Positions 1 through 64,000 of a DNA stretch of 64,000 nt are shown here, in pieces. The notes below the pieces were generated by a model that worked only from the letters and a program-made list of their open reading frames with translations, did not search any database and had not been told where the DNA came from. Where the stretch lies: assembly GCA_020853525.1 (NCBI GenBank), contig JADYYS010000033.1, positions 1-64,000 on the forward strand, written 5' to 3'. The first letter of the stretch is position 1. Every line of letters begins with the position of its first letter. The stretch is from Ardenticatenales bacterium. GTDB lineage: Bacteria; Chloroflexota; Anaerolineae; Epilineales; Epilineaceae. The translations under genes and the position numbers were made by a program.

Positions 1-84
1 TTCGCGGGCACCCAGAAGTCCGAAGCGCCCGCGAAGGCGGGCGCAATGGCCGAAGGCCACCAGCCGGCCAGCTTTAGCTGCCGG
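1..84. repeat. Partial copy of a two-hairpin dispersed element
   Basis: Bases 25-44 form a hairpin (GCGCCCGC, loop GAAG, GCGGGCGC), and bases 57-84 match the right terminal arm of the element at 27539-27677 (CCAGCCGGCCAGC..AGCTGCCGG). The first bases (TTCGCGGGCACC) match the middle of that element, so the left part probably lies before base 1. It sits downstream of the iron-transport ATPase gene. There is no gene between it and that gene's stop codon. Confidence 0.75.
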
Positions 85-141
85 TGGTTCGTCGTCCGCA
101 AATCGAGATGTGACGGGCTACTAGTACTCCGCCGCTGGACA

Positions 142-164
142 CGCTCGGGGCAGGCGCCCGAGTG
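142..164 (-). terminator. Possible terminator hairpin of the iron-transport operon
   Basis: CTCGGG (144-149) pairs with CCCGAG (157-162), extended by a G-U and a C-G pair, about 30 bases past the stop codon of the ATPase gene. There is no T-run, so a role as terminator is only suggested by position. Confidence 0.3.
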
Positions 165-195
165 CGGAACCAGGAGGCTCGGCTGTGGCAGCGTG

Positions 196-1335
196 CTAGC
201 CGACCGCCCGCCCCTCGCAGAAGCACACCAGCGGATGATCCCCGGCCAGCGCAACGCGCACCGGCGCGCCTTCGGCGAGCACGACCTCGTGCGGCGTCGC
301 AGCCTTGATCGCGACGCCGGAGGGCAGGCGAACGCGGTAGAGGTTGTGCATCCCCTGGAAGTAGCGTCGCTCGACGCGGGCCGCCGCGCCGCCGTCCGCC
401 GCCAATCGGACGTCATCCGGCCGGGCGAGGACTTGGACCGCCGTGCCCACCGGCAGCGGGCACGGTTGCGGCAGCAGGCCCAGCTCGGTGGCGATGCCGC
501 CCGGTACGACGGTGCCGTCCAGGAAGCCGGTGTGGCCGAGGAAGTCGGCGACGAAGCGGCTGGCGGGCGCATGGAACACGGCTTCGGGCGTCCCGATCTG
601 CTCGAGCCGGCCGCCGTTGAGGATCGCCACCCGATCGCCCATCAGGAAGGCCTCTTCCTGATCGTGCGTGACGAAGATCGACGCGACGGCGGCGGCCTTG
701 AGGATGTCGCGCACCTCGTCGCGCACCAGGTGGCGCATCCGGGCATCGAGGTTCGAGAACGGCTCGTCCAGCAGGAGGAGCGCCGGCCGCGGCGCGAGCG
801 CCCGGGCGAGGGCGACGCGCTGCTGCTGGCCGCCGGACAACTCGTTCGGCAGACGCCCCGCCAGGCCGGACAGCCCCACGAGCGCGAGCGCCCGCGCCAC
901 CTCGGCCTGGCGCGCGGCGCGGTCGCGGACGCGGTGGAGGCCGTAGGCCACGTTCCGCGCCACGGTGAGATGCGGAAAGAGCGCGAAGTCCTGGAAGACG
1001 ACGCCGACATTGCGCGCCTCGGGCGGCACCCAGCGGCCGTCGCCGGCCACCGTCCGGCCGTGGACCGTGATCCGTCCGGCATCGGGCGCCACGAAGCCGG
1101 CGATGAGCCGCAGCGTAGTGGTCTTGCCGCAGCCGCTCGGGCCGAGCAGCGCGACGATCTCGCCGGCGACGACGGCCAGATCGAGGCTGTCGAGGGCCCG
1201 GACCGGGCCGTAGTGCTTCGTCAGGCCCGTGCAGACGACGACGGGCTCGACGACAGGCTCGACGACAGGCTCGACGACGGGCTCGACGACGGGCTCGACG
1301 ACGGGCGCGTCCTCGCCGGGGCGATCGGCCGTCAT
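196..1335 (-). CDS. Ferric-iron type ABC transporter ATP-binding protein
   Basis: A 379-residue ATPase that would power uptake through the adjacent permease at the cytoplasmic face. Visible motifs are Walker A GPSGCGKT (about 65-72), signature LSGGQ (about 166-170), Walker B LLLLDE (about 187-191) and the H-loop VTHDQ. The C-terminal 130 residues look like a TOBE domain, as in FbpC/PotA-type subunits. The start at 1335 overlaps the permease stop by four bases (ATGA). Odd feature: residues 12-34 are five or six VVEP repeats encoded by a 12-base tandem repeat (about 1243-1305) placed before the ATPase fold. The neighbours (binding lipoprotein, permease, DtxR-like regulator) point to iron, though other metals or small anions are possible. 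Confidence 0.9.
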   Translation of the reverse strand: MTADRPGEDAPVVEPVVEPVVEPVVEPVVEPVVVCTGLTKHYGPVRALDSLDLAVVAGEIVALLGPSGCGKTTTLRLIAGFVAPDAGRITVHGRTVAGDGRWVPPEARNVGVVFQDFALFPHLTVARNVAYGLHRVRDRAARQAEVARALALVGLSGLAGRLPNELSGGQQQRVALARALAPRPALLLLDEPFSNLDARMRHLVRDEVRDILKAAAVASIFVTHDQEEAFLMGDRVAILNGGRLEQIGTPEAVFHAPASRFVADFLGHTGFLDGTVVPGGIATELGLLPQPCPLPVGTAVQVLARPDDVRLAADGGAAARVERRYFQGMHNLYRVRLPSGVAIKAATPHEVVLAEGAPVRVALAGDHPLVCFCEGRAVG

Positions 1336-2969
1336 CGATCGCCTCGCCGCCGGCCGCGATCCCAGCCGAACGCCAACCAGGCGGACGGAATGCTGGCCAC
1401 GATCAGGAGCGCCAGCGCCGGCGCGGCGGCCTGCGCCTGGCGACCTTCGGTGGCCGCCGACCAAACCTCTGTGGCCAGGGTGTGGAAGCCGTACGGGCCG
1501 AGGAGCAGCGTCGCCGGCAGCTCCTTGACGGCCGTCAGGAACACGAGCGCCGCGCCGGCCGCGACGCCGGGGGCGGCGAGCGGCAGCGTGATCGTCCGGA
1601 AGACCGCCGCCGGCGACCGGCCGAGGACGCGTGCGCTCTCCTCGATGCCCGGTGAGAGCTGCGCGAACGCGGCCTCGTCGTAGCCGACGGCCTCGGGCAA
1701 GAACAGGACGACGTAGGCGAAGACGAGCAGCGGCAGCGTCTGGTAGAGCGCCGGCACGACCCCGAGCCCGAGGAAGACGACGGCCAGCGCGACGGTGATC
1801 GGCGGGAGCGCAAGGCCGGTGTAGGACAGCCGCCCGAGCCAACGCCCGGCCCCGCCCGGCCAGCTCCGCGCCGCCGCCGCCACGGGCAGTGCGGCGAGCA
1901 CGGTGGCCGCAGCGGCCAGCCCGGCGGCCACCGCGCTGTTCCGGAGCGCACCCAACAGGCGCCCGCCGTCGATCACCTGCCCCCTGGCCAGCCCCCGCGC
2001 GAGCTCGAAGCCAAGCTCGATGCCCGGCAGCGCCAACGCCAGCAGCACCGTCGCGGCGCAGCCGAGGAGCGCCGCGACCCGCCAGCGGCCGAGCGGCACG
2101 CGCAGCGGGACGGCCGCCGCACGGGCCGTCGCGGCGACGGCGCGCGGCCCGCGCGAGGCCACCAGGCGCTCCAGGCCGAGGACGGCGACGGTGATCCCGA
2201 CGACGACGAGCGAGAGCGTGGCCGCGCCGGGCCGGTCGAGGCTGGCGCGGAGCGTGAGGTAGATCACCTGGGACAACGCGTCGAAGCGCAGTACGGAGAC
2301 CGCGCCGAAATCGCGCAGCGTGTAGAGCGCCACGAGGAGGGCGCCGGCGGCGATCGACGGCCGAAGGCCGGGCAGCGTGACGCGCAGGAAGGTGGCCCAC
2401 GGGCCGCGGCCGAGGCTGCGCGACGCCTCGGTCAGAGCGGGGTCGAGGCGACGCAGTGCGCTCTGGGCAGTGAGGAGGACGTACGGATAGGTGGCCAGGC
2501 TGAGGACGAGCCACGCCCCGACGAAGCCGACGACCCGGGGCAGACGCTCGACGCCCAGCGGCGCGAGCGCGACGCCGAGGCTGCCGCGCGGGCCGAGGGC
2601 GGCGCTGTACAGGTAGGCGCTGACGTAGCTCGGGACAACGAGCGGCAGCGCGAGGACGACGGACCACGCCCGCCGGCCGGGCAGGTCGGTCGACGTCGTC
2701 AGCCACGCCAGCGGCACGGCCAACGCGACGGCCGTGGCGGTGACGGCTGCCATCAGCGCCAGCGTGCGCAACACCGTCCAAGCCGTCTGTGGTCGGCGAA
2801 GCACGGCGAGCGCCGCGTCGCTGCCCTGCGCCGCGCGCAGTGCGAGGTAGCCGAGCGGCAGGAGCGCGACGACGACGATCGCCGCCGCCGCGGCGCGCAG
2901 CAGCCAGGTGCGCGGGGCGACCGGCACAGGCACGGCGCGACGGCGCGCAACGGTGATCGCCCTCATCAC
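1332..2969 (-). CDS. Ferric-iron type ABC transporter permease (fused double permease domain)
   Basis: A 545-residue membrane protein with about 12 hydrophobic segments arranged as two successive binding-protein-dependent permease domains. This is the usual layout and length of FbpB/SfuB-type iron permeases. Each half has a glycine-containing coupling segment of the EAA type (around EASRSLGRGPWATFLRVTLPGL in the first half and ESARVLGRSPAAVFRTITLPL in the second). The N-terminus is basic and then strongly hydrophobic. Translation of the downstream ATPase starts inside its stop codon. It is separated from the upstream binding-protein gene by 145 bases that hold a 14-base tandem repeat. Confidence 0.9.
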   Translation of the reverse strand: MMRAITVARRRAVPVPVAPRTWLLRAAAAAIVVVALLPLGYLALRAAQGSDAALAVLRRPQTAWTVLRTLALMAAVTATAVALAVPLAWLTTSTDLPGRRAWSVVLALPLVVPSYVSAYLYSAALGPRGSLGVALAPLGVERLPRVVGFVGAWLVLSLATYPYVLLTAQSALRRLDPALTEASRSLGRGPWATFLRVTLPGLRPSIAAGALLVALYTLRDFGAVSVLRFDALSQVIYLTLRASLDRPGAATLSLVVVGITVAVLGLERLVASRGPRAVAATARAAAVPLRVPLGRWRVAALLGCAATVLLALALPGIELGFELARGLARGQVIDGGRLLGALRNSAVAAGLAAAATVLAALPVAAAARSWPGGAGRWLGRLSYTGLALPPITVALAVVFLGLGVVPALYQTLPLLVFAYVVLFLPEAVGYDEAAFAQLSPGIEESARVLGRSPAAVFRTITLPLAAPGVAAGAALVFLTAVKELPATLLLGPYGFHTLATEVWSAATEGRQAQAAAPALALLIVASIPSAWLAFGWDRGRRRGDR

Positions 2970-2983
2970 TGCGCTGCCATGGG

Positions 2984-3081
2984 CAGGGTCCTCGTCACAG
3001 GGTCGCCATCAGAGAGCCGCCATCACAGGGTCGTGATCGCAGAGTCGCCATCGCAGGGTCCCCACCACAAGGCTCCCGGAC
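2984..3081. repeat. Seven-unit 14-base tandem repeat
   Basis: Seven consecutive 14-base units starting at 2984, 2998, 3012, 3026, 3040, 3054 and 3068 follow the pattern CAGGGTCGCCATCA with one to several changes each. The array fills most of the gap between the iron-binding lipoprotein gene and the permease gene. Fourteen is not a multiple of three, so it is not coding. Confidence 0.85.
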
Positions 3082-3114
3082 AATGGGTCGGCCGGTGAAG
3101 AAGTGACGACCCCA

Positions 3115-4281
3115 CTAGGGCAACGCGCCGGCGTCGCGCAGCATCGCCACCGAGCCCGCAGTGTCGTCCAGGGCGCTGAGGTCGAGCGTCGTGAGCTTCA
3201 GCTCGGCGAGGGCGGGCAGCTGCGCGTCGGGTCGGATGCCGGCGGCCAGCGGGTACTCCCACGTCCGCTCGGCGAAGAAGCGCTGCGCTTCGCCGCCCTG
3301 CAGGAAGCGGACGAACCGCTCGGCAGCCTCGGGGTGCGCCGCGGTCTTCAGGATCGCGGCGCCGGCGACGAGCAGGATCGAGGCCGGCCCGCCGTCACGC
3401 AACACGGCATTGCGGGCCTTGAACGACTCGCCTTCCTCGGCCAGGAATCCGTACAGGTAGTAGTGGTTGACGAAGCCGACGTCGATCTCGCCGTCCGCCA
3501 CGGCCTGGACGATCGGCCCGTTCTTCGGGAACGCGACGGCCTCGTTGGCGACCATGCCGTCGACCCAGAGACGCGTTTCGTCCTCACCCCACGTCCGCCG
3601 CATCGCCGTCACCATCGACTGGAACGACGCGTTGGCGGGCGCCCAGCCGACCCGGCCCTTCCATTCGGGTCCGGTAAACGCCCGGATGTCCGCGGGCAGA
3701 TCCTCGGCGGTGAGCTTGTCCGTGTTGTAGACCACGACGCGGGCGCGGCCCGAGATGCCCACCCAACTGCCGTCCGCGGCACGGTACGGCGGCTCGACGG
3801 CGCCGAGGACGTCGGCGGGGAGCGGCTGGAGCATGGCGGCCACCCTGCCGAGCCCGCCCGGCTCCTGCGCAAAGAACACGTCGGCCGGCGAGCGGTCGCC
3901 CTCCTCGAGCAGCGTGACCGCCAGCTCCCCCGTGTCGCCGTAGCGTACGTCCACCTGCAGGCCGCTCGTCGCCTCGAACGCTTCGATCAGCGGGCCGACG
4001 AGGCTCTCGGTGCGGCCGGAGTAGACGACGAGACCCGCCGGGCCGGACGTCTCACGCGCCGAGTGGTCGGGATCGGGCTCGGGAATGGGCAACGGATCGG
4101 CCTCGGCCGTGGCGGCTGCGGCGGGCGGCGACGCGGTCTCGGCGCCGCCAACCGATGGTGCAGCCGGTGCGCCGCAGCCGGCGATTCCCAGCAGCGACAA
4201 CGACAGGCACACGGCCGCCATCGCACCGCACGCGGCGCGCGGCCCGCGGGCGCGGGATCGAGAAACGTGGGATCGGGACAT
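3115..4281 (-). CDS. Ferric-iron type ABC transporter substrate-binding lipoprotein
   Basis: A 388-residue exported binding protein. The N-terminus has a signal sequence with lipobox LGIAGC (lipidated Cys36), followed by an Ala/Pro-rich linker. The mature part begins LVVYSGRTESLVGPLIEAF, typical of the FbpA/FutA/IdiA family, and the segment VGFVNHYYLYGF carries the paired tyrosines that bind Fe3+ in that family. It is the first gene of the three-gene importer and is transcribed away from the DtxR-like regulator, which fits iron-dependent control. AGGTGG lies just upstream of the ATG. Confidence 0.9.
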   Translation of the reverse strand: MSRSHVSRSRARGPRAACGAMAAVCLSLSLLGIAGCGAPAAPSVGGAETASPPAAAATAEADPLPIPEPDPDHSARETSGPAGLVVYSGRTESLVGPLIEAFEATSGLQVDVRYGDTGELAVTLLEEGDRSPADVFFAQEPGGLGRVAAMLQPLPADVLGAVEPPYRAADGSWVGISGRARVVVYNTDKLTAEDLPADIRAFTGPEWKGRVGWAPANASFQSMVTAMRRTWGEDETRLWVDGMVANEAVAFPKNGPIVQAVADGEIDVGFVNHYYLYGFLAEEGESFKARNAVLRDGGPASILLVAGAAILKTAAHPEAAERFVRFLQGGEAQRFFAERTWEYPLAAGIRPDAQLPALAELKLTTLDLSALDDTAGSVAMLRDAGALP

Positions 4282-4406
4282 CGACCACCTGCCAGTCCTG
4301 ATTATTGCTGATCGCTGGTATCATTTTTCCGTGCGGCCCGTACCCAGGTCAAGGGCAGCGGGTGCGTGTGGGCCGCAACGACCGCCCCATCCTCCTCACA
4401 ACCGCG

Positions 4407-4439
4407 GTTGATCGGTGCTTCGTTGATCGGTGATTCAAC
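4407..4439. promoter_or_regulatory. Candidate metal-regulator operator
   Basis: The sequence GTTGATCGGTG occurs twice, 15 bases apart (4407-4417 and 4422-4432), and the second copy forms an imperfect inverted repeat with ATTCAAC. It lies between the divergent iron importer and DtxR-like regulator genes. A further AT-rich stretch at 4297-4330 contains TGAT..ATCA half-sites. Function is inferred from position only. Confidence 0.35.
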
Positions 4440-4482
4440 GGGGCGCCGGGCCGTCGGTGGTGCGCAACCGACGACGGTTCCC

Positions 4483-5187
4483 ATGGGCCATTCGACCCCG
4501 ACCGAAGCAGTCGACACCGCCGCGCTCACGCGCGCCATGCAGCGCTATGCCGCCGAGATCTACCGGCTCCAGCAGGACCACGACCACGTGAGCCTTGCCC
4601 TGCTGGCGGACATGCTCGAGGTCACCGCACAGGCCGTGTCGCGCATGATCCGCCGCCTCGATGCGGCCGGACTCGTCACGCACACCCGCTACCGCGGCGT
4701 GCGCCTCACGCCCGCCGGCGAGCGCTTCAGCCTCCCGGCGATCCGCCGCCACCGCCTCGTCGAGGTCTTCCTGGTCGACGTGATGCGGTTCGGCATCGAC
4801 GAGGTCCACCCGCTGGCCGACGTCCTCGAGAACGGCATCGACGATCATATCGAGGCCCGCATCGACGACCTGACGGGTCACCCGCGCCACTGCCCCCACG
4901 GCGACCCGATCCCCGACCGCGACGGCCGCATGCCCGTGCTGGACGACGGCCCGCTCTCGGCCTACGACGGCACGCGCGCCGCCGTCAGCCGCGTCCGGAC
5001 GCACGACGGCGAGAAGATGCGCTACATCTACCGGATCGGCGCCCGCCCCGGCGCGGCGCTCGAGATCGTCTCGCGCGCGCCGTTCAACGGCCCGCTCACG
5101 CTGCGGATCGACGGCGAGATCGTCGTCGTCGGACGCGAGGTCGCCGACGCCGTCTGGGTACGGCGCGACGACCCGGCGACCGGCTGA
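4483..5187 (+). CDS. DtxR/MntR-family metal-dependent transcriptional regulator
   Basis: A 234-residue repressor-type protein: a winged-helix domain (LALLADMLEVTAQAVSRMIRRLDAAGLV), a dimerisation/metal domain (RRHRLVEVFLVDV, then ADVLENGIDDHIEARID, then HPRHCPHGDPIP) and a C-terminal SH3-like domain. ATG 4483 is preferred over a start about 117 bases further upstream, which would add a tail with no domain signal. The metal-site motif normally written LEH reads LEN here, so one histidine ligand of the family is replaced by Asn while the earlier RRHRL histidine is kept. Divergent orientation to the ferric importer suggests it controls that operon. Confidence 0.85.
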   Translation: MGHSTPTEAVDTAALTRAMQRYAAEIYRLQQDHDHVSLALLADMLEVTAQAVSRMIRRLDAAGLVTHTRYRGVRLTPAGERFSLPAIRRHRLVEVFLVDVMRFGIDEVHPLADVLENGIDDHIEARIDDLTGHPRHCPHGDPIPDRDGRMPVLDDGPLSAYDGTRAAVSRVRTHDGEKMRYIYRIGARPGAALEIVSRAPFNGPLTLRIDGEIVVVGREVADAVWVRRDDPATG

Positions 5188-5336
5188 CCGACACCCGCCG
5201 GCAGCGGATGTAACGCACCGCGCGCTGGCGAGACGGACCCACCGTTCGCGCGCCCGACATCGCACGCCCGACATCCCCCGCCGGATCACCCGCTGGATCA
5301 CCCTCCAGATTACCCGCCCGAGGAGCACCCCACCGC

Positions 5337-6281
5337 ATGAGCGCCTCGACATCCGCGCCCGATCCGGCCGCCAGGGGCCGCATCATCGTCACCGGCGGCT
5401 CCGGCCTCATCGGCCGCCGCCTCGTCGCCGAACTCGCCGGCCGCGGCCACGAGGTCGTCGTCCTCTCACGCACCCCGGCGCGCGTCGCCGGGCTGCCGGC
5501 CGGCGCGCGGGCGGTCGGCTGGGACGGCCGGACGGCATCGGGCTGGGGCGATCTGGCGGACGGCGCCGAAGCGATCGTCAACCTGGCCGGCGAGACGATC
5601 GCCAAGCGCTGGACGGCGGGCCACAAGACGCGCATCCTCGAGAGCCGTCTGAACGCCGGCGCGGCCGTCGTCGAGGCAATCCGCGGGACGGCGGTCAAGC
5701 CGCGCGTGCTCGTCCAGGCTGCGGCCGTCGGCTTCTACGGCGCGTGCGGCGGCGAGGTCGTGACGGAGGACAGCCCGAGCAAGCCCGGGCAATTCCTCTC
5801 GGACGTCGTCGTGGCATGGGAGGCATCGACCTCGGCCGTCGAGGCGATGGGCGTGCGCCGGGCGGTGATCCGCACCGGGCTCGTCCTGGCGAAGGATGGC
5901 GGCGCGCTGCCGCCGATGGCCCTGCCGTTCCGCTTGTTCGTCGGCGGCCCGACCGGCAGCGGCCGGCAGTACTACCCCTGGATCCACATCGACGACGTCG
6001 TCGGCGCGATCATCCATCTGATCGGCAACCCACAGGCGCGCGGCGCGTACAACCTGACGGCCCCAACGCCCATCACGAACCGCGCCTTCGCCGCCGCGCT
6101 CGGCCGCGCCCTCCACCGCCCCGCGCTCATCCCCACCCCGGGCTTCGCGCTCCGCCTGGTCCTCGGCGAGATGGCCACGCTCATCCTCGACGGCCAGCAG
6201 GCGGTTCCGGCGCGCTTGCTGGCGACGGGATTCCACCACCAGCATACGAACATCGACGCCGCCCTCCAGTCTCTCGCGTAG
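5337..6281 (+). CDS. TIGR01777-family epimerase/oxidoreductase (SDR fold)
   Basis: A 314-residue protein with an N-terminal Rossmann motif GGSGLIG (about 20-26), RTPARVAG, NLAGETIAKRW and a C-terminal DUF1731-like segment (ALIPTPGFALRLVLGEMATLILDGQQAVPARL). This matches the YfcH/SulA-like TIGR01777 family of NAD(P)-binding proteins. The true substrate is unknown for this family. A GAGGAG motif precedes ATG 5337. The TAG stop lies inside a palindrome (6275-6309) that could act as terminator. Confidence 0.9.
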   Translation: MSASTSAPDPAARGRIIVTGGSGLIGRRLVAELAGRGHEVVVLSRTPARVAGLPAGARAVGWDGRTASGWGDLADGAEAIVNLAGETIAKRWTAGHKTRILESRLNAGAAVVEAIRGTAVKPRVLVQAAAVGFYGACGGEVVTEDSPSKPGQFLSDVVVAWEASTSAVEAMGVRRAVIRTGLVLAKDGGALPPMALPFRLFVGGPTGSGRQYYPWIHIDDVVGAIIHLIGNPQARGAYNLTAPTPITNRAFAAALGRALHRPALIPTPGFALRLVLGEMATLILDGQQAVPARLLATGFHHQHTNIDAALQSLA

Positions 6282-6309
6282 GGCGCGACGCATGCGTCGC
6301 CCCTACGCG
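6275..6309. repeat. Palindromic repeat, GTAGGGGC family, GACGCATGCGTC core
   Basis: The 16-base perfect palindrome GCGACGCATGCGTCGC (6285-6300) is flanked by CGCGTAGGG and CCCTACGCG, so nearly the whole 35 bases are self-complementary. It contains the stop codon of the upstream gene. The same core recurs at 14323-14346 inside a coding region. Confidence 0.85.
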
Positions 6310-6322
6310 AATGGGATCACGG

Positions 6323-6328
6323 TACACT
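6323..6328 (+). promoter_or_regulatory. -10 box TACACT close to start codon
   Basis: TACACT lies nine bases before ATG 6338, with no Shine-Dalgarno sequence between. It fits the leaderless pattern seen at several genes in this window. Confidence 0.45.
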
Positions 6329-6337
6329 GTGGCTGAC

Positions 6338-7318
6338 ATGACGATGATCGAACCGCCGCTCCGCCCACCGCCCTCGCCGTTCGGCGACGACAACCCGCTC
6401 GCGGCGCCGCTCGGCGTCGGCGACGTCCTCGACGGCGCGTTTCGATTGTACCGGGCCCACTTCGGCCCGATGCTCTTCTCGGCGGCCATCGTCATGGTGC
6501 CGCTCGGGATCATGGCGGCGCAGATGCTCGGGCCGACACAGGCCGCGCAGCTGGGCGTCTTCCAGACCATGCTCCGGCAGCGCGAAGCGTTCGACGCATC
6601 GGCGTTGGACGCCGCGGCGCCGTTTCCCATCCTGGCGATGTGCCTCCTCGTGCCGTTGCAGGTTCTCGGAACGCTGCTCACCCGCCTCGTCCTGACCCAG
6701 CAGGCGGTCGATGCCTTCAAGGGCCGGGCGCGCAGCGTGGGTGAACGGTTCCGGATCGCGTCCGCGCGGCTGCCGAGCTATGCCGCGATGGGCTGTCTCG
6801 TCTGGCTGCTGATCGGCATCGTCGTCATCGGCCTCGGTCTGGCCGGTGCCGTGGCGATGGGAGCCGTCGGCGTGTTCGCCGCGGCCGGCGCCGGGTCGGG
6901 GGCAACCGTGCTCGCGGCCGTGCTCGTCGGCGCCGCAGTGCTCGCGATGTTCGTCGGGATCGGCGGCGCGGCGCTCTACCTGTCCGGTCGTTGGGTCGCG
7001 GCGCTTCCGACCCTGGTGCTCGTCACGCCGGACCCGATCGCCGCCCTCGGCACCAGCTGGCAGCTCACGGCGCGCCGCCCGTGGCGCGCGATGGGCTTCA
7101 CGGTGCTGTTGCTGCTGTTGAACTACGCCCTGACGGCCATCCTCACGACGCCGCTCTACTTCGCTTCCGTCCTGATGCCGCCCTCGACCGCCACCGCCCT
7201 CGGCATGGGGATCCAGGCGCTCGGAGCGGTCGTCGCGATCCTCATCCAGCCCCTGTCGACCGCTGCCGTCGTCGTGTTCCACTACGACCTCCGCCTGCGC
7301 GCCGAACGGGCGCCGTGA
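6338..7318 (+). CDS. Multi-pass membrane protein (GDPD membrane-domain like)
   Basis: A 326-residue protein beginning with a Pro-rich cytoplasmic segment and the motif PLGVGDVLDGAFRLYRAHFGPML, followed by about six transmembrane helices. This N-terminal motif is typical of the glycerophosphoryl-diester phosphodiesterase membrane-domain group of proteins, which lack the catalytic domain. It is the first gene of a set with DUF4129, DUF4350, MoxR and DUF58 genes, and its stop overlaps the next GTG start. ATG 6338 or 6344 is chosen over 6311 because the -10 box TACACT lies between them. Exact function is unknown; a membrane scaffold role for the MoxR cluster is an inference. Confidence 0.75.
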   Translation: MTMIEPPLRPPPSPFGDDNPLAAPLGVGDVLDGAFRLYRAHFGPMLFSAAIVMVPLGIMAAQMLGPTQAAQLGVFQTMLRQREAFDASALDAAAPFPILAMCLLVPLQVLGTLLTRLVLTQQAVDAFKGRARSVGERFRIASARLPSYAAMGCLVWLLIGIVVIGLGLAGAVAMGAVGVFAAAGAGSGATVLAAVLVGAAVLAMFVGIGGAALYLSGRWVAALPTLVLVTPDPIAALGTSWQLTARRPWRAMGFTVLLLLLNYALTAILTTPLYFASVLMPPSTATALGMGIQALGAVVAILIQPLSTAAVVVFHYDLRLRAERAP

Positions 7319-8580
7319 TCGCGGTCGATCGCCTGCGCGAGGCCGGCCGGTTGTGGATCGCTTGGGCGGGGGTGCTCGTCGCCCTCGGCGGCATCGCCGG
7401 CTGCCGCGGCGCGCCCGCGTCCACGCCGTCGTCGGTGCCGACCGCCAACCTGCCGAGCACCCCGACCGCGCTGACGCTGGCCGCGTACGGCCACCGCGTC
7501 GGGACGGCCGCCGCCCTGCTGGCGACCGCGCCTCGGCCCGCGACGACGCGCTCCGCGGCGCGCGCCCAGCCTGATGCCGTTGCCACGGCGCAGACCCTCG
7601 TCGGCCGGCCGGTGCCGGTCGCACTGCGTCCGAACGCCGTGGGGGACGCAGGATCGGCCGTGGAAGGAGATCCCGGGGGGCGCGTGATCCTTGCCCAGCC
7701 CCTGGCGAGCGCGGGTGCGCATGGGACCGGCGAAGGAACGCCGGGGTCGAGCGGCACCGGTGTGCCCTCATCGAGCCGGGCGGCCGAGAGCGCACGGGCA
7801 CGGCTCGAGGTCGTCCGCGACGAGGTGGACGCGAGCCGTGGGGATGAATCGGCGGCACAGGCGGCAGCGCTGGACCGGGTGCTGGCGCACCCGGACTTCC
7901 GCGACCCGCGCTCGCTTTGGCAGCGCGGGTGGGCGTGGGTGACGGACCGGTTCCGGCGCTGGTGGGGCGGACGCGGGCTTTCGAGCGGCGCGGGCGAGAC
8001 CGCGCTGCGGCTCGGCCAGGCCATCGGCTGGGCGGTCGCGTTCATCGTCGTCGCGACGACGGCCCTCTGGGTCGCCCGCCTTGTCGCCCGCCTCACCGAC
8101 GCCCCGCGCGTCCTGTCCGCGCCGGGCGCGCCGCCGTCCACGCCGGCCGAAGCGCGCGCACGGGCCGAGGCGGATGCCGGCGCCGGCGACTTCCGTTCCG
8201 CCGTCCGCCAGCTCTACCTGGCGGCGCTCCTCGTCCTCGAGGCGAACGGCGTGCTGCGCCCGGACCGCAGCCGGACGAACCGCGAGCAGCTGGCGTCGCT
8301 GGCCGGCGACGACGCGCTGCGGGTGCACATGGCCGCCATCGTCGACACGTTCGATCGGGTGTGGTACGGCGTGACCGTCCCGGATGGCGCAACGTTTCGC
8401 GCCTACGCGGAAGATGTCCACCAGCTGGAGGTCCTCGCGCGCCGCGCATCCGTTCCGCCGACCGCGGCGGCCCCCTCGCTGACGACGCCCGGGGCTCCCG
8501 GGGCGCCCGCGAATCCCTCCTCTCCCTCCTCTCCCTCCTCTCCTTCCTCTCCTTCCGCGCCCGCCGGCGGCACGCTGTGA
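7315..8580 (+). CDS. DUF4129 domain membrane protein
   Basis: A 421-residue protein starting with GTG inside the previous stop (GTGA). A hydrophobic segment (about 10-25) ends in GIAGC, so it may be a signal anchor or lipobox. A long Ala/Pro/Thr-rich outer region follows, then a transmembrane helix near residue 240 (AIGWAVAFIVVATTALWVARLV) and a cytoplasmic helical domain (RSAVRQLYLAALLVLEANGVLRPDRSRTNREQL..FDRVWYG) that is the DUF4129 signature. The tail is a (PSS) low-complexity stretch. DUF4129 proteins are regularly encoded with MoxR/DUF58/transglutaminase genes, as here. Confidence 0.8.
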   Translation: MIAVDRLREAGRLWIAWAGVLVALGGIAGCRGAPASTPSSVPTANLPSTPTALTLAAYGHRVGTAAALLATAPRPATTRSAARAQPDAVATAQTLVGRPVPVALRPNAVGDAGSAVEGDPGGRVILAQPLASAGAHGTGEGTPGSSGTGVPSSSRAAESARARLEVVRDEVDASRGDESAAQAAALDRVLAHPDFRDPRSLWQRGWAWVTDRFRRWWGGRGLSSGAGETALRLGQAIGWAVAFIVVATTALWVARLVARLTDAPRVLSAPGAPPSTPAEARARAEADAGAGDFRSAVRQLYLAALLVLEANGVLRPDRSRTNREQLASLAGDDALRVHMAAIVDTFDRVWYGVTVPDGATFRAYAEDVHQLEVLARRASVPPTAAAPSLTTPGAPGAPANPSSPSSPSSPSSPSAPAGGTL

Positions 8581-9767
8581 CCGTATCCTCCCCGTCGGCG
8601 CGCCTGTCACGCGGGGCGGCCGGGCTGCTCGCGGCGCTGCTCGGCGCCCTTCTGCTGGCCGGCGTGATCTTCGGCCGCGGGCCGGCCGAGGCGCCGCGGC
8701 CGCCGTACGCCCTCGACAGCGCCCAGCCCGACGGCCTGGCCGCCCTCGTGCGGTGGCTCGAACGCCTGGACTACGACGTGGCACCGCTGGACACCGCCGT
8801 TCCGCCGGCCGCGGACGACGCGCTGCTGTTCATCTGGCCCGGTGCGGTGCGCTACACGCCGGACGAGGCGGCGGCGCTCGAGCGTTGGGTGCGTGCCGGC
8901 GGCACGCTGGCCCTCATCGGTCCCGGCTTCCGCGAGCAGGCGCTGGCGACGCGCTTCGGGGTGCGCCTCGGCGGTGACGCAGGCGGGCTCGTCGGCGCGC
9001 CGGGCGGCCCGCTGGCGCGCCCGACGCTCGCCGCCGAGCAGCCGCTCGTCCCGGACGGACCGACCGGCTACGGCCCGCTCGTCCGATCGCCCCTCGACCT
9101 CGACGACGCGCCGGCCGCCGTCGCGGTTGTCGGCGCGCCGGGCCGGCCGACCGTGGCGGTGCAGCAGCTCGGCCGGGGACGAGTCTGGCACTTCGCGCCG
9201 CAGCACGACTTCACGAACGAGCGCCTGGCGGACAGCGCCGACCGCGCCTTCCTCGCGCCGCTGCTGCGCCACGTGCCGCCCGGCGGCCGGGTGCGCCTCG
9301 ATGCGTATCATCTGGGCGTCGAGGCCGGGCCGGATGGCGCACGGGCGACGGGCACGCTGCGCGGCTGGCTATGGGAGAGCGGTCCCGGCCGGGCGATCCT
9401 CTGGGTCGCGGCGCTCCTGTTCGCCGCGCTGGCCCTTGCCGGCCTTCGCCTCGGCCCGCCGCTGCCGTTCGCGGCTGCCGGTGCACGGCGCACCGAGGCG
9501 GAGTTCGTCACGGCGATGGCGGCGCTCCACCGCCGCGCCGGCGACCGTGCGCTCGTGGTCGACCACGCCCGCGCGCGGCTGCTCGGCAGGGCGGGCAAGG
9601 GCGATCTCGACGAGGCGACCGCAGCGCGGGTGGCGGCAGCGGTCGCGGGACTGGCGGCGGCGCGCGATGAGGCGGCGGTGCTGCGGTGGGTCGTCGAGGC
9701 GGACGCTATCCTGACCGCGTTGAACGGCGGCATGAACGACCAAGCAACACGAGGACGACGACGATGA
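8577..9767 (+). CDS. DUF4350 domain membrane protein
   Basis: A 396-residue protein with an N-terminal transmembrane helix ([18 protein letters not shown]), an extracytoplasmic domain of the DUF4350 type (NPxG-like [47 protein letters not shown], a glutamine-amidotransferase-like fold) and a second transmembrane helix near residue 275, with a short cytoplasmic helical tail. It starts with GTG overlapping the upstream stop and ends overlapping the MoxR ATG. The same gene order is common in Actinobacteria and Chloroflexota. Molecular role is not established. Confidence 0.8.
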
Positions 9768-10726
9768 CGATGACCCTTCACGACCTCAGCGACCGCTGGC
9801 AAGTGCTGCGCGACCAGGCGGCCAAGGTGGTCGTCGGGCAGGACGACGCGTTCGAGCAGGTGATCGTGGCCGTGGTGGCCGGCGGGCATGTTCTGCTGGA
9901 GGGCGTGCCCGGGATCGGCAAGACGCTGCTGGCGCGCACCGTGGCCGGGCTGATCGACGCGCCGTTCCGGCGGGTGCAGTTCACGCCCGACCTCATGCCG
10001 TCCGACATCATCGGCACCCAGGTGTTCGACCTGACGCGGGGCCAATTCTTCCTCAAGAAGGGCCCCGTGTTCACGTCCGTCCTGCTGGCCGACGAGATCA
10101 ACCGTGCCCCGGCCAAGACCCAGGCCGGCCTGCTCGAGGCGATGGAGGAGCGCCAGGTGACGATCGAGGGCGAGCGGCACGCGTTGCCCGACCCGTACAT
10201 CGTCATCGCCACGCAGAACCCGGTCGAGTACGAGGGCACGTACCCGCTGCCCGAGGCGCAGCTGGACCGCTTCCTTTTCAAGATCGTCCTGCCCTACCCG
10301 CCCGCGGCGGTGGAGCGCGAGGTCCTGCGCCGCTACCACACCGGCTTCGACGCCCGCAACCTGGCCGCCGCCGGCCTGACGCCGGTCCTCCACCCGGACG
10401 ACCTGCCGGCCGTGCGCGCCGTCGTGGCGGCCGTCACCGTCGAGGACGGCGTGCTGGACTACATCGGCCGGATCACCGGCGCCACGCGCGAGAGCTCCGA
10501 CCTCCTGCTCGGCGCAAGCCCGCGCGCCTCGATCGGCCTGCTGCTGGCCAGCAAAGCCGCCGCGGCCCTCGCTGGCCGGGACTACGTAACGCCCGACGAC
10601 GTGAAGCGCCTCGCGCCGGCCATCTACCGCCACCGGATCATCCTGCGCCCCGAGGCCGAGATCGACGGGCTGGACGCGGACGCGGTGATCGGACGGCTGC
10701 TCGACGGCATCCCGGTGCCGCGGTAG
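9764..10726 (+). CDS. MoxR-family AAA+ ATPase
   Basis: A 320-residue ATPase with Walker A GVPGIGKT (about 47-54), Walker [13 protein letters not shown], the sensor-1 segment VIATQNP and the family signature [17 protein letters not shown]. MoxR proteins act as chaperone-like ATPases that assemble or activate partner proteins carrying von Willebrand A-like DUF58 domains; the partner gene follows directly. The start is ATG 9764, within the DUF4350 stop codon (ATGA). Confidence 0.95.
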
Positions 10727-10757
10727 GACCGATGATCACTGTCCACGAGACCGCCGG

Positions 10758-12086
10758 ATGATCACGCCCACCCGCCGCGCCCTCGCCCTCGCGGCCATGG
10801 CCGCCGCCGCGTTCGCCGCTTCGGGGCGGGTGCCGGTGCTCCATTGGCTGGCGCTGGCGTCGATCGCCGTCGCGGCCGCCGCGGTGGCGTTCGACGCCTG
10901 GCTGGCGCCGCGGGCACGGGACTGGGACGTCGTTCGCCTCGCCCCGACGCGGCTGTCCATGGCGGCATGGAACACGGTGCCGCTCGTCGTCCGGTTGCGC
11001 CGGGCGCGGCTGGCGGCGGAGGTGCCGTTCATGGCGCGCGATCTGCCGCCGTCCGACTTTGCGGTGGCCGAGGGCGAGCGCGTCGTCGCCGGCGACGTGG
11101 CGCCCGGGCAGGCGGTGCGATTGGCCTACCACGTCCGGCCGCCGCGGCGCGGTGCGTTCGCGTTCGGCGACGTCCACATCGCGTGGCGCGGTCCGCTCGG
11201 GCTGGCGGAGCGGCGCGCGCGGTTGCCGCTGGCGGCGCCGGTGGCGGTGTTCCCGAACCTGATGGACGTGCGCAAGTACGATCTGCTGCACCGGCGCAGC
11301 GCGCTGCGCGAGATGGGCATGCGCCCGGTGCGCATCGTCGGGACCGGCCGCGAGTTCGAGCGGCTGCGGGACTACACGCTCGACGACCCGTACCGGCACA
11401 TCAACTGGTCCGCCACGGCCCGCCGCGGCACGCCGATCAGCGTGCAGTACCAGGTCGAGATCCGCCAGAACGTCGTCGCGATGGTGGATGTCGGTCGGAT
11501 GATGCGCTCGCCGGTCGGCGACGTGGCGCGGATGGACTATGCGCTGAACGCGGTGCTCCTGCTGTGCTACGTCGCGGCGCGCAAGGGCGATCGGATCGGC
11601 GCGCTGACGTTCGCGGACGCGCCGATGCAGTGGCTGGCGCCCGCCGGCGGCACGGCCCAGTTCCACAAGGCGCTCGAGCTGCTCTACGCCGTGGAAGGCC
11701 AGCCCGTCGAGCCGGACTACGATGCGGCGTTCGCGTTCCTGCAGACCAAGCTGCGGCAACGCAGCCTCGTCGTCCTCTTCACCGAGCTCACGGGCGCCGT
11801 CTCGGTCGACCGCTTGGTCGCCCACGTCCTGCGCCTGCGTCGCCACCACCTGCCGCTCGTCGTCACCGTCGCCGACCCGTCCGTCGAGGCGCTCGCCCAC
11901 CAGCCGCTTTCCTCGACCGAGTCGCTGTACGAGCGAACCGTGGCGGAGCGCCTGCTGGCCGAGCGCGCCGCGGCGCTGTCCGCGCTGCGCGCCCGCGGCG
12001 TGGCCACACTGGATGTGCCCGCCGACCGGCTGAGCGTGGCCGTCATCGACCGCTACCTGGCGCTCAAGGCACGGCAGGCGATCTGA
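10758..12086 (+). CDS. DUF58 domain protein
   Basis: A 442-residue protein with two N-terminal hydrophobic segments (residues 7-50), a beta-rich middle region and the DUF58 core GREFERLRDYTLDDPYRHINW, followed by a VWA-like domain with ALNAVLLLCYVAARKGDRIGALTFAD. The MIDAS-like aspartate is in MVDVGRMM. It lies 31 bases downstream of the MoxR gene and completes the five-gene set. DUF58 proteins are usual MoxR partners. Confidence 0.9.
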   Translation: MITPTRRALALAAMAAAAFAASGRVPVLHWLALASIAVAAAAVAFDAWLAPRARDWDVVRLAPTRLSMAAWNTVPLVVRLRRARLAAEVPFMARDLPPSDFAVAEGERVVAGDVAPGQAVRLAYHVRPPRRGAFAFGDVHIAWRGPLGLAERRARLPLAAPVAVFPNLMDVRKYDLLHRRSALREMGMRPVRIVGTGREFERLRDYTLDDPYRHINWSATARRGTPISVQYQVEIRQNVVAMVDVGRMMRSPVGDVARMDYALNAVLLLCYVAARKGDRIGALTFADAPMQWLAPAGGTAQFHKALELLYAVEGQPVEPDYDAAFAFLQTKLRQRSLVVLFTELTGAVSVDRLVAHVLRLRRHHLPLVVTVADPSVEALAHQPLSSTESLYERTVAERLLAERAAALSALRARGVATLDVPADRLSVAVIDRYLALKARQAI

Positions 12087-12109
12087 GGCGTGAGGCGTTC
12101 GCCCACGGG

Positions 12110-12124
12110 GCGTGCGACCGGGTC
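12110..12124. repeat. Short element GCGTGCGACCGGGTC (copy 1)
   Basis: The same 15 bases occur at 22486-22500. Both copies lie just after a stop codon (of the DUF58 and MetE-like genes) and next to short inverted repeats. Confidence 0.4.
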
Positions 12125-12193
12125 GGCGATTGTCGCGTAGAATCCGCCGTCCGTCCGCGCGACCGCTCCACATGCTGCGCCACGAGGTGCCCC

Positions 12194-12640
12194 GTGCCCC
12201 CGATCACCGAACAGCAGATCCGCCAGACCGCCGTCCTGTGCCACCTGGCCGCCTTCCTGGGAATGGTCATCCCGCTCGGCTCGCTCTTCGGCCCGCTCGC
12301 CGTCTGGTTGGTCAAGCGGGCTGACGATCCGTTCATCGACGAGAACGGCCGGGAAGCCGTGAACTTCCAGCTCTCGAAGCTGATCTACTTCGTCGTCCTG
12401 ATCTTTGTCGGCATCGTGACGACGTTCGGGTCCGTGGGCGGCATGATGGCCGGCTCCGGAATGGACTCGTCGGCCCTATCGTTCGGCGCGGTGGCAGCCA
12501 TGTTCGGCAGCTTCGGGCTGATCGGCATCGGACTGCTGGCAGTCTTCCTCCTCGGCCTGATCTGCCCGATCATCGCCGCGCTCAAGGCCGACAAGGGCGA
12601 ATCGTTCCGCTATCCGGTGACGATGCGGTTCGTGCGCTAG
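12194..12640 (+). CDS. DUF4870 (Tic20-like) small membrane protein
   Basis: A 148-residue protein with three to four transmembrane helices. The pattern QTAVLCHLAAFLGMVIPLGSLFGPLAVWLVKRADDPFIDENGREAVNFQLS is the DUF4870 hallmark. GTG 12194 is chosen because CACGAGG sits seven bases before it and the family sequence begins right after it. A possible -10 box TAGAAT lies at 12137-12142. Function of the family is unknown. Confidence 0.85.
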   Translation: MPPITEQQIRQTAVLCHLAAFLGMVIPLGSLFGPLAVWLVKRADDPFIDENGREAVNFQLSKLIYFVVLIFVGIVTTFGSVGGMMAGSGMDSSALSFGAVAAMFGSFGLIGIGLLAVFLLGLICPIIAALKADKGESFRYPVTMRFVR

Positions 12641-12679
12641 CGCGCCGTCGACGTCGCGCGCCAGCCGACGGCACACGCA

Positions 12680-15352
12680 TCACGGCGCGCGCATCGCCGC
12701 CCCGTCCGCCAGACGCACCGGTATGAGCAGCCGGTTGCCCTCGACCCGCGCCGCCAGTCCCGCCGCCGCCAGCCCTGCGACCTCGATCCTGTGCGTCGGC
12801 AGTGCCTCCCAATCGCCGTCGCTGACCGTGTACGTGCCGATCGACAGCGTGTAGTCACCCGCCGGCAGGCCGCGCACGTCCAGCGCGTGGCGCGTCGCGA
12901 CGTCGACGCCGGGCGTCCAATCGTCCGTCCCGTCGCCTTCGTCATCGACCAAGCGATCATCGAGCTGGGCGCGCTGGGCGCCGGTGGCATCCAACAGCTG
13001 CACGCTCAGCGTGGCGGGCGGGTCGATCGGGCCGACGGCCCGCCAGGCGAACCGGAGCGCGCCCTGACGGTCGTTGGGCCAGGGCCCGTCCGGCAGGGCG
13101 AGGCCGTGCAGACGGAGGGTCCCGGCAGTGCCGAAGTCGACGGACAGTCGGCGCGACACGGCCGGCAGGAGCGCCCGCGGGTCGGCATCCCGGTAGCCGT
13201 CGATCACGAGGTCGCCGACGGCGTGGTGTTCGAAGCGATGCGCGCCGGTCTCCAGCAAGAGCGTCATGCGCGCGTCGGCGGGTGCGCGTTCGCCCTCTGC
13301 GCGGTGGACGTGCCAGACGCGCGGCAGACGCCCGAGCGCGTCGATCACGCCGCGGGCCATGTGCACGTCGTCCGTCGCGTCGCCGTACTTGATGATCGGC
13401 AGCGGGCCGGCGTAGCGGCGGACCAGGATATTGCGCGAACGCATGACCAGCGCGTCCGTCGCCGGATCCCCGTTGGCGTCGAGGAACGCCGCGACCCCCT
13501 CGTCGGCCCGGTTGCGATAGACCCAGGCCAACGTGATCCCGCCGATCTCGGCAGCGAACGCGGGCGGGTCGACGCCCATGTACTTGGCCAGCAGCTCCGG
13601 GTCCTGGTGGCGCTGCACCTGGTTGAGCATCACCACGAGGTAGTCCGTCGTGTCCGGCGCGTAATCGTCCGTCTGGACGTTCCGGCCGTCGAACAACAGC
13701 CCGAACGCCGCCCGGTAGCGGCTGGCGACCTCGAGCTCCGCCGCGCCCGGCTGCCCGTTCAGGAACGCCGCCGCCTGATCGAGCCCCTCGCCCCACCCGA
13801 CGAGCACCAGCCGCTGCGCCCGCTCCGCCCCGCCGACGAGCGGGTCGTACCACGTCACCCAGTACGGTCCGATCGGCAGGACGAGCGCCAGCTGCGTGGT
13901 CAGCACGATCGCCGCCAGTAGGGGCACGGCATGCCGTGCCCATCCCCCGGCAACCGCAATGGGCCGCTGTCCTGCCTCACGGAACGTGTCGTCGGCATCC
14001 ACCGGCACGGGGATCCCATCGGCAATCGACGGGATCGACGCGCCGTCGGAGGGCACGGCATGCCGTGCCCCTACACGGTCGTCGTGGCGGGGTTCGCTGC
14101 GCCTCACTGCACGCACCGCCCACCACCGCCGCATCCAGTCGACCGCCCCCACCCATCCCGCCGCCGCGACGATGTCCGCTGCCGGGAACGCGGGCAGCAG
14201 GTAGCGATCGAATTCCTTGGTGGCTGCCGTGAGGAACACGGTGAACAGGACCATGAACCCAACAAGCGTCGCGACACCCGCCCCGAACGCGGAACCATCC
14301 CCCTCGTGATCCCCCCCCCCACGTAGGGGCGACGCATGCGTCGCCCTCCTCCCCCCCACCCCAACCCCCCCCCCCGCTCCCACCACCCCCCCCACCACCC
14401 ACGGGCTCGCCCTGAGCCACCACACGATCCCATAGAACAACGGACCCGCGTCATCCCGCACCTCGCCCGCGAAGAAGCTCGCCCGCTCGAGCGTTGCCGT
14501 GCCGTGCGACGCCAATTCGCTCAAATACAGCCGCGCCACCGCCAGCGGCTCGGCCCACAGCGCCGGCCAGACGACCACGAGCGTCGCGGCCGCCACCGCC
14601 AGCCAGAGCACGCCTTCGCCGATCATCGTTCGCAGTGAAGTGCCGCGCCGCCGCGCCAAAGCGAGCCAGAGCACGCCCCCGAAGCCCACCACGAACAGCG
14701 CCGGCGACTTGGCCGCCAGTGCCATGCCGAGGGCGATGCCGCTGGCCACCAGCCAACGCCGACGCGCAAGCCGCCGTCCGTCCCCCACGAGGAAGATCAA
14801 CAGCGTCAACACGGCCACACTCATCAGCCCCGTCAGCACCCCGTCCAAGTGCAGGAAGCGCGAGTGCGCCAGCCAGAACGGGTCGAGCGCCACGAGCGGC
14901 GCCGCGACGAGCGCCGTGCGCGTCCCGAGCAGCCGACCGGCCAGCCAGACGATCAGGCCGGCGAGCACGGCGGTGAACCACGCGATCCGACGCCGGCCGG
15001 CGTACAGCCGGTCGAGGATCACCTGCCGATCGGCCGGCGCGAGCTCGTAGAGCAGCTCGCTGCTGTCCGAGCCGAGACACGCCTTCGACCACGCCGCATC
15101 CGGATCCACCGGCAGCCCGAGCCCGCCCAGCCACATCGTGATCACGCCGGGGTGGCCGGTCTGGAGCGTCAGCTCCATGTCGCCCGTCCGGATCCCGGTG
15201 TGGAAGCCGACCGTCCGGCAGACCCAGCGCAGCTCGTCGGGCGTGAGGTGGGCGTCGATGCGCCACAGGCGGGGCGCGAGGGCGAGGGCGAAGGTGGCAA
15301 CGGCGAGGGCGGCCAGCATGCGAACGTAGCGGGCGGTCAACGTGGGGAACAT
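12680..15352 (-). CDS. Large membrane glycosyltransferase (GT39/ArnT-like) with C-terminal beta domain
   Basis: An 890-residue protein. Residues 1-520 carry about 11 transmembrane helices, with the early acidic motif LTPDELRWV and GHPGVITMW in the first outer loop, as in lipid-linked-sugar-dependent GT-C enzymes (PMT/ArnT class). Residues 520-890 form a soluble region ending in a beta-sandwich (PATLSVQLLDATG..DYTLSIGTYTVSDG). ATG 15352 is preceded by a perfect TATAAT seven bases upstream, with no ribosome-binding site. Odd features: two ARHAVP peptides (about residues 428 and 471) and one ATHASP peptide (about residue 337) are encoded by palindromic repeats, and poly-C tracts of 10 and 11 bases sit in the same loop. 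Acceptor and donor are unknown. Confidence 0.85.
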   Translation of the reverse strand: MFPTLTARYVRMLAALAVATFALALAPRLWRIDAHLTPDELRWVCRTVGFHTGIRTGDMELTLQTGHPGVITMWLGGLGLPVDPDAAWSKACLGSDSSELLYELAPADRQVILDRLYAGRRRIAWFTAVLAGLIVWLAGRLLGTRTALVAAPLVALDPFWLAHSRFLHLDGVLTGLMSVAVLTLLIFLVGDGRRLARRRWLVASGIALGMALAAKSPALFVVGFGGVLWLALARRRGTSLRTMIGEGVLWLAVAAATLVVVWPALWAEPLAVARLYLSELASHGTATLERASFFAGEVRDDAGPLFYGIVWWLRASPWVVGGVVGAGGGVGVGGRRATHASPLRGGGDHEGDGSAFGAGVATLVGFMVLFTVFLTAATKEFDRYLLPAFPAADIVAAAGWVGAVDWMRRWWAVRAVRRSEPRHDDRVGARHAVPSDGASIPSIADGIPVPVDADDTFREAGQRPIAVAGGWARHAVPLLAAIVLTTQLALVLPIGPYWVTWYDPLVGGAERAQRLVLVGWGEGLDQAAAFLNGQPGAAELEVASRYRAAFGLLFDGRNVQTDDYAPDTTDYLVVMLNQVQRHQDPELLAKYMGVDPPAFAAEIGGITLAWVYRNRADEGVAAFLDANGDPATDALVMRSRNILVRRYAGPLPIIKYGDATDDVHMARGVIDALGRLPRVWHVHRAEGERAPADARMTLLLETGAHRFEHHAVGDLVIDGYRDADPRALLPAVSRRLSVDFGTAGTLRLHGLALPDGPWPNDRQGALRFAWRAVGPIDPPATLSVQLLDATGAQRAQLDDRLVDDEGDGTDDWTPGVDVATRHALDVRGLPAGDYTLSIGTYTVSDGDWEALPTHRIEVAGLAAAGLAARVEGNRLLIPVRLADGAAMRAP
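13922..13941. repeat. In-gene palindrome GGGCACGGCATGCCGTGCCC
   Basis: A perfect 20-base palindrome inside the membrane glycosyltransferase gene, read as ARHAVP in frame. Identical copies occur at 14051 and 28556. Confidence 0.95.
14051..14074. repeat. In-gene palindrome, second copy, with CTAC end
   Basis: The same 20-base palindrome (14051-14070) followed by CTAC, giving the GCCCCTAC end of the family. It is read in frame as ARHAVP in a loop of the glycosyltransferase. Confidence 0.95.
14311..14320. repeat. Poly-C tract (10) in coding region
   Basis: Ten C in a row on the plus strand, read as glycines in the minus-strand glycosyltransferase gene. Confidence 0.9.
14323..14346. repeat. In-gene palindrome, GACGCATGCGTC core
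   Basis: GTAGGGGC followed by GACGCATGCGTC and GCCC. The 20 bases 14327-14346 are a perfect palindrome, read in frame as ATHASP. It shares its core with the intergenic copy at 6285-6300. Confidence 0.95.
14365..14375. repeat. Poly-C tract (11) in coding region
   Basis: Eleven C in a row, followed by an eight-C run at 14386-14393, all inside the same glycosyltransferase loop. Confidence 0.9.
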
Positions 15353-15359
15353 CGCCGGG

Positions 15360-15365
15360 ATTATA
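15360..15365 (-). promoter_or_regulatory. -10 box TATAAT, leaderless pattern
   Basis: A perfect TATAAT on the minus strand ends seven bases before ATG 15352. No Shine-Dalgarno sequence is present, so transcription should begin at or very near the A of the start codon. Confidence 0.6.
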
Positions 15366-15390
15366 CGGTGGGCGCCTGGCCTCGGCCCTG

Positions 15391-16317
15391 CTACGCCCCC
15401 GTCGCCACCCCACGCCCCGGATCGACGATCCACTCCGACCACGACCCCGCGTACAGTCGCGGCAGCGGCCGTCCGGCGTGCGCCGCGGCCAGCACGAGGT
15501 GGGCGGCGGTCACGCCCGAGCCGCAGTAGACGATCGCCACCGCCGGGTCGGCACCGGCCAGCGCCGCGTCGAAGCGGGCGCCGAGCACATCCGGCGGCAA
15601 GAAGCGGCCGTCCGATCCGATGCCGCCCGCGAACGGCATCGACACCGCGCCCGGGATGTGCCCGGCCACCGGATCGATCGTCTCGTTCTGCCCGGCGAAC
15701 CGGTCCGCCGCCCGCGCGTCCAGCACGCGCACCGCGCCGCCTGCCGCAGCCGCCGCCGTCACATCGGCGTCGACGACCATCCCCGGACGGGGGCGCGCCA
15801 CGAACGTCCGCGCCGCGCGGTGCTCGACGCCGCCGCGCACCGCCTGCCCGGCCGCCAGCCACGCCGGCCAGCCGCCGTCGAGAACCGCGACGGCGTCGTG
15901 CCCGAGCCACTTCAGCAGCCACCACAGCCGCGCCGCGAACGCGCCGCCGACGTCGTCGTAGGCCACGACCTGGGTCGCCGCGTCGATCCCCCAGCCGCCG
16001 AGCGTTGCGGCCGCCGCCTCGGGCGTCGGCAGCGGGTGGCGGCCGGTGACGCCGGGGACGGTGGGCGCGCTGAGGTCGTTGTCGATGTGGGCAAAGACGG
16101 CGCCGGGGATGTGCGCCTCGGCGTACGCGGCCGCGCCCCAGGCCGGGTCGGCGAGGCGGTGGCGGCAGTCGACGATGGCCACGTTGGCGACGTCGCCTTC
16201 ACCCGCGTCGATGCCCACGTCGATGCGCGCGGCGAGCGCACGGACGTCGACAAGCGTCTTCCACGGCTGCGGCGACGGGGCGGGCTCGGACGGTGGGCGA
16301 TCGAGCGGCGTCGTCAT
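15391..16317 (-). CDS. Two-domain rhodanese (thiosulfate/mercaptopyruvate sulfurtransferase)
   Basis: A 308-residue protein with two rhodanese domains. The N-terminal non-catalytic domain includes VAIVDCRHRLADPAWGAAAYAEAHIPGAVFAHID, and the C-terminal catalytic domain holds the active-site loop VIYCGSGVTA-type sequence (here VYCGSGVTAAH, about residue 260) and HIPGAVSMPF. CGSGVTA is the loop usual for thiosulfate-class enzymes. It transfers sulfane sulfur between donors and thiophilic acceptors in the cytoplasm. ATG 16317 is preceded by TAGAAT at eight bases. It lies directly downstream of the predicted selenoprotein on the same strand. Confidence 0.9.
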   Translation of the reverse strand: MTTPLDRPPSEPAPSPQPWKTLVDVRALAARIDVGIDAGEGDVANVAIVDCRHRLADPAWGAAAYAEAHIPGAVFAHIDNDLSAPTVPGVTGRHPLPTPEAAAATLGGWGIDAATQVVAYDDVGGAFAARLWWLLKWLGHDAVAVLDGGWPAWLAAGQAVRGGVEHRAARTFVARPRPGMVVDADVTAAAAAGGAVRVLDARAADRFAGQNETIDPVAGHIPGAVSMPFAGGIGSDGRFLPPDVLGARFDAALAGADPAVAIVYCGSGVTAAHLVLAAAHAGRPLPRLYAGSWSEWIVDPGRGVATGA

Positions 16318-16325
16318 CGCCGCCC

Positions 16326-16331
16326 ATTCTA
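16326..16331 (-). promoter_or_regulatory. -10 box TAGAAT, leaderless pattern
   Basis: TAGAAT on the minus strand ends eight bases before ATG 16317 of the rhodanese gene. No ribosome-binding site lies between. Confidence 0.5.
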
Positions 16332-16378
16332 TCGCACTCTCGCACCGGCCGCCCGAGCATCCGCCCGTTGCGCTGCGG

Positions 16379-18469
16379 CTACCGAAGCAGGGCGGTCGGG
16401 GCCTCTTTGGCCAGTTCCGCTTGGACCGCCGCCAGCAAGCCGTCGGGGTCGTACTCACGGGAGACGTAGGCGATCTTGCCGTCCTTGCCGACGACGACGT
16501 CGACCGGGTAGGGGTTCAGCCCTTTGAAGTTCTTCACGAGCGCCTTGTACGTCGGCGTGTCGGGGCTCTCGAGCCCGATCGGATACGTGACCCCGCTCGA
16601 CGCGGTGAACGCCTGCACGCCGTCGGCCGCATCGCCGTTCGGATCGATCGCCGCCACCACCACGCCCTGATCCTTGAACTTCGTCCAGATCCGATCCTCG
16701 ATGTCTGGCAACTCCAGACTGCAGACCGGTCAGAAGGTGGCGAAGTACGCCAACACCTGCACATTCCCCGTTCCCTCGGCGGTCGACCACTCGGAGCCGT
16801 CGAGGAGCGTGACCTTGGTCTCGGGCAGCGTGCGCCCGATGCCGAGGCCCTCGCGGTTGACGGTCAGATAGGCGGTTCGCTTCGGTTGGTCGGGATCGTC
16901 CGACCAGATATGGAGGTTGCTCCACGCGGTGTCGGTGGCGGCGGCGGTGTAGCTGAGCTGCAGCGTCGTGCTCATGCCCGGCCCGACCTGGACCTGCTCG
17001 GGGCTGACGGTGAAGGCCTCGCCTTCCGTCCAGTTGCCGAACAGGTTCAGCGGCGCCGTGCCCTGGTTCGTCACCATGAGCGGCACGGTCCTCGTCTCGC
17101 CGGCCGCCACGAGGCCGAAGTCGATCGTGTTCGCGTCCTCCGGCAGGAGCAGGTTGGGCGCCGTGCGGTCCGCCAGCATCCGGTAGCTGTAGAGCACCCA
17201 CCAGTTGCCGATGAAGACGATGTCCTCATGGGCGGCGATGCCGAGGTTGCGCACCGTCACGGGCGGGCGCCCGGTGTCCAAATCGCCCGCGTTCGCGCCG
17301 TACGTCGACTGCTGGGTCTGGCGCGCCGCGCCGATGAACTTCGGCGCGGTCGGATCCGACACGTCGTAGGCCCGCGCATCGTTCCAGGCGGCCACGAAGG
17401 CGCGGCCGGCCGAGTAGTCGACGCGGATGGCCGTGCCGGGCATGGGGGCCTGACCGACGACCTTGGGCGCGGTGGGGACCGAGGCATCGACGAGAACGAG
17501 GCCTGCCGAGCCCGCCGCGACGTAGGCCATCGTTCCATCGACCGCCAAGCCGCGCGCCACGCCGCCCGTGTCGGCCTTGCCGAGGAGCCTCGGCACCGTC
17601 GGGTCGGTCACGTCCACCGTGACGAGCTCGCCGGCCAGGGTCGTGAGGTACGCCGTCGTGCCTACGACACGCAGGCCCCACGTGCTGCCGATGTCCTTCA
17701 GCTCGCCGACGCGCGAAACGACGTTCGTCGCCGGATCGCGCTCGTAGACGCCGAGCCCGTCCTTGGCCAGCGCGACGTAGATGATCCCGTCGGCGACGTC
17801 GATGCCTTCATAGCTGACGCCCGGCTCCTGGAGGACCGGGATCTGCTCGGGCACCATCTTCTTGTCGTCTTTGGGGTCCGTCTTGGAGATGTCCCAGCCG
17901 CTCAGGAACGCCGGGTTGCTGAGGTTGCCGCGGTGGGTCGTGTAGACGATGTCACCGTCCCAGGCCAGGTGGATGCAGCCGGGACTGCGCTCGTCGTCCG
18001 GCACCTTGTGCTTGATGTTCTGCGCCAGGTAGGTCATGTTGGCGGGGTCCTTGGCGTTCACGACCCCGAACGTGTAGCTGCACTGGAACAGCTTCTGGTC
18101 GCTCGCCCGATAGCGGACCTCGTCGACGTGAAGATGGGTCTTCTCGCCCTCAAGCCGCTGCAGGCGGGCCAGCGGCGGCAGATACTGCCCGGGCGTGAGC
18201 CGCACCTCGGCCCGTTCCTCCGGCGCCGCGTCCCCCTGCCCTTCGCCGCCCCTCGCCTCGCCGCCGGGCACACCGTCGCCGGTCGTACCCGCCGACGATG
18301 CCGGCGCCACCGCGTCGGGCGCCGTCGCCGCCGGCGCCAGATCGTTCGCGGCGCATCCCGCCAGCAGCATCACCGCCAGCACGCCGATCAGCGCCGCCCG
18401 CAGCCGTACCGCCCGGCCGGCGGCCGAACCTGGGTCCAACCGCCGAAGCGATTGCCGCATCCGTTTCAT
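16379..18469 (-). CDS. Predicted selenoprotein: LVIVD propeller lipoprotein with Ig-like and Sec-redoxin (UPVC) domains
   Basis: One reading frame of 696 codons interrupted only by TGA at 16730-16732 (codon 580). Order: signal peptide with lipobox LLAGC (Cys39); LVIVD-type beta-propeller (about 95-430; VTVDVTDPTVPRLLG, LVLVDASVPTAPKVVG, ARAYDVSDPTAPKFIG); Ig/ASH-like domain (about 440-545); TlpA/AhpC-type redoxin (about 550-696). The UGA falls at the first Cys of the family motif FATxCPxC: FATF-UGA-PVCSLELP, with Cys583 kept and a later cis-Pro segment NPYPVDVVVGKDG. A SECIS-like hairpin follows. UGA is an ordinary stop elsewhere here, so recoding must be local. GGAAGGA precedes ATG 18469. 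Likely an extracytoplasmic membrane-attached redox enzyme. Alternatives are a nonsense mutation or a sequencing error (TGC to TGA); the exact catalytic position argues against these. Confidence 0.8.
16703..16732 (-). promoter_or_regulatory. UGA codon and bacterial SECIS-like hairpin
   Basis: After UGA (16732-16730) come ten bases, then GUCUGG (16719-16714), loop AGUUG (16713-16709) and CCAGAC (16708-16703), a perfect six-pair stem. The loop begins 16 bases after UGA and has G as its second base. Both properties fall in the published bacterial SECIS pattern (loop 16-37 bases from UGA, a G in the first two loop positions). Confidence 0.65.
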
Positions 18470-18534
18470 GTCGGATCCTTCCTGGAAGTGGTGGGTCAAC
18501 GCTGCACCGCAACGTCGGGCCACATGGCCGCGTC

Positions 18535-18579
18535 GCATCGACAAGGCAAGTATCGACAAGGCAAGCATCGTCAAGGCAA
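18535..18579. repeat. Three 15-base direct repeats upstream of the selenoprotein gene
   Basis: GCATCGACAAGGCAA, GTATCGACAAGGCAA and GCATCGTCAAGGCAA follow one another exactly, 66 bases before the lipoprotein start codon (minus strand), in the 315-base gap 18470-18784 between it and the divergent OsmC-like gene. The rest of that gap holds a CATACT box (18743-18748) and nothing else I recognise. The repeats could be regulator sites or a simple tandem expansion. Confidence 0.8.
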
Positions 18580-18784
18580 ATCAGTGTGAACGACCCTGGC
18601 GCGACGTCAATCCGGTCGTTCCCGGCGGAGATGGCGCAGACACCCCAGCGCCGCGACGGCCGCACCCGACGTCCTTGACGGCCGCACCGCACGTACGCGC
18701 GTCGGCGCGGCGGTCGCCTTGTGTTCCGGCCCCGTTGTGCCCCATACTCCCAGCCATGCACGCGCGCCCGACGGGCTGGTCCCG

Positions 18785-19240
18785 ATGCAAGATGTGACCC
18801 ACGCCTGGACGGTGCGCGTGCGCGCCGACGGTCCCGACGATGCGACGGCACATGCCCGCCGCCACGTCCTCCGGCTAGGCGCCGCCGCCGGCTTCGACGC
18901 CGAGGCTCCCCTCCCGTCCGCCGTCGAGGCCCTGCTGGCCGCCCTCGGTGCCGACCTCCTTTCGACCTTCGCCGCGACCGCCCGCCGCGCCCGCCTGCCG
19001 CACGACGCCCTCGAGGCCGTCCTGCGCTGCACGCTCGACAACCCGCTCGTCCACCTCGGCGTCATCGGCGAGACGGGCAGCCCGCGGATCGCGGCCATCG
19101 ACGGCACGTTCTACGTCTCGTCCGACGCGGGCACGGACGATATCGAGCGCATCTGGACCCTGACCCGCGCCCGCTCCCCGCTGTACACCACGCTGGAGCG
19201 CAGCGTCGCGCTCGCCGTCCGCCTCTGCCCGACCCCGTGA
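18785..19240 (+). CDS. OsmC-superfamily protein
   Basis: A 151-residue protein. The second half (LVHLGVIGETGSPRIAAIDGTFYVSSDAG..RSPLYTTLERSVALAVRL) matches the OsmC fold pattern, including RSPLYTTL. The first half has EALLAALGADLLSTF, where classical Ohr/OsmC peroxidases have a peroxidatic Cys (..LxACLL..); here it is Asp, so peroxidase activity of the classical type is unlikely. ATG 18785 is preferred; in-frame TTG and GTG codons upstream would only add Pro/Ser-rich residues. It is divergent from the predicted selenoprotein and followed 47 bases later by an acyl-CoA dehydrogenase gene. Confidence 0.65.
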   Translation: MQDVTHAWTVRVRADGPDDATAHARRHVLRLGAAAGFDAEAPLPSAVEALLAALGADLLSTFAATARRARLPHDALEAVLRCTLDNPLVHLGVIGETGSPRIAAIDGTFYVSSDAGTDDIERIWTLTRARSPLYTTLERSVALAVRLCPTP

Positions 19241-19287
19241 CCCGCCCGCCGGTCGCGCGGCGGCCGGCATCGCACCAGGAGCACTCC

Positions 19288-20442
19288 GTGTACCGATTGG
19301 ATGCCGATCAGACCGCCATTCTCGACCGCGTGCGGGCCGTCGCCGACGCCGCCCTCGCCCCCAACGCCGATGACGTCGACCAGCGCGGCCGATTCCCCGC
19401 CGAGGCCGTCCGCGCCCTCGGCGAGGCCGGCCTGCTCGGCCTCACCGTACCCGCCGCGTTCGGCGGTCTCGGCCAGGGCCCCCGCGTCATGGCCGCCGTG
19501 CTCGACGAGCTGGCGCAGCGCTGCGCGTCGACGGCGATGGTCTACCTGATGCACGTCGCGGGCGTGGCGTACTACGCCGCGCGCCCCGACGTGGCCGGCG
19601 ACGCCCTGCGCGAGGCGGCGGCCGGACGTCACCTGAGCACCCTCGCCTGGAGCGAGAAGGGCTCGCGCAGCCACTTCTGGGTGCCGATCGGCCGGGCCGT
19701 GGCCACGAACGGCCACGTGACGCTGCGTGCCGACAAGTCGTGGGTGACGTCGGCCGGCATCGCCGATGGTTATGTCGTCTCTAGCCTCGCACCGCAGAGC
19801 ACCGGTCCGCTCGACAGCGCGCTGTACTACGTGAAGAAGGGCGATCCCGGCCTCGCCGTCAGCGGGCCGTGGGTGGCGATGGGCATGCGCGGCAACGCCA
19901 GCGCGCCGATGACGCTCGACGGCACGACGATCCCGGCCGATCGCCTCCTGTCCGAGCCCGGCAAGGGCATGGATGCGATGCTCGGCATCGGCCTGCCGGT
20001 CTTCGCGATCGGCAACGCCGCCGTCTCGCTCGGGATCGCCGAGGCGGCGGTGGCGGGCACGCAGGCGCATCTGACCGGCAAGGGCTTCGAGCACCTCGGC
20101 ACAACGCTGGCCGACCTGCCGAACCTCCGCGCCCGACTGGCCCGGATGCGCATCGAGACGGACCGCGGCCGCGCCCACCTCGGCGCCGTCCTCGACGCCG
20201 TCGAGAATCCGGGCCCGACCACGATGCTGATGGTCCTCGAGGCCAAGGCCGCCGCCAGCGACACCGCGCTGCACGTGACGGACCTCGCGATGAAGGCCTG
20301 CGGCGGCGCCGCCTTCAGCCGCCACCTCGGCATCGAGCGCAACTTCCGCGACGCCCGCGCCGGCAGCGTTATGGCCCCGACAACGGACGTCCTGCACGAT
20401 TTCATCGGCAAGGCGCTTTGTGGAATGGAGTTGTTCGCATGA
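19288..20442 (+). CDS. Acyl-CoA dehydrogenase family flavoprotein
   Basis: A 384-residue protein with the full three-part dehydrogenase layout: N-terminal helices (ALGEAGLLGLTVPAAFGGLG), a beta middle domain (STLAWSEKGSRSHFW..ADKSWVTSAGIADGYVVSS) and C-terminal helices (MKACGGAAFSRHLGIERNFRDARAGSVMAPTTDVLHDFIGKAL). The middle and end resemble the sulfur/monooxygenase-like branch (DszC/SfnB) as much as true acyl-CoA enzymes, and I see no clear catalytic Glu at the usual C-terminal place. GTG 19288 is chosen because AGGAG lies seven bases before it. It overlaps the next gene by four bases. Confidence 0.85.
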   Translation: MYRLDADQTAILDRVRAVADAALAPNADDVDQRGRFPAEAVRALGEAGLLGLTVPAAFGGLGQGPRVMAAVLDELAQRCASTAMVYLMHVAGVAYYAARPDVAGDALREAAAGRHLSTLAWSEKGSRSHFWVPIGRAVATNGHVTLRADKSWVTSAGIADGYVVSSLAPQSTGPLDSALYYVKKGDPGLAVSGPWVAMGMRGNASAPMTLDGTTIPADRLLSEPGKGMDAMLGIGLPVFAIGNAAVSLGIAEAAVAGTQAHLTGKGFEHLGTTLADLPNLRARLARMRIETDRGRAHLGAVLDAVENPGPTTMLMVLEAKAAASDTALHVTDLAMKACGGAAFSRHLGIERNFRDARAGSVMAPTTDVLHDFIGKALCGMELFA

Positions 20443-21311
20443 CCGCCCCCCGCCCCATCCTCGTCGGCGCCGTGGCCTATGACCCCAAGGTTGTCACGAT
20501 CTGGGAGATCATCAAGGCCTACTTCGAGGACCACGGCACCCCGATGGACTTCGTGTTCTACAGCAACTACGGCCTCCTCGTGACGGCGCTGCTGGACGGC
20601 GACCTCGACATTGCCTGGAACTCGCCGCTGGCCTGGGTCGACGCCGTGCGCCGTACGGGCGGCACATGCCGCGCGATCGCGATGCGCGACACGGACCGCG
20701 ACCGCGTGAGCCACATCGTCGTCCGCGCGGACGGCGACGTCCGGACGCTGGCCGACGTGCGCGGCCGAACGATCGCCGTCGGTGCCGCCGACTCGCCCCA
20801 GGCGACGCTCATCCCGCTCGGCCTGCTCGCCGACAACGGCCTCGTGCCCGACGAGGACGTCGCGGTCTTGCGCCACGACGTCCTCGTCGGCAAGCACGGC
20901 GACCACGTCGGCGGCGAGCGCGACGCCCTCGACGCGCTGCTGGCGGGCGACGCGGACGCGTGCGCGATGCTCGATCTCAACCACGCCGGCTGGACCGCCG
21001 ATGGGACGCTCGATCCGGCGACGACGCGGATCCTGGCGACGACGCCGCCGTTCGACCACTGCGTGTTCACGGTGCGCGCGGACTTCAACGCCGCAGCCGA
21101 GCGCGATTGGCTCGCGACGCTCTTCACGATGGACTACGCCAACCCCGATCACCGCGAGATGATGGACCTCGAGGGGCTGAAGGCATGGCTGCCGGGGCGG
21201 ACGAGCGGCTTCGGCCCGCTGACGGAGGCGGTCGGCCGGTTCGGGTTCTTCGAGGGGCGCCGCGTCGGCGCACCGGCGGAGCCGACTTCGCTGCGCGACG
21301 CGGCGCGGTAG
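20439..21311 (+). CDS. PhnD/SsuA-like substrate-binding fold protein without signal peptide
   Basis: A 290-residue protein with the type-2 periplasmic-binding fold: MTAPRPILVGAVAYDPKVVTIWEIIKAYFEDHGTPMDFVFYSNYGLLVTALLDGDLDIAWNSPLAWVDA, then SHIVVRADGDVRTLADVRGRTIAVGAADSPQATLIPL. This is the family of phosphonate, sulfonate and thiamine-precursor binding proteins. There is no signal sequence or lipobox, and no permease or ATPase nearby, so it should be cytoplasmic. Cytoplasmic members may act as ligand sensors or enzymes. Its start overlaps the acyl-CoA dehydrogenase stop (ATGA), suggesting a joint role. Confidence 0.75.
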   Translation: MTAPRPILVGAVAYDPKVVTIWEIIKAYFEDHGTPMDFVFYSNYGLLVTALLDGDLDIAWNSPLAWVDAVRRTGGTCRAIAMRDTDRDRVSHIVVRADGDVRTLADVRGRTIAVGAADSPQATLIPLGLLADNGLVPDEDVAVLRHDVLVGKHGDHVGGERDALDALLAGDADACAMLDLNHAGWTADGTLDPATTRILATTPPFDHCVFTVRADFNAAAERDWLATLFTMDYANPDHREMMDLEGLKAWLPGRTSGFGPLTEAVGRFGFFEGRRVGAPAEPTSLRDAAR

Positions 21312-21315
21312 CCGC

Positions 21316-22473
21316 GTGCCGCTCCCCCCGCTCCCCCCGCTCCCCGTCACGACCGTCGGCAGCCTCCCGCGCTCGCCCGAGCTGTTGCGCGCCCTGAAGG
21401 CCCGCCGCCGCGGCGACCTCGACCGCGCCGGCTTCGACGCCGTGGCGGACGCCGCGGTGCGCGACGCCGTGGCGCTCCAGACCGCCGCCGGCATCGACAT
21501 CGTCACGGACGGTGAGCAGCGGCGGGACAACTTCTACAGCTTCGTCGCCGAGAAGCTCGACGGCGTGCGGGCGATGACGCTCGCCGAGATGCTCGACCAC
21601 GTCGAGGACAAGGCCGGCTTCGAGCGCCTGCTGGCCACGCTGGACGTCCCGGCCTACGCGATCACGAACCCGACGTGCGTCGGCCCGCTGGCGCGGCGCG
21701 AGCCGCTGGCCGCGGACGAGCTGGCGTTCGTGCGCGGCCTCACCGATGCGCCGGTCAAGGTGCCGCTGCCCGGCCCGTACCTCTTGACCCGGGCGATGTG
21801 GGTGCCCGAGCTGACGGGCCGGGTCTACGCCGACAAGGAGGCGCTGGCCGAGGACGTCGTGGCGCTCCTGCGCGCCGAGGCCGAGGCGCTGGCCGCCGGC
21901 GGTGCGGCAGTCGTCCAGTTCGACGAGCCCGTCCTCAGCGAGCTCGTGTTCGGCCGCGGGCAGACACGCACGTTCATGTGCGCCGCCCTGGCTGCGCGCA
22001 GCGATCCCGAGGAGGAGCTCGCGTTCGCCGTCGACCTGATCAACCGCGTCGCCGCCGACCTGCCTGTCCGCACCGCGCTCCACGTCTGCCGCGGCAACTG
22101 GAGCCGCGACGAGCGCACGCTTCTCTCCGGCGGCTACGCCCCGCTCCAGCCGACATTCGACGCGCTCGCCGTCGACGAGCTCGTCCTCGAGTACGCCACG
22201 CCCCGTGCCGGCGCCGTCGTCGACCCAGGCGCCAAGGCGCTCGGTCTCGGCGTCGTCAACCCGCGCACGGACGAGATCGAGGCGGTGGACGACATCGTCG
22301 CCCGGATCCGAACGGCGCTCGACGTCGTGCCGCTCGACCGCCTGTCGATCAACCCGGACTGCGGCTTCGGCACGTTCGCATTGCGGCCGATGAACGACGG
22401 CGCGCGAGTCGACGGCAAGCTGCGGGCGATGGTGGCGGCGGCGCGGGTGGTCCGCGACGACCCGGTGGGGTGA
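21316..22473 (+). CDS. MetE-like (cobalamin-independent methionine synthase C-terminal family) protein
   Basis: A 385-residue protein with the UROD/MetE barrel: TTVGSLPRSPELLRAL, DIVTDGEQRRDNFYSF, VKVPLPGPYLLTRAMW, VVQFDEPVLSEL, the zinc-site pair HVCRGNW and the last ligand loop SINPDCGFGTFALRP. These are the Zn2+-thiolate ligands that activate a thiol for methyl transfer. It has only the C-terminal barrel, so it is half the length of full MetE and could use a different donor, as in epoxyalkane:CoM transferase or MetE-like core enzymes. GTG 21316 follows the preceding stop by four bases. It forms a likely operon with the two genes before it. Confidence 0.85.
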   Translation: MPLPPLPPLPVTTVGSLPRSPELLRALKARRRGDLDRAGFDAVADAAVRDAVALQTAAGIDIVTDGEQRRDNFYSFVAEKLDGVRAMTLAEMLDHVEDKAGFERLLATLDVPAYAITNPTCVGPLARREPLAADELAFVRGLTDAPVKVPLPGPYLLTRAMWVPELTGRVYADKEALAEDVVALLRAEAEALAAGGAAVVQFDEPVLSELVFGRGQTRTFMCAALAARSDPEEELAFAVDLINRVAADLPVRTALHVCRGNWSRDERTLLSGGYAPLQPTFDALAVDELVLEYATPRAGAVVDPGAKALGLGVVNPRTDEIEAVDDIVARIRTALDVVPLDRLSINPDCGFGTFALRPMNDGARVDGKLRAMVAAARVVRDDPVG

Positions 22474-22500
22474 TCGCACGGGCACGCGTGCGACCGGGTC
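22459..22500 (+). terminator. Interrupted stem-loop after the MetE-like gene
   Basis: TCGCACG (22474-22480) pairs with CGTGCGA (22487-22493), and GACCCGG (22459-22465) with CCGGGTC (22494-22500). It spans the stop codon and contains the 15-base element also found at 12110-12124. There is no T-run. Confidence 0.4.
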
Positions 22501-22583
22501 CACTGGACGGCCAACACCAATCGCGCTACTCTGCAGGCGTGCGATCAGCAGCACACATCCGCCCATCCCAAGAGGAGAAGTCT

Positions 22584-22757
22584 GTGAAGCTGTCCGCTCC
22601 GACCCAGATCGTGTACCTCATCGCTGCCGTCCTGGCCATCCTCGGCCTGCTGGCCGGCCCGCTCGGCGTCATCGCCGCGCTCGCCGCGTACGCCGGCTGG
22701 CTGTCGTTTGCCGGATGGGCGGTCCTGGCCATCGGCTGCTTCATGAAGGGCATGTAG
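22584..22757 (+). CDS. Small two-helix membrane protein (57 residues)
   Basis: A short hydrophobic protein, VKLSAPTQIVYLIAAVLAI then LGLLAGPLGVIAALAAYAGW and LSFAGWAVLAIGCFMKGM. It has two to three predicted membrane segments. The GTG start is supported by a strong AGAGGAG eight bases upstream, and a possible -10 box TACTCT lies near 22529. I do not recognise the family. Confidence 0.65.
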   Translation: MKLSAPTQIVYLIAAVLAILGLLAGPLGVIAALAAYAGWLSFAGWAVLAIGCFMKGM

Positions 22758-22848
22758 CCACAGCAGTCGAGGGTCTGCGCTCCGCCGGCATCGGCCGACG
22801 AACGACCGCACGAACACTGCGACTCACATCGAACACTGCGAATCTCAT

Positions 22849-22879
22849 GGAAGGGCCGGCCCGTTGGGTCGGCCCTTCC
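22849..22879 (+). terminator. Strong GC-rich hairpin
   Basis: GGAAGGGCCGGCCC (22849-22862), loop GTT, then GGGTCGGCCCTTCC (22866-22879): a 14-pair stem with one G-T. It lies 91 bases after the small membrane protein gene and before the -10 box TATACT (22896-22901) of the protease gene. Confidence 0.6.
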
Positions 22880-22895
22880 GCTGTTGGGCGGATGC

Positions 22896-22901
22896 TATAC
22901 T
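22896..22901 (+). promoter_or_regulatory. -10 box TATACT of the site-2 protease operon
   Basis: TATACT lies 37 bases before ATG 22939, just after a terminator-like hairpin. It would drive the protease, HD-domain and prephenate dehydrogenase genes. Confidence 0.4.
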
Positions 22902-22938
22902 GCCCGTCCCGTCCCCAACCCCCAAGGCACATGCGTCG

Positions 22939-23580
22939 ATGATCTTCGAGCTCTTCCGCAACCCGATCCAAGGGGTCGCGCTCATCACCGCGCTCGTCAT
23001 CGGGTTGACGTTCCACGAGTACGCGCACGCGTGGTGGGCCAACCATCTCGGTGACGACACGGCAGCGCGCCAGGGCCGGCTGACGCTCAACCCGATCAAG
23101 CACCTCGATCCGCTCGGCTCGCTGATGATGCTCCTCGTCGGCTTCGGCTGGGCCAAGCCCGTGCCGGTGAACGGCTGGCGGCTGACGCGTCAGGGAATGC
23201 TGCAAGTGGCCTTGGCCGGGCCGGTCTCCAACATGATCCTGGCGACGATCGCGGCGCTCGCTGCCCGCGCGCTGTCGGCCTCGGACGGCCGGTGGCCGAC
23301 ATTCGTCGCCTCGTTCCTCCTCTTCTTCGCCCTGTTGAACCTGTTCCTCGCCTTCTTCAACCTCATCCCCGTCGCACCGCTCGACGGGTGGAAGGTCCTC
23401 ATGGGGCTCGTGCCGGCGAGCCGCGCGCAGTGGCTGGCGCAGTACGAGCGCTACGGGCCCATCGTGCTCCTCATCGTCATCCTGATGGGCCGCAACGGAA
23501 CGTTCGATGTCTTCAGCTGGCTCGTGCAGGCCCCGGCGCAGTGGATCCTCCGCCTCTTGGCCGGCCCGGCGATCGCCTGA
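22939..23580 (+). CDS. Site-2 protease family (M50) membrane metalloprotease
   Basis: A 213-residue protein with about six membrane segments, zinc motif HEYAH (residues 26-30) and the third-ligand motif NLIPVAPLDGW (141-151). These are the conserved parts of the compact rhomboid-like M50 (S2P) group. Such enzymes cleave membrane-embedded substrates, often anti-sigma factors. The spacing to the next gene is 16 bases, so it probably heads an operon with the HD-domain and prephenate dehydrogenase genes. The substrate cannot be told from sequence. Confidence 0.9.
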   Translation: MIFELFRNPIQGVALITALVIGLTFHEYAHAWWANHLGDDTAARQGRLTLNPIKHLDPLGSLMMLLVGFGWAKPVPVNGWRLTRQGMLQVALAGPVSNMILATIAALAARALSASDGRWPTFVASFLLFFALLNLFLAFFNLIPVAPLDGWKVLMGLVPASRAQWLAQYERYGPIVLLIVILMGRNGTFDVFSWLVQAPAQWILRLLAGPAIA

Positions 23581-23596
23581 TCGCCGCCCCGACCCC

Positions 23597-24127
23597 ATGC
23601 CCGTCCTGACCGCCGCCCGCTACCGCAACCGCCAGTTCTGGCACGCGCTCGCCGCCCGCCGCCGCCCGATCGACCCCGCACCCGCCCGCGCCGTCCTCCC
23701 GCCCACCCTGTTCGCCCTGTTCGAGCGGATGTCGCCCGAGGACCGCCAGCACGGCCTCGACGTCCTCGGCCGACTGCGGGCGGCCGGCGTGACCGCACCA
23801 CCGCTGCTCCAGGCCGGGCTGCTCCACGATCTCGGCAAGGCCGAAGCGGGCGTCGGCCTGCCGCACCGCGTCGCGCGCGTCGTCCTTCGTCGGTCCGTGC
23901 CGCCCGTGTGGCGCTGGCTGTCCGGCTGCCCGACGGGCTGGCGCCGGCCGTATTGGGCCGTGGCGAACCATCCGGAGCGCGGGGCCGTTTGGGTGGAAAC
24001 CGAAGGCGCCGCGCCGGAAGTGGTGGCGCTGATCCGCCACCACGAGCGTGAGGCGCCTGAGGCCTGGCGCGGCACGCCGCTGACCGAGTGGCACGCGGCG
24101 CTGTGCGCGGCGGATGCGACGTGCTGA
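23597..24127 (+). CDS. HD-domain protein
   Basis: A 176-residue protein with HD motif LLHDLGK (H77, D78) and a later IRHHER segment, consistent with a metal-dependent phosphohydrolase of the HD superfamily. The N-terminal part (QFWHALAARRRPIDPAPARAVLPPTLFALFERMSPEDRQHGLDVL) is typical of small HD proteins found in Chloroflexota and Actinobacteria. The substrate is unknown. It sits between the site-2 protease and prephenate dehydrogenase genes. Confidence 0.75.
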   Translation: MPVLTAARYRNRQFWHALAARRRPIDPAPARAVLPPTLFALFERMSPEDRQHGLDVLGRLRAAGVTAPPLLQAGLLHDLGKAEAGVGLPHRVARVVLRRSVPPVWRWLSGCPTGWRRPYWAVANHPERGAVWVETEGAAPEVVALIRHHEREAPEAWRGTPLTEWHAALCAADATC

Positions 24128-24142
24128 GACGGAGGATGACCC

Positions 24143-25150
24143 ATGGCCCGTGAACGCCCCCCCGTCATCGCGATCATCGGCCTCGGCCCCGTCGGGACCG
24201 CGCTCGGCCGGGCGCTGGCGCACGTCCGGACGGACTTCCGGCTGGTGGGACACGACCGCGACGCCGCACGCGCCAAGGCCGCCCTGGCCGGCGGCGCCAT
24301 CGACGAGGCGCGCTGGAACCTCGTCGCCGCCGTCGAGGATGCCGACCTGATCGTCCTGACCGAGCCGCTCGACCAGACGCTGCTGACGCTCGTCCACATC
24401 GCGCCCCACGTCCGCCCCGGCGCCCTCGTCACGGACACGACGCCCGTCATGCGCCCCGTGCTGCGCGCCGCCGCCGACCTGCCGGCGGGCGTATCGTTCA
24501 TCAGCGGCCACCCGATCCTCGCCGGTCGGCTCGTGGCGCCGGACGCGGAGGAGGGGGCGCCGGCGGGCTCGGCGGAGGAGACGGCGGCATCACCCTTCAC
24601 CGGCATCGCCTACTGCATCGTGCCGGCCGCGTCCGCCGATGCGGCGGCCGTCCGTGTGCTGACGGACCTGATCGACGCGATCGGCGCCGAGCCGTACTTC
24701 ATCGACGCGGACGAGCACGACGCGCTCGCCACCGCCGTCGACCAGCTGCCCCACCTGGCCGGCGCCGCCCTGGCGCGCGTCCTCGGCCACAGCCCGTCGG
24801 CCACCGACATCGGGCGGCTGATGCCCCCGAGCATGCACGCGACGTGGCTGGCCGCGGGCCGCGACGGCGTGGACGCGGCCGCGGCGGCGGTGATGGACCG
24901 GTCGGCCGTCCTGGCATGGCTGGACGCGCTCGGCCGCGAGCTGGCCGAGCTGCGCGTTCGCGTCGAAGCCGCCGACGCCGCAGCGATCGGCGCCTGGCTG
25001 ACCGAGGCCGATGCGGCGCGATCGCAGCTCGCGCCTGCCGGCCGGGGCAGACGCCAAGGCGACGGCGTTGATCAGAGCGCCGCCTGGAGCGACATCGGGT
25101 CGGCCAACCCGCTGCGGGGGCTGTTGTTGGGGCGGCGGAAGGGGCGGTAG
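24143..25150 (+). CDS. Prephenate dehydrogenase family protein
   Basis: A 335-residue protein with an N-terminal NAD(P) motif GLGPVGTALG (13-22), the segment SFISGHPILAG (family GxHPMxG) and an all-helical dimerisation domain (DEHDALATAVDQLPHLAGAALARVL). This is the TyrA/prephenate dehydrogenase pattern: oxidative decarboxylation of prephenate in tyrosine synthesis. An Ala/Glu-rich insertion follows the HP motif. GGAGG precedes the ATG. Other aromatic-pathway genes are absent here, so substrate assignment rests on family alone. Confidence 0.85.
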   Translation: MARERPPVIAIIGLGPVGTALGRALAHVRTDFRLVGHDRDAARAKAALAGGAIDEARWNLVAAVEDADLIVLTEPLDQTLLTLVHIAPHVRPGALVTDTTPVMRPVLRAAADLPAGVSFISGHPILAGRLVAPDAEEGAPAGSAEETAASPFTGIAYCIVPAASADAAAVRVLTDLIDAIGAEPYFIDADEHDALATAVDQLPHLAGAALARVLGHSPSATDIGRLMPPSMHATWLAAGRDGVDAAAAAVMDRSAVLAWLDALGRELAELRVRVEAADAAAIGAWLTEADAARSQLAPAGRGRRQGDGVDQSAAWSDIGSANPLRGLLLGRRKGR

Positions 25151-25206
25151 GGGCCGATAGGGGCAGATTGGGGCAGATTGGGGCAGATTGGGGCAGATTG
25201 GGGCAG
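25151..25206. repeat. Ten-base tandem repeat GGGGCAGATT
   Basis: One variant and four perfect units of GGGCAGATTG plus a partial unit lie directly after the prephenate dehydrogenase stop and before the promoter of the next gene. The ten-base period puts the units on one face of the helix. Confidence 0.9.
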
Positions 25207-25277
25207 CGCAGCCGTTGACCCATGCGGTCCTTGCGATCCCCGAGTCCACACGATACCGGCACCACACCCCCACGCGG

Positions 25278-25283
25278 TACAAT
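25278..25283 (+). promoter_or_regulatory. -10 box TACAAT, leaderless pattern
   Basis: TACAAT ends six bases before GTG 25290 of the glycosyltransferase gene. No ribosome-binding site is present. Confidence 0.5.
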
Positions 25284-25289
25284 CCCGCC

Positions 25290-26657
25290 GTGACCCCAAC
25301 CGCCCCGCCCCCCGCCCCCCCGTCCTACCGCGTCCTCATGGTCGCCCCGACGTCGTTCTTCGGCGATTACGGCTGCCACGTGCGGATTCTCGAGGAAGCC
25401 CGGACGCTGCAGGCGATGGGGCACCGCGTGCGGATCGTCACGTACCACAACGGCAACGACGTGCCGGGCCTGACCGTCCAGCGCTGCCTGCCGATCCCGT
25501 GGCGCGGGCGCTACGAGGTCGGATCATCGCGGCACAAGCTGGCGTTCGATGTCCTGCTGTCCGCGCGCGTCCTCCAGAGCGCGCTCGCCTTCCGACCCGA
25601 CGTGATCCACGGCCACCTGCACGAGGGCGCTCTGATCGGCGGCGTGGTGGCGCGGCTCGTGCGGCGACCGCTCGTGTTCGACTTCCAGGGCAGCCTGTCG
25701 GGTGAGATGGTGGATCACGGCTTCGTCCGCGAGGGCGGCCGCTGGCAGGCGGCGGCGCGCCGGCTCGAACGCCGGATCGACCACCGGTCGGAGGGAATCG
25801 TCACGAGTACGGCCTTCGCCACCGAGCACCTCATCGAGGACTTCGATGTGCCGCGCGCACGGATCGTCGCCCTGCCGGACTGCGTGAACGCCGCCACGTT
25901 CCGCCCCGACGTCCTGACGCCCGCCGAACGCGCCTCCGCCCGCCGCGCCCTCGGCCTGCCCGAAGCGGCGCCGATCGTCGTCTACCTCGGCCTGCTCGCC
26001 CGCCACCAGGGCACGAACGTCCTGCTCCACGCCGCCCGCAAGGTGATCGACGCGCGGCCGGACGTGCGGTTCCTGATCATGGGCTACCCCGGCACGGAGT
26101 GGTATGTCCGCCGCGCCGAGCAGCTCGGCCTGCACGAACACGTCCTCTTCACCGGCCGCGTGCCCTACGACCAGGCGCCGGCCCACCTGGCGCTCGGCGA
26201 CGTCGCCGTGGCGCCCAAGATCAGCACGACCGAGGGCAGCGGCAAGCTCCTGAACTACATGGCGATGGCCCTCCCGACGGTGACGTTCGACACCCCGGTC
26301 AACCGCGAGTACCTCGGCGACGACGGCCTCTTCGCCACCCCGTTCGCCGACCCGGACGCCTTCGCCGCCCGCATCCTCGACGCCCTGGCCGACCCCGCCG
26401 GCGCCCGCGCGACGGGCGAGCGACTGCGCGCGCGGGCGGTCGAGGGCTTCGACTGGGCGCGGGCTGGGGAGACGCTCGTCGACGTCTATCGCAAGGTCGG
26501 CGCGGGCGGCCAGGGCCAGCGCCTCGACGCCCATCCCTCGTCTCCCGATCTCCCCCCCCGCCAAGCATCCTCCCCCTCCCCCAGTCTTGGGGGAGGGCGT
26601 CGGAGGGTGAGGGTCGTAGGCCATCGGGGGGAGAGGGCCTCCTCGACGAACGAATGA
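25290..26657 (+). CDS. GT4 family glycosyltransferase
   Basis: A 455-residue GT-B enzyme. N-terminal domain: VLMVAPTSFFGDYGCHVRILEEARTL and HGHLHEGALIGG. C-terminal domain: VYLGLLARHQGTNVLLHAA, the sugar-nucleotide site region PKISTTEGSGKLLNYMAMALPTVTFDTP. It probably adds a sugar to a lipid-linked glycan exported by the next two genes. Odd feature: the last 50 residues (after YRKVGAGGQGQ) are low complexity and come from a GGGGGAGGG-type inverted repeat (26576-26595), so the C-terminus seems to have been extended by a repeat insertion. The stop overlaps the permease ATG. Confidence 0.9.
   Translation: MTPTAPPPAPPSYRVLMVAPTSFFGDYGCHVRILEEARTLQAMGHRVRIVTYHNGNDVPGLTVQRCLPIPWRGRYEVGSSRHKLAFDVLLSARVLQSALAFRPDVIHGHLHEGALIGGVVARLVRRPLVFDFQGSLSGEMVDHGFVREGGRWQAAARRLERRIDHRSEGIVTSTAFATEHLIEDFDVPRARIVALPDCVNAATFRPDVLTPAERASARRALGLPEAAPIVVYLGLLARHQGTNVLLHAARKVIDARPDVRFLIMGYPGTEWYVRRAEQLGLHEHVLFTGRVPYDQAPAHLALGDVAVAPKISTTEGSGKLLNYMAMALPTVTFDTPVNREYLGDDGLFATPFADPDAFAARILDALADPAGARATGERLRARAVEGFDWARAGETLVDVYRKVGAGGQGQRLDAHPSSPDLPPRQASSPSPSLGGGRRRVRVVGHRGERASSTNE
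26576..26595. repeat. CTCCCCCA/TGGGGGAG inverted repeat in coding tail
   Basis: CTCCCCCA (26576-26583), loop GTCT, TGGGGGAG (26588-26595), followed by GGGCGTCGGAGGGTGAGGG. It encodes part of the unusual C-terminal tail of the glycosyltransferase. Confidence 0.7.
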
Positions 26658-27517
26658 CCACCCACACGAACTTCGCCCACCAGGACCGCCCTATCGCCCA
26701 CCGCCTGCGCGAGCTCTGGGCCTACCGCCACCTCGTCGGCAACCTCGTCATCCGCGATCTCAAGGTGCGCTACAAGAACTCGGTGCTGGGCGTGCTGTGG
26801 TCACTGGCCAGCCCGCTGCTCATGATGCTCGTGTTCTACGTGATCTTCGGCGTCATGCAACGCCCGTCCGTCGATCGCGCGTTCCACCTCTTTGTGCTGA
26901 CCGGCCTGCTGCCCTGGAACTGGTTCAGCATGAGCGTGGCGGGCGGCGTCGGATGCGTCGTCGGGAACGCATCGCTGATCAACAAGGTCTACTTTCCGCG
27001 TGAGGTCCTTCCGGTCGGCGTCGTCGTCGGCGAGCTCGTGAACTTTCTGTTCGCGCTGCCCGTGCTGATCGTCATGCTCTACCTGTGGGACATCCCGTTG
27101 ACGATGCATGCCCTGTGGCTGCCCGTGATCGTCGCCATCCAGGCCGTCTTCACGCTCGGCGTCGTCTTCCTGCTCGCGTGTGCCAACGTCTACTACCGCG
27201 ACACCGCCAAGATCATGGAGGTCGTGCTCCTGGCTTGGTTCTTCGGCACCCCGATCTTCTACGACTACGGCGCGTTCAACCGCGTCATCCCCATCCTCGG
27301 CTGGCCGATCGAGACCGGCCGCCTGGCCTACATCCTCAACCCGATGGGCACGCTCGTGGCCAACTACCGCACCGTCCTGTACGGCTCGCCCGACGGTCCG
27401 CCGAGCGCCCCCGACGCACTCTTCCTCCTCCGCACCGCGCTGACGGCCTTCGCGATCCTGGCCGTCGGCTACTGGGCGTTCGCGCGGCGGTCGGGGCGGT
27501 TCGGGGAGGAGGTGTAG
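26654..27517 (+). CDS. wzm: Polysaccharide ABC exporter permease (Wzm type)
   Basis: A 287-residue ABC-2 membrane protein. The amphipathic N-terminus LWAYRHLVGNLVIRDLKVRYKNSVLGVLWSLASPLLMMLVFYVIF is the standard Wzm/TagG start, followed by five more membrane segments and YFPREVLPV..YYRDTAKIMEV. It would export a lipid-linked polysaccharide together with the downstream ATPase. The start lies in the stop codon of the glycosyltransferase. A two-hairpin repeat separates it from the ATPase gene, which is unusual for such pairs. Confidence 0.92.
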   Translation: MTTHTNFAHQDRPIAHRLRELWAYRHLVGNLVIRDLKVRYKNSVLGVLWSLASPLLMMLVFYVIFGVMQRPSVDRAFHLFVLTGLLPWNWFSMSVAGGVGCVVGNASLINKVYFPREVLPVGVVVGELVNFLFALPVLIVMLYLWDIPLTMHALWLPVIVAIQAVFTLGVVFLLACANVYYRDTAKIMEVVLLAWFFGTPIFYDYGAFNRVIPILGWPIETGRLAYILNPMGTLVANYRTVLYGSPDGPPSAPDALFLLRTALTAFAILAVGYWAFARRSGRFGEEV

Positions 27518-27538
27518 GCTGTGTCTGCAGACCAGATT

Positions 27539-27677
27539 CCGGCGGCTGAAGCTGGCCGGCTGGAGGCGTCCCTAACGGGCCGCCATGGCGCCCGCCTTCG
27601 CGGGCGCCTGATTCCGGGTGCCCGCGAAGGCGGGCACCATGGCCGAAGGCCTCCAGCCGGCCAGCTTCAGCTGCCGG
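27539..27677. repeat. Two-hairpin inverted-repeat element (MITE-like)
   Basis: Terminal arms 27539-27566 and 27650-27677 are complementary over 27 of 28 bases. Inside are two hairpins, GCGCCCGC-CTTC-GCGGGCGC (27588-27607) and GGTGCCCGC-GAAG-GCGGGCACC (27617-27638). There is no open frame for a transposase. A partial copy lies at 1-84. It sits in the 194-base gap between wzm and wzt. Confidence 0.85.
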
Positions 27678-27711
27678 TGCCGGTGCGCTCGGCGTTCCGA
27701 GGAGTGACCCC

Positions 27712-29082
27712 ATGAGCGGCTCGATCCGCTTCGAGGGCGTCACGAAGTCGTTCGTCATCGCCCACGACCGGCCGCGGAGCTTCCAGGAGGCGTTCGTCCG
27801 CGTCTTCCGCAGGACCGCCGCGGCCGACCGCGACGTCCTGGTGGCGCTCGACGACGTCTCGTTCGACATCGCGCCCGGCACGGCCGTCGGCCTCGTCGGG
27901 CCGAACGGGACCGGGAAGAGCACGGCCCTCAAGCTGGTGGCGCGAATCGTCGAGCCGTCCGCCGGGCGGGTCGAGGTCAGCGGCCGCGTCGCCGCGCTGC
28001 TCGAGCTCGGTGCCGGCTTCCACCCCGACCTCACCGGCCGCGAGAACGTGTACCTGAACGGCTCGCTGCTCGGCCTCGGACGGCGCGACATGAGCCGCCG
28101 CTTCGACGCGATCGTGGCCTTCAGCGAGCTCGAGCGCTTCATCGACGTGCCGGTGAAGCACTACTCGTCCGGCATGTACATGCGCCTCGGCTTCGCCACG
28201 GCCATCCACCTGGACGCCGAGATCCTGCTGATCGACGAGATCCTGGCCGTGGGCGATCAGGCCTTCCAGCACAAGTGCCGCGAGCGGATCACGTCCTTGA
28301 AGAAGTCCGGCGTCACGATCCTCCTCGTCAGCCACGACACCGAAGCCGTCCGCGAGCTCTGCGACCGCGCGATCTGGCTCGAGGACGGCGTCATCCAGGC
28401 GGACGGCCCGTGCGACGACGTGCTGCAGGGCTACTACCGCAGCATGGTCGCGCGCGAGGAGGCGCGGTTGGCGGCGGAGACGGCAGCCGAATCAGCTGCA
28501 GTCGCCTCGACGTCGTTCGACGCCGACGTCGCCGACCCAGCCACCGCTCGCGCGGGGGCACGGCATGCCGTGCCCTCCGCCACTGCCCTCCCGCCAACAT
28601 CGCCCGCCCAACGCCCCCCCTCCCCCGACCGCTTCGGCAGCGGCGAAATCGAGATCACCGACGTCCACATCCTCGGCCCCGACGGCACACCCCACCCCAT
28701 CGTCCTGACCGGCCAGCCGATGACGATCCGCCTCCACTACATCGCCCACCGCCGCATCGAACACCCCGTCTTCGGCATCGCCGTCCACCGCGACGACGGC
28801 ACGCACGTGTCCGGCCCCAACACGCGCGACGCCGGGTTGTCGATTCCCTTCGTCGACGGTCCGGGGACGATCGACGTCCACATCGACCGCCTGACGCTCC
28901 TCGAGGGCAACTACGAGCTCTCCGCCGCGTGCTACGACGACGCGCTGTCCCACGCCTACGACCACCACCACCGCCGCTTCCCGATGCGTGTCCGCGCCGG
29001 CGACATCCGCGAGCGCTTCGGCCTGCTCGCGCTGGACGCCGACTGGACCCATCGGGCAGGCGAAGGGGTCGACAAGCGCTGA
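27712..29082 (+). CDS. wzt: Polysaccharide ABC exporter ATPase with C-terminal glycan-binding domain (Wzt type)
   Basis: A 456-residue protein. ATPase domain: Walker A GPNGTGKST (63-71), LLELGAGFHPDLTGRENVYLNG, the signature region VKHYSSGMYMRLGFA, Walker B ILLIDEILAVGD and SHDTEAVRELCDR. C-terminal domain (about 310-450) resembles Wzt-C: IEITDVHILGPDG..PMTIRLHYIAHRRIEHPVFGIAVHRDDGTHVSGPNT, which in family members recognises the end of the exported glycan. The linker between the domains includes the peptide ARHAVP (about residues 283-288) encoded by a 20-base palindrome. The stop overlaps the next ATG by one base. Confidence 0.92.
   Translation: MSGSIRFEGVTKSFVIAHDRPRSFQEAFVRVFRRTAAADRDVLVALDDVSFDIAPGTAVGLVGPNGTGKSTALKLVARIVEPSAGRVEVSGRVAALLELGAGFHPDLTGRENVYLNGSLLGLGRRDMSRRFDAIVAFSELERFIDVPVKHYSSGMYMRLGFATAIHLDAEILLIDEILAVGDQAFQHKCRERITSLKKSGVTILLVSHDTEAVRELCDRAIWLEDGVIQADGPCDDVLQGYYRSMVAREEARLAAETAAESAAVASTSFDADVADPATARAGARHAVPSATALPPTSPAQRPPSPDRFGSGEIEITDVHILGPDGTPHPIVLTGQPMTIRLHYIAHRRIEHPVFGIAVHRDDGTHVSGPNTRDAGLSIPFVDGPGTIDVHIDRLTLLEGNYELSAACYDDALSHAYDHHHRRFPMRVRAGDIRERFGLLALDADWTHRAGEGVDKR
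28556..28575. repeat. In-gene palindrome GGGCACGGCATGCCGTGCCC, third copy
   Basis: Identical to the copies at 13922 and 14051. It is read in frame as ARHAVP in the linker between the ATPase and glycan-binding domains of Wzt. Confidence 0.95.
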
Positions 29083-31040
29083 TGCCCGTCACCTTCGGCA
29101 CCGCGTTCGCCGTCGCCGCCACGCTCGCCCTCGCGATCGTGCCGGGACTGGCGGTCCTGCGCGTCTGCCGGGCGGAGCCGCGCGACGCGATCGCGCGCGT
29201 GGGGTCGGCGGCCGGGGTGGGGTTGGCGATCGTGCCGGTGGTCTGCCTGTGGGCGGCGACGGTTGGGTTCGATGTGGGGCGGGGTGTGTGGTGGGCCGTT
29301 TTGACGGCGGCGGCGATTGTCTGCCTCGTTGCCGATCGTCGCGCTGCGATCCGCGGCCCGCGGATCGCACGCCCCGGCGCCGCCGCGACCGCCCTCGCCC
29401 TCGTCCTCGCCGTCCAACTCGTCGCCCGCTGGTACGCCGCCCGCACCGTCGCCATCCCGGTCTGGGCCGACAGCGTCCACCACGCGATGATCGCCGACCT
29501 CTTCATCCGCCGGCACGGCCTCCCGGCCGACTGGATGCCGCTGGCGCCGCTCTCGACGTTCAGTTACCACTTCGGCTTCCACAGCATCGTCGCCGCCGTC
29601 GCCGGCATCTCCGGCATCGAGATCCACCGTGCCGTGATCGTCGTCGGCCAGACGCTGATGGTCCTCCAGGCGCTGACCGTCGCCGGCCTGACGACGCTCC
29701 TCACGGGCCGCCGCTGGGCCGGCGTCGCCGCGGCCGTCGTCGTCGGCGGCCTCGGCCCGATGCCCGGGACGTACCTGACGTGGGGTCGCTACACGCAGCT
29801 GGCGGGACAGGTGGTGCTGCCGGCTGCGCTCGGCATGGCGGTGCTCGCGGCGCGCGAACCGCGCCGGGTGGCCGACGACGACGGTACGCCGGGCCGGTGG
29901 CCGGAGGTTGGGCGACGGATCGCGACCGCGATCATCGTCGCCGGCCTCGCGCTCACGCACTACGTCGTGCTCATGTTCTTCGTCGTCGCGGTCGGCGCAT
30001 GGTGGCTGGTGGACGGCGGCGACGGCCGGGCGAAGCGGAGGGCATCCTTCGGGCGCCTCGTCGTCGTCGCGCTGGCTGCGGTCGCTCTCGCGCTGCCGTG
30101 GCTGCCGCGCTTCCTCGCCGGCAATCTGGACCGCAACGCGGCCGCGCTCGTCAGCACCGAGCTGCCCGGCGCGGTGTGGGGGGCGGTGACGATTCCGTAC
30201 GTTCTCGAGCACTTCGGCCAATGGGTCGGCGTCGGGCTCACGGCGGCGACGGCCCTCGCGATCGTCGTCGGCCTGGCGCGGCGGGACCGCACGGTGGCCG
30301 TGGCGACGGTCTGGATCGTCGGACTGGTGGCCGCGTCCTACCCGCAGGCATTCGGCCTGGCGATCACCGGGCCGCTGAAGGACTTCACGGTGCTGATCGG
30401 GCTCTATGTGCCGGCGGCGGTGGCGATTGGCGCAACGGTGGGGGGAGGCGCGGGGTGGGGGCTCGGGCGACGCGGGATGGTGGGAGTGTTGGCTGCGGTT
30501 GCCGTGTCCACCCTCCTCGGCTACCGCCAGCGCGACGTCCTCGAGCCCGACCGCATCATCGCCACCCCCGCCGACGAGCGCGCCCTGGCGTGGGTCCGCG
30601 ATCACACGCCGGCCGACGCCGTCTTCCTCGCCAGCGGCCAACCGACGTACGGCGACACCGTCGTCCTCGGCGAGGACGGCGGCTGGTGGCTGCCCGTCCT
30701 CGCCGACCGCGCCTGCACGATCCCGCCCCTGCCGATCGGCCACGAGCTGACCGTCGAGCCTGACTACCGCCAGCGGACGGTCGATCTGGCGAAGGCCGTC
30801 GCCGCCGACTTAGGGGCACCGGACACCGTCGCGCGGCTGCAGCGCGAGGGCGTGGAGTGGGCATATGTGGGCCCCACGGCGAAGACGCTGACGGCGGGCA
30901 AGCTCGAGGCGGCGGGGTGGCGCAGGGTGTACGACGAGGACGGGGCGTCGGTGTGGGGGGCGGCGTGGGGGGGAGGCTCCGCCGGGGGAGGCTCCGCCGG
31001 GGGAGGCCCTCGACCCCCCGCTACCGGCCGACGTCCATGA
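29082..31040 (+). CDS. Polytopic membrane protein, probable GT-C-like or glycan-assembly protein
   Basis: A 652-residue protein with about 12 membrane helices. Motifs include IPVWADSVHHAMIADLFIRRHGLPADWMPLAPLSTFSYHFGFHSIVAAVA and GPMPGTYLTWGRYTQLAGQVVLPAALG, then a C-terminal soluble part (VRDHTPADAVFLASGQPTYGDTVVLGEDGGWWLPVLADR). The first-loop acidic residue (WADSVHH) and the soluble end recall GT-C membrane glycosyltransferases and the DUF6541-type proteins. The last 35 residues are GGGSAGGGSAGGG-like, from a 15-base repeat. It is placed between wzt and a GT4 gene with overlapping stop/start codons, which ties it to the exported glycan. Confidence 0.7.
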   Translation: MPVTFGTAFAVAATLALAIVPGLAVLRVCRAEPRDAIARVGSAAGVGLAIVPVVCLWAATVGFDVGRGVWWAVLTAAAIVCLVADRRAAIRGPRIARPGAAATALALVLAVQLVARWYAARTVAIPVWADSVHHAMIADLFIRRHGLPADWMPLAPLSTFSYHFGFHSIVAAVAGISGIEIHRAVIVVGQTLMVLQALTVAGLTTLLTGRRWAGVAAAVVVGGLGPMPGTYLTWGRYTQLAGQVVLPAALGMAVLAAREPRRVADDDGTPGRWPEVGRRIATAIIVAGLALTHYVVLMFFVVAVGAWWLVDGGDGRAKRRASFGRLVVVALAAVALALPWLPRFLAGNLDRNAAALVSTELPGAVWGAVTIPYVLEHFGQWVGVGLTAATALAIVVGLARRDRTVAVATVWIVGLVAASYPQAFGLAITGPLKDFTVLIGLYVPAAVAIGATVGGGAGWGLGRRGMVGVLAAVAVSTLLGYRQRDVLEPDRIIATPADERALAWVRDHTPADAVFLASGQPTYGDTVVLGEDGGWWLPVLADRACTIPPLPIGHELTVEPDYRQRTVDLAKAVAADLGAPDTVARLQREGVEWAYVGPTAKTLTAGKLEAAGWRRVYDEDGASVWGAAWGGGSAGGGSAGGGPRPPATGRRP

Positions 31041-32419
31041 CCCTCATCATCGCCGGCGACCGCATTGCCCGTCGCATGGCCGGCCCGAGCATCCGCGCCC
31101 TCGAGATCGCCCGCGCCCTCCACGCCCGCGGCCTGAGCGTGACGCTGGCCGCGCCGGGCGAGGTCGCGCTCGATCTGCCGTTCCCGACCGTCGGCTACGA
31201 CGTCCGCGGCGAGGCGCTGCGGGCGGCGGCGGCGGGCGCGACATCGATCTTCATCCAAGGCCTCACCCTCGCCCAGTACCCGTTCCTGGCATCGCTCGAC
31301 GTGCCCATCGTCGTCGACCTCTACGACCCGTTCGTCCTCGAAAACCTCCATGCCCGGGTTCACGACACGCCGTCCGGCCGCCGGCGAGGCCACGAGACGG
31401 ACCTGGCCGCGCTCGTCGACCAGCTCAAGCGGGGCGACTTCTTCGTTTGCGCCTCCGAGATCCAGCGCGACTACTGGCTCGGCTGCCTGACGGCCGTCGG
31501 CCGGATCAACCCGGCGGTCTACGACGGCGGCGCCGACCTGCGCCACCTCATCGACCTCCTGCCGTTCGGCCTGCCCGACGCGCCGCCCGCCGCACCCACG
31601 ACGCCCGTCCTGCGCGGCGTCCACCCGCGCGTCGGCCCGGACGACCGGGTGCTCCTGTGGGGCGGCGGCATCTGGGACTGGTTCGATCCGCTCACCCTGA
31701 TCCGCGCGGTCGCCGACATCGCTCGCGAACGCGACGATGTCCGGCTCTACTTCATGGGCACCCGCACGCCGAGCCTGTACTCGCCCAAGCAGACGATGGC
31801 CGACAAGGCGGTAGCCCTCGCCCGCGACGTCGGCCTACTCGACCGCGTCGTCCTGCTCAACGACGGCTGGGTGGACTACGACGGCCGCGCCGGGTACCTG
31901 CTGGAAGCCGACATCGCCGTCAGCACGCACCTGCCGCACGTCGAAACGCGCTACGCCTACCGCACTCGCCTGCTGGACTGCATCTGGACCGGCCTGCCGA
32001 TGCTCGTCACGGACGGCGACGTCCTGGCGGAGGTCGTGCGCCGCGAGGGACTCGGCGAGGTCGTCGCGCCGAACGACGTCGCCGCCGCGGCCGATGCACT
32101 GCGGCGCATGCTGGCCGTCATCGATGCCGCCGAGGCGCGTGGCGATGCGACCCGCGGTCGCGCCGCGTACGGCGCCGCATTCGACCGCGTGCGCGCGTCG
32201 ATGACGTGGTCGGCCGCGACGACGTCGCTGGCACGGTTCGCAGCTGCACCGGTGCGGGCCGCCGATCGGCCGACCGGTGAGGGCGACGCGGCGCGGGCCG
32301 CGGCGACGCCGATGCGGGGGCTGCCGCGACGGGCGGTGGAGATCGTGCGGGAGGCGGGGGTGCTGGCGCTCGTCGAGGAGGGGGTGCGGTGGGTGCGGTG
32401 GCGGCGAAGGGGGCGGTGA
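31037..32419 (+). CDS. GT4-like glycosyltransferase
   Basis: A 460-residue protein: N-terminal domain MTLIIAGDRIARRMAGPSIRALEIARALHARGLSVTLAAPG and FIQGLTLAQYPFLASLDVPIVVDLYDPFVLENL; C-terminal domain with RVLLWGGGIWDWFDPLTLIRAVADIARERDDVRLYFMG and ADIAVSTHLPHVETRYAYRTRLLDCIWTGLPMLVTDGD. The C-terminal E-x7-like donor motif is not canonical. This layout is common in polysaccharide clusters. The start overlaps the previous stop; the protein ends in a basic, Trp-rich tail. Confidence 0.85.
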   Translation: MTLIIAGDRIARRMAGPSIRALEIARALHARGLSVTLAAPGEVALDLPFPTVGYDVRGEALRAAAAGATSIFIQGLTLAQYPFLASLDVPIVVDLYDPFVLENLHARVHDTPSGRRRGHETDLAALVDQLKRGDFFVCASEIQRDYWLGCLTAVGRINPAVYDGGADLRHLIDLLPFGLPDAPPAAPTTPVLRGVHPRVGPDDRVLLWGGGIWDWFDPLTLIRAVADIARERDDVRLYFMGTRTPSLYSPKQTMADKAVALARDVGLLDRVVLLNDGWVDYDGRAGYLLEADIAVSTHLPHVETRYAYRTRLLDCIWTGLPMLVTDGDVLAEVVRREGLGEVVAPNDVAAAADALRRMLAVIDAAEARGDATRGRAAYGAAFDRVRASMTWSAATTSLARFAAAPVRAADRPTGEGDAARAAATPMRGLPRRAVEIVREAGVLALVEEGVRWVRWRRRGR

Positions 32420-32490
32420 AGGCGGCGCAGTCGTGTGGCGGTGTGAGGGGAAACACGCGACGGAGTCGCCATCGAGAGCAATATAGAAAC

Positions 32491-32533
32491 GCATCGGGAT
32501 TCAATGTTGCATCGCATCGGGACTCAATATTGA
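32491..32533. repeat. Two 20-base direct repeats
   Basis: GCATCGGGATTCAATGTTGC (32491-32510) and GCATCGGGACTCAATATTGA (32514-32533) lie in the 163-base gap between two convergent genes, with GATGTTGCATC a little further on. The gap is less GC-rich than its surroundings. Confidence 0.6.
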
Positions 32534-32582
32534 TCGTGGAGGCGATCCGATGTTGCATCACGGCGGCGCATTTCGGGAGCGA

Positions 32583-33422
32583 TCAGGAGGGCATCGTTCC
32601 CGTCGGACTTGGTGCGCAATCCACGGCCTTCATGACGACAACAAGGCCCGTGTCCTTCGTGATCCGAATTCCGGCGTCGGTCCGAATCCGTTCCTCGACG
32701 AGTGCCCGCATCGCGTCGACAGCGGGCGCATCGGTCCATCCCTCTGTGTCCCACAGCGAGAGCGCATAGTTGACCAACGGCTCGGTTTCGGTCACCCACA
32801 GACGGTTGTCGAACGGACGGACCTGTGCCGGGCCGATCGACTTCAGGACATCGACGGCGTTCTCCAGGGAGAATGCCCCGTTCCGTACTGCCTCGGGCGA
32901 GTAGCGCGGTTCGGCGATGTGGATCAGCTCGTGCAACTCGCGCAGATGATTCTCGCCGTTGGTGGCAGCGAAGAGCTGGCCGCCCGGGCGGAGCACCCGT
33001 GCGAGTTCGTTCACAGCCTCCGCAACGTTGGGAGCGTGGTAGAGCATGTGGTTGGCGATCACAGCATCAAACGTGGCATCAGTGAACGGGATCGCAGCCA
33101 CGTCGAGCGTCGCGAAGTCGAAGCGGGCGTCGCCGGCAAGGGTTGTGCAGGCCTCGTCCACCATGCCGGGCGACACGTCGGTGACCACGACCGTCAGCCC
33201 TTCCGGCACCTGCTTCCGATTCGCGCGCCAGAGCGATCCGGAACCTGCACCGACCTCGAGCACATGCTGGTCGGGCCGTAGCTCCAGCTGATCGAACACC
33301 CAGCTCCACCAGCCCTGCGGGCCGATGCCAAAGCGCGCGTGCAGCGCGGCGCGCGCCGCGAGGCGCTCCGGCGTCCGATACTGGTGGTGGCTCAGGTAGC
33401 GCTGATCATCGATCCGCGGCAT
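32583..33422 (-). CDS. Class I SAM-dependent methyltransferase
   Basis: A 279-residue protein with motif I VLEVGAGSGSLW, motif II VVVTDVSPGMVDEA, the FDFATLDVAAIPFTDATFDAVIANHMLYHAPN segment and LARVLRPGGQLFAATNG. This is the UbiE/Methyltransf_11 pattern. ATG 33422 is used because a -10 box TACGCT lies seven bases upstream. Substrate unknown; the family includes small-molecule and lipid methyltransferases. It is convergent with the polysaccharide cluster. Confidence 0.88.
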   Translation of the reverse strand: MPRIDDQRYLSHHQYRTPERLAARAALHARFGIGPQGWWSWVFDQLELRPDQHVLEVGAGSGSLWRANRKQVPEGLTVVVTDVSPGMVDEACTTLAGDARFDFATLDVAAIPFTDATFDAVIANHMLYHAPNVAEAVNELARVLRPGGQLFAATNGENHLRELHELIHIAEPRYSPEAVRNGAFSLENAVDVLKSIGPAQVRPFDNRLWVTETEPLVNYALSLWDTEGWTDAPAVDAMRALVEERIRTDAGIRITKDTGLVVVMKAVDCAPSPTGTMPS

Positions 33423-33429
33423 GGTGCCC

Positions 33430-33435
33430 AGCGTA
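33430..33435 (-). promoter_or_regulatory. -10 box TACGCT, leaderless pattern
   Basis: TACGCT on the minus strand ends seven bases before ATG 33422 of the methyltransferase gene. Confidence 0.35.
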
Positions 33436-33629
33436 CTCCGCTCGCCCACGGTCCGCAAGTGGCTACGCCGCTCACTCGTGTGAACGAGAACGGCGACCAT
33501 CGTTCCAGCCGTCCGATGCGAACCAGCCGGAATCCGCCGGTTACTCCTGGTGCCTGGCCCACACCTCCACCTCGGACCGTTTTCATCTGCCGCCGGCAAT
33601 CTGGCATCATCCCACCCAATGGACGCCCT

Positions 33630-34040
33630 TTGACCACCCCACTCGACCTCTCCTCGCTGCGCCGGGCGCTCGCCAGCCTCGACCGCGGCTGCGAGCGCTC
33701 GCGCGGCGCGCCGGACGACGAGGAGCTGCGCGACGCCGTGATCCAGCGGTTCGAGTTCAGCTACGAGCTGTGCTGGCGGATGCTGAAGCGCCGCCTGGAG
33801 CTTGACGCGCCCGTGCCGTCGGACATTGACCGGCTCGCGTTTCCGGTTGTGCTGCGGGTGGGGGCGGAGCAGGGGCTGATCGCCGATGTGGAGCGCTGGC
33901 TCGTCTATCGCCATCAGCGCAATCTGACGTCCCACGTCTACGACGCCGATCGCGCATGGCAGGTATACCACTCGGCGCTCGAGTTTGCAGAGGACGCCCG
34001 CCGCCTCCTGACCCAGTTGGAGGCACGCAACGATGCCTGA
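33630..34040 (+). CDS. HEPN-domain toxin of a HEPN/MNT pair (HI0074 family)
   Basis: A 136-residue helical protein. The segment RFEFSYELCWRMLKRRLE and the end RWLVYRHQRNLTSHVYD match the nucleotidyltransferase substrate-binding HI0074/HEPN family; R-x4-6-H (RNLTSH) is the catalytic RNase motif of HEPN toxins. TTG 33630 is the best start, giving the usual family length; the ribosome-binding site is weak. It overlaps the MNT gene by eight bases, the normal arrangement of such toxin-antitoxin pairs. Confidence 0.85.
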   Translation: MTTPLDLSSLRRALASLDRGCERSRGAPDDEELRDAVIQRFEFSYELCWRMLKRRLELDAPVPSDIDRLAFPVVLRVGAEQGLIADVERWLVYRHQRNLTSHVYDADRAWQVYHSALEFAEDARRLLTQLEARNDA

Positions 34041-34389
34041 CGCACAGGTTGCCAAGCGCCAAGCCACCACCCCGGACGTCGCTCCGGACGTCGCCCCCGC
34101 CCACCTCGCCCTCCTCCGCAGCATCCTCGCCCGCCACGTCCCCGACCGCACAGTCGTGGCTTTCGGTTCGCGCGCGTCGGGCACCGCCAAGCCGTGGTCC
34201 GATCTGGACCTCGCGATCCTCGGCGACGGACGTCTGCCGCTGGTCGTCATCGCACGCCTCGCGTCGGACCTCGAAGAGTCCATACTGCCGTTCCGCGTCG
34301 ACGTCGTCGAACGGGCCACAGTGTCCCCCGAGTTCGGGCGGCGGATCGACCGCGAGGCCGTGATCGTACAGGCCGGCGCGCACGTGTAG
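34033..34389 (+). CDS. MNT-domain nucleotidyltransferase antitoxin
   Basis: A 118-residue protein with the minimal nucleotidyltransferase motif FGSRASGTAKPWSDLDLAIL (GSxxxG...SDxD) and a third acidic residue in RVDVVE. In characterised HEPN/MNT systems the MNT enzyme adds AMP units to the HEPN toxin and so neutralises it. All three acidic residues are present, so it should be active. A repeat DVAPDVAPA precedes the domain. Confidence 0.88.
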   Translation: MPDAQVAKRQATTPDVAPDVAPAHLALLRSILARHVPDRTVVAFGSRASGTAKPWSDLDLAILGDGRLPLVVIARLASDLEESILPFRVDVVERATVSPEFGRRIDREAVIVQAGAHV

Positions 34390-34453
34390 ACGGGGTTCAA
34401 CCCCTCCGCCCACGGGTCCGGCCACTGCACGAAGAGTTCCGAGGACGATCAGC

Positions 34454-34792
34454 GTGACTCCTGCCACGGCCCTGCGCGTGATCAAGCTGGTCCACACCGT
34501 GGTGTGGGCCTTCTTCGCCGGCGCCATCGTCGCGATCCCGTACGCCGCGTGGCTGAGGCGATTCGGGTGGGTGGTCGCACTGACCGCGATCGTCCTGATC
34601 GAGGTCGCGATCCTCGCCTTCAACGGCCTGCGCTGCCCCCTCACCGCCGTCGCCGCCCGACACACCGAGGACCGGCGCGCGAACTTCGACATCTACCTGC
34701 CGCTGTGGCTTGCGGCGTACAACAAGCAGGTCTTCGGCTCGCTGTTCGTGGCGGGCATGCTGTTCGCCCTTGTGCGATGGCTGTCGTCGTAG
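34454..34792 (+). CDS. Small integral membrane protein
   Basis: A 112-residue protein with three to four membrane helices: KLVHTVVWAFFAGAIVAIPYAAW, VVALTAIVLIEVAILAF and FGSLFVAGMLFALVRWL. Between them lies NGLRCPLTAVAARHTEDRRANFDIYLPLWLA, a conserved pattern of an uncharacterised bacterial membrane family. GTG 34454 is preceded by GAGGA at the right distance. Function unknown. Confidence 0.75.
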   Translation: MTPATALRVIKLVHTVVWAFFAGAIVAIPYAAWLRRFGWVVALTAIVLIEVAILAFNGLRCPLTAVAARHTEDRRANFDIYLPLWLAAYNKQVFGSLFVAGMLFALVRWLSS

Positions 34793-34882
34793 GGCGCCTT
34801 CGACTTCCAAGTCCGTATGCACCGAAGGCGGACGAAGCGTTGCCGGTGACTCGCAGCGACACTTCGTCCGCCTTCACTCGGC

Positions 34883-36229
34883 CTACTTCACCCACCAGTC
34901 CGGCGCGAAGTCGTTCCACTTGTTGCCGGCATCGCCGAACGGCGCCTGGAACTGCGCGTCCGCAGCGGTGGCCAAGGCCACGTCCGCCGGACCGCCGGCG
35001 GCGCCGCTCGTCTGCATCACGTACGCGCCGCCGGCGCCGCGGCCGTAGCTGCCGTACTGGTGGCCGCTGGCGTTCGTCAGTCGCGTCATCGTCTGGCTGC
35101 CGAAGTCATAGCGGAAGAGCTCCTCGTCGAGGCAGCCGCTGGCCGGGATCGCGGCGCACTCGCTGTTGAGCAGCAGGCTGGGCTTGCCGTTCTGGACGCC
35201 GAACGACGGGCTGAAGACGAGGTCGATGTTCGCGTTGTTGTTGTCCTTCATGGGAAAGGCGAAGGTCGTCGGCGCGGCGCCGATCGGCGTGCTGTTCTTC
35301 GGCACGGCGATGCGATACAACCGCCCGCGCGTGGCGGCGACGTCGGCCGAGAAGTAGAGCGTGCCGTCGCCGGCGGCGAACGTGCTCTCGGAGGGCGCGA
35401 GGACCGTGCCGTCCTTCGCCGCGCCGCCGATCTCGACGATGCGCCGCACCTGGAAGCTGTTCAGGTTGTACGGTCCGCCGAGCTTGTACGTCGGGAACTC
35501 GAGGCACGACAGCCCGCGCTGCGCCCAGTCCGAGTAGTGGCTGAAGCACAGCTTGTCGCCGTTGTTCGCCCACGTCAGGTAGTCCAGGCGCTGCGTGCCG
35601 AGGCCGAGCTGCGGCGTATGGAACCACGTGAGGGGCGTGCCGGCGGCATCGATGATCACGATCGCCGAGACTTTGCTCGACGTGCCGGTCGGGACAGAGC
35701 TGTCCGTGATCAGGTATGCGATCCGCGTGCCGTCCGGCGACCACACCGGGCTGCGCACCTCGAGATCGCTGATCTGTGACACGGCCGTCGGCTGACCGCT
35801 CGGCGCCGATGCGTCGCCGACGTACACCCGCGGCGTGCCGCTGCGATCGGAAACGAAGACGACGCGGCCGGTGAACGCGTTCTTCGTATCCGGCAGGATC
35901 GTGATCGGGCGGTGGCAGTACGGGGGGCACGGCCGTCCGGCATCGGCCGGCGCGTTGCTCCCGGCGTCCGCGTCCGCAGCGGTCGACGCGCCGACGGCGG
36001 GCACCGCATCATCCGCGACCGGGACGCCGACATCCGCTGTCGTGGCGATGGTGGACTCACCGGCTGTCGCCTCACCGACCGTCGCTTCGGCGGCAGCCTC
36101 GCCGTCGCCGACTGCCGACTGCGGCAGCGCGGCGCCCCCGAGGCGCTCAGACTGGCCAGTGCACGCGCTGCTTGCGGCGAATAGAGCGAATACCAGGACG
36201 CGCGCGCCCCACGAGGCCTTGCCGTTCAT
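34883..36229 (-). CDS. Lipoprotein with TolB/PD40-type beta-propeller
   Basis: A 448-residue exported protein. Signal sequence with lipobox region FAASSAC, a long Ala/Thr/Glu-rich linker (about 25-110), then PD40 repeats: GRVVFVSDRSGTPRVYVGD, VRSPVWSPDGTRIAYLITD, LDYLTWANNGDKLCFSHYSD, LYFSADVAATRGRLYRIAV. Such propellers bind proteins or glycans at the cell surface. GGAGG is upstream of ATG 36229, and a TCCGAC-CGA-GTCGGA hairpin lies just before it in the leader. Specific role unknown. Confidence 0.8.
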   Translation of the reverse strand: MNGKASWGARVLVFALFAASSACTGQSERLGGAALPQSAVGDGEAAAEATVGEATAGESTIATTADVGVPVADDAVPAVGASTAADADAGSNAPADAGRPCPPYCHRPITILPDTKNAFTGRVVFVSDRSGTPRVYVGDASAPSGQPTAVSQISDLEVRSPVWSPDGTRIAYLITDSSVPTGTSSKVSAIVIIDAAGTPLTWFHTPQLGLGTQRLDYLTWANNGDKLCFSHYSDWAQRGLSCLEFPTYKLGGPYNLNSFQVRRIVEIGGAAKDGTVLAPSESTFAAGDGTLYFSADVAATRGRLYRIAVPKNSTPIGAAPTTFAFPMKDNNNANIDLVFSPSFGVQNGKPSLLLNSECAAIPASGCLDEELFRYDFGSQTMTRLTNASGHQYGSYGRGAGGAYVMQTSGAAGGPADVALATAADAQFQAPFGDAGNKWNDFAPDWWVK

Positions 36230-36338
36230 CTCTGCGATCCTCCGTTGCGATCCGACTCGGTCGGAACGGCCGCGATGGGCCGAATTGGATGTTGACCGCA
36301 GTACACGCTTCGGCAGGTCGATGTTCCGAGAGCGGCCG

Positions 36339-38783
36339 TCACCCCAGCCTCGCACCGCACGCCGTCACGAGCGCCGCCGCCAGCGGCACCCCCCCCGCCG
36401 CCAGGTGCACATCCGCCAGCCGCAGCAGCGCCGCCGCCTCGCACCACCGCCGGACCGCCGGGTCGATCCGACGGTCCATGGCAGCGTGCGCGCGCTTGAA
36501 GGCAAGCGCCGCGGCGCGCAGTCGTGCTGTGCCAGCCGGCGCTCGGCAGCCGAGCCAGACCATGTGGGCGACGAAGTTCCCGACGTCGAGCGCCGGTTCG
36601 CTCAGCGACGCGTCGTCGAGGTCGACAAAGCCGATCCGGCCGTCGGGGGCGACGAGCACCTGCTCCGGGTGCAGGTCGCGGTGCACCGGTTGATGTCGCC
36701 AGTCCCGCGGCCGCGGGGCAGCCGCCTCGAGTCGCGCGAGCGCGACCTGTGCCCGCCGCCCGACGCGCTCGTCCGCCGCCAGCAGTCGTGCGACGCGCGC
36801 GGTCAGCGGTGCCAGCTCGTCCGCCGGATCATGCCGCCGCTCGAGCGGCGCGGGCGACGCATGCAGCGCGCCCAGCGCGGTGCCGATCCGCGCGGCCAAC
36901 GCTACATCGCCCGCGCACAGCCGCGACGTCACGGGCACGCCGGGCACGGCGCCGAGCAGCACGATCCGCGACTCGTCCAGGTAGCCAACAGGCTCGGGTA
37001 GCTGCGGGCCGTCGGGGTGCTGGGCTGCATGGAGGTGCGCATGCGCGGCGAGGACCCGGGCGCCGCGGGCGCTGGCGAAGATCTTGCCGTACAGGACCGT
37101 CGGCATGGGAGCTGGGACGGCGAACGAATCGGATGCGGCGCGGTCGGACGTGACCGCGTACTCCACCAGGCATCGCCGCCCCGGCTTGTAGCGCACGACA
37201 CGGGCCGTCGTCACGTGCGTCTCGCCTTGGCCGAGGTTGCGCAGCGCGGCGGTGATGTGGCTCGGGCTGATCGCCAGCGCCAGCGTCGGCAGCGTCGGGT
37301 CCGCGGGCACCAGGGGAACCGGGGGCGGCGGTGCGACGCGGGGGACGGCCGACCCGCTCGGCATCGCGAGCCGGCTGCGGCCGTGCTCGACGAACCGCGC
37401 CTCGGCCGCCGCGACGATCGCGGCGACGGCCGTCGGCCAGTGCGGATCGAGTCGGCGGAACGGATGGATCGCCAGCCGCAGGAGCGCCGCGGCTTCGTAG
37501 AGCGGCAGCAGCCGAACCGCCGTCGGGTCCGTCGCGCCGACGAGCGTCCGGACGATGTCGCGCACCGCATCGGTCGTCGCCTGCGCCCGGCGCGCCGCGC
37601 CGTGTTCGGCAGCGCCGGTCGCGACGGATGCCGCGGCCGCCCACGCGCCGTAGTGCGCCACGAACGTCCCGTGGTCGAACGCCGGTTCGCCGATCGCGGC
37701 GTCGTCGAAGTCGATGAGGAAGACGCCGTCGTCGCCGACGAGCACCTGTCTGTCGTACCAGTCGCCGTGGACGATCCGGGCGCGCCACGGACTTACCGCG
37801 ATCGCTGCGGCGATCCGTTCGGCCAGGCGGCCGGCGATGGGCGACGAGGAAGGAAGGAGGGCGTCGATGTACGCCCCCGCCGCGCGCACCGCCCCCGCCA
37901 CGTCGTCCGCCGAGCAGCGCGTCAGCGTGCTCGCCACACGGCATGTCGCCGGCAGCGCGTGCAGCCGGCCGACGGCGGCCACCGCCGCGGACGTCCAGAC
38001 GGAACGGTCCCCGCTTCCGTCGATGTCGACGTCGGTGTCCCGCAGCTCGCGCAGCGTCCGCCCGGGAACCGCCGCGACGACCGTCATGTGGCGCGCCTCG
38101 TCGACCGCCAGCAGCGCGCCGACCGGCAGGTTGCGCGCTTGCAGCGCACGCTGCAGGTTGCCCAGCCGCGCCGCATCGCGCCGAGAGTGGATCTTGGCGT
38201 AGGCCGCATCGCCGCTGCCGGGCGATCGGACGATCCGCAGCACGCCCTTGCGCTCAGGCACGTGCCGAACGAGCTCGATCGCGAGGTCGCCCGCAGTGGC
38301 CGGGTCTTGGCCGAGCGCCCGCGCCATCACGCCGGGCGCCATCGCTTCGACCAGCCACGGCACCTTGCGGTCGACGGGCGCCAGTTGGAGCACGGCGCCG
38401 ATAGACGCGAGGTGCGCGAACCGGTCCGCCCTGTCGCCGTGCAGCTCGTGCGCCCGTTCGGCGAGTCGCGACAGGCGGCCGCCCGGCCGGGCGACGGTGG
38501 TGGCGCGGCCGTCCGCGTAGAGCGTGACGGTGGCCCATGTCGTCCCGTCGGCATCGCCGCCATCGGCCGCCTCACCGATTTCGCGACCGCCGCCGAACCG
38601 ATACCGCAGCTCGCCGCGGACGACACAGCTTGCACCCGGCTTGTAGCGGACCCGGGAAGGCGTGAATCGTTCGACGACCATGTCGCCGATAACAGCCGGC
38701 GCCCAGCCGCCTGCGATCGCCTCCGCCAGCGCGTCGCCGTCGAACACCGCGGGCAGGCAGGGCAGGGCGGGATCGGGCTTCAT
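36339..38783 (-). CDS. Double-domain aminoglycoside-phosphotransferase-like kinase
   Basis: An 814-residue fusion of two APH-type kinase domains. Domain 1: N-lobe RVRYKPGASCVVRGELRY, catalytic IVHGDWYDRQVLV (about 337) and IDFDDAAIGEPAFDHGTF. Domain 2: RVVRYKPGRRCLVEYAV, catalytic PVHRDLHPEQVLV (about 700) and VDLDDASLSEPALDVGNF. Both keep the catalytic Asp and the metal-binding D-x-D, so both could be active. The shared RYKPG..C N-lobe shows the halves arose by duplication. It is the last gene of a five-gene operon, overlapping the ABC exporter by four bases. Likely substrate is a sugar or lipid-linked intermediate rather than an antibiotic; this is inference from context. Confidence 0.8.
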   Translation of the reverse strand: MKPDPALPCLPAVFDGDALAEAIAGGWAPAVIGDMVVERFTPSRVRYKPGASCVVRGELRYRFGGGREIGEAADGGDADGTTWATVTLYADGRATTVARPGGRLSRLAERAHELHGDRADRFAHLASIGAVLQLAPVDRKVPWLVEAMAPGVMARALGQDPATAGDLAIELVRHVPERKGVLRIVRSPGSGDAAYAKIHSRRDAARLGNLQRALQARNLPVGALLAVDEARHMTVVAAVPGRTLRELRDTDVDIDGSGDRSVWTSAAVAAVGRLHALPATCRVASTLTRCSADDVAGAVRAAGAYIDALLPSSSPIAGRLAERIAAAIAVSPWRARIVHGDWYDRQVLVGDDGVFLIDFDDAAIGEPAFDHGTFVAHYGAWAAAASVATGAAEHGAARRAQATTDAVRDIVRTLVGATDPTAVRLLPLYEAAALLRLAIHPFRRLDPHWPTAVAAIVAAAEARFVEHGRSRLAMPSGSAVPRVAPPPPVPLVPADPTLPTLALAISPSHITAALRNLGQGETHVTTARVVRYKPGRRCLVEYAVTSDRAASDSFAVPAPMPTVLYGKIFASARGARVLAAHAHLHAAQHPDGPQLPEPVGYLDESRIVLLGAVPGVPVTSRLCAGDVALAARIGTALGALHASPAPLERRHDPADELAPLTARVARLLAADERVGRRAQVALARLEAAAPRPRDWRHQPVHRDLHPEQVLVAPDGRIGFVDLDDASLSEPALDVGNFVAHMVWLGCRAPAGTARLRAAALAFKRAHAAMDRRIDPAVRRWCEAAALLRLADVHLAAGGVPLAAALVTACGARLG

Positions 38784-40666
38784 CGAGCCACCTCCAACCT
38801 CAGGTCATCGCCAGGCGCCGCCGCCGCGTGCGCCCCGGCCGGCCGCCCCGCCGTCGCCCGCGACTGCAGCGCATACAGCCCGCGGTACCGCGCGTTCCCG
38901 GCCAGCAGCTCGTCGTGCGTCCCGCTGGCCGCGATCCGACCGTCCTCCATCACCCAGATCGCATCGGCCGCCTGGACCGTCGAGAGGCGGTGGGCGATGA
39001 CGAGCGCCGTCCGGCCGACGAGCAGGCGGTCGATCGCGGTCAGCACGGCGGCCTCGGACTCGGCGTCGAGGCCGGTCGTCGGCTCGTCGAGCAGGACGAT
39101 CGGCGCGTTGCGCACGAGCGCACGGGCGATCGCGATCCGCTGGCGCTGGCCGCCCGAGAGCGTCAGGCCGCGCTCGCCGACGGGCGTCCGGTAGCCGTCG
39201 GGCAGGCCGCTGATGAAGCCGTGGATGCACGCCGCCTCGGCCGCCGCCACGATCTCGGCGAACGAGGCGTCCGGCCGACCGTAGGCGATGTTGTCCTGCA
39301 CGGTCCCGGCGAACAGGACGCCGTCCTGCGGCACGACGGCGATCTGGCCCCGCAGTGAGGCCAGCGTGTAGTCCCGCGCGTCCCGGCCGTCGATGACCAG
39401 GCGGCCCACCGTGGGGTCGTACAGGCGCGGGATCAGGCCGAGGAGCGTCGACTTGCCGGCGCCGGACAGGCCGACGAGGGCCACGGTCTGGCCGGCGCGC
39501 ACGGTGCGATCGACGGCGCGCAGGACCGGCGTGCCGGCGGTGTAGGCGTGCCCGACGCCCTCGAAGGCGATATCACCGCGCAGCCGGTCGACCTCGACGT
39601 GCCCGTCGGGGACGTCGGAGGTCACGTCGAGGAGCTCGGTGATCCGGTCCACGCACGTCGCCGCCTTGCTCGATCGTTCGGCGATCCGGGCGATCCGCTT
39701 GAGCGGCTTGTAGAAGCTGCGCAGGTAGCTGGCGAAGACGACGAGCTCGCCCGGCGTGAGCGCGCCGGCCTGGACGCGCAGCGCGCCGTAGCCGACGGTC
39801 GTCGCCATCGCCACGGCCAGCGTCGTCTCGACGGCGCGGTTCAGCTTGGCCTCGAGCCGCGCCGAGACGAGGCCGCTCTCGACGCTCTGGCGATTCGTCT
39901 TGTCCAGACGGGCCAACGCGGCGTCCTCGCCGGTGAACATCTGGACCACATGAATCCCGGAGAGCACCTCGTGCATCTGACTGGCCAGCTGGCCCTCCTT
40001 GCGGCGCTGCTTCTGGGCCGCGGCGCGGATTCGGGTGCTGAAGACGGACAGCAGGCCGAACAGGAGCGGCGTCATCGCCGTGGCGGCCAGCGCCAATCGC
40101 CAGTCCAGGACGAACATGACGACGAGAAAGCCGATCAGGACGATGCCCTCGCTCAGCAGGTCGGACAGCGCGCCGACGAGGAGCTCCCGCAGGAGCATCA
40201 TGTCGCTCGTGAGCCGCGTGAGCAGATCGCCCGTGGCGGCGCGGATGTGGTAGGCCATCGGCAACCGCAGGAGGTGGTCGAACACGCGCAGGCGCATGTG
40301 CGCCACGACGGCCTGGCCGACGCGGGCGGCCTGCAGGCTCTCCGCCTGGTACAACAGCCCCCGCGCCAAGGCGGTCACGACGATCGCCGCGGCGCAGACG
40401 GCCACGAGCGTGCGCCCGTCCGTCCCCGCCAGCCCCAGCCGCTGCAGCCACGGCCCCATCGGCCGCCCGCCGATCACGTTGTCCAGCACGACCTTCAGCG
40501 GCCACGGCTCGAGCATCTGCAGCGCCGTGTAGGCCAGGCTGGCCGCAAACGCCAGCCCGAGCCGCGCCCGATGCGGCCGGAGCTCGTCCCGCAGCTGCCA
40601 GATCGCCCCGCCCGCCGCCGTGAGCCCCTCGGCCTGCCGCGCCAGCGCGCGGGTGACGGCGCTCAC
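38780..40666 (-). CDS. ABC exporter, fused membrane and ATPase domains
   Basis: A 628-residue half-transporter: six-helix membrane domain (about 30-340) and ATPase with Walker A GLSGAGKST, signature LTLSGGQRQRIAIARAL, Walker B IVLLDEPTTGLD and H-loop IAHRLSTV. It resembles MsbA/lipid A-type exporters and works as a homodimer. It overlaps genes on both sides (ATGA) between a GT4 glycosyltransferase and the double kinase, so it probably exports the product of this operon. Confidence 0.92.
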   Translation of the reverse strand: MSAVTRALARQAEGLTAAGGAIWQLRDELRPHRARLGLAFAASLAYTALQMLEPWPLKVVLDNVIGGRPMGPWLQRLGLAGTDGRTLVAVCAAAIVVTALARGLLYQAESLQAARVGQAVVAHMRLRVFDHLLRLPMAYHIRAATGDLLTRLTSDMMLLRELLVGALSDLLSEGIVLIGFLVVMFVLDWRLALAATAMTPLLFGLLSVFSTRIRAAAQKQRRKEGQLASQMHEVLSGIHVVQMFTGEDAALARLDKTNRQSVESGLVSARLEAKLNRAVETTLAVAMATTVGYGALRVQAGALTPGELVVFASYLRSFYKPLKRIARIAERSSKAATCVDRITELLDVTSDVPDGHVEVDRLRGDIAFEGVGHAYTAGTPVLRAVDRTVRAGQTVALVGLSGAGKSTLLGLIPRLYDPTVGRLVIDGRDARDYTLASLRGQIAVVPQDGVLFAGTVQDNIAYGRPDASFAEIVAAAEAACIHGFISGLPDGYRTPVGERGLTLSGGQRQRIAIARALVRNAPIVLLDEPTTGLDAESEAAVLTAIDRLLVGRTALVIAHRLSTVQAADAIWVMEDGRIAASGTHDELLAGNARYRGLYALQSRATAGRPAGAHAAAAPGDDLRLEVAR

Positions 40667-41955
40667 GCCGCCACCGGGCGGGCATCACGCCGAATCGACG
40701 ACGCCGGACCCGTCGCATCGCCCGCGTCCGTTGCGGACACCCACGACGTGGACGACGCGAGGTCGTTGAGCCTTGCCACGACCGCCTGCACGTTGTGCCG
40801 CCAGGTGTAGCGGGCGACCACGTCGGCGCGCCCTGCCGCGCCCATCGCCCGTGCGGCCTGCGGGGCGGCGAGCGCGGCCGCGATGGCCGCAGCCATCGCG
40901 GCGGCGTCGCCGGCCGGATAGAGGCGCGCCGTCCGCCCGTCGTCGACCGCCGCGCGCACCGGGGGGATGTCCGCGGCGACCGTGGGCAAGCCGGCGGCGA
41001 GGTACTCGAACAGCTTGAGGGGGGAGAAGTAGTCCTCGGCATCGACGGCGTACGGCGCCACGGCCACGTCGCACGCCGCCAGCAGTGCCGGCACGTCCGC
41101 GTGCGGCACGGCGCCGGTGAAGCGCACGCGATGCCGGAGCCCGAGCGCGACGGCGCGCGACTCGAGGGCCGGCAGCGCCGGACCGTCGCCGACGACGAGG
41201 AGGCAGGCGGCCGGATCGTCCGCCAATACGCGTGCGAATGCATCGAGGACGTCGTCGACGCCGTGCCACGGCCGGATGCTGCCGACGAAGCCGACGACGC
41301 GGCGATCGGCCAACCGGAGCTGTGCGCGCACGGCATGGCGTTCGGTGCCGGCGGACGCGAACGCGTCGACATCCACGCCGTTCGGCAGGACGAGGATCCG
41401 CGCGGGATCGACGCCCGTGTCGGCGAGCCACGCGGCCAGCGGCGCGGAGACGGCGACGACGGCATCGGCCCCCGTCAGCACATCCCATTCGATCGTCCGC
41501 GCGAGTCGCGGCCACGGCAGGGCGCGGTAGCGGGCGGCCTCGCGCGTCAGGGGCGCGTTCACCTCCAGCACGTGCGGCACCCCGAGCGCGCGGGCCACCG
41601 CCCGGCCGCCGCTGCCGAAGAGGCTGTAGCGCTCGTAGACGGCGTCGATGCCGGCGGCGCGCCACGCGGGCGTCGACAGCGCGAGGGCGCGGGCGGTCAG
41701 GTGGGCCCGCAGCGCGCCGGCGCGGTCGCCGCGGGCGCGCGCGACGAGCCGGCGGCTGCGGGGGTCGAGGGTGATGGGCGACGGCGCAATCGGCGTCGGT
41801 GCATCGATGCGGGCCGCGGCGACGTGGACGGTGTGGCCCTCGGCCGCGAACGCGCGGCACATCGCGCGCACGTGGATGCTGGCGCCTTTCGTGCCGTCGA
41901 CCGGTATGCCGGGGTCCGTGCAGGCGTAGAGGAGATTCATCCCGCGATCGTTCAT
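40663..41955 (-). CDS. GT4 family glycosyltransferase
   Basis: A 430-residue GT-B enzyme: MNLLYACTDPGIPVDGTKGASIHVRAMCRAFAAEGHTVHV, DAVYERYSLFGSGGRAVARALGVPHVLEVNAPLTREAARYR, RVVGFVGSIRPWHGVDDVLDAF and the donor motif EDYFSPLKLFEYLAAGLPTVAADIPPVR (E-x7-E type). The sequence EVNAPLTREA places it near enzymes of glycolipid or sugar-natural-product clusters. Start 41955 overlaps the upstream stop (ATGA); ATG 41940 is the alternative. Confidence 0.88.
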   Translation of the reverse strand: MNDRGMNLLYACTDPGIPVDGTKGASIHVRAMCRAFAAEGHTVHVAAARIDAPTPIAPSPITLDPRSRRLVARARGDRAGALRAHLTARALALSTPAWRAAGIDAVYERYSLFGSGGRAVARALGVPHVLEVNAPLTREAARYRALPWPRLARTIEWDVLTGADAVVAVSAPLAAWLADTGVDPARILVLPNGVDVDAFASAGTERHAVRAQLRLADRRVVGFVGSIRPWHGVDDVLDAFARVLADDPAACLLVVGDGPALPALESRAVALGLRHRVRFTGAVPHADVPALLAACDVAVAPYAVDAEDYFSPLKLFEYLAAGLPTVAADIPPVRAAVDDGRTARLYPAGDAAAMAAAIAAALAAPQAARAMGAAGRADVVARYTWRHNVQAVVARLNDLASSTSWVSATDAGDATGPASSIRRDARPVAA

Positions 41956-43292
41956 CGACCGACGCCTTCCGCGAACAGCGCATGCAGCCGGCCGACGTTC
42001 GCGCGCACGTCGAACGCGGCCTCGACGCGGGCGCGGCCGGCGTCGGCCAGGCGGCGGCGCAGCGGCGCATCGGACAGGAGTCGCCGGAGGGCGGCGGCCA
42101 GCGCTTCGGGGTCGCGCTCGGGCACGAGCAGGCCGGTGACATCGTCCTGGACGAGCTCGGGGATGCCGGTGACGGGCGTCGCCGCCACGGGCACGCCGAG
42201 GGCCATCGCCTCGATGAGGACGGTCGGCAGGCCGTCGCGGTTGCCGTCGGCGCCGACGACGCACGGGGCGGCGAAGGCGGTGGCGTGCGGGATCAGGTCG
42301 ATGAGCGCGGCGCGCGGCAGCGGGCCGGGCAGCGTCACGCGGTCGGCCAGGTCGAGCGCGGCGACGAGCGCGGTCAGGGATGCGGCGCGCTCGCCGGTGC
42401 CGATGATCTGGCAGGTGAACGCGACGCCGTCGCGCTTCAGGATCGCACAGGCGCGGATGAGGTCATCGAACCCCTTCTTCTCGACGAGCCGGCCGATGCC
42501 GAGGATCAGCGGCAGCGCGTGGGGGACGTGGCCATCGCGATGGAACGCGTCGAGGTCGAGGCCGTTGTAGATCCGCACGAGCCGAGCGGTGCCGGGCGTG
42601 TGGGCCAGGTAGTCCATGTTGAAGTCGCTGACCGTCACGCTGAACCGGGCATCGACGAACTTGCGTGCGAGCGAGGTCGGCGCGACGGACTCGTGGAAGA
42701 TGTCCTTGGCGTGCGCCGTGAAGCTGTACGGGACGCCGGTCAGGCGGGACACGATCCGCGCCACGGATGTGGCGCTGGACGCGAAGTGCGCGTGGAGGTG
42801 GGTCACGCCGGCCGCCTTCACGCGCGGCGCCAGCCAGACCGCCTGGTGGAAGCGCTTCCATGCGCCGAGCCGCCGCTTGCGCGCGGTCTCGAACAGGACG
42901 GTGCGATAGGCATCCGGCATCGCGCGCCACGCCGCAACGTGCGTCCGGACGACGTCGCGCACACCGCCGGCCCAGATGACCTCGGGGGCGTACGTCACGC
43001 GCGCCCGGACGCGGGCGACGTCGGCGTGGAAGCGGCCCTCGTTGTTCGTCTTCAGACTGAAGATGTGTAGGTCGGCCCCCTGGCGCTCGAGCTCGAGGAC
43101 CTCGTTTAGGATGAACGTCTCGGAGAAGCGCGGGAACATCTTGCAGACGTAGCCGACACGGGCGGTCGCGGGCTCGGTGGGCATGCCCGTCGCGTTCGAC
43201 GAATGGGGCATACCCGGCACAGCAGTCACGGTCGCGACAGTTGCCATCGTCGCCACATTCGGCACGGTCGTCACGTTCGTCACGTTCGTCAC
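41952..43292 (-). CDS. GT4 family glycosyltransferase
   Basis: A 446-residue GT-B enzyme: YVCKMFPRFSETFILNEVLELERQGADLHIFSLK, THLHAHFASSATSVARIVSRLTGVPYSFTAHAKDIF, LGIGRLVEKKGFDDLIRACAIL and GLPTVLIEAMALGVPVAATPVTGIPELV. These match colanic-acid-type GT4 enzymes (WcaL/AmsK group). GTG 43292 is supported by GAGGAG six bases upstream. The first 25 residues (TNVTNVTTVPNVATMATVATV) come from a nine-base tandem repeat and have no family match, so a later start is possible. It lies three bases after the upstream gene. Confidence 0.88.
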   Translation of the reverse strand: MTNVTNVTTVPNVATMATVATVTAVPGMPHSSNATGMPTEPATARVGYVCKMFPRFSETFILNEVLELERQGADLHIFSLKTNNEGRFHADVARVRARVTYAPEVIWAGGVRDVVRTHVAAWRAMPDAYRTVLFETARKRRLGAWKRFHQAVWLAPRVKAAGVTHLHAHFASSATSVARIVSRLTGVPYSFTAHAKDIFHESVAPTSLARKFVDARFSVTVSDFNMDYLAHTPGTARLVRIYNGLDLDAFHRDGHVPHALPLILGIGRLVEKKGFDDLIRACAILKRDGVAFTCQIIGTGERAASLTALVAALDLADRVTLPGPLPRAALIDLIPHATAFAAPCVVGADGNRDGLPTVLIEAMALGVPVAATPVTGIPELVQDDVTGLLVPERDPEALAAALRRLLSDAPLRRRLADAGRARVEAAFDVRANVGRLHALFAEGVGR

Positions 43293-43295
43293 GAT

Positions 43296-44591
43296 CTACT
43301 CCTCGGCGGACCACACCGGCTGGAGCCGGTCGTGGCGATGGGTGGCCGGGTGGGTCGGCATCCCGGCGGGCTCGGCGACCGGGCGCGGGTGTGTGGCCGA
43401 CGGTTGTTCCAGCAGGCCGACGAGCGCCGCGGCCACGCGGTCGAGGCCGCCGAGGTCGACCGCGCCGAGCGGGCGCCCTGCGGCGAGCGCGCGGGCCAGC
43501 TCGTCGCGCAGGCGGGCCGGCGTCAGCGCGTCCGGCGTCACCATCCGGACGACGCCGCGGCGCTCGAGCGCGGCGGCGCGGATCAGCTGCTCCTGACGCG
43601 GCGTCGTGCGCGGCACGAGCACGGCCGGGCGCCGGAAGGACAGGATCTCGCACGTCGTGTTGTAGCCGGCCATCGACACGACGGCGGCAGCGCGGGCGAC
43701 GACGCCCGACAGGCCGGCGACGAAGTCGACGATGCGCGCGCCGGGCACGTCGGCCGCCAGGGCGTGCAGCGCGGCACGCTCGGCGTCGGCCATGAACGGG
43801 CCGGTCACGACAACGGGGCGGAACGGTGCGCCCCCGGGCCACGAGGCCGCGGTGCACAGGAACGTGTCGAGGACCGTGACGCCGTCGCCGCCGCCGCCGG
43901 CCGTGGCCAGGACGTAGGGTTGGGTGCCATCGGCGACGAGGTCGGCGAGCTCGGCGGGGATCGGCTCGGCGCGGCGGCGGAGGTAACCGACGTACTGCAT
44001 CTTGGCGGCGACGGCGCTCGAGAGGCCATAGGCCTCCGCCGGGTCGAAGACGTCGCGCTGGCCGTAGACGAGGATCCGGTCGTACACTCGCTCGAGCAGA
44101 TCGTAGATCCCGCTCGCCGCCCATGCCGCCCGCGTCCGCCCCGGCGCGTCGACGACGTCGCGCAGGCCGAGGACGATCTTCGTGTCCGGCAGGAGCCGGC
44201 GCACGGCGGTCAGGGCGCGGACGGCCTCGCCCTTCACACCGCCGGGCGCGTGGTCGACGACGATGAGGTCGGGCCGGAAGTACCGGACGGACTCGTGGAG
44301 CAGCGCGCTGCGCAGCGCGCGGACAGACTCGAACGACGTCGGCAGCGTGCGGGCGGCGTACTGCTCGTCGCCGGTCTTGATCACGCACGGCAGCTTGACG
44401 GTGTCCGTGCCGGGCGGCAGCACGAGGTCCGTCGCCAACGGCGAGCCGGTCACGATGAGCTGCGCGATGCCGGGGCGAACGCCGTGAAGGTGGTGGGCGA
44501 TGGACAGCGCGCGGCGGAGGTGGCCGAGGCCGTACGTGTCGTGGCAATAGTGGAGGACGCGGCCCGGATGGGCGGGGGGGTGGGTCGTCAT
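43296..44591 (-). CDS. COG4671-like glycosyltransferase (MurG-like fold)
   Basis: A 431-residue protein: GRVLHYCHDTYGLGHLRRALSIAHHL (G-x-G-H-x-x-R start of the MurG/COG4671 group), PDLIVVDHAPGGVKGEAVRAL, VLATAGGGGDG, VVVTGPFMADAERAAL and VVSMAGYNTTCEILSFRRPAVLVPRTTPRQEQLIRA, the donor-binding end. It is the first gene of the five-gene minus-strand operon ending at 36339. Family members act on nucleotide sugars, but no reaction is established for this group. Confidence 0.82.
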   Translation of the reverse strand: MTTHPPAHPGRVLHYCHDTYGLGHLRRALSIAHHLHGVRPGIAQLIVTGSPLATDLVLPPGTDTVKLPCVIKTGDEQYAARTLPTSFESVRALRSALLHESVRYFRPDLIVVDHAPGGVKGEAVRALTAVRRLLPDTKIVLGLRDVVDAPGRTRAAWAASGIYDLLERVYDRILVYGQRDVFDPAEAYGLSSAVAAKMQYVGYLRRRAEPIPAELADLVADGTQPYVLATAGGGGDGVTVLDTFLCTAASWPGGAPFRPVVVTGPFMADAERAALHALAADVPGARIVDFVAGLSGVVARAAAVVSMAGYNTTCEILSFRRPAVLVPRTTPRQEQLIRAAALERRGVVRMVTPDALTPARLRDELARALAAGRPLGAVDLGGLDRVAAALVGLLEQPSATHPRPVAEPAGMPTHPATHRHDRLQPVWSAEE

Positions 44592-44734
44592 GGGTGGCTT
44601 TCCTTCTGGGGGAACGCGGCGGGCGTGGGGGCCGGTGGCGCGTTCGCTCGTGCCCGCTACGTTGCCGAGCGGGGGGGAAAGTCACGGGCCAGGGTCGGAA
44701 TTCGTGGACGACGGGCGTCGGTTGGCAAGGAAAA

Positions 44735-44759
44735 GGGCGGGTCTGAGACCCGCCCCTAC
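44735..44759 (-). terminator. Palindromic repeat acting as likely terminator
   Basis: GGGCGGGTC (44735-44743), loop TGA, GACCCGCCC (44747-44755), then CTAC. Read on the minus strand, the stem is followed by TTTTCC, so it would end transcripts of the anti-sigma gene. The GCCCCTAC end makes it a member of the palindrome family at 6275, 13922, 14051, 14323 and 28556. Confidence 0.6.
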
Positions 44760-44795
44760 CGTGCGATGTGGCGTGTGGCCAACGGGTTGGGTGGA

Positions 44796-46052
44796 CTAGG
44801 GCTTGCGATCACCGCCCTTGTCGTCGCCGCCTTCGTCCTCGCCGCCCTTGTCGTCCCCGCCCTTGTCGTCCCCTTCGTCCTCGCCGCCCTTGTCATCCCC
44901 GCCCTTGTCGTCATTCCCCTCGTCCTCGCCGCCTCTGTCGTCCCCGCCCCTGTCGTCATCCCCTACGTCCTGGCCGCCGGTCGACCGCGAGTCGTCGGCA
45001 CGCCCTGGACTGTCCGCGGTCGTCGCCGGCCGCGCACGGCCGGGCGCCGTCGCGCCGACCAGCGGCGGATCGGACGTCGGCGCGCCCGGAACGGCGGCGG
45101 TCGTCCCGGGGACGCCGGCGGTGCCGCCGGGCACCGCCGGCGACGGGGTTGGGCTGGGCGCGAGCCTCGAGTCGGCCGGTCCGTGGGGTACGGTCGGCGC
45201 CGGGAGGCCGTAGTCCAGATAGGGCAGCATCTCGAAAGCCACGAGCCGCCCGGCGTTCATCCGCGCGCGGATGAAGACGTGGTCGCCCACGCCGAACGCG
45301 CCGGGGTGTTCGGAGGCACCATACTGCGCAACGTCCGGCGGGACGTTGACCGTGAGGCCGGAGATGCGGCACCACTCCGTGGCGTACGCCTCGATCACGC
45401 CCTCGAACAGCACATCGGCGTTGCGGCCGCCGGCCATCGCCACGGCGACGTCGGCGCGACGAGCGGCGGAGACGGCCGCGGAGCGCGCCCGGTGCGCTTC
45501 CGCGCCGGGCGCCGTCGCCAGCCAGGCGCCCCGCCCCGCCTCCTTGACGGCGTAGAGCGCATCGCCCGGCAGCGCGTTCGATGCGGCGTAGGCCACGGGG
45601 ACGCCGACGAGCAGCGCGGCCACGCCGGCGGCCATCGCCCAGATCGTGCGCAGTGGACGCGGCGCCCGGCGGGTCATCGGGCGGGGCGGGGCGACATCGC
45701 GGTCGATGGCGAGCCGCGGGCGGTGCGATGCTGCGGCCGGCGACTGCGACGCGGCGCGTGTCAACGATGCGGCAGATGTCGACGACGCGGCGGAACTCGG
45801 CGCTGAGGCAGCCCCGGCCGCGAGCGCGTCGAACGCGGCCAGCAGGCGGTTGCGGGACGCGTCGACCTGGGCCGCCGACGGCGGGCGGGCCGCGGCGGCG
45901 AGGGCGGCCGCGGTCTCGATCGCGGGACGCAGCGCCTCGGCCGCCGCCGGATTCCGCCGCAGCACGGCCTCGACCGATTCGCCCCGCTCCAGGGCATCGA
46001 GGGCATCGATCAACTCGGCCTCGTGCCGAAGGTCGTCGGATTGGGCGTTCAT
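44796..46052 (-). CDS. Anti-sigma-factor-like membrane protein (DUF5667/DUF5666 type)
   Basis: A 418-residue protein encoded directly after an ECF sigma factor with a four-base overlap. N-terminal cytoplasmic domain LRHEAELIDALDALERGESVEAVLRRNPAAAEALRPAIETAAAL, one membrane helix (about 138-158; IWAMAAGVAALLVGVPVAYAA) followed by NALPGDALYAVKEAGRGAWLA (DUF5667-like), and an outer domain VLFEGVIEAYATEWCRISGLTVNVPPD..GVGDHVFIRARMNAGRLVAFEM (DUF5666-like). The C-terminal 60 residues are acidic repeats (DDKGGEDEG). It probably holds the sigma factor at the membrane and senses outside conditions. The acidic tail might bind divalent metal, but this is a guess. Confidence 0.75.
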   Translation of the reverse strand: MNAQSDDLRHEAELIDALDALERGESVEAVLRRNPAAAEALRPAIETAAALAAAARPPSAAQVDASRNRLLAAFDALAAGAASAPSSAASSTSAASLTRAASQSPAAASHRPRLAIDRDVAPPRPMTRRAPRPLRTIWAMAAGVAALLVGVPVAYAASNALPGDALYAVKEAGRGAWLATAPGAEAHRARSAAVSAARRADVAVAMAGGRNADVLFEGVIEAYATEWCRISGLTVNVPPDVAQYGASEHPGAFGVGDHVFIRARMNAGRLVAFEMLPYLDYGLPAPTVPHGPADSRLAPSPTPSPAVPGGTAGVPGTTAAVPGAPTSDPPLVGATAPGRARPATTADSPGRADDSRSTGGQDVGDDDRGGDDRGGEDEGNDDKGGDDKGGEDEGDDKGGDDKGGEDEGGDDKGGDRKP

Positions 46053-46630
46053 ACGCTTGCCGTCCTCTGCGTCATCTGCCGGGCCAATGCGGCCACGGCA
46101 CGCGCCTGAAGTTGCTTGACGGCACCGGCCGTCTTGCCCATGGTCTCGGCTGCCTCAAGGATCGGCAGCCCGGCCCCATACCGCAGCGCCAGAACGTGCT
46201 GCTGCTCTTCGGTAAGCGCCGACATCGCGTCGGCGAGGGCGGCACGCTCCTCGTCGCGGGTCACGGCGGCGTCCAGCTCGGCATCGTCACTGTCGACGTC
46301 CTCTTCGAGCCCGACCTCGGGATGGCGGTAGACCTGTCGGTAGTGACCGCGGACGACGTTCTTGGCCACGCCGAACAGCCAGCCTTTGAGCGTGGACTGC
46401 GGCGGGTTCGGCCCGGTGATCGCCTCGAGGAACCGGACGAACACGTCGCTCGTCAGGTCGGCGGCGAGGTCCGGATCGGCGACCTGGAGCGAAACGAAGC
46501 GATACACCGCCGGGTAGTAGCGGTCGTGGATCTCGACGAGCGCCGGGCGATCGCCGGCCAGCACGCGCATCATCAGCGCGGCCTCGGCCGGCACGGCCCC
46601 TCGCTCGGGGTGGGTGGGGTTGCGCATCAT
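46049..46630 (-). CDS. ECF sigma factor (RNA polymerase sigma-70 family)
   Basis: A 193-residue sigma factor with region 2 (MMRVLAGDRPALVEIHDRYYPAVYRFVSLQVADPDLAADLTSDVFVRFLEAI) and region 4 (LADAMSALTEEQQHVLALRYGAGLPILEAAETMGKTAGAVKQLQARAVAAL). The start is ATG 46630 or 46627; upstream frame extension has no family match. CACAAT lies eight bases upstream. Its stop overlaps the anti-sigma-like gene. Targets are not known; the divergently placed surface protein gene is a candidate. The 351-base gap upstream (46631-46981) holds no gene I can support. Confidence 0.9.
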   Translation of the reverse strand: MMRNPTHPERGAVPAEAALMMRVLAGDRPALVEIHDRYYPAVYRFVSLQVADPDLAADLTSDVFVRFLEAITGPNPPQSTLKGWLFGVAKNVVRGHYRQVYRHPEVGLEEDVDSDDAELDAAVTRDEERAALADAMSALTEEQQHVLALRYGAGLPILEAAETMGKTAGAVKQLQARAVAALARQMTQRTASV

Positions 46631-46862
46631 CCGCCTGGATTGTGGCGCACGCCAAGCCGATGGGGAAACGGGCACGATCATCGCAGCCCTCTGCGCCGAC
46701 GGCGCAACCTGACAGGAACCAGGGATCCGAACGCGTTCCCGCGGCGATGTTGGCGTTGGGATGCATGTCCTCCGTTGCCGAATGGGGCGAAAGGTCACGG
46801 GTGGCACATGACAAGTTTCGTTAATCGATGCCGCGCGTCGTTCGAACGATGCCGGCGGGCAC

Positions 46863-46891
46863 GGAACGGTGTGGGCGACGCCGGGTGTCTA
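46863..46891 (+). promoter_or_regulatory. Possible ECF-type promoter
   Basis: GGAACGG (46863-46869) and GTCTA (46887-46891) are separated by 17 bases, similar to ECF -35/-10 elements, and lie about 90 bases before ATG 46982 of the surface protein gene, next to an ECF sigma gene. GC-rich chance matches are easy, so this is weak. Confidence 0.25.
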
Positions 46892-46981
46892 GCGAGTGTG
46901 GCACCCTACGCATACCCGTAAGCGGGCGTCCCCGGAAGCCCTCGGTTCGACCGTCTCGCGACATTCACAGGAGGGTCCGCG

Positions 46982-49900
46982 ATGCACGCCCCCGGCCGCC
47001 GCCCCGCCCACGCCCTCGCCACCGCCGCCGCGCTCGCCGCCTGTGCCGCGTACGCCCTCGCCACCGCCGCAGACACGCGGGCGCAGTCGCCGGGCGCCGA
47101 CGGGCGGATCCACCTCACGGTCGACGACGTGCGCGACCTGCCGGACGCCCGCCCCGGCGACGGCGTGTGCGCCTCCCCCGCGCCGGACGAGCGCTGCACG
47201 CTGCGCGCGGCGTTCGAGGAGGCGGGCGCGTCCCTCCGGCCGACGACGATCGCCCTGCCGGCGGGGACGTACACGCTGACCCACGGCGTTGTGCCGCCGC
47301 AATCCACGGCGGCCACCGTGGCGCTGGACGTGCCGGCGAACGCCGACATCCGACTCGAGGGCGTGGGCGCAGCGACGAGCACGATCGTGGTGCTGGCGGA
47401 AGCCGGCGTCCCGGTGCGGCTGCACGTGCGCGTCGAGCCGCGCGCCGCCCTCGCCATCCACGGCGTGACGCTCCGCGGCGGGCGGGCGGCGGGCGGGGTC
47501 GCAGTGCTCGGGCGCGTGTCCCTCCACGATGTCGTCCTCGCGGGCTGCCAGACGGACGGCTCCGTCGTGCATGTGGCCGACACCGCATCGTTGACGACGG
47601 TGCGAACGGTGATCGCAGACAACCGCGCATACATGGGCCTGGCGATCTGGGGCACTTCGACGATTCTCTCCTCGACCGTCCAAGGCAACATCTTCGAAGC
47701 GGATGCGATCTACGTGACGGGTGCGGTCCGCCTCGAGGATTCGGCCATCGTGCAGAACACGGCCGGCAGCGTGGCGGGCGGCCGGGGCGAGTTCCGCCTG
47801 GACCAGTCAACGGTTGCCGACAACGTCGTCCGCCGGTCGTACGGCGGTGCAACAATCCTCGATGCCGGCTCGTTGGCGCTCGAGCACGCGACCGTGGCGG
47901 GCAACCGCGCGCCGGCCCGATTCGGGCGGCTGCTCGTCGCGCGCGTTAGGCACCTGACGATCGCGGGCTCGATCTTTGCCGAAAACGGTACGCAGGGCGC
48001 GGTCTTCGCGCCAGCCGCCGGCTGCGAAGCCGAGAGCGTCGAATCGCACGGCGACAGCATCCTGGAGCAGCCCAGCTGCGGCGACCCATCCGTCGGCGAC
48101 CGCGTCACGGTCGACGCCGATCTCGGCCCGCTCGTGGACGCCGGCGGCCCGACCCCCGTGCGCCTGCCCCGCCCTGGGAGCCCCGCAATCGGCGCACGCA
48201 CCGCCGGCTGCCCCGCGGTCGACGCGCGCGGCGCGCCGCGGCCCGTCGGCGGACCGTGCGCGGCGGGCGCCGCCGAGCCGTCCGCGCCGCCGCCCGCCAG
48301 CGGCCTCCTCTGGCCGATCGAACCGGCGTTCCCGACCGGTGGTCCCGATGCGCCGCGGCGCGTCGACGGCGTGCCGGGCCCGTCGACCGTGCTCGCCGTG
48401 CGCGGCGGGCGCGGCATCGTGGCGCGCGGACTTCAGGCGCAGGCTATCGTCGCCAATGGCGGCCCATTCGCCGTGGACGGCGGGCTCGTCGACCTGCCGG
48501 CACCGGTGATCGACGCAGCCATGGACGGGACGACGGCATGGCTGCTGCACGCGGAAGGGATGCTCACGGCGGTCGACGTCGCCGACCGGGTACACCCCGT
48601 CCGTCTGGCCGTCGCGCTCCAGCGCGTACCGGTCACGCCCGACGACGCGAAGCATTACGTCCGGATCGCCGTGCCCGCACCTGGCGTGCTCTGGCAGTTC
48701 GGCTGGACGAGCGGCTACCGGGGGTCCCCGGAGATGGCCGTGACGGTGTGGGACGTGGGCCAACCCGCGACGCCGCGCCTGCTGTTCAGCGTCCCCATCG
48801 GCGGCGCCGTCGATCTGGCGTGGACCGATCGCCGCATCGTCACGTTACGCAACTTCAACCGCTCGATCTCGCTGGGCGTCGAACGCTCGCTTGCCGTCTT
48901 CGACGCCACGCAGCTGGTGCCCGGGATGCAAGGCGGGACCCTCGCGCTCGACGGCACTCCTTCCCGCATCGCGCTGCGCGGCGACCACGCCTTCGTCGTC
49001 GTCCGCCAGCGCGACGGCGGCGCCCCCGATGGCATGCTGGTGATCGACATCCGCGACGCCGCAAAACCCGCCGCCGTCGGGTGGTGGCCGGAGGACACGT
49101 TCTTCGACCCGGGCACGACGGCCGGCTGGGGGGACATCCTCGTTGCGCCGGACGGCGTCCTCCTGCATGCCGCTGCGATGTTCGCCACGGCTGACCTGTC
49201 CGACCCACTCCGTCCGCGCATCCTCCGGCGAACCCATTTCGCCGCGCGGGTCGACACCCTTCGTGCGACGGACACGGGCATCCTCGCCCGCCTGTCAGAC
49301 GGCCGCGACGTGGCCATCGACCTTGGCGATCCGCGCGGCCCGCAGCTCGTCCATGCGCCGTCGGACGGGGCGCCCGTGGTGGCGGTCGCCGGCGCAGGCG
49401 AGCACTTGGTGTGGCGCGCCCAGGACGCGTACCGGAGCCGTGAGTGGGTGGCGGTCGAGCCGCACGCGCCGGCCGTGGAGGTCGGCCACCTGCCCACCTT
49501 CACCGCCGCGATCGTGCCCGTGACGTCGACGGCGATGGTGGCCGTGGCGGACGGCGTCGCCTGGATGGCTTCACCGGAAGGCATCGCAGGCGTCGAGTTG
49601 CACGGAATCGGCGCCTTCGGCAGCGCATACACGACATTGGACGAGCGCTGCGTGGTAGCGGTCGCGGCGTCCAACGGACGCCTCTGGTTGCTCACACCCA
49701 CCCGCCTCTCGCTCTGGGACGTTGGCGATCCGGCACGTCCCGTCGAACGTCACGCCTGGTCCTCGTCGACCGAGTCCACGCTCCGCGGCCTGTCCGCGGA
49801 CGAAGGCGGCGCCGTGCTCTGGTCCGCCGACGGCCGCATCGTGCGCCTTCGGCACGACGACCACGGCCCGTCACTTCCGCTTCCGCTCGTCGTCCGATCG

Positions 49901-50884
49901 CCCGGTGGAATCGTCGGCGCCGCGATCGTCGGCGATCGGCTCGCGGTCGTCGACGGGTCACAGCTCACGGCTTACGCGATCGACGGCGACACGGCCCGCG
50001 ACCTCGGCGCCCTGCCCGTGCCCGGCATCGGCCGCGGGCTGGCGGTGTCCGGCGAACGGGCCTACGTCGTGGCCGGCGGATGGCTGAACGTCGTCGGCGT
50101 CTCCGGCGATGCAGTCGTCCCCATCGCCAAGGTGCCCGCGCCCGGCGCCCTCGGCCCCCTGGCCATCGCCGGCGGGCGCGCCTTCGCAGCCGCCGGCGCC
50201 AGTGGCCTCTTGGCCTACGACCTCCCCGCACCCGCCCCACCCACCGTCCTCCTGCGTTGCGGAGAGACATGGCCGGGCGAGCGGGACGTGACAGTGCGGG
50301 CGCCGGGCGCAACGGCCGTCTCGCTGCGGCTCGACGGCCATGCCGTCGCGTCGGGAGTGCCGGGCCCCTCTCGTGACCGCACCGACCTCGCCACGCTACG
50401 CGTCACGCTACCCGCCGGCCCCCACCGCCTCGACGCCGTTGCCCGAAGGCCCGAGTCGCCGCCGCGAACCGGTCCCGTCGTCCGCATCAAGGGCGATGCG
50501 ACCCTGCTGTTCGATCCGATCGGCGTCACATTCGATGACGGGCGTCATTCCGACCCTCGTCCCGCCCTGAACGCCATCGGCTGCGCGACACTCGCCGACG
50601 GTTGGACGGTCCGCATCGACGCCCGCGCGGCCATCGTCGTCGTCGTCCCGGTACGGTCCGACATCGCCGCCACCGCTGCCGTCACCGTGACCCTCGCCAG
50701 CCGCACCGCTCGGCTCGCCCCGCGCCCCGACACCCCATCGCTCTTCACCGGCACACTGCCGCCGATTACGGGACCAACCGGCGACGCCATCGTCCACATC
50801 GAGGTGGTGGCCGGGACGGAGCGGGCGACATGGCACGGGCGGGCGGCGCGTGAGCAACTGTGGCTGCCATGGGCAGGGCGATAG
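46982..50884 (+). CDS. Large secreted CSLREA / beta-helix / LVIVD propeller protein
   Basis: A 1300-residue exported protein with a signal peptide (residues 1-35, cleavage near ADTRAQ). Then IHLTVDDVRDLPDARPGDGVCAS..RCTLRAAFEEA, the CSLREA-type start of parallel beta-helix proteins; a beta-helix (about 85-340); DLGPLVDAGGPTPVRLPRPGSPAIGA (choice-of-anchor Q-like end); and from about 430 LVIVD-type propeller blades (LTAVDVADRVHPVRLA, MLVIDIRDAAKPAAVG, FATADLSDPLRPRILR). The C-terminal 230 residues look Ig-like. SD AGGAGGG precedes ATG 46982. Likely cell-surface or secreted, role unknown. A hairpin follows at 51021. Confidence 0.8.
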   Translation: MHAPGRRPAHALATAAALAACAAYALATAADTRAQSPGADGRIHLTVDDVRDLPDARPGDGVCASPAPDERCTLRAAFEEAGASLRPTTIALPAGTYTLTHGVVPPQSTAATVALDVPANADIRLEGVGAATSTIVVLAEAGVPVRLHVRVEPRAALAIHGVTLRGGRAAGGVAVLGRVSLHDVVLAGCQTDGSVVHVADTASLTTVRTVIADNRAYMGLAIWGTSTILSSTVQGNIFEADAIYVTGAVRLEDSAIVQNTAGSVAGGRGEFRLDQSTVADNVVRRSYGGATILDAGSLALEHATVAGNRAPARFGRLLVARVRHLTIAGSIFAENGTQGAVFAPAAGCEAESVESHGDSILEQPSCGDPSVGDRVTVDADLGPLVDAGGPTPVRLPRPGSPAIGARTAGCPAVDARGAPRPVGGPCAAGAAEPSAPPPASGLLWPIEPAFPTGGPDAPRRVDGVPGPSTVLAVRGGRGIVARGLQAQAIVANGGPFAVDGGLVDLPAPVIDAAMDGTTAWLLHAEGMLTAVDVADRVHPVRLAVALQRVPVTPDDAKHYVRIAVPAPGVLWQFGWTSGYRGSPEMAVTVWDVGQPATPRLLFSVPIGGAVDLAWTDRRIVTLRNFNRSISLGVERSLAVFDATQLVPGMQGGTLALDGTPSRIALRGDHAFVVVRQRDGGAPDGMLVIDIRDAAKPAAVGWWPEDTFFDPGTTAGWGDILVAPDGVLLHAAAMFATADLSDPLRPRILRRTHFAARVDTLRATDTGILARLSDGRDVAIDLGDPRGPQLVHAPSDGAPVVAVAGAGEHLVWRAQDAYRSREWVAVEPHAPAVEVGHLPTFTAAIVPVTSTAMVAVADGVAWMASPEGIAGVELHGIGAFGSAYTTLDERCVVAVAASNGRLWLLTPTRLSLWDVGDPARPVERHAWSSSTESTLRGLSADEGGAVLWSADGRIVRLRHDDHGPSLPLPLVVRSPGGIVGAAIVGDRLAVVDGSQLTAYAIDGDTARDLGALPVPGIGRGLAVSGERAYVVAGGWLNVVGVSGDAVVPIAKVPAPGALGPLAIAGGRAFAAAGASGLLAYDLPAPAPPTVLLRCGETWPGERDVTVRAPGATAVSLRLDGHAVASGVPGPSRDRTDLATLRVTLPAGPHRLDAVARRPESPPRTGPVVRIKGDATLLFDPIGVTFDDGRHSDPRPALNAIGCATLADGWTVRIDARAAIVVVVPVRSDIAATAAVTVTLASRTARLAPRPDTPSLFTGTLPPITGPTGDAIVHIEVVAGTERATWHGRAAREQLWLPWAGR

Positions 50885-51020
50885 GTGGAGCCGTCCGGCG
50901 CATTCGCCCGACAGGCCCATGGCATCCACACCCACATCCGCAACGGCAGCGCGCGCAGGCATCACGAAAGCCGCTCCGATGCGGGGTGTCCAGAGGGGCG
51001 CAGTGTCCTCTGGCCGGGGT

Positions 51021-51042
51021 GCAGGGGCCGGGCGGCCCCTGC
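51021..51042 (+). terminator. GC-rich hairpin after the surface protein gene
   Basis: GCAGGGGCC (51021-51029), loop GGGC, GGCCCCTGC (51034-51042), 137 bases after the stop codon. There is no T-run. The rest of the 291-base gap holds only the -10 box of the next gene. Confidence 0.45.
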
Positions 51043-51162
51043 GAACAAAGTGAACGAACCCAAATGGCCCCGACCCCAACTCTCCGCGCCCGCCGGCTCT
51101 GCACCTCTTTCTCTCTCATCGACCGCAAGAGGCCAACCCCAATGCACCAGCCGTCGTTGACG

Positions 51163-51168
51163 TATACT
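51163..51168 (+). promoter_or_regulatory. -10 box TATACT, leaderless pattern
   Basis: TATACT ends seven bases before ATG 51176 of the GT2 gene. No ribosome-binding site lies between. Confidence 0.5.
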
Positions 51169-51175
51169 GCGAATC

Positions 51176-52387
51176 ATGCCCATGCCCACCCCCACGCCAC
51201 CGACCCCCGCCGATGTCAGCATCCTCATCCTCACCCACAACGGCCGCTCCCACCTCCCCGCCGCCCTCACCGCCTGCCTCGCCCTCGACGGCCTGACGGA
51301 CAGCGCGTCCGTCATCGTCGCCGACAACGGCTCGTCTGACGGCGCCCTCGACCTCGTGGCCCGGGACTTCCCCGGCGTCACCCGCCTCGACCTAGGCGCG
51401 AACCTCGGCTTCGCGGCCGGCTACAACACCGCTGTATTGTTGCCGGCGTGCAATCGGCCCTGGCTCCTCTTCCTGAACGACGACACCGCCATCGACCGCC
51501 CCGCCCTCCGCGCCCTGTGCGATGCCCTCGCCCCCGGCGACGTCTGCGCCGGCGCCCGCCTCGTCGACTGGTCGGGCGCCCGCATCGACTTCGACGGCGG
51601 CGCCGCGTCGTGGACGGGGCACGGGCACCCCCTCCTTCACGGGCAGCGCATTCGCCCGCAACACACGCCCCCCCCGACCCGACCACAGCTCTTCGCGTGC
51701 GGCGCGGCGATGCTCGTCCACCGCCAGACCTTCCAATTCTTGGGTGGATTCGACGCCACCTACTTCATGTACTACGAAGACGTCGACTTCGGCTGGCGCC
51801 TCACCCTCGCCGGCCACGACGTTCGCCACGTCCCTTCCGCCGTCGTCCGGCATCGCGGCGGCGGCAGTGCGGACACGTTCGCGTCCGACGTGCGCGCCCG
51901 CTGGCACGAACGCAATGCCATCGCCAACGTCGTCAAGAACACGGCGGCCGACCACCTCACTCGCGTGCTCCCCGCCGCCCTCGCTCTGGCCGCCATCCGC
52001 GCCGGCGCGCCGCCGGACGTGATCGACTCAGCCGCCAGCTCGCTCGCACGCCGCATGCGACCGAACGACGTCACCCCCCCCTCCCCTCTGCCCCTACCAG
52101 ACGAAGACTGGCCCGGCTGGCCCCACCTCGTCCCGCTCGCCCTCGACTGGCCCACCCTCGCCGCCGCCCGCGCCGCTATCCGCCCGCGCTGGACCCGCTC
52201 GCCCGCCGACGTCGTCGCGCGCCTAGGCCGGCCGTGGGCGCCGATTCCGCCGACCCCCGACGGCTGGGCCGCGCTCCGCCGCGCCGCCGCAGCATTTGAA
52301 CTGGAGGCCATCTACGGCCCCACCGACGCGCACGCCGGCCTCCGCCGCCGCCTCCACGGCCGCCTCCGCCGCGCACTCCGCCGATGA
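51176..52387 (+). CDS. GT2 family glycosyltransferase
   Basis: A 403-residue GT-A enzyme: VSILILTHNGRSHLPAALTACLAL, VIVADNGSSDGALDLV, NLGFAAGYNTAV, LNDDTAIDRPALRAL (metal-binding DxD-like), and MLVHRQTFQFLGGFDATYFMYYEDVDFGWRLTLAGHDVRHVP. This is the rhamnosyltransferase-like GT2 pattern. A C-terminal extension of about 130 residues is Pro/Arg-rich. The stop overlaps the next GT2 gene by four bases; the two probably add successive sugars. Confidence 0.9.
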   Translation: MPMPTPTPPTPADVSILILTHNGRSHLPAALTACLALDGLTDSASVIVADNGSSDGALDLVARDFPGVTRLDLGANLGFAAGYNTAVLLPACNRPWLLFLNDDTAIDRPALRALCDALAPGDVCAGARLVDWSGARIDFDGGAASWTGHGHPLLHGQRIRPQHTPPPTRPQLFACGAAMLVHRQTFQFLGGFDATYFMYYEDVDFGWRLTLAGHDVRHVPSAVVRHRGGGSADTFASDVRARWHERNAIANVVKNTAADHLTRVLPAALALAAIRAGAPPDVIDSAASSLARRMRPNDVTPPSPLPLPDEDWPGWPHLVPLALDWPTLAAARAAIRPRWTRSPADVVARLGRPWAPIPPTPDGWAALRRAAAAFELEAIYGPTDAHAGLRRRLHGRLRRALRR

Positions 52388-53562
52388 CCCAAGCCGAACC
52401 GCCCGACGTTCCCGACGACGTTCCCGACGACGCTCCCGTCGACGTGATCGTCGTCGCCTGGAACAACCGCGCTTACCTCGCCGACCTCCTGCCCGCCCTC
52501 TTCGCGCAAACGCACCCACCCCACCGCGTCATCGTCGTCGACAACGGCTCGACGGACGGAACGCCGAACTGGCTTGCGGCACACTGGCCCGATGTCGACC
52601 TCGTCGCGCTCGACGCCAACCTCGGCTTCGCCGCGGCCAACAACCGCGGCCTGGCCCGCAGCGACACGCCGTGGGTGGCCCTCGTGAACAGCGACACGGT
52701 CCCCGAACCCCTGTGGCTATCCGCCCTCGTCGCCGCAGGCGAGACCAATCCGCGCATCGGCAGCGTCGCCAGCCTCATGCTGTTCATGGATCGGCCGAAC
52801 ATCGTCAACTCCGCCGGCATCGCCGTCGACCCGACCGGCATCGCCTGGGACTGGCTCGGCGGCGCGCGCGTCGACGACCTGCCGTTCGTCATCGGACCCG
52901 CTCCGTTCGACGCCGACGCGGACACGAAGTCGCTGGCCATCGACGCCGATACGATGCCCTTCGAACTCGACGTCCCTCCGGTGCCGGTCTTCGGCGCGTC
53001 CGCCGGCGCCGCGCTCTACCGGCGCGCCGCGATCGACGACATCGCGATGCCGCCCGCCGTCGGCGACGACCGCGATGCCTCATCGCTCCAGCTGTTCGAC
53101 GAGGCGTACTTCATGTACCTCGAGGACGTCGACGTCGCCTGGCGACTGCGGCTGCGCGGCTGGGACAGCGTGCTGGCGCCGGGCGCCCGCATCCGACACG
53201 TCGGCAGCGGCACGTCGGGCGAGGGCTCGCCGTTCAAGAACCGACTGCTGGCGCGCAACAAGGTCTGGACGGTCCTCAAGAACTACCCGACCTGGCCGCT
53301 GCTCATGCGCCTGGCGCTCGTCGTCGCGTACGACGTCGCCTCCGTGCCGTACCGCGTCGTCGTGAACGGCCAGACCGCGGCGCTGCGCGGCCGCGTGGAC
53401 GCGCTCGTCGGCGCACGCCACGCCCTGCGCGAGCGGCGGCGGGTCCAGGCGGCGCGGACGGCCCGGTGGGCGTCGATCCGAGCCGCGATGGCCTCCGTTG
53501 CCACCCCTTGGTCCGTTGCGGCGCGCTATCGCCACCTCCGTCCCGGTCCGACAGAGCGGTAA
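52384..53562 (+). CDS. GT2 family glycosyltransferase
   Basis: A 392-residue GT-A enzyme: VDVIVVAWNNRAYLADLLPAL, VIVVDNGSTDGTPNWLA, NLGFAAANNRGL, LVNSDTVPEPLWL, and FDEAYFMYLEDVDVAWRLRLRGWDSVLAPGARIRHVGSG. It is clearly related to the upstream GT2 protein. Between the two conserved parts is an insert of about 80 residues (RVDDLPFVIGPAPFDADADTKSLAIDADTMPFELD). The N-terminus has a DVPDDVPDDAPVD repeat encoded by 12-base units. ATG 52384 overlaps the preceding stop. Confidence 0.9.
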   Translation: MTQAEPPDVPDDVPDDAPVDVIVVAWNNRAYLADLLPALFAQTHPPHRVIVVDNGSTDGTPNWLAAHWPDVDLVALDANLGFAAANNRGLARSDTPWVALVNSDTVPEPLWLSALVAAGETNPRIGSVASLMLFMDRPNIVNSAGIAVDPTGIAWDWLGGARVDDLPFVIGPAPFDADADTKSLAIDADTMPFELDVPPVPVFGASAGAALYRRAAIDDIAMPPAVGDDRDASSLQLFDEAYFMYLEDVDVAWRLRLRGWDSVLAPGARIRHVGSGTSGEGSPFKNRLLARNKVWTVLKNYPTWPLLMRLALVVAYDVASVPYRVVVNGQTAALRGRVDALVGARHALRERRRVQAARTARWASIRAAMASVATPWSVAARYRHLRPGPTER

Positions 53563-53760
53563 CGGCGCGCCCCCCGCAGGAGACGAATTCCCGCCACCAT
53601 GCGTACCCCGCCAGCGCAGACCACGTTGTACACGCATGGAAGCGTGCACCGCACAATTCGGATGCCCACCGCCCGCCGCCGCCACGAAGGGGTGCGACGC
53701 CGGGTCGAACAGGCGCCACAATCGGGCCCGGCCACGCGCCGCCCGCCGAGCTGATGAACG

Positions 53761-54717
53761 ATGATGAACACGCACAATCATCCCACCGACGACCTGACGA
53801 ACGTCATCGCCGGGCTGTCCCCTCAGCGCCGCCGAGACGTCGCCATCGCGCGCGCCGTGGCGGCCGAAGCCGCCGCCCTCCTGATCGGCCATACCGGCCA
53901 TCACGCCGTCTGCCACAAGCCGGACGGCAGCATCGTCACCGCGGCCGATATCGCGTCGGACCGGCTGATCGCCGCTCGCCTCCGCGCCGCGTGCCCCGGC
54001 GACACGATCCTTTCCGAGGAGTCGACCGCCCACTTCGAAGGCGGCCGAACGTGGGTCATCGACCCGCTCGACGGGACGACGAACTTCACCGCCGGTCTGC
54101 CGATCTGGGGCGTCACGCTCGCGCTGCTCGAGGACGGCGTCCCGACGGTCGGCGTCAGCGTCTTCCCGCGGCTCGGCCTCGACTTCACGGCGATCGCCGG
54201 CTGCGGGGCGTTCGCCGGATCGTCCCGCATCGGCCCGCATCGCGCCGATGATCCTGCCGCCGGTCAGCCTCGAGCCGGCCAGCCGCCTTCTCCCGACCGC
54301 GCGCGCGGTCACAACCCGTCGGGAAGGCTCGGCATCGGGCCGGACGATCTGATCGCCCAGTGCAGCCGGACGGCATCCCGCTGGCAACTCCACCTCCCGG
54401 CGACGCGCCGGACGCTCGGCAGCACCGCGTTCCACCTGGCGCTGGTGGCCGCCGGGACGTGCCGGGCCAGCGTCACGATGGACGCCGGCATCTGGGACGT
54501 CGCGGCCGGCTGGCTCCTCGTCACGGAGACGGGCGGCACGGTCTCCGACGACGCGGGCCAGTCGCCGTGGCCGCTCGCGGCGGGCGACTGGTCGCAGAGA
54601 CGCATCAGCGTGATCGCCGCCGCCGATGCCGCCTCTCACGGCGCCGTCCGCCACGCGATCACGCCGGTGGAGGACGGTCGGTCGGGCGATGACGGTGGTG
54701 TGCGCACGGCCGCTTGA
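53761..54717 (+). CDS. Inositol monophosphatase family protein
   Basis: A 318-residue protein with the Mg2+ phosphatase motifs: ILSEES (E86-E87), WVIDPLDGTTNF (98-109) and the C-terminal MDAGIWDVAAGWLLVTETGG. The family removes phosphate from inositol phosphate, PAP or histidinol phosphate. All metal ligands are present. An Ala/Pro/Arg-rich insert of about 45 residues (around 160-205) is not usual for the family. Starts at 53761 and 53764 are equivalent; no clear ribosome-binding site. It ends three bases from the convergent next gene. Confidence 0.88.
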   Translation: MMNTHNHPTDDLTNVIAGLSPQRRRDVAIARAVAAEAAALLIGHTGHHAVCHKPDGSIVTAADIASDRLIAARLRAACPGDTILSEESTAHFEGGRTWVIDPLDGTTNFTAGLPIWGVTLALLEDGVPTVGVSVFPRLGLDFTAIAGCGAFAGSSRIGPHRADDPAAGQPRAGQPPSPDRARGHNPSGRLGIGPDDLIAQCSRTASRWQLHLPATRRTLGSTAFHLALVAAGTCRASVTMDAGIWDVAAGWLLVTETGGTVSDDAGQSPWPLAAGDWSQRRISVIAAADAASHGAVRHAITPVEDGRSGDDGGVRTAA

Positions 54718-54720
54718 CGG

Positions 54721-55518
54721 TCAGGCGCGAACCCCCGCTCGGCGTGGCCACGCCCGCGCGAGCATCCGCGACAGCCACGCACCCAGGCCGGCGCCGAGGC
54801 CGAGGAACAGCAGCCCGCGCGCCCACTCCGGCAGGAACTGCAGCGTGAGCAGGAACGCCGGGCGCTGCAACGGCCCCGGTACGCCGACGTTCTCGTACAG
54901 TTCGCGCAGGAAGAACGCCAGCGCCAGCGAGACCGCCAACCCGGCGACGGTGACGAGCGCGAACACGCGCACCAGATCGCGCTGCGTGAGCGCCGGCGGA
55001 CGGGCGCGCTCCTCGTGCTGGAGATGCGGGTCGTACGGGAACGCCCCCAGCGCCTCGGTCTGCGCCAGCTCGTCGACGATGTAGGCGGCCGCGGTGCGCA
55101 GATCGCGCGCCACGGCAAAGCCCTTGTCGTCCGGCTCGCTCGGTCCGAGGACGTCACTGAGCGTTCGGTCGCCGAGGACGAGCACCGCACGGCAGCCGGC
55201 GGCATCGGCGACAGCCAGCGCCGACGGGTCGGCGGCGACGAAGAACATCGACCTCAGCGGCACACCTGCCCGGCCCGCCGCCTCGGCCAGCGCATCGAGC
55301 CGGTCGTCGACGTCGGATGAGCGGGTGCCGTCCGGCGCGGCCCTGAGGTCGAGCCGCGGTGCGACGAGCGGCAGCGCCAGCGCGATCTCAGGACGCTCGC
55401 CGTCGCCCGGCACGCTGACGAACAGCGGCGGCACACCGGCGTCGGACAAGGCGGCCAGCCCGACGGCAGCCTCGGGGTCGATCGGGAAGACGTCGGACAG
55501 GATGAGCACGTTGGCCAT
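54721..55518 (-). CDS. Membrane protein with degenerate HAD-like N-terminal domain
   Basis: A 265-residue protein. The N-terminal half (MANVLILSDVFPIDPEAAVGLAAL.. RSMFFVAADPSALAVADAAGCRAVLVLGDRTLSDVLGP) resembles the closing part of HAD phosphatases of the histidinol-phosphatase/GmhB type, but the nucleophile D-x-D motif is missing. A linker (HEERARPPALTQRDLVRVF) leads to two membrane helices at the C-terminus. I do not recognise a characterised family. ATG 55518 is used because a TATCGT box ends six bases upstream. Confidence 0.65.
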   Translation of the reverse strand: MANVLILSDVFPIDPEAAVGLAALSDAGVPPLFVSVPGDGERPEIALALPLVAPRLDLRAAPDGTRSSDVDDRLDALAEAAGRAGVPLRSMFFVAADPSALAVADAAGCRAVLVLGDRTLSDVLGPSEPDDKGFAVARDLRTAAAYIVDELAQTEALGAFPYDPHLQHEERARPPALTQRDLVRVFALVTVAGLAVSLALAFFLRELYENVGVPGPLQRPAFLLTLQFLPEWARGLLFLGLGAGLGAWLSRMLARAWPRRAGVRA

Positions 55519-55524
55519 GGGCGT

Positions 55525-55530
55525 ACGATA
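55525..55530 (-). promoter_or_regulatory. -10 box TATCGT, leaderless pattern
   Basis: TATCGT on the minus strand ends six bases before ATG 55518. Confidence 0.35.
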
Positions 55531-55685
55531 CCACAGGGTGGGCAAGGCAGTTCACGCGACGCGTCGTGCCGCGTTCCGCCGCCCCATCATCGCCGCATCC
55601 CGCCGCAGGATCACCCGGCAATCTTCGCGATGCGCACCGTGCTGTCGCATTATTGGCGCAACCCCGTCGCCGATCACGGTGTAGC

Positions 55686-55701
55686 TTAAGGTACATTAAG
55701 G
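55686..55701. promoter_or_regulatory. TTAAGG direct repeat in divergent promoter region
   Basis: TTAAGG occurs twice, ten bases apart (55686-55691, 55696-55701), in the 382-base gap 55519-55900 between a membrane protein gene and the histidine kinase gene. It is the most AT-rich point of that gap, with GCATTATTGGC just upstream (55648-55658). It may be a promoter or regulator site; nothing else is evident in the gap. Confidence 0.35.
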
Positions 55702-55900
55702 CGCCGCCGCGCAAGGCGCTTCGCTCGTCGCCCATCCCATCCGCACGTTCACACGCCCGCCCATGCGTGGCCAGCCATCGGATCGAGTTCCCGCCCACCC
55801 TCGCGCGGCCCGCATCCGCCTTCCCCGGCGGCATGCACGCGCCACCTCGTCTCTCGTCGCCTGCACTCGCCCGATCCCCACCCCGCGATAAGGAGGCCCT

Positions 55901-57682
55901 ATGACGAAGCACGGCAGCCCCCACCCGAGCTTCGGCGACTTGCCGCACACGCCCCGCTCGACTGTTCCCGAAGTGCCGACACCGGACCAGTCGGTCGATC
56001 CGTCCCCCGCCCTCGCCGCCGCCCGCGTCTCTCTCGGTCGTGACCACGCCGTCCTCGAAGCCGACGCCGGCTTCGAGGACCTCCTCGGCCTGGCCGGCGA
56101 TGAGCTGTACGGGCGCTCCCTCTTCGACTTCATCTTCCCCGCCGAACGCCGCGCGGTCGCCGACCGCCTCAACTACGCCGTCGCCTGTCGCCACGACCGA
56201 ATCGGCTGCCTCGCCCTCCGCCGCGCGGACGACCACGCCGTCCACATCGACGCCGTGCTGCGCTATGAAACAACGGGCGGCGAAGGGCTCTGGCTCCGGT
56301 GCAGTCGCCTGACGGGCGCGCTCGTCGCCGCAGCCGGACCGCACGGGGACGGCTCGCCGACTTCAGCGGCGGCGACGGTGCCGACGGTGCCGACGGTGCC
56401 GACGACTTCTGCGACGGCGGCGGCACCGCACGCATCGTCGCTTTCGTCGTCGTCCGTGACGCCGTCGTCCAGACCGTCGTCGGCGCCGTCGAACCCCGCG
56501 CCCGTCCCCGCGCCCGTCCCGCTGTCCGCCGTTGCCGACGACGGTCTGGACGACGCGAGCCGCCAGGTCCTCCGCCTCGAGGACGTCCGCGGCGGGGCGA
56601 TGCTGGTCGTCGGTGCGGCCGGCCAGGTGCTGGCAGGGACGTCGGCGGCGGCGACTCGCATCGGCTGGCCGGTCGATCTGCTGGCCGGACAGACCGTCGA
56701 CAGCCTCTTCGTCCTAAGCCCGACCGCGCGTGAGCAGCTGCACGACGCCGTGCGCTCCGGCCGGCGCCAGATGGTGCCGGCCAGCATCGTCAGCGGCCTG
56801 GCGCTGGCGAACCTGGAGTGGCTGCCGGCGCAGCGGGCCGGCTACGGCTTCCTGTCGATCCTGTCCGTCCAGATGACCGCCGGCTCGGACGAGCACACGC
56901 TGGCGCTCCAGCAGGCCGTCCGCCTCCTGTGGCACGACGCCGGCGACTCCGCCACCGCGCTCGTCCTCGGCACGGAGAACCTCGCGTCCCTCCTCGGCGC
57001 GGACGGGCGCCGCCCGGGTGCGGCGAGCATGGCCGGCGCGCTGATCCGCCACGCGCGGATGATCCACCAGGCGATGGCCGAGGTCCGCCGCGTCGAGAAC
57101 GGCACGCCGGTCGAACTCGAGCCGGTCGACCTGAACGATACGATCACGGCGTACGTCGCGGCCGTCCAGCCGTCCGCTGCCGCCGCGTCCATCACCCTGC
57201 GCGCCGAGCTGGCGCCGGGGGTGTTCGTGCGCTCGACGGAGCTGCGCATCCGGAGCATCGTCCGCAACCTCGTCACGAACGCGTGCCAGGCCCTCGCAAG
57301 CCGGCCCGGCGGCGGCACGGTGGAGATCACGACGGCGCCGGCTGAAGGCGAGTCCGGTCCCGGCGTCCAGCTCGTCGTCCGCGACGACGGTCCCGGGATG
57401 TCGGACGCCCTCAGCCGCGTCATCTTCGAGCCGGGCCTGAGCAACCGCCACGGCGGCACGGGCGTCGGCTTGAACCTCGTGCGCCAATTCATCGTCGAGA
57501 GCGGCGGCGCGGTGCAGCCGCTGTCCAGGCCGGGCGAGGGAACGGCCTTCGTCATCTGGCTGCCGGTCGTCCCCCCGGACAGTGTCGCCCCCGACAATGT
57601 CGCCCCCGACAGTGTCGCCCACGACAGCATCCACCCCGACAGCATCCACCCCGACAGCACGCCAACGGAGGCCCGGCCATGA
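55901..57682 (+). CDS. PAS-domain sensor histidine kinase
   Basis: A 593-residue soluble kinase with no membrane helix. PAS 1 (about 45-135), a low-complexity linker (150-210: TVPTVPTVP, SSLSSSSVTPSS, PAPVPAPVP), PAS 2 (about 225-325), a dimerisation helix with probable phospho-accepting H345 (RLLWHDAGDSAT, a shortened form of the usual H-E/D-x-x-x-P box) and an ATPase domain with N box LVTNACQAL, G1 RDDGPGMSD and G2 GGTGVGLNLV. The tail has DSVAPDNVAPDS/IHPDS repeats. SD AAGGAGG precedes ATG 55901. The stop overlaps the response regulator start, so the two form a cytoplasmic-sensing two-component system. Confidence 0.9.
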   Translation: MTKHGSPHPSFGDLPHTPRSTVPEVPTPDQSVDPSPALAAARVSLGRDHAVLEADAGFEDLLGLAGDELYGRSLFDFIFPAERRAVADRLNYAVACRHDRIGCLALRRADDHAVHIDAVLRYETTGGEGLWLRCSRLTGALVAAAGPHGDGSPTSAAATVPTVPTVPTTSATAAAPHASSLSSSSVTPSSRPSSAPSNPAPVPAPVPLSAVADDGLDDASRQVLRLEDVRGGAMLVVGAAGQVLAGTSAAATRIGWPVDLLAGQTVDSLFVLSPTAREQLHDAVRSGRRQMVPASIVSGLALANLEWLPAQRAGYGFLSILSVQMTAGSDEHTLALQQAVRLLWHDAGDSATALVLGTENLASLLGADGRRPGAASMAGALIRHARMIHQAMAEVRRVENGTPVELEPVDLNDTITAYVAAVQPSAAAASITLRAELAPGVFVRSTELRIRSIVRNLVTNACQALASRPGGGTVEITTAPAEGESGPGVQLVVRDDGPGMSDALSRVIFEPGLSNRHGGTGVGLNLVRQFIVESGGAVQPLSRPGEGTAFVIWLPVVPPDSVAPDNVAPDSVAHDSIHPDSIHPDSTPTEARP

Positions 57683-59154
57683 CCCCCCCCACCCTGCTGG
57701 TCGTCGACGACGAATCGATCTTCCGCGACCGGATCGCGCGGGCGCTTGCCCCGGCGGGCTACCGGATCCTCCAGGCCGAGGATGAATCCGGAGCGCAGCG
57801 GATCATCGAGAGCGAGTCGCTCGACATGGCCTTTCTCGACCTGACGCTCAGGAACGAGGACTCCACCGCACCGCTGACGGACCGCGGCGGCTGGCGGATC
57901 TTCACGCGGCTGCGGCACCTGGCGCCCGAGGTTTCGGTCGTCGTCGTCACCAGCGACGGCGCTGCCGGCACGGCCGTCCGACTGCTGCAGCAGGGCGCCC
58001 TGGACTACTACGAGAAGCACGGCCTGACCCGCCGCTCCGCCGACGCCGATCTGCAGCGCCTGGCCGAGGTCGGCATCGCCCGCACCCGCGTCGGCCGCAC
58101 GGCACCCGCCGTCCCGTCGGACAAGCATCCGGCCGACGGCGAACCGTGGGTCGGCGGCGAGACGGCGGCGATGCGTGAGGTCGAGCGGCGCGTCGCGTCG
58201 TTCGCGCCGTTCGACATCGGCGTGCTGATCCTTGGCAAGAACGGCACGGGCAAGGACATGCTGGCCGAGGAAATCCACCGCCGCTCGCCGCGCGGCGGCC
58301 GAAAGATGGTGGCGGTGAACTGCGCAGCCATCCCGCGCGACCTGCTGGAGAGCCAGCTGTTCGGGCACGAGAAGGGCTCGTTCAGCGGCGCCATCGACAA
58401 GCACATCGGCTTGATGGAGGCGGCGAGCGGCAGCACGCTCTTCCTCGACGAGATCGCCGAGATGGACGCCGACCTGCAGGCCAAGTTGCTCCGGGCCTTG
58501 CAGCACAAGCGGATCCGCCGCGTCGGCGGCACCCAGGAGATCGATATCGACGTCCGCATCGTCACGGCGACGAACCAGGACATCGCCGCGGCGCTCGAGA
58601 GCGGCGCGCTGCGCACGGACCTCTACTACCGTATCGCCGGCACGGAGATCACGCTGCCGAGCCTCACCGAGCGGCTCGGCGACATCATCGCCCTCGCGCA
58701 GCACTTCCTCGCGATCGAACGGGCGGCCTTCAACCCCGACGCCACGGGCTTCACACCGGCTGCGCAGCACGCGCTGTGCGCCTACGACTGGCCGGGCAAC
58801 GTCCGCCAGCTCCGCAGCGAGGTGATCAGCGGCCTGATCCTGTCCCGCGGCCGGGCGGAGATCGACATCGCCCATCTCTCGCCCAAGGTCACGATCGGCC
58901 ATCTGCCCGGCGCCGCCCTCGAACCGTCCATTCACGCCCGCCTGGCCGCCGGCCTGCCCGCCATGCTGCCGCCGGACGGCCTGCCGCTCGTCGAGCTCCG
59001 CGACGCCTGGGAGCGCAGCATGATCGAGCAGGCGCTCGTGCGCCATGCCGGCAACATCGCCGCCGTCGCCCGGACGCTGCATGTCTCGCGCGATCAGGTG
59101 ACCCACCGCTGCCAAAAGTTCGGCCTCGATCCGCGGGCGTTCCTGGACGCTTGA
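57679..59154 (+). CDS. Sigma-54-type response regulator (NtrC family)
   Basis: A 491-residue regulator: receiver (1-125; acidic D10-D11, phospho-acceptor D54 in FLDLTL), AAA+ domain (about 158-390; Walker A GKNGTGKD 186-193, loop HEKGSFSGAID 230-240, Walker B TLFLDEI) and a C-terminal Fis-type helix-turn-helix (about 445-485; AGNIAAVARTLHVSRDQVTHRCQKFGL). The sigma-54 contact loop, normally GAFTGA, reads GSFSGA; single-site variants at these positions are known in working members. A sigma-54 promoter lies 129 bases after its stop, so activation of the following genes is the simplest role. Confidence 0.92.
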   Translation: MTPPTLLVVDDESIFRDRIARALAPAGYRILQAEDESGAQRIIESESLDMAFLDLTLRNEDSTAPLTDRGGWRIFTRLRHLAPEVSVVVVTSDGAAGTAVRLLQQGALDYYEKHGLTRRSADADLQRLAEVGIARTRVGRTAPAVPSDKHPADGEPWVGGETAAMREVERRVASFAPFDIGVLILGKNGTGKDMLAEEIHRRSPRGGRKMVAVNCAAIPRDLLESQLFGHEKGSFSGAIDKHIGLMEAASGSTLFLDEIAEMDADLQAKLLRALQHKRIRRVGGTQEIDIDVRIVTATNQDIAAALESGALRTDLYYRIAGTEITLPSLTERLGDIIALAQHFLAIERAAFNPDATGFTPAAQHALCAYDWPGNVRQLRSEVISGLILSRGRAEIDIAHLSPKVTIGHLPGAALEPSIHARLAAGLPAMLPPDGLPLVELRDAWERSMIEQALVRHAGNIAAVARTLHVSRDQVTHRCQKFGLDPRAFLDA

Positions 59155-59186
59155 GCGCGCGTGGGTGGCGGGAGGCGGGTGACGGA

Positions 59187-59209
59187 TTTTTCCGCGCCAT
59201 GGCTGGAAA
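59187..59209. promoter_or_regulatory. Candidate activator site (TTTCC..GGAAA inverted repeat)
   Basis: TTTTTCC (59187-59193) and GGAAA (59105 offset, i.e. 59205-59209) flank CCATGG near the centre of symmetry, about 75-95 bases upstream of the sigma-54 promoter, where enhancer-type activators usually bind. Inferred only from position and symmetry. Confidence 0.35.
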
Positions 59210-59212
59210 GTG

Positions 59213-59246
59213 ACGCGGTCGCCGACCCCTTCGGCGACCGCGTTTT
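59213..59246 (+). terminator. Intrinsic terminator of the response regulator gene
   Basis: ACGCGGTCGCCGA (59213-59225), loop CCCCT, TCGGCGACCGCGT (59231-59243), a perfect 13-pair stem followed by TTTT. Confidence 0.85.
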
Positions 59247-59282
59247 CCGTGGTCCACAGTTCACGCGCACGGCGGCAGCAGC

Positions 59283-59298
59283 TGGCACAACCCTTGCA
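59283..59298 (+). promoter_or_regulatory. Sigma-54 promoter TGGCACAACCCTTGCA
   Basis: GG at 59284-59285 and GC at 59296-59297 are separated by exactly ten bases, and 10 of 11 defined consensus bases (TGGCACG-N4-TTGC) match. It lies between the terminator of the sigma-54-type regulator and the small membrane protein gene (start 59389), leaving a leader of about 80 bases. Confidence 0.8.
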
Positions 59299-59388
59299 TG
59301 TGGGCCGCCCAGCGCCCCGCCCCGGGTCGTCACGATCAGCAGGCCCTTCGCGTTTCCAACGCCCGGGCGCACAATCACGGAGGCCAGC

Positions 59389-59709
59389 GTGTCAGCGGAT
59401 CTCATCGCCAACATCCGATCGGCCATGGCGCTTTCCGTCTTCGGCTTGGGCATCCTGTCCATTGTCGCCGGCGTCTGGACGATCCTCGCCCGCGAGTACC
59501 AGCAGACGATGCGCGGCATCGCGGCCCAGTCGAACCGGCTGCACGCCCGCAGCTTGGCCGAGGTCGGCGTCGTGCCGGTCCTCGACGCCTCGGCGCGGCT
59601 CGTCGAGTCGACGACGCAGCTGATCAAGACCGCCATGGGCATCGGTGCATTCCTTTGCCTCATCGGCTTGGCCATGTGCCTGATCTCGTTCTGGATGTTC
59701 TATCTCTAG
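59389..59709 (+). CDS. Small two-helix membrane protein downstream of the sigma-54 promoter
   Basis: A 106-residue protein: N-terminal membrane helix ALSVFGLGILSIVAGVWTI, a helical middle (REYQQTMRGIAAQSNRLHARSLAEVGVVPVLDASARLVESTTQLIKT) and a second helix MGIGAFLCLIGLAMCLISFWMFYL. The GTG start follows CGGAGG by five bases. It has no family I recognise. Its position makes it a likely direct target of the two-component system. Confidence 0.75.
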   Translation: MSADLIANIRSAMALSVFGLGILSIVAGVWTILAREYQQTMRGIAAQSNRLHARSLAEVGVVPVLDASARLVESTTQLIKTAMGIGAFLCLIGLAMCLISFWMFYL

Positions 59710-59763
59710 GCCTGTTGCCGACCCGCAAGCGACGCACCCGGGAACCCCACCACGGAGCACGCG

Positions 59764-62700
59764 ATGTCCGCCGATCTGCCCGCCCCCGAGCCATCCGCCG
59801 TCCCCCTCCCGCCCGGCCGCGCCCTCGCCGACCGCGTCGCCTCGGACGCTGCACTCGCCGCGCAGGCCGCGCGCTGGGTGCCGCTCTCGGCCGAGACGAC
59901 CGAAGGCGTGCGCGACGCGGTAACGCTCATCGCCGGCTCGGCCGCGCTCGTGCTCCTCGGGCCGCCGGGCAGCGGCAAGACCGCCGCGCTGCAGGCCGCG
60001 TGGCATCGGCTGGCGCGCGCGGGCCAGTCCGGACGTGCCGTCGTCCCGCTCTACATCGACTTGGCCCATGCCCGCGACGGCGAGGGCCTGACCGACCTCG
60101 TCGTCCGGGCGATCGATGCGCTCGGCCTGCCGGCCGACGACGCGGCCCCCACCCATCTCCTCCTCGACAACCTCGACCGCATGCGTCACCGCTACCTTCT
60201 CGACGACCTCCGTCTGATGATCGACGCCGGCGGCCGCGTCGGCCCGACGGCCGTCATGGCCTGCCGGCAGGACGATTGGGCCGAGATCCACACCGTCCTG
60301 CCCGGCGTCGCCGAGGCGCGCCTGCTGCCGATCGCACCCGCCGACGTCCGCGACGCGCTCGTCCGCTTCCTCCCGGCCGCCACCGCCGAAGCCGCCGGCG
60401 ACTGGCTCGCCGGTGACGCAGAGCTGGCCGACGCCGTCACGCAGCCGCGCGTCCTCGGTGCCTTCCTCGCCGTCGCCGCCGGCCGCGCCCCGGCCGACTG
60501 GCGCCGCGCCCGCGTCGGTGACGCCCTGCTCGAGCACATCCTGTCCACCGTCCCGTCCACCGAGCGCACCCTCACCCGCGACGCGCTGGCCGACGTCGCC
60601 CTGAGCGCGCACGGCCGCGCCTTCGTCAGCGAAGTCGACACGATGGCGATGCGTCTCGGCGTGACGCGCTACGACATGCTTCGCACCGGCGCCGTCGTCC
60701 CGCGCGGCGCCGACCTCGAGTTCACCGAGCCGCTCCTGGCCCGCCACTGCGCCGCGCTGGCCCTCATCCAGCGCTTCGGCGCCGTGCCGGAGGCCCTCGC
60801 CGGCCAGATCCAGTCGATCGACGACCCGGCCGTTGCCCCGCTCCTGATCCATGCCTACGACCTGGCCCCCGACCCCGCCCGCTACCTGGCCGCGCTCCGG
60901 CGCCTCCCTGCCGCCGAGCGCGTCGTGGCCGCATGCCTCGGCCTCGACGCGCCCTTCGCCGATGCCGTGGCCGCCGACCCGACCGGGCACGGTGGCGCAT
61001 CCCCCGTCGACCTCGGCGTCGTCGCCCGCGCCGACGTCCCCGCCGACGTCCCCGCCGACGCCGTCAACGATGCCTTCTCCGACAACGCAGCCGACAACGC
61101 AGCCGACAATGCAGCCGACAATGCAGCCGACAACGCAGCAACGCTCCGCGCCGCATGGCAGCTCACGCACAGCGCCGACGTCGCGTATGCGCTGGCGGAG
61201 GTCGAAGCGGATCGCGACGCGGCGGCCGAGGCCGTTCAGGCGCTTGGCTGGGCGATCGAAGCGCGGCCCGGCGTTGCCGCATGGCATGATGCCCTCGGTC
61301 AACTGGAAGCCGAGCGCGGCCGCTGGGCAGAGGCCGCCGACGCCTTTGCCGCCGCGCTGCGCCTGTCCGACGGCGACGCCGGCGTGACCCGCCGCCTGGC
61401 CCGCGTCCGGATCGCGCTCGGTGATGCCGCCGGCGCCATCGCTGCCCTCGAGTCCCTCGTCGCCGCCGCACCGACGGACGCCGCCGCATGGTCCGTCCTC
61501 GCCCGCGCCCACGAGGAGGCCGGCAACCCGGAAGCCGCCCTGGCCGCCGCCGCCAAGGCCGTCCGGCTGGACGATGCCTGGCCCGAGGACGCCCTCCGCG
61601 TCGCCCGCCTGACGGGCGACGCCACGCCCGCCGCTCCCGCGCCTGCCGGCCAGCTTCCCGGCGGCCCGCTGCCCAGCATCGTCGACCCGCAGCCCAGCCC
61701 GACAGACCCGCTGCCCAGCACCGCCGACGTCGCCCGCATCGCCGCCCTCTTCGCCGCCGGCGCCACCTCCTACGCCTCGCCGCCCGCCCCGCCGACTCCG
61801 GATGTCGCGGAGCCGGCCCCGCCCTCAGCCGTCACCTCGGCCGCAACGTGGGACTCGCTGGACATCGGCCCCTTGAAGCCCGCCGTCGTACCGGCCCCAT
61901 CCGACCCGTCCGAAGCATCCCACGTCGACGATACCTCCAACGCATCCGACCCGTCCGATCCGTACGCCGCATCCGACACGGCGGATCCGACCTTCCACTC
62001 CGCCCCCTCCGCCCCCGAAGTCGCGCCTGAACCGCCCGCGCTCCGCCCTCCGATGGCCGGTCCGCCGGATGACGCATCGGCCGTGACGCGGACGGCCGCG
62101 CTCCTGTCGGTGGCCGGTTTGTACCAGGAGAGCGGCCATGCCGCGGCCGCGTACGTCGTCCTGCGGCGCGCTCAGGAGGAGTTGCCGCCGTCCGCCTCGG
62201 TCGCCCGCCGGGCGGGGGAGCTGGCGCTGGCCCTCGGCGACCCGGCATCGGCCGTCCAGCAGCTCTCGCTGGCCGTCGGGCTGGACGGCGAGGACGTCGG
62301 CGCGATGCGCGCGCTTGCCGCCGCCCACACCGCGCTCGGCGAGCCGGCGGCGGCGCTCGGCGCGCTGCAGGCCGCGGCGCTGCGCTGCCCGGGCGATGCC
62401 GACCTCTGGCTCGAAGTGGCCCGTGCCGCCGATGCCGCGTCCGACCGCGGCGCTGCGGACACCGCCCTCGCCCGCGCCGCCAACGCCGCACCGGATCGCC
62501 CCGACGTGCATGCCGCCGCCGCAACCGCAGCGCTGGCGCGCGGGGACACGGAGTCCGCGCTCACCGCGCTCGAGCACGCCGCGTCGCACGACCTTACCGA
62601 CCCGCGCTACGTCCTGCCGCTCGTCGACCTCTGCGCAGACGACGCCCCCGACCGCGCCCTCGCCCTCCTCGACCGCCTGCCCGCACAGTCCGACGTCCTG

Positions 62701-64000
62701 GAGCGCCGCGCCCGCCTTCTCGGCCGCCGCGGCGACTGGCCGGCGGCCGTCGATGCCCTTGCTGCCGCGTGCGCCTTGCCGTCCGGCGAAGGCGACCTCG
62801 GCCTGGCCATCCGCCACGCCGACGCCCTCGTCCACGCCGGCCGCGCCGCCGACGCCGCCGCACGACTCGAAGCCGCGTCGCCGGCCCTCGCCCCGCGGCC
62901 GCCCGCGGTCGAGGCCGTTCTCGGCGCCGCGTACGCCGCCGTCGGCCGGGACCGCGATGCGCTCGTCGCCTGGAGCGCCGCGGCCGTCGCCGGCGCCCTC
63001 GACGCGACCGGCCTCGTCGCCTACAGCCGCCTCGCGTGTCGCCTCGGCGCGCTCGATGAGGCGGTACGCGCCGCCGAGGCCGCCGTCCTGCGCGACGGCG
63101 CGCTGGCCGACGCACCGGCCGCGCAAGCCGACGCCCTCGAGGCCGCCGGCCGGATCGAGGCCGCCGCCCACGCCGCCCAGGCCGCGCTGTCCCTGGCGCC
63201 CGATCGCGCGGATTCGTTCACGCGCCTGGCCCGCGTCGCCGCCGCCCTCGGCCGCAACGACGTGGCCGTCGCGACGCTGCGAGCCGGTGTCGAGCGGCTG
63301 CCCGACGACGCCGCCCTCCACCACGCCCTTGGCCGCGCGCTGGTTGCGCAGCACGACGAAAACGGCGCCCGCGCCAGCTTCGCACAAGCGGCGGCGCTGG
63401 CGCCGCACGCGCCCCAGTACCAACGCGATCTGGCCGCCAGCCTCGCGACCGACGATCCGACCGGCGCACTCGACGCCCTCGAGCGCGTCGTCGCCGCGGC
63501 GCCCGAGGACGCCGAGGCGTTCCGCGCCAAGGCCGCGCTCGAGCAAGCCGCCGGCGACCTGGCCGCCGAACGCGCCTCGCTCGAGCGAGCCGTCGCCCTG
63601 GCGCCCGATCGACCCGACCTCCTCGCGGCGCTGGCCCGCACGTGCCTTGCCGCCGGCGATCTACCGTCCGCCGGTCGCGTGATCGAGTGCGCCAACGCCC
63701 TCGCGCCGTACGATGCCGATGTCCACGCGCTGCGCGGTGCGCTCCACGAGGCATCCGGCCACCTGCCGGCCGCCCTCGACGACTTCGAGACCGCCGCCCG
63801 CCTCGCACCGACGTCCGCCGCTGCGTGGTCGGCCGTCGGCCGCCTGCGCCTTGCCCGCGCCGACGTCGCCGGCGCACTGACCGCCCTGGCCGAAGCCGCC
63901 CGCCTGGACGACACCGACCCGCACACGCACCGCGCCTTGGCCGAGGCCCTCGAGCGCGTCGACCAGCCCGCCGACGCCGTCGTGCACTGGACGATCGCCC
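59764..64000 (+). CDS. Giant P-loop ATPase with TPR repeats (truncated by window end)
   Basis: An open frame from ATG 59764 to the window edge, at least 1412 residues. The N-terminal 440 residues form an AAA/STAND-like ATPase: Walker A LLGPPGSGKTAAL (GPPGSGKT 66-73), Walker B THLLLDNLDR (129-138), ACRQDDWAE and a winged-helix-like part after it. A linker has a 12-base repeat giving DNAADNAADNAA (61081-61140), and another acidic/Pro-rich linker lies around 630-760. The rest is tandem TPR repeats (for example AEAVQALGWAIEARPGVAAW, ALAAAAKAVRLDDAWPEDA, AASLERAVALAPDRPDLLAAL). It follows the small membrane protein gene by 54 bases and is probably under the same sigma-54 promoter. Likely a signalling or scaffold ATPase; function not known. 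Confidence 0.8.
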   Translation, partial: MSADLPAPEPSAVPLPPGRALADRVASDAALAAQAARWVPLSAETTEGVRDAVTLIAGSAALVLLGPPGSGKTAALQAAWHRLARAGQSGRAVVPLYIDLAHARDGEGLTDLVVRAIDALGLPADDAAPTHLLLDNLDRMRHRYLLDDLRLMIDAGGRVGPTAVMACRQDDWAEIHTVLPGVAEARLLPIAPADVRDALVRFLPAATAEAAGDWLAGDAELADAVTQPRVLGAFLAVAAGRAPADWRRARVGDALLEHILSTVPSTERTLTRDALADVALSAHGRAFVSEVDTMAMRLGVTRYDMLRTGAVVPRGADLEFTEPLLARHCAALALIQRFGAVPEALAGQIQSIDDPAVAPLLIHAYDLAPDPARYLAALRRLPAAERVVAACLGLDAPFADAVAADPTGHGGASPVDLGVVARADVPADVPADAVNDAFSDNAADNAADNAADNAADNAATLRAAWQLTHSADVAYALAEVEADRDAAAEAVQALGWAIEARPGVAAWHDALGQLEAERGRWAEAADAFAAALRLSDGDAGVTRRLARVRIALGDAAGAIAALESLVAAAPTDAAAWSVLARAHEEAGNPEAALAAAAKAVRLDDAWPEDALRVARLTGDATPAAPAPAGQLPGGPLPSIVDPQPSPTDPLPSTADVARIAALFAAGATSYASPPAPPTPDVAEPAPPSAVTSAATWDSLDIGPLKPAVVPAPSDPSEASHVDDTSNASDPSDPYAASDTADPTFHSAPSAPEVAPEPPALRPPMAGPPDDASAVTRTAALLSVAGLYQESGHAAAAYVVLRRAQEELPPSASVARRAGELALALGDPASAVQQLSLAVGLDGEDVGAMRALAAAHTALGEPAAALGALQAAALRCPGDADLWLEVARAADAASDRGAADTALARAANAAPDRPDVHAAAATAALARGDTESALTALEHAASHDLTDPRYVLPLVDLCADDAPDRALALLDRLPAQSDVLERRARLLGRRGDWPAAVDALAAACALPSGEGDLGLAIRHADALVHAGRAADAAARLEAASPALAPRPPAVEAVLGAAYAAVGRDRDALVAWSAAAVAGALDATGLVAYSRLACRLGALDEAVRAAEAAVLRDGALADAPAAQADALEAAGRIEAAAHAAQAALSLAPDRADSFTRLARVAAALGRNDVAVATLRAGVERLPDDAALHHALGRALVAQHDENGARASFAQAAALAPHAPQYQRDLAASLATDDPTGALDALERVVAAAPEDAEAFRAKAALEQAAGDLAAERASLERAVALAPDRPDLLAALARTCLAAGDLPSAGRVIECANALAPYDADVHALRGALHEASGHLPAALDDFETAARLAPTSAAAWSAVGRLRLARADVAGALTALAEAARLDDTDPHTHRALAEALERVDQPADAVVHWTIA

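Follow-up and report, generated by a model that had tools for sequence, protein, structure and literature searches.

Two described systems come closest to the elements considered here. The first is the superfamily of GTAG-tagged REPs, 24 families of which – one in Thermomicrobium roseum – were described by Di Nocera et al. (2013, PMC3733652), whose passages drawn on here also report intragenic copies with their encoded residues, tags giving stop codons, and dimers that are usually head-to-head (GTAG outside) and mostly 20–100 bp apart. The second is subclass 2.4 of the TnpA_REP transposases, characterised by the motifs NH[IFV]H, WQ and YIxNNP (Table 1 of Quentin et al. 2018, PMC6006769), in which, according to the sections of that paper used here, REPs are inserted in the transposase gene itself. 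At the level of titles, and with PMC8266576 also searched, no work nearer than these two papers was found, later publications included.

The DNA analysed here – 64,000 nucleotides of an Ardenticatenales bacterium, referred to below as the window – contains a PMT-family membrane glycosyltransferase gene (12680–15352, minus strand; PF02366, 1.2e-11) that carries three REPs and keeps its frame intact. The initial annotation had described palindromic repeats inserted in frame in this gene and lying in loops, and this holds true: all three are read in frame in the minus-strand ORF, in predicted loops. Two of them are copies of GGGCACGGCATGCCGTGCCC (type 1; 13922–13941 and 14051–14070), which together with a third copy at 28556 amount to 3 matches in the window, with up to three mismatches allowed, against 0.03 expected; the other is GGGCGACGCATGCGTCGCCC (type 2; 14327–14346), of which a related copy lies at 6285. 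With their GTAG included, the elements span 13918–13941 (plus strand; GTAG + GGGCACGGCATGCCGTGCCC, giving WARHAVPL on the minus strand), 14051–14074 (minus strand; VGARHAVP on the minus strand), which is the head-to-head partner of the former, and 14323–14346 (plus strand; GTAG + GGGCGACGCATGCGTCGCCC, giving ATHASP). That each copy encodes the same peptide from both strands is correct for the core in the ARHAVP/ATHASP phase only, the whole element being larger and asymmetric, with an unpaired GTAG on one side. The 12-base GACGCATGCGTC of the initial annotation is not significant alone (2 matches against 1.06 expected, one mismatch allowed), whereas the full GTAGGGGCGACGCATGCGTCGCCC is. The pair (13918–14074, with no strand of its own) folds into one long single-strand hairpin (−58 kcal/mol, z −6.2). 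Around the type 2 element lie poly-C tracts at 14311–14320 (10 bases), 14365–14375 (11) and 14386–14393 (8), the first two being the longest homopolymers of the window; these tracts are possible sites of slippage (phase variation) or of assembly error.

Two further copies in the window illustrate other relations to genes. The third type 1 copy (28552–28575, plus strand), whose tag has decayed to GCGG, is in frame within a Wzt-like ABC exporter ATPase (27712–29082, plus strand), in the linker between ABC_tran (residues 46–177) and Wzt_C (306–438). The second type 2 copy (6283–6306, minus strand) has at its degenerate second foot a TAG that is the stop codon (6279–6281) of the upstream Epimerase/DUF1731 gene (5337–6281, plus strand), and the DUF1731 domain of the gene thus ended is complete. 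A further REP type (GGGCGGGTCTGAGACCCGCCC + CTAC) is found at 44735–44759 and also on contigs C9 and C46.

At the site of the pair, the glycosyltransferase has about 50 residues absent from relatives, most of them encoded by the REP pair (13918–14074), where the 18 aligned relatives (one paralogue included) have a short loop. At the ATHASP element its loop is longer than theirs, three of them (L146, L148 and L149) having long but unrelated loops. As expected of the insertions that the initial annotation had proposed, the REP-encoded residues of both sites occur in no other row of this alignment, the empty sites being judged from relatives that are 27–37% identical and whose loops vary in length anyway. 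The one exception is the paralogue, encoded on contig C11, whose counterpart of the ATHASP loop contains a separate in-frame pair. A relative of the glycosyltransferase is present in 51 of 60 genomes, and many of the alignments break at query residues 400–415/470–484, that is, at the pair. The AlphaFold model (17-row alignment; mean pLDDT 83) falls below 50 at a few segments only, including 331–350 and 430–463; these are the two insert regions, predicted as disordered loops between long helices, although the helix that follows the pair (from 469) already begins within the pair's last part.

Across the whole genome, 65 exact type 1 copies are spread over many contigs, against 0 in a reversed-pattern control, so that the genome-wide excess of dispersed elements suspected from the glycosyltransferase alone is borne out. 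Comparison of their flanks shows the element to be a palindrome flanked on one side by an unpaired GTAG; the far side varies, and the tag is generally single-sided and is perfect in 58 of the 65 copies. The three bases preceding GTAG, looked at as a possible target-site preference behind the single reading phase described below, are CGT-like (C in 38, G in 44 and T in 39 of the 58). Pairs less than 300 bp apart account for 41 of the 65 copies, and 15 of the 18 pairs having both tags intact are head-to-head, with GTAG outside and spacers of 28–258 bp. The full type 2 GTAGGGGCGACGCATGCGTCGCCC occurs at 12 exact places among the matches listed, equivalent to 11 sites (one tagged on both sides), with 0 in the reversed control, and further stem types of the same build (GAAGCAATTGCTTC and GGGTCTGAGACCC) are present in the same genome. 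With tag, dispersal, mainly extragenic location and head-to-head dimers all observed, these palindromes belong to the GTAG-tagged REP superfamily. Denser arrangements also occur: positions 1020–1213 of locus L212 (contig C59) hold a cluster of five palindromes resembling GGGCGATGCATGCATCGCCC, of which the outermost two have a GTAG pointing outwards and each supply the stop to a coding end. In another genome of the phylum (G238, contig C1, about 1065701–1067689) the same GTAG palindrome is repeated in tandem about every 190–210 bases.

Intragenic copies were called by a codon-usage scan trained on 31 ORFs of the window and applied to all 65 exact type 1 copies. Only 14 copies, at 10 loci, are intragenic, compared with 6132 of 10200 random positions (about 60%) in the same stretches (binomial p 3e-10); for type 2 the figure is 1 of 23 copies examined, a set that excludes one listed place with one mismatch (C34:403). 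By rule, copies at gene ends giving the stop codon number 6 of 65 for type 1 – including one spurious case, a window copy antisense to the glycosyltransferase – and 7 of 23 for type 2. Depletion from genes and copies at gene ends are what one would see if the palindromes were hairpins with a regulatory function in RNA or DNA, serving as terminators, attenuators or binding sites and kept for that reason, with the in-gene copies incidental. However, the invariant GTAG, the pairing, the several stem types in one genome and the association with a REP-associated tyrosine transposase (RAYT) are all features of REPs, and we consider this explanation improbable, though a regulatory role could be a secondary one of REPs.

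The intragenic copies share a reading phase. The ARHAVP phase is used by 14 of 14 type 1 copies, whichever the direction of the tag (in two of the 14, L042 and L043, the coding score is weak on one side), whereas random positions are phase-neutral (2128, 2007 and 1997 over the three phases). The single intragenic type 2 copy has the same phase, too few cases to replicate the test. One reading phase of the element runs into TAG within the tag. Counted by locus, 10 of 10 in a single phase has a chance of about 5e-5 if the phases are equal but of 0.03 under the 37:15 ratio found in the RAYT set below, so that the bias could be partly general. The spacing between palindromes is a multiple of three in 4 of 4 intragenic pairs, as against 5 of the 15 other pairs tallied.

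The proteins that host these copies are unrelated, and their genes retain frame and domain order. According to Pfam, the copies lie in or next to an asparagine synthase (1e-102); a homoserine dehydrogenase (6e-45), where the match to the NAD-binding domain encloses the pair; and a fragment whose C-terminal domains are of the DnaE type (HHH_6 and OB fold), which we read as the C-terminal part of DnaE. The other hosts by Pfam are the Wzt-type ABC ATPase (with the copy in its interdomain linker), PMT-type glycosyltransferases and a PTPS_related membrane protein; one host protein (L021) has no Pfam match. PDB searches confirmed two of the host enzymes, in alignments that fail to span the insert.

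One intragenic pair points to the enzyme that may mobilise the family. A RAYT gene on contig C47 (L042, ORF 713–1447) contains, in the segment that separates the HuH motif from the Tyr motif, the same pair of type 1 REPs, read in frame in the ARHAVP phase. Its match to NF047646 (1.2e-17) is below the curated 80-bit cut-off, and the Pfam Y1_Tnp model does not match it. Its motifs are NHIH, WQ and YIADNP, two of which agree with those of subclass 2.4 while the last differs at one residue; as in that subclass, a REP lies between HuH and Y, the frame is kept and the HuH–Y distance is long, whereas the paralogue L017, which is without the insert, has a distance of 52. The predicted structure of L042 is good in the core and poor in the insert (about 101–170), and its best PDB match is 4er8 (E 2.8e-6, TM 0.64 by target), the structure of a REP-associated tyrosine transposase in complex with a REP hairpin, which gives L042 the fold of TnpA_REP/IS200 transposases. 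NF047646 finds four RAYT-like genes in the genome, on C47, C59, C6 and C8, and only that on C47 has the type 1 REP: the C59 gene has no insert, the C6 gene has a repeat-rich one and the C8 gene is adjoined by related REPs. Y1_Tnp matches in this genome are confined to C9 and C59. The C8 gene (L245), beside which lie two copies of GGGCGACGCG..CGCGTCGCCC, may be a partner of the type 2 family; the repeated insert of the C6 gene (L247; GGRGEASATIPV..ADASPL) looks like an eroded, long-looped REP pair, as in L062, L063 and L090.

Relatives of this RAYT often contain palindromes of their own. A palindrome with an arm of at least 9 lies between the HuH and Tyr motifs in 63 of the best 79 of at least 569 relatives, drawn from many phyla – a proportion that is not an unbiased prevalence, the query itself bearing a REP. 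Elsewhere in these ORFs the figure is 15, and after codon shuffling of the segments it is 0.55. Among canonical RAYTs, 0 of 22 uncut matches have such an arm, 5 of 8 cut loci have one somewhere in the stretch, and an earlier regular-expression search, which caught 9 of 30 loci, gave 0 positives. Where GTAG can be placed in this best-scoring set, 37 palindromes have the phase GTA-GGG, 15 xGT-AGG and 0 the TAG phase, and the same core occurs in both phases (L058 and L061; L097 and L109). A quick tree of low resolution, with 47 of 78 inner branches open, implies at least 8 changes of phase and shows the stems clustering by clade. Similarity of stems correlates with that of the proteins (r 0.28, reached in 0 of 2000 permutations), both within a phase (r 0.41) and across phases (r 0.15; 41 of 2000). 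The internal core recurs in the gene's own fetched flanks (up to about 20 kb in total) in 23 of the 63 loci, against 0.72 expected from foreign flanks. A strict rule that the internal REP equals the dispersed one does not hold in G118 and G238, two other genomes of the phylum: both are rich in the type 1 REP, yet the RAYTs found there carry other internal REPs.

Since near-identical palindromes occur in different phases, never the stop phase, and the stem follows the enzyme, the RAYT-internal REP may be heritable as DNA: a part of the gene that is preserved or re-acquired rather than a chance insertion, and whose stem changes with the enzyme. We advance this reading tentatively, as less than probable. 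If it is true, the gene would include the substrate of the enzyme it encodes, so that specificity, enzyme and element stay linked when the gene is transferred horizontally, and it would be the source of the copies that come to be translated within host proteins, in the one phase tolerated there.

The same data bear on the idea that ARHAVP and ATHASP are selected as protein motifs, the palindrome being a by-product of codon choice. The common phase of all intragenic copies of both types speaks in its favour, but the exact palindrome is also found in the 51 of 65 type 1 copies that, by the same rule, lie outside genes, the host proteins are unrelated, the inserts are disordered in the models, and RAYTs of other genomes read the same palindrome in a different phase and hence as a different peptide. 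Conservation at the peptide level is rejected by the two phases seen in RAYTs, and peptide selection is very unlikely. That the palindromes arose by chance, or through misassembly of a GC-rich stretch with poly-C tracts, is favoured only by the C10 and C11 tracts flanking the type 2 copy; it has next to no probability and for type 1 is already refuted, given the excess of copies in the window and over many contigs and the intact frame and domain order of unrelated hosts.

The palindromes are thus best explained as non-autonomous GTAG REP hairpins, very probably moved by the C47 RAYT, whose in-gene copies would persist as translated, structurally neutral insertions; both the agency of this RAYT and the neutrality of the inserts are inferred. 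The transposase would recognise GTAG plus hairpin in single-stranded DNA and transfer copies to new sites, often as head-to-head pairs. Most surviving copies would be intergenic, some providing the TAG stop of an upstream gene, while a minority would enter surface loops or linkers in a stop-free phase, with pair distances that are multiples of three, and persist there in translated form without structural effect. The glycosyltransferase would have acquired one pair and one single element by this route. This mechanism leaves the strict phase (14 of 14) unexplained.

Compared with known systems, the kind of element is already known, and the family of this genome is new and well supported. The initial annotation had looked to the Rickettsia palindromic elements (RPEs; cited in PMC3733652), and the likeness is real insofar as these, too, are short palindromes that are read in frame and become part of unrelated proteins. 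They are nonetheless not the nearest kin, as the short intragenic RPEs are CGTC-tagged (PMC3733652, in the passages used) whereas the tag here is GTAG, and the RPE/CGTC REPs are distinguished by the lack of a dedicated transposase, whereas here a RAYT carries the element. Nor does the implied novelty stand, since the consulted parts of PMC3733652 already describe GTAG REPs that lie within genes and contribute residues to the protein, and those of PMC6006769 describe transposase genes that contain their own REPs. Possibly new are the strict phase exclusivity of copies in host genes and the transposase-internal palindrome kept as DNA across reading frames: the main-text passages of the two papers that were consulted contain no mention of a strict host-gene phase, of two-phase palindromes or of a stem–protein correlation. 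Within PMC3733652, the passages concerned likewise neither name the stem families ACGGCATGCCGT and GACGCATGCGTC nor raise the single phase of all intragenic copies. The points of greatest interest are what restricts tolerance to a single phase and whether there is a reason for the retention of the palindrome within the transposase.

With the GTAG REP superfamily, as presented in those passages of PMC3733652, this genome shares the unpaired GTAG, the stem, the head-to-head pairs, the mainly intergenic location, the tags that give TAG stops, the minority translated in frame and even REPs in DnaE/DnaE2 genes. What it adds is a mobile hairpin family that inserts translated segments into housekeeping enzymes and surface-polysaccharide proteins of a high-GC lineage, with a candidate mobilising enzyme in the same genome. 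With TnpA_REP subclass 2.4, as covered by the sections of PMC6006769 used here, it shares a REP placed between HuH and Y with the frame preserved, REPs of the 'double foot' form, a scattered distribution over phyla and a variable peripheral segment; beyond these sections come the controlled count in the best 79 of at least 569 relatives, the two phases of near-identical palindromes, the correlation between stem and transposase similarity, and the occurrence of the same REP in host proteins. Because transposase and REP lie in one gene, comparisons across phyla can follow the specificity of the enzyme jointly with its element, which makes the spread of REPs directly testable in vitro.

Follow-up and report, generated by a model that had tools for sequence, protein, structure and literature searches.

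A probable selenocysteine-containing redoxin domain at the C-terminus of a predicted LVIVD and ASH domain lipoprotein in an Ardenticatenales bacterium

Redoxin-type selenoproteins with a UxxC active site are already known in bacteria. The UxxC proteins of Pfam family PF00578, which are peroxiredoxin-like thiol:disulfide oxidoreductases, constitute a listed bacterial selenoprotein family (PMC13188914, PMC9312934, PMC1088965), and UxxC forms are likewise listed for the redoxin family PF08534 and for the thiol-disulfide isomerase-like family cd02966 (PMC13188914). Proteins of the ResA/TlpA type are associated with the provision of reductant outside the cytoplasm (PMC3961690).

We investigated a 64,000-nucleotide window from an Ardenticatenales bacterium (class Anaerolineae, phylum Chloroflexota; contig JADYYS010000033.1), and identified a minus-strand frame of 696 residues with a single internal TGA, at codon 580 (Table 1). 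The initial annotation had described this frame as open except for the one TGA, with normal coding sequence on both sides and with UGA as a normal stop nearby, and each of these points was borne out. The GC3 value is 0.92 before the TGA and 0.89 after it, indicating that the coding character persists downstream, and the Pfam AhpC-TSA match crosses the TGA. Five neighbouring genes (DUF58, PMT, acyl-CoA dehydrogenase, MetE-like and site-2-protease genes, all but PMT named by inspection) use TGA as their ordinary terminator, and we therefore rejected a wholesale reassignment of UGA in this genome. We consider it very probable that the product is an exported lipoprotein with selenocysteine (Sec) decoded from UGA580, which would act as a thiol-disulfide oxidoreductase. 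Ordinary gene calling would truncate this protein at residue 579, with the loss of the enzyme domain.

Table 1. Coordinates in the window of the candidate selenoprotein gene, its parts and its surroundings.
Feature	Position	Strand	Evidence
Candidate selenoprotein gene, 696 aa with Sec580	16379..18469	-	ATG at 18469, TAG stop at 16379-16381; translated with TGA as U
AGGAAGG, ribosome-binding-site-like, 5' of the ATG	18477..18483	-	sequence read
Signal peptide with lipobox LAGC (Cys39), predicted lipoprotein	18353..18469	-	inspection of the translation, no signal-peptide program
LVIVD repeat, top-scoring stretch, residues 302-339	17453..17566	-	Pfam PF08309, E 2.4e-13
ASH/HYDIN/choice-of-anchor-D Ig-like domain, residues 446-531	16877..17134	-	Pfam PF22544, E 2.9e-9
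AhpC-TSA/redoxin domain, TlpA/ResA-like, residues 544-668	16466..16840	-	Pfam PF00578, E 3.3e-13; AlphaFold; Foldseek
TGA, putative selenocysteine codon, Sec580	16730..16732	-	translation, homologue and PDB alignments
TGC, putative resolving Cys583 of the UxxC motif	16721..16723	-	translation, homologue alignment
bSECIS-like hairpin, 6-bp stem GUCUGG/CCAGAC, loop AGUUG	16703..16719	-	loop start 16 nt past the UGA
Pro655, cis-Pro opposite the active site	16505..16507	-	invariant column P125, alignment A1
Rhodanese-like sulfurtransferase gene, ATG at 16317	15391..16317	-	Pfam PF00581, E 1e-25

The same TGA might instead reflect an assembly error, the true codon being TGC or TGT, or a nonsense mutation in a young pseudogene that makes the first 579 residues only. 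One third-position substitution suffices to create it, and we found no close orthologue for comparison at codon 580. However, stop codons can be reached by 174 single-base changes, distributed over 140 codons of the gene, of which one turns a Cys580 codon into TGA, so that the chance of striking this codon is about 1 in 170, in line with the previous view that a chance nonsense mutation here is unlikely. Error or mutation would also leave unexplained the intact downstream frame with its normal GC3, the Sec-using SelD and the parallel UxxC redoxins of related genomes, and a downstream hairpin of a kind that synonymous recodings seldom produce, and we regard this explanation as highly improbable.

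The predicted selenoprotein is composed, in order, of a lipoprotein signal, an LVIVD propeller-type repeat, an ASH/HYDIN Ig-like domain and the C-terminal Sec redoxin. The signal sequence and LAGC lipobox agree with its earlier designation as a surface lipoprotein, here as a prediction. Homologue matches extend the resemblance to LVIVD-type proteins of relatives over residues ~244-388, and the Ig-like domain additionally matched the NCBIfam choice_anch_D model, at a score under its cut-off. The redoxin domain scored 50.1 bits against PF00578 (cut-off 26), with a UxxC active site, and was above the cut-off of PF08534 as well. Among 84,980 species genomes we found no close relative of the whole protein, the only match being a weak one of the LVIVD part in Candidatus Poribacteria. 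None of the class genomes sampled showed the order of lipoprotein signal, LVIVD, ASH and Sec redoxin, the matches listed there covering essentially the redoxin part, and a search of the open-access literature for LVIVD with redoxin or selenocysteine returned nothing relevant. The architecture looks new, absence from these samples being no proof of uniqueness.

This domain order bears on a further explanation, under which the UGA is a regulatory switch, such that low selenium yields a 579-residue lipoprotein of propeller and ASH domains, selenium adds the redoxin, and both forms are functional. Termination at codon 580, which lies past both N-terminal domains, would indeed leave them complete. 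However, the position of the TGA is explained by the domain order alone, nothing specific backs a function of the short form, and we judge such a switch improbable.

For the redoxin domain, the invariant columns in an alignment of 34 homologues from the class and phylum include residue 580, Cys583, the Glu three residues past Cys583, and Pro655. Residue 580, in the local context YFATF-U-PVCSLELP (motif UPVC), also aligns with the first Cys of the ResA-type CxxC in PDB sequence matches. The TGA had been annotated at the first catalytic Cys of the domain, upstream of a normal cis-Pro segment, and both assignments hold. The AlphaFold model has a pLDDT of 89 for this domain and places residue 580 directly before the first active-site helix, and the best structural matches by Foldseek were 2ls5 and ResA. 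The domain scored 47.8 bits against the NCBIfam model for ResA proper (NF002854), under the curated cut-off of 170. On the model of ResA/TlpA-type proteins, the C-terminal domain is most likely an extracytoplasmic thiol-disulfide (selenol-disulfide) oxidoreductase, anchored as part of a lipoprotein. It has a TlpA/ResA-type thioredoxin fold, in which nucleophilic attack would come from Sec580, at the N-terminal end of the first active-site helix. Cys583 would supply the resolving thiol, and the active site would be shaped by Pro655 as the cis-Pro.

Alternatively, Sec580 may be genuine in an enzyme that is mainly a peroxidase of the peroxiredoxin-like kind, as AhpC-TSA is the best redoxin-type model in Pfam for this domain, and Sec increases peroxidase activity in other selenoproteins. 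Against this, the motif FATFUPVC places UxxC at the TlpA/ResA position, accompanied by the cis-Pro, and does not contain the TxxU (or TxxC) of peroxiredoxins, and the nearest sequences and folds are ResA/TlpA oxidoreductases. We thus consider a mainly peroxidatic role unlikely, and favour the thiol-disulfide oxidoreductase.

We examined which codons homologues use at position 580, a comparison that the initial annotation had proposed. TGA occupies the equivalent column in UxxC redoxins of seven other genomes sampled from the class and phylum, and TGC or TGT is found at this column in all of the other 32 redoxin homologues examined. An in-frame UGA where homologues have Cys is expected of a bacterial selenoprotein, and is seen here. 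The TGA forms of the class were located by scanning 396 genomes with a degenerate DNA motif of the type aromatic-x-x-[ST]-x-TGA-xxC-xx-E, which matched in 11 genomes (a reversed control pattern matched in 0). Six of these matches proved to be genuine redoxins, namely the window gene together with five small lipoprotein-like proteins with the motif FW[AT]TWUP[YH]CR (G053, G013, G109, G086 and G146). In a second scan, which covered 400 phylum genomes, two more emerged, G495 (FWASWUGPC) and G544 (FFATWUTTC), and the reversed control pattern matched once. The representatives G109, G495 and G544 all matched PF00578. The scan matches in G317, G097, G171, G341, G095, G406 and G702 were discarded as short frames without a redoxin domain. 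Among the TGA-containing redoxin homology matches checked, only G053:C502:12975 is a real UxxC, while those of G053:C502:16095, G099, G065 and G085 proved to be ordinary C-terminal stops, and G006:C130 gave no local match. A plasmid search returned only ordinary Cys-type TlpA/ResA matches.

Different fusions of TlpA-type redoxins were apparent by inspection elsewhere in the class. Many genomes seem to have such a domain at the C-terminus of a long, CcmF-looking membrane protein, and other redoxins are fused to PpiC/SurA-like or CcdA-like parts (L052, L053, L054, L055, L057, L059, L062, L063, L064 and L079).

In the domain tree, the window redoxin has a long branch of 2.5 changes per column, with at most 32% identity to its homologues. 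The Sec forms do not resolve as a single clade, and three changes of the Sec label are required, so that the tree, with placement uncertain, does not point to one origin of Sec. The pattern is compatible with repeated exchange of Cys and Sec in TlpA-type domains.

The machinery for selenocysteine insertion, for which a search had likewise been suggested, is complete in the host genome (4.27 Mb, 96.9% complete, 0.2% contamination). We identified a tRNA-Sec (anticodon UCA) at 68.3 bits, which exceeds the Rfam cut-off, a full-length SelB (325 bits), SelA (537 bits) and SelD (362 bits). SelD carries a TGA of its own at the UxxK position (CAGUASK), a motif known for Sec-containing SelD (PMC13188914), and the organism thus appears to use Sec elsewhere. 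This gene (L083:1401-2327; G000:C30:144400-145326, minus) has a possible bSECIS hairpin 32 nt downstream of its TGA. A clear tRNA-Sec is present in most genomes of the class, with 56 of the 60 searched over the Rfam cut-off; its presence is therefore necessary but not discriminating, and we dropped it as a correlate of Sec redoxins. UxxC redoxins are placed in several members of a class in which tRNA-Sec is near-universal. Unlike nearly all its relatives, G053, which has a clear UxxC redoxin (L076:1838-2287, C502), gave a best tRNA-Sec of only 49 bits (E 1.8e-8), possibly due to a gap in an assembly that is 88% complete. In the host, a TlpA redoxin gene of the Cys type (L001:547-1413; FWATWCVPCRHE) is followed after ~90 nt by the tRNA-Sec gene (L001:1501-1596, G000:C26).

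We additionally identified a bSECIS-like hairpin directly after the UGA. Published rules for bSECIS elements specify a loop of 3-9 nt, a stem of 4-16 bp, a spacing of 16-37 nt and an MFE <= -7.5, with a G within the first two loop positions and a G or U preferred next (PMC13188914), and the hairpin at the UGA580 codon satisfies all of these. An equally good hairpin arose in 0.36% of 5000 synonymous recodings drawn from the gene's own codon usage, and in 0.02% with the preferred GG/GU loop. However, the gene is GC-rich, and a hairpin that conforms to the rules also follows 20% of its other codon positions (11% when the preferred loop is required). The hairpin alone is therefore moderate, supporting evidence. 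In the homologue set, six of the seven Sec codons and five of the 32 Cys codons precede a hairpin that has the preferred loop and an energy of -4.9 kcal/mol or better, and the two groups differ when ranked by synonymous-recoding p-value (Mann-Whitney p 5e-5), although the comparison overstates independence, as four of the Sec genes come from one related group of small lipoproteins. It is very likely, from the sequence evidence, that Sec is inserted at codon 580. Decoding of UGA580 would rely on tRNA-Sec, SelA, SelB and SelD, the adjacent downstream hairpin directing SelB, and a full-length enzyme is predicted.

Finally, a rhodanese-like gene on the same strand begins 61 nt past the selenoprotein stop, and is a possible operon partner; a shared operon and any connection with sulfur compounds are guesswork. 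The propeller-like LVIVD domain and the ASH domain would keep the enzyme on the cell surface, or offer it to a partner. We tentatively suggest, as a reading about which we remain in some doubt, that this is the first surface lipoprotein in which a Sec redoxin is fused after an LVIVD propeller and an ASH domain, providing a selenium-dependent enzyme outside the membrane, possibly for redox chemistry of sulfur compounds coupled to the rhodanese.

Compared with known systems, the window protein resembles the peroxiredoxin-like PF00578 selenoproteins, whose motifs are UxxC or UxxU, in having Sec as the first residue of its UxxC and a bSECIS-like element immediately past the UGA. It differs in its divergent redoxin domain, and in the LVIVD and ASH domains that precede this domain in a lipoprotein of 696 residues. 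It shares superfamily and motif with the listed UxxC selenoproteins of PF08534 and cd02966. With Bacillus ResA (1su9, 4nmu) and the TlpA-like protein 2ls5 of B. thetaiotaomicron it has the fold, the position of CxxC and the cis-Pro column in common, whereas those proteins have Cys in place of Sec, and the matched chains are without LVIVD or ASH domains. The initial annotation had proposed a new selenoprotein, and those of its refuting conditions that we examined all turned out in favour of the proposal: the machinery, the homologues and the hairpin support its identification as a selenoprotein, but the catalytic family was already known. As UxxC redoxins of PF00578 and PF08534 are already listed, what the locus adds is a new domain architecture, and not a new catalytic family.

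Follow-up and report, generated by a model that had tools for sequence, protein, structure and literature searches.

A SECIS-like hairpin follows the in-frame UGA of a predicted UxxC redoxin selenoprotein in an Ardenticatenales bacterium

Does the hairpin that follows an in-frame UGA on this Ardenticatenales contig act as a bacterial SECIS element, and is the codon read as selenocysteine? The window, by which we mean the whole 64,000-nt stretch of DNA that was analysed, carries on its minus strand a gene whose predicted start is an ATG at 18469 with AGGAAGGA ahead of it, and which runs to a stop codon at 16381-16379 with a single in-frame UGA at 16732-16730. Standard ORF calling divides the region at this UGA into two frames, 16730-18574 and 16379-16711. 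When the gene is read through, Pfam places LVIVD repeats, an ASH/Ig domain and a C-terminal redoxin domain along the protein in that order (Table 1), while the N-terminal MLLAGC reads as a predicted lipoprotein signal. An NCBIfam match to a choice-of-anchor D domain stayed below the cut-off, and identity as ResA (NF002854) was rejected, the score being 47.8 bits against a curated cut-off of 170. Alignment of the FUPVC of the redoxin domain to the WCPPC of class homologues shows that the UGA occupies the first Cys of CxxC, and the CxxC of the solved structures 2ls5 and 4nmu also aligns with the UGA site. With a PF00578/PF08534 domain and a UGA at the first CxxC cysteine, the protein is predicted to belong to the UxxC redoxin and Prx-like selenoproteins. 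Next to it on the minus strand lies a gene for a rhodanese-domain protein with two Pfam stretches (15391-16317), whose start is separated by about 60 nt from the selenoprotein gene upstream of it; since the two are so close and share a strand, they may form an operon.

Table 1. Features of the predicted selenoprotein gene and its hairpin (positions in the window)
Feature	Position	Strand	Basis
Selenoprotein gene, 696 aa with U	16379..18469	minus	predicted
LVIVD repeat, top-scoring copy	17453..17566	minus	PF08309 E 2.3e-13, Pfam
ASH/HYDIN-type Ig-like domain	16877..17134	minus	PF22544 E 3.8e-9, Pfam
AhpC-TSA/redoxin domain, interrupted by UGA	16466..16840	minus	PF00578 E 4.5e-13, Pfam, 828-aa read-through
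In-frame UGA, predicted selenocysteine codon, position 1 of UPVC	16730..16732	minus	alignment to homologues and solved structures
Both stems together; lower stem of 7 bp, two of them G-U, between 16729-16723 and 16697-16691	16691..16729	minus	RNA folding
Upper stem-loop of the predicted SECIS, GUCUGG-AGUUG-CCAGAC, 6 bp, 5-nt loop	16703..16719	minus	direct reading, folding, nulls
Apical loop AGUUG, G second, 16 nt from UGA	16709..16713	minus	direct reading

Reading the minus strand onward from the UGA gives CCGGTCTGCA (10 nt), GTCTGG (16719-16714), AGTTG (16713-16709) and CCAGAC (16708-16703). The initial annotation had described a perfect six-pair stem beginning 10 nt after the UGA and closed by the loop AGUUG, with the loop 16 nt from the UGA and G in its second position, and direct reading bears out the stem, the loop and all of these distances. 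RNA folding adds a 7-bp lower stem, absent from that description, which starts directly after the UGA. The UGA together with the next 40 nt folds with an MFE of -18.7 kcal/mol, compared with a shuffle mean of -11.6 (z -2.81, equalled by 1 of 200 shuffles), and the isolated upper hairpin with -7.7 kcal/mol.

The bacterial SECIS model specifies a loop of 3-9 nt, a stem of 4-16 bp and a G within the first two nucleotides of the loop, with a distance of 16-37 nt from the UGA and an MFE at or below -7.5 kcal/mol (PMC13188914). The hairpin lies within each of these limits (5 nt, 6 bp, G second, 16 nt), and so do the energies of both the upper hairpin and the full element. Set against the consensus of the bSECISearch type (PMC13188914), it shares the 5-nt loop, the G in second position followed by U and the 6-bp upper stem, but its spacing is at the lower limit and the upper hairpin only narrowly passes the energy threshold. 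The earlier claim that these are the published features of bacterial SECIS elements is therefore correct in every particular, but in GC-rich DNA the features do not discriminate. Model-compliant hairpins follow 169 of the 993 other TGAs in the window (~17%), and at least six Watson-Crick pairs with a 3-5-nt loop are found at 34 of the 993. Because the model is this permissive in a GC-rich window, where a hairpin of equal or greater stability occurs at 163/993 other TGAs, geometry by itself is insufficient evidence, and we rejected a geometry-only SECIS scan as proof given that 17% of window TGAs reach the energy threshold.

A more demanding comparison holds the protein constant. We kept the peptide PVCSLELPDIEDRIW fixed and drew its codons from the usage of five local genes in 5000 recodings. 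The observed energy of the full fold was reached by 0.1% of these synonymous recodings, a SECIS-type hairpin as good as the one observed appeared in 0.08%, and any model-compliant hairpin at or below -7.5 kcal/mol in 1.6%; the MFE of the first 27 nt after the UGA, taken alone, was not significant against the same null. Ranked by fold z-score under the synonymous null, the site after the UGA comes seventh of 680 codon positions along the gene. The structure thus exceeds the synonymous-codon null, with p about 0.001. The codons responsible are rare in local usage: AGT makes up 3.5% of Ser codons, TTG 8.6% of Leu codons and CCA 2.3% of Pro codons. AGT with its T and CCA with its A each complete a stem pair, and TTG supplies the U's of the loop. 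The proposal that hairpin and redoxin motif are encoded together is in keeping with this, the UGA standing at the first Cys of CxxC and rare synonymous codons building the hairpin beside it.

The genome carries the genes needed for decoding, namely selA, selB, selD and tRNA-Sec (selC, anticodon UCA), and two of its other genes offer a comparison. Its formate dehydrogenase alpha gene (fdhA; L268, G000:C27:125776-127803) has one in-frame UGA, in UHAPT, followed by the E. coli-like hairpin GUGGCC-GGUCU-GGUCAC with a 6-bp stem, a 5-nt loop and a spacing of 18. The redoxin hairpin has the same stem and loop lengths close to the UGA, and differs in its loop (AGUUG rather than GGUCU) and its spacing (16 rather than 18). 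The selD gene also has one in-frame TGA, with a candidate hairpin GGGCC-CGGA-GGCCC at spacing 16. The tRNA-Sec gene itself (L001, 1501-1596) lies about 90 nt downstream, on the same strand, of a gene for a TlpA-like CxxC thioredoxin (547-1413).

In E. coli fdhF, a 17-nt upper stem-loop stands 11 nt from the UGA, its loop residues G23/U24 are conserved, and a bulged U17 in the upper stem is required (PMC8659212). The redoxin element resembles it in having a 17-nt upper stem-loop some 10-11 nt past the UGA, a G-U in the loop and a lower stem adjacent to the UGA; its loop G is two positions nearer the UGA, and its six-pair stem is continuous, without a bulged U17. These comparisons bear on the best-placed alternative, in which the UGA is indeed a selenocysteine codon but SelB recognises a different or larger fold, the 6-bp stem being partial or incidental. 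In its favour, the two-stem fold is far stabler than the upper hairpin (-18.7 versus -7.7 kcal/mol), and the energy of the first 27 nt is unexceptional. Nevertheless the upper hairpin is itself rare among synonymous recodings, it matches the geometry of the fdhA element in the same genome, and in the E. coli model the arriving ribosome unwinds the lower part, after which selenocysteine is inserted, release factor 2 acting on failure (PMC4513850). We regard recognition of another fold as improbable.

If the hairpin serves selenocysteine insertion at the UGA, homologues with UGA and with Cys should differ in it, and the initial annotation had proposed this comparison. No orthologue with the same architecture and a UGA was found in the organism's own order, in 396 class genomes or in a contig scan, and one match with a single TGA (G006:C130) was rejected for want of a convincing UxxC site. 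The comparison was therefore run on distant homologues, thioredoxin-fold genes of the class: 143 in total, of which 71 have TGA at the active site and 72 have TGC/TGT there. Removal of near-duplicates and addition of our gene to the UGA side left 35 UGA and 56 Cys genes. A SECIS-type hairpin at or below -7.5 kcal/mol is present in 27/35 UGA genes (ours included) versus 2/56 Cys genes, and the mean best hairpin in this non-redundant set is -8.7 versus -0.9 kcal/mol, so on these distant homologues the comparison came out in favour of the hairpin; its p-values are indicative only, since related sequences were taken as independent and the register was picked post hoc. Among the UGA genes stem pairs vary on both sides, one position, for instance, being GC, CG or TA depending on the gene, and the same columns pair poorly in the Cys genes. 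The Leu of the loop is encoded by TTG in 26 of 27 UGA genes versus 10 of 39 Cys genes. Loop sequences in the homologues (AGUU, GUU, GGU) are similar to our AGUUG, but their hairpins stand 25-26 nt from the UGA rather than 16 nt, and in this spacing our element is nearer to E. coli fdhF. Selenoproteins of the thioredoxin fold with UxxC or UINC are widespread in the class (L119-L126, L128-L149, L190-L266), with loops that are mostly AGUU or GUU/GGU. Finally, one TlpA-like gene with Cys (TGT) at its active site (L236, G382:C213) retains a SECIS-like hairpin, ATTCCCTG-GGT-TAGGGAAT, at the site used by its UGA relatives, and looks like a recent switch from Sec to Cys.

Could the UGA instead be a nonsense mutation, or a sequencing error, for TGC or TGT in an ordinary Cys redoxin, with the hairpin there by chance? 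TGA is one base from either codon, 43 of the 45 near homologues of the redoxin domain (near-duplicates removed) have Cys at this position, and chance hairpins are common in the window; among these 43 closest Cys homologues, 2 pass the hairpin criteria. Such an accident, however, would need to strike the exact residue at which Sec takes the place of Cys, in a genome with the full Sec machinery and beside a hairpin that is improbable under synonymous recoding. Furthermore, codon score and GC3 show the same level over the 116 codons that follow the UGA as before it; this persistence makes a decayed gene, or an open frame that arose by chance, less likely, and the continuing coding signal speaks against mutation or error, which we judge very unlikely. 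Least probable of all is an ordinary stop codon followed by a separate gene, which agrees with the two ORFs of the standard call but has the UGA cut a single continuous redoxin match at its active site, leaving both halves incomplete.

Altogether, since the element agrees with the SECIS model, the Sec machinery is present, the UGA stands at the first Cys of CxxC, rare codons build the stem and loop, and UGA and Cys homologues contrast as they do, we read the hairpin as the bacterial SECIS element of a UxxC redoxin selenoprotein, with a probability of about 0.92. Binding of the SECIS by SelB with GTP and Sec-tRNA is established in E. coli (PMC4513850). Here, SelB with GTP and Sec-tRNA-Sec would bind the G-U-containing apical loop AGUUG and bring selenocysteine to the UGA, which precedes the upper stem by 10 nt; by analogy with E. 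coli, the lower stem is presumably unwound when the ribosome arrives. The product would be a membrane-anchored LVIVD-Ig-redoxin protein with the redox motif Sec-Pro-Val-Cys, probably a thiol/disulfide or peroxide reductase.

The kind of protein and element is already known, and this gene is a further example: Prx-like thiol:disulfide oxidoreductases and Redoxin family selenoproteins (PF00578/PF08534, UxxC) are listed families (PMC13188914, table 1), with the same Pfam domains and UxxC motif as ours. In ours, unlike them, LVIVD repeats and an ASH/Ig domain precede the redoxin within a single predicted lipoprotein. This LVIVD-Ig-redoxin lipoprotein architecture may be unreported, a literature search having returned, as a weak negative, no paper pairing LVIVD with selenocysteine. 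More tentatively, and at somewhat less than even odds, the gene might found a new selenoprotein subfamily of surface lipoproteins joining LVIVD, ASH/Ig and Sec-redoxin parts, within a class whose thioredoxin-fold selenoproteins share an (A)GUU-type SECIS loop that can occupy varying codon offsets.

Because standard gene callers split the gene at the UGA, its product is probably annotated wrongly. Read whole, it is a further predicted selenoprotein, and we found no report of its domain architecture. Among some 140 thioredoxin-fold genes from a single class, silent codon choice tracks a SECIS hairpin that is largely missing where Cys is encoded. If the new subfamily and its class-wide loop type hold true, the loop preference of the lineage's SelB would be readable from silent codon choice.
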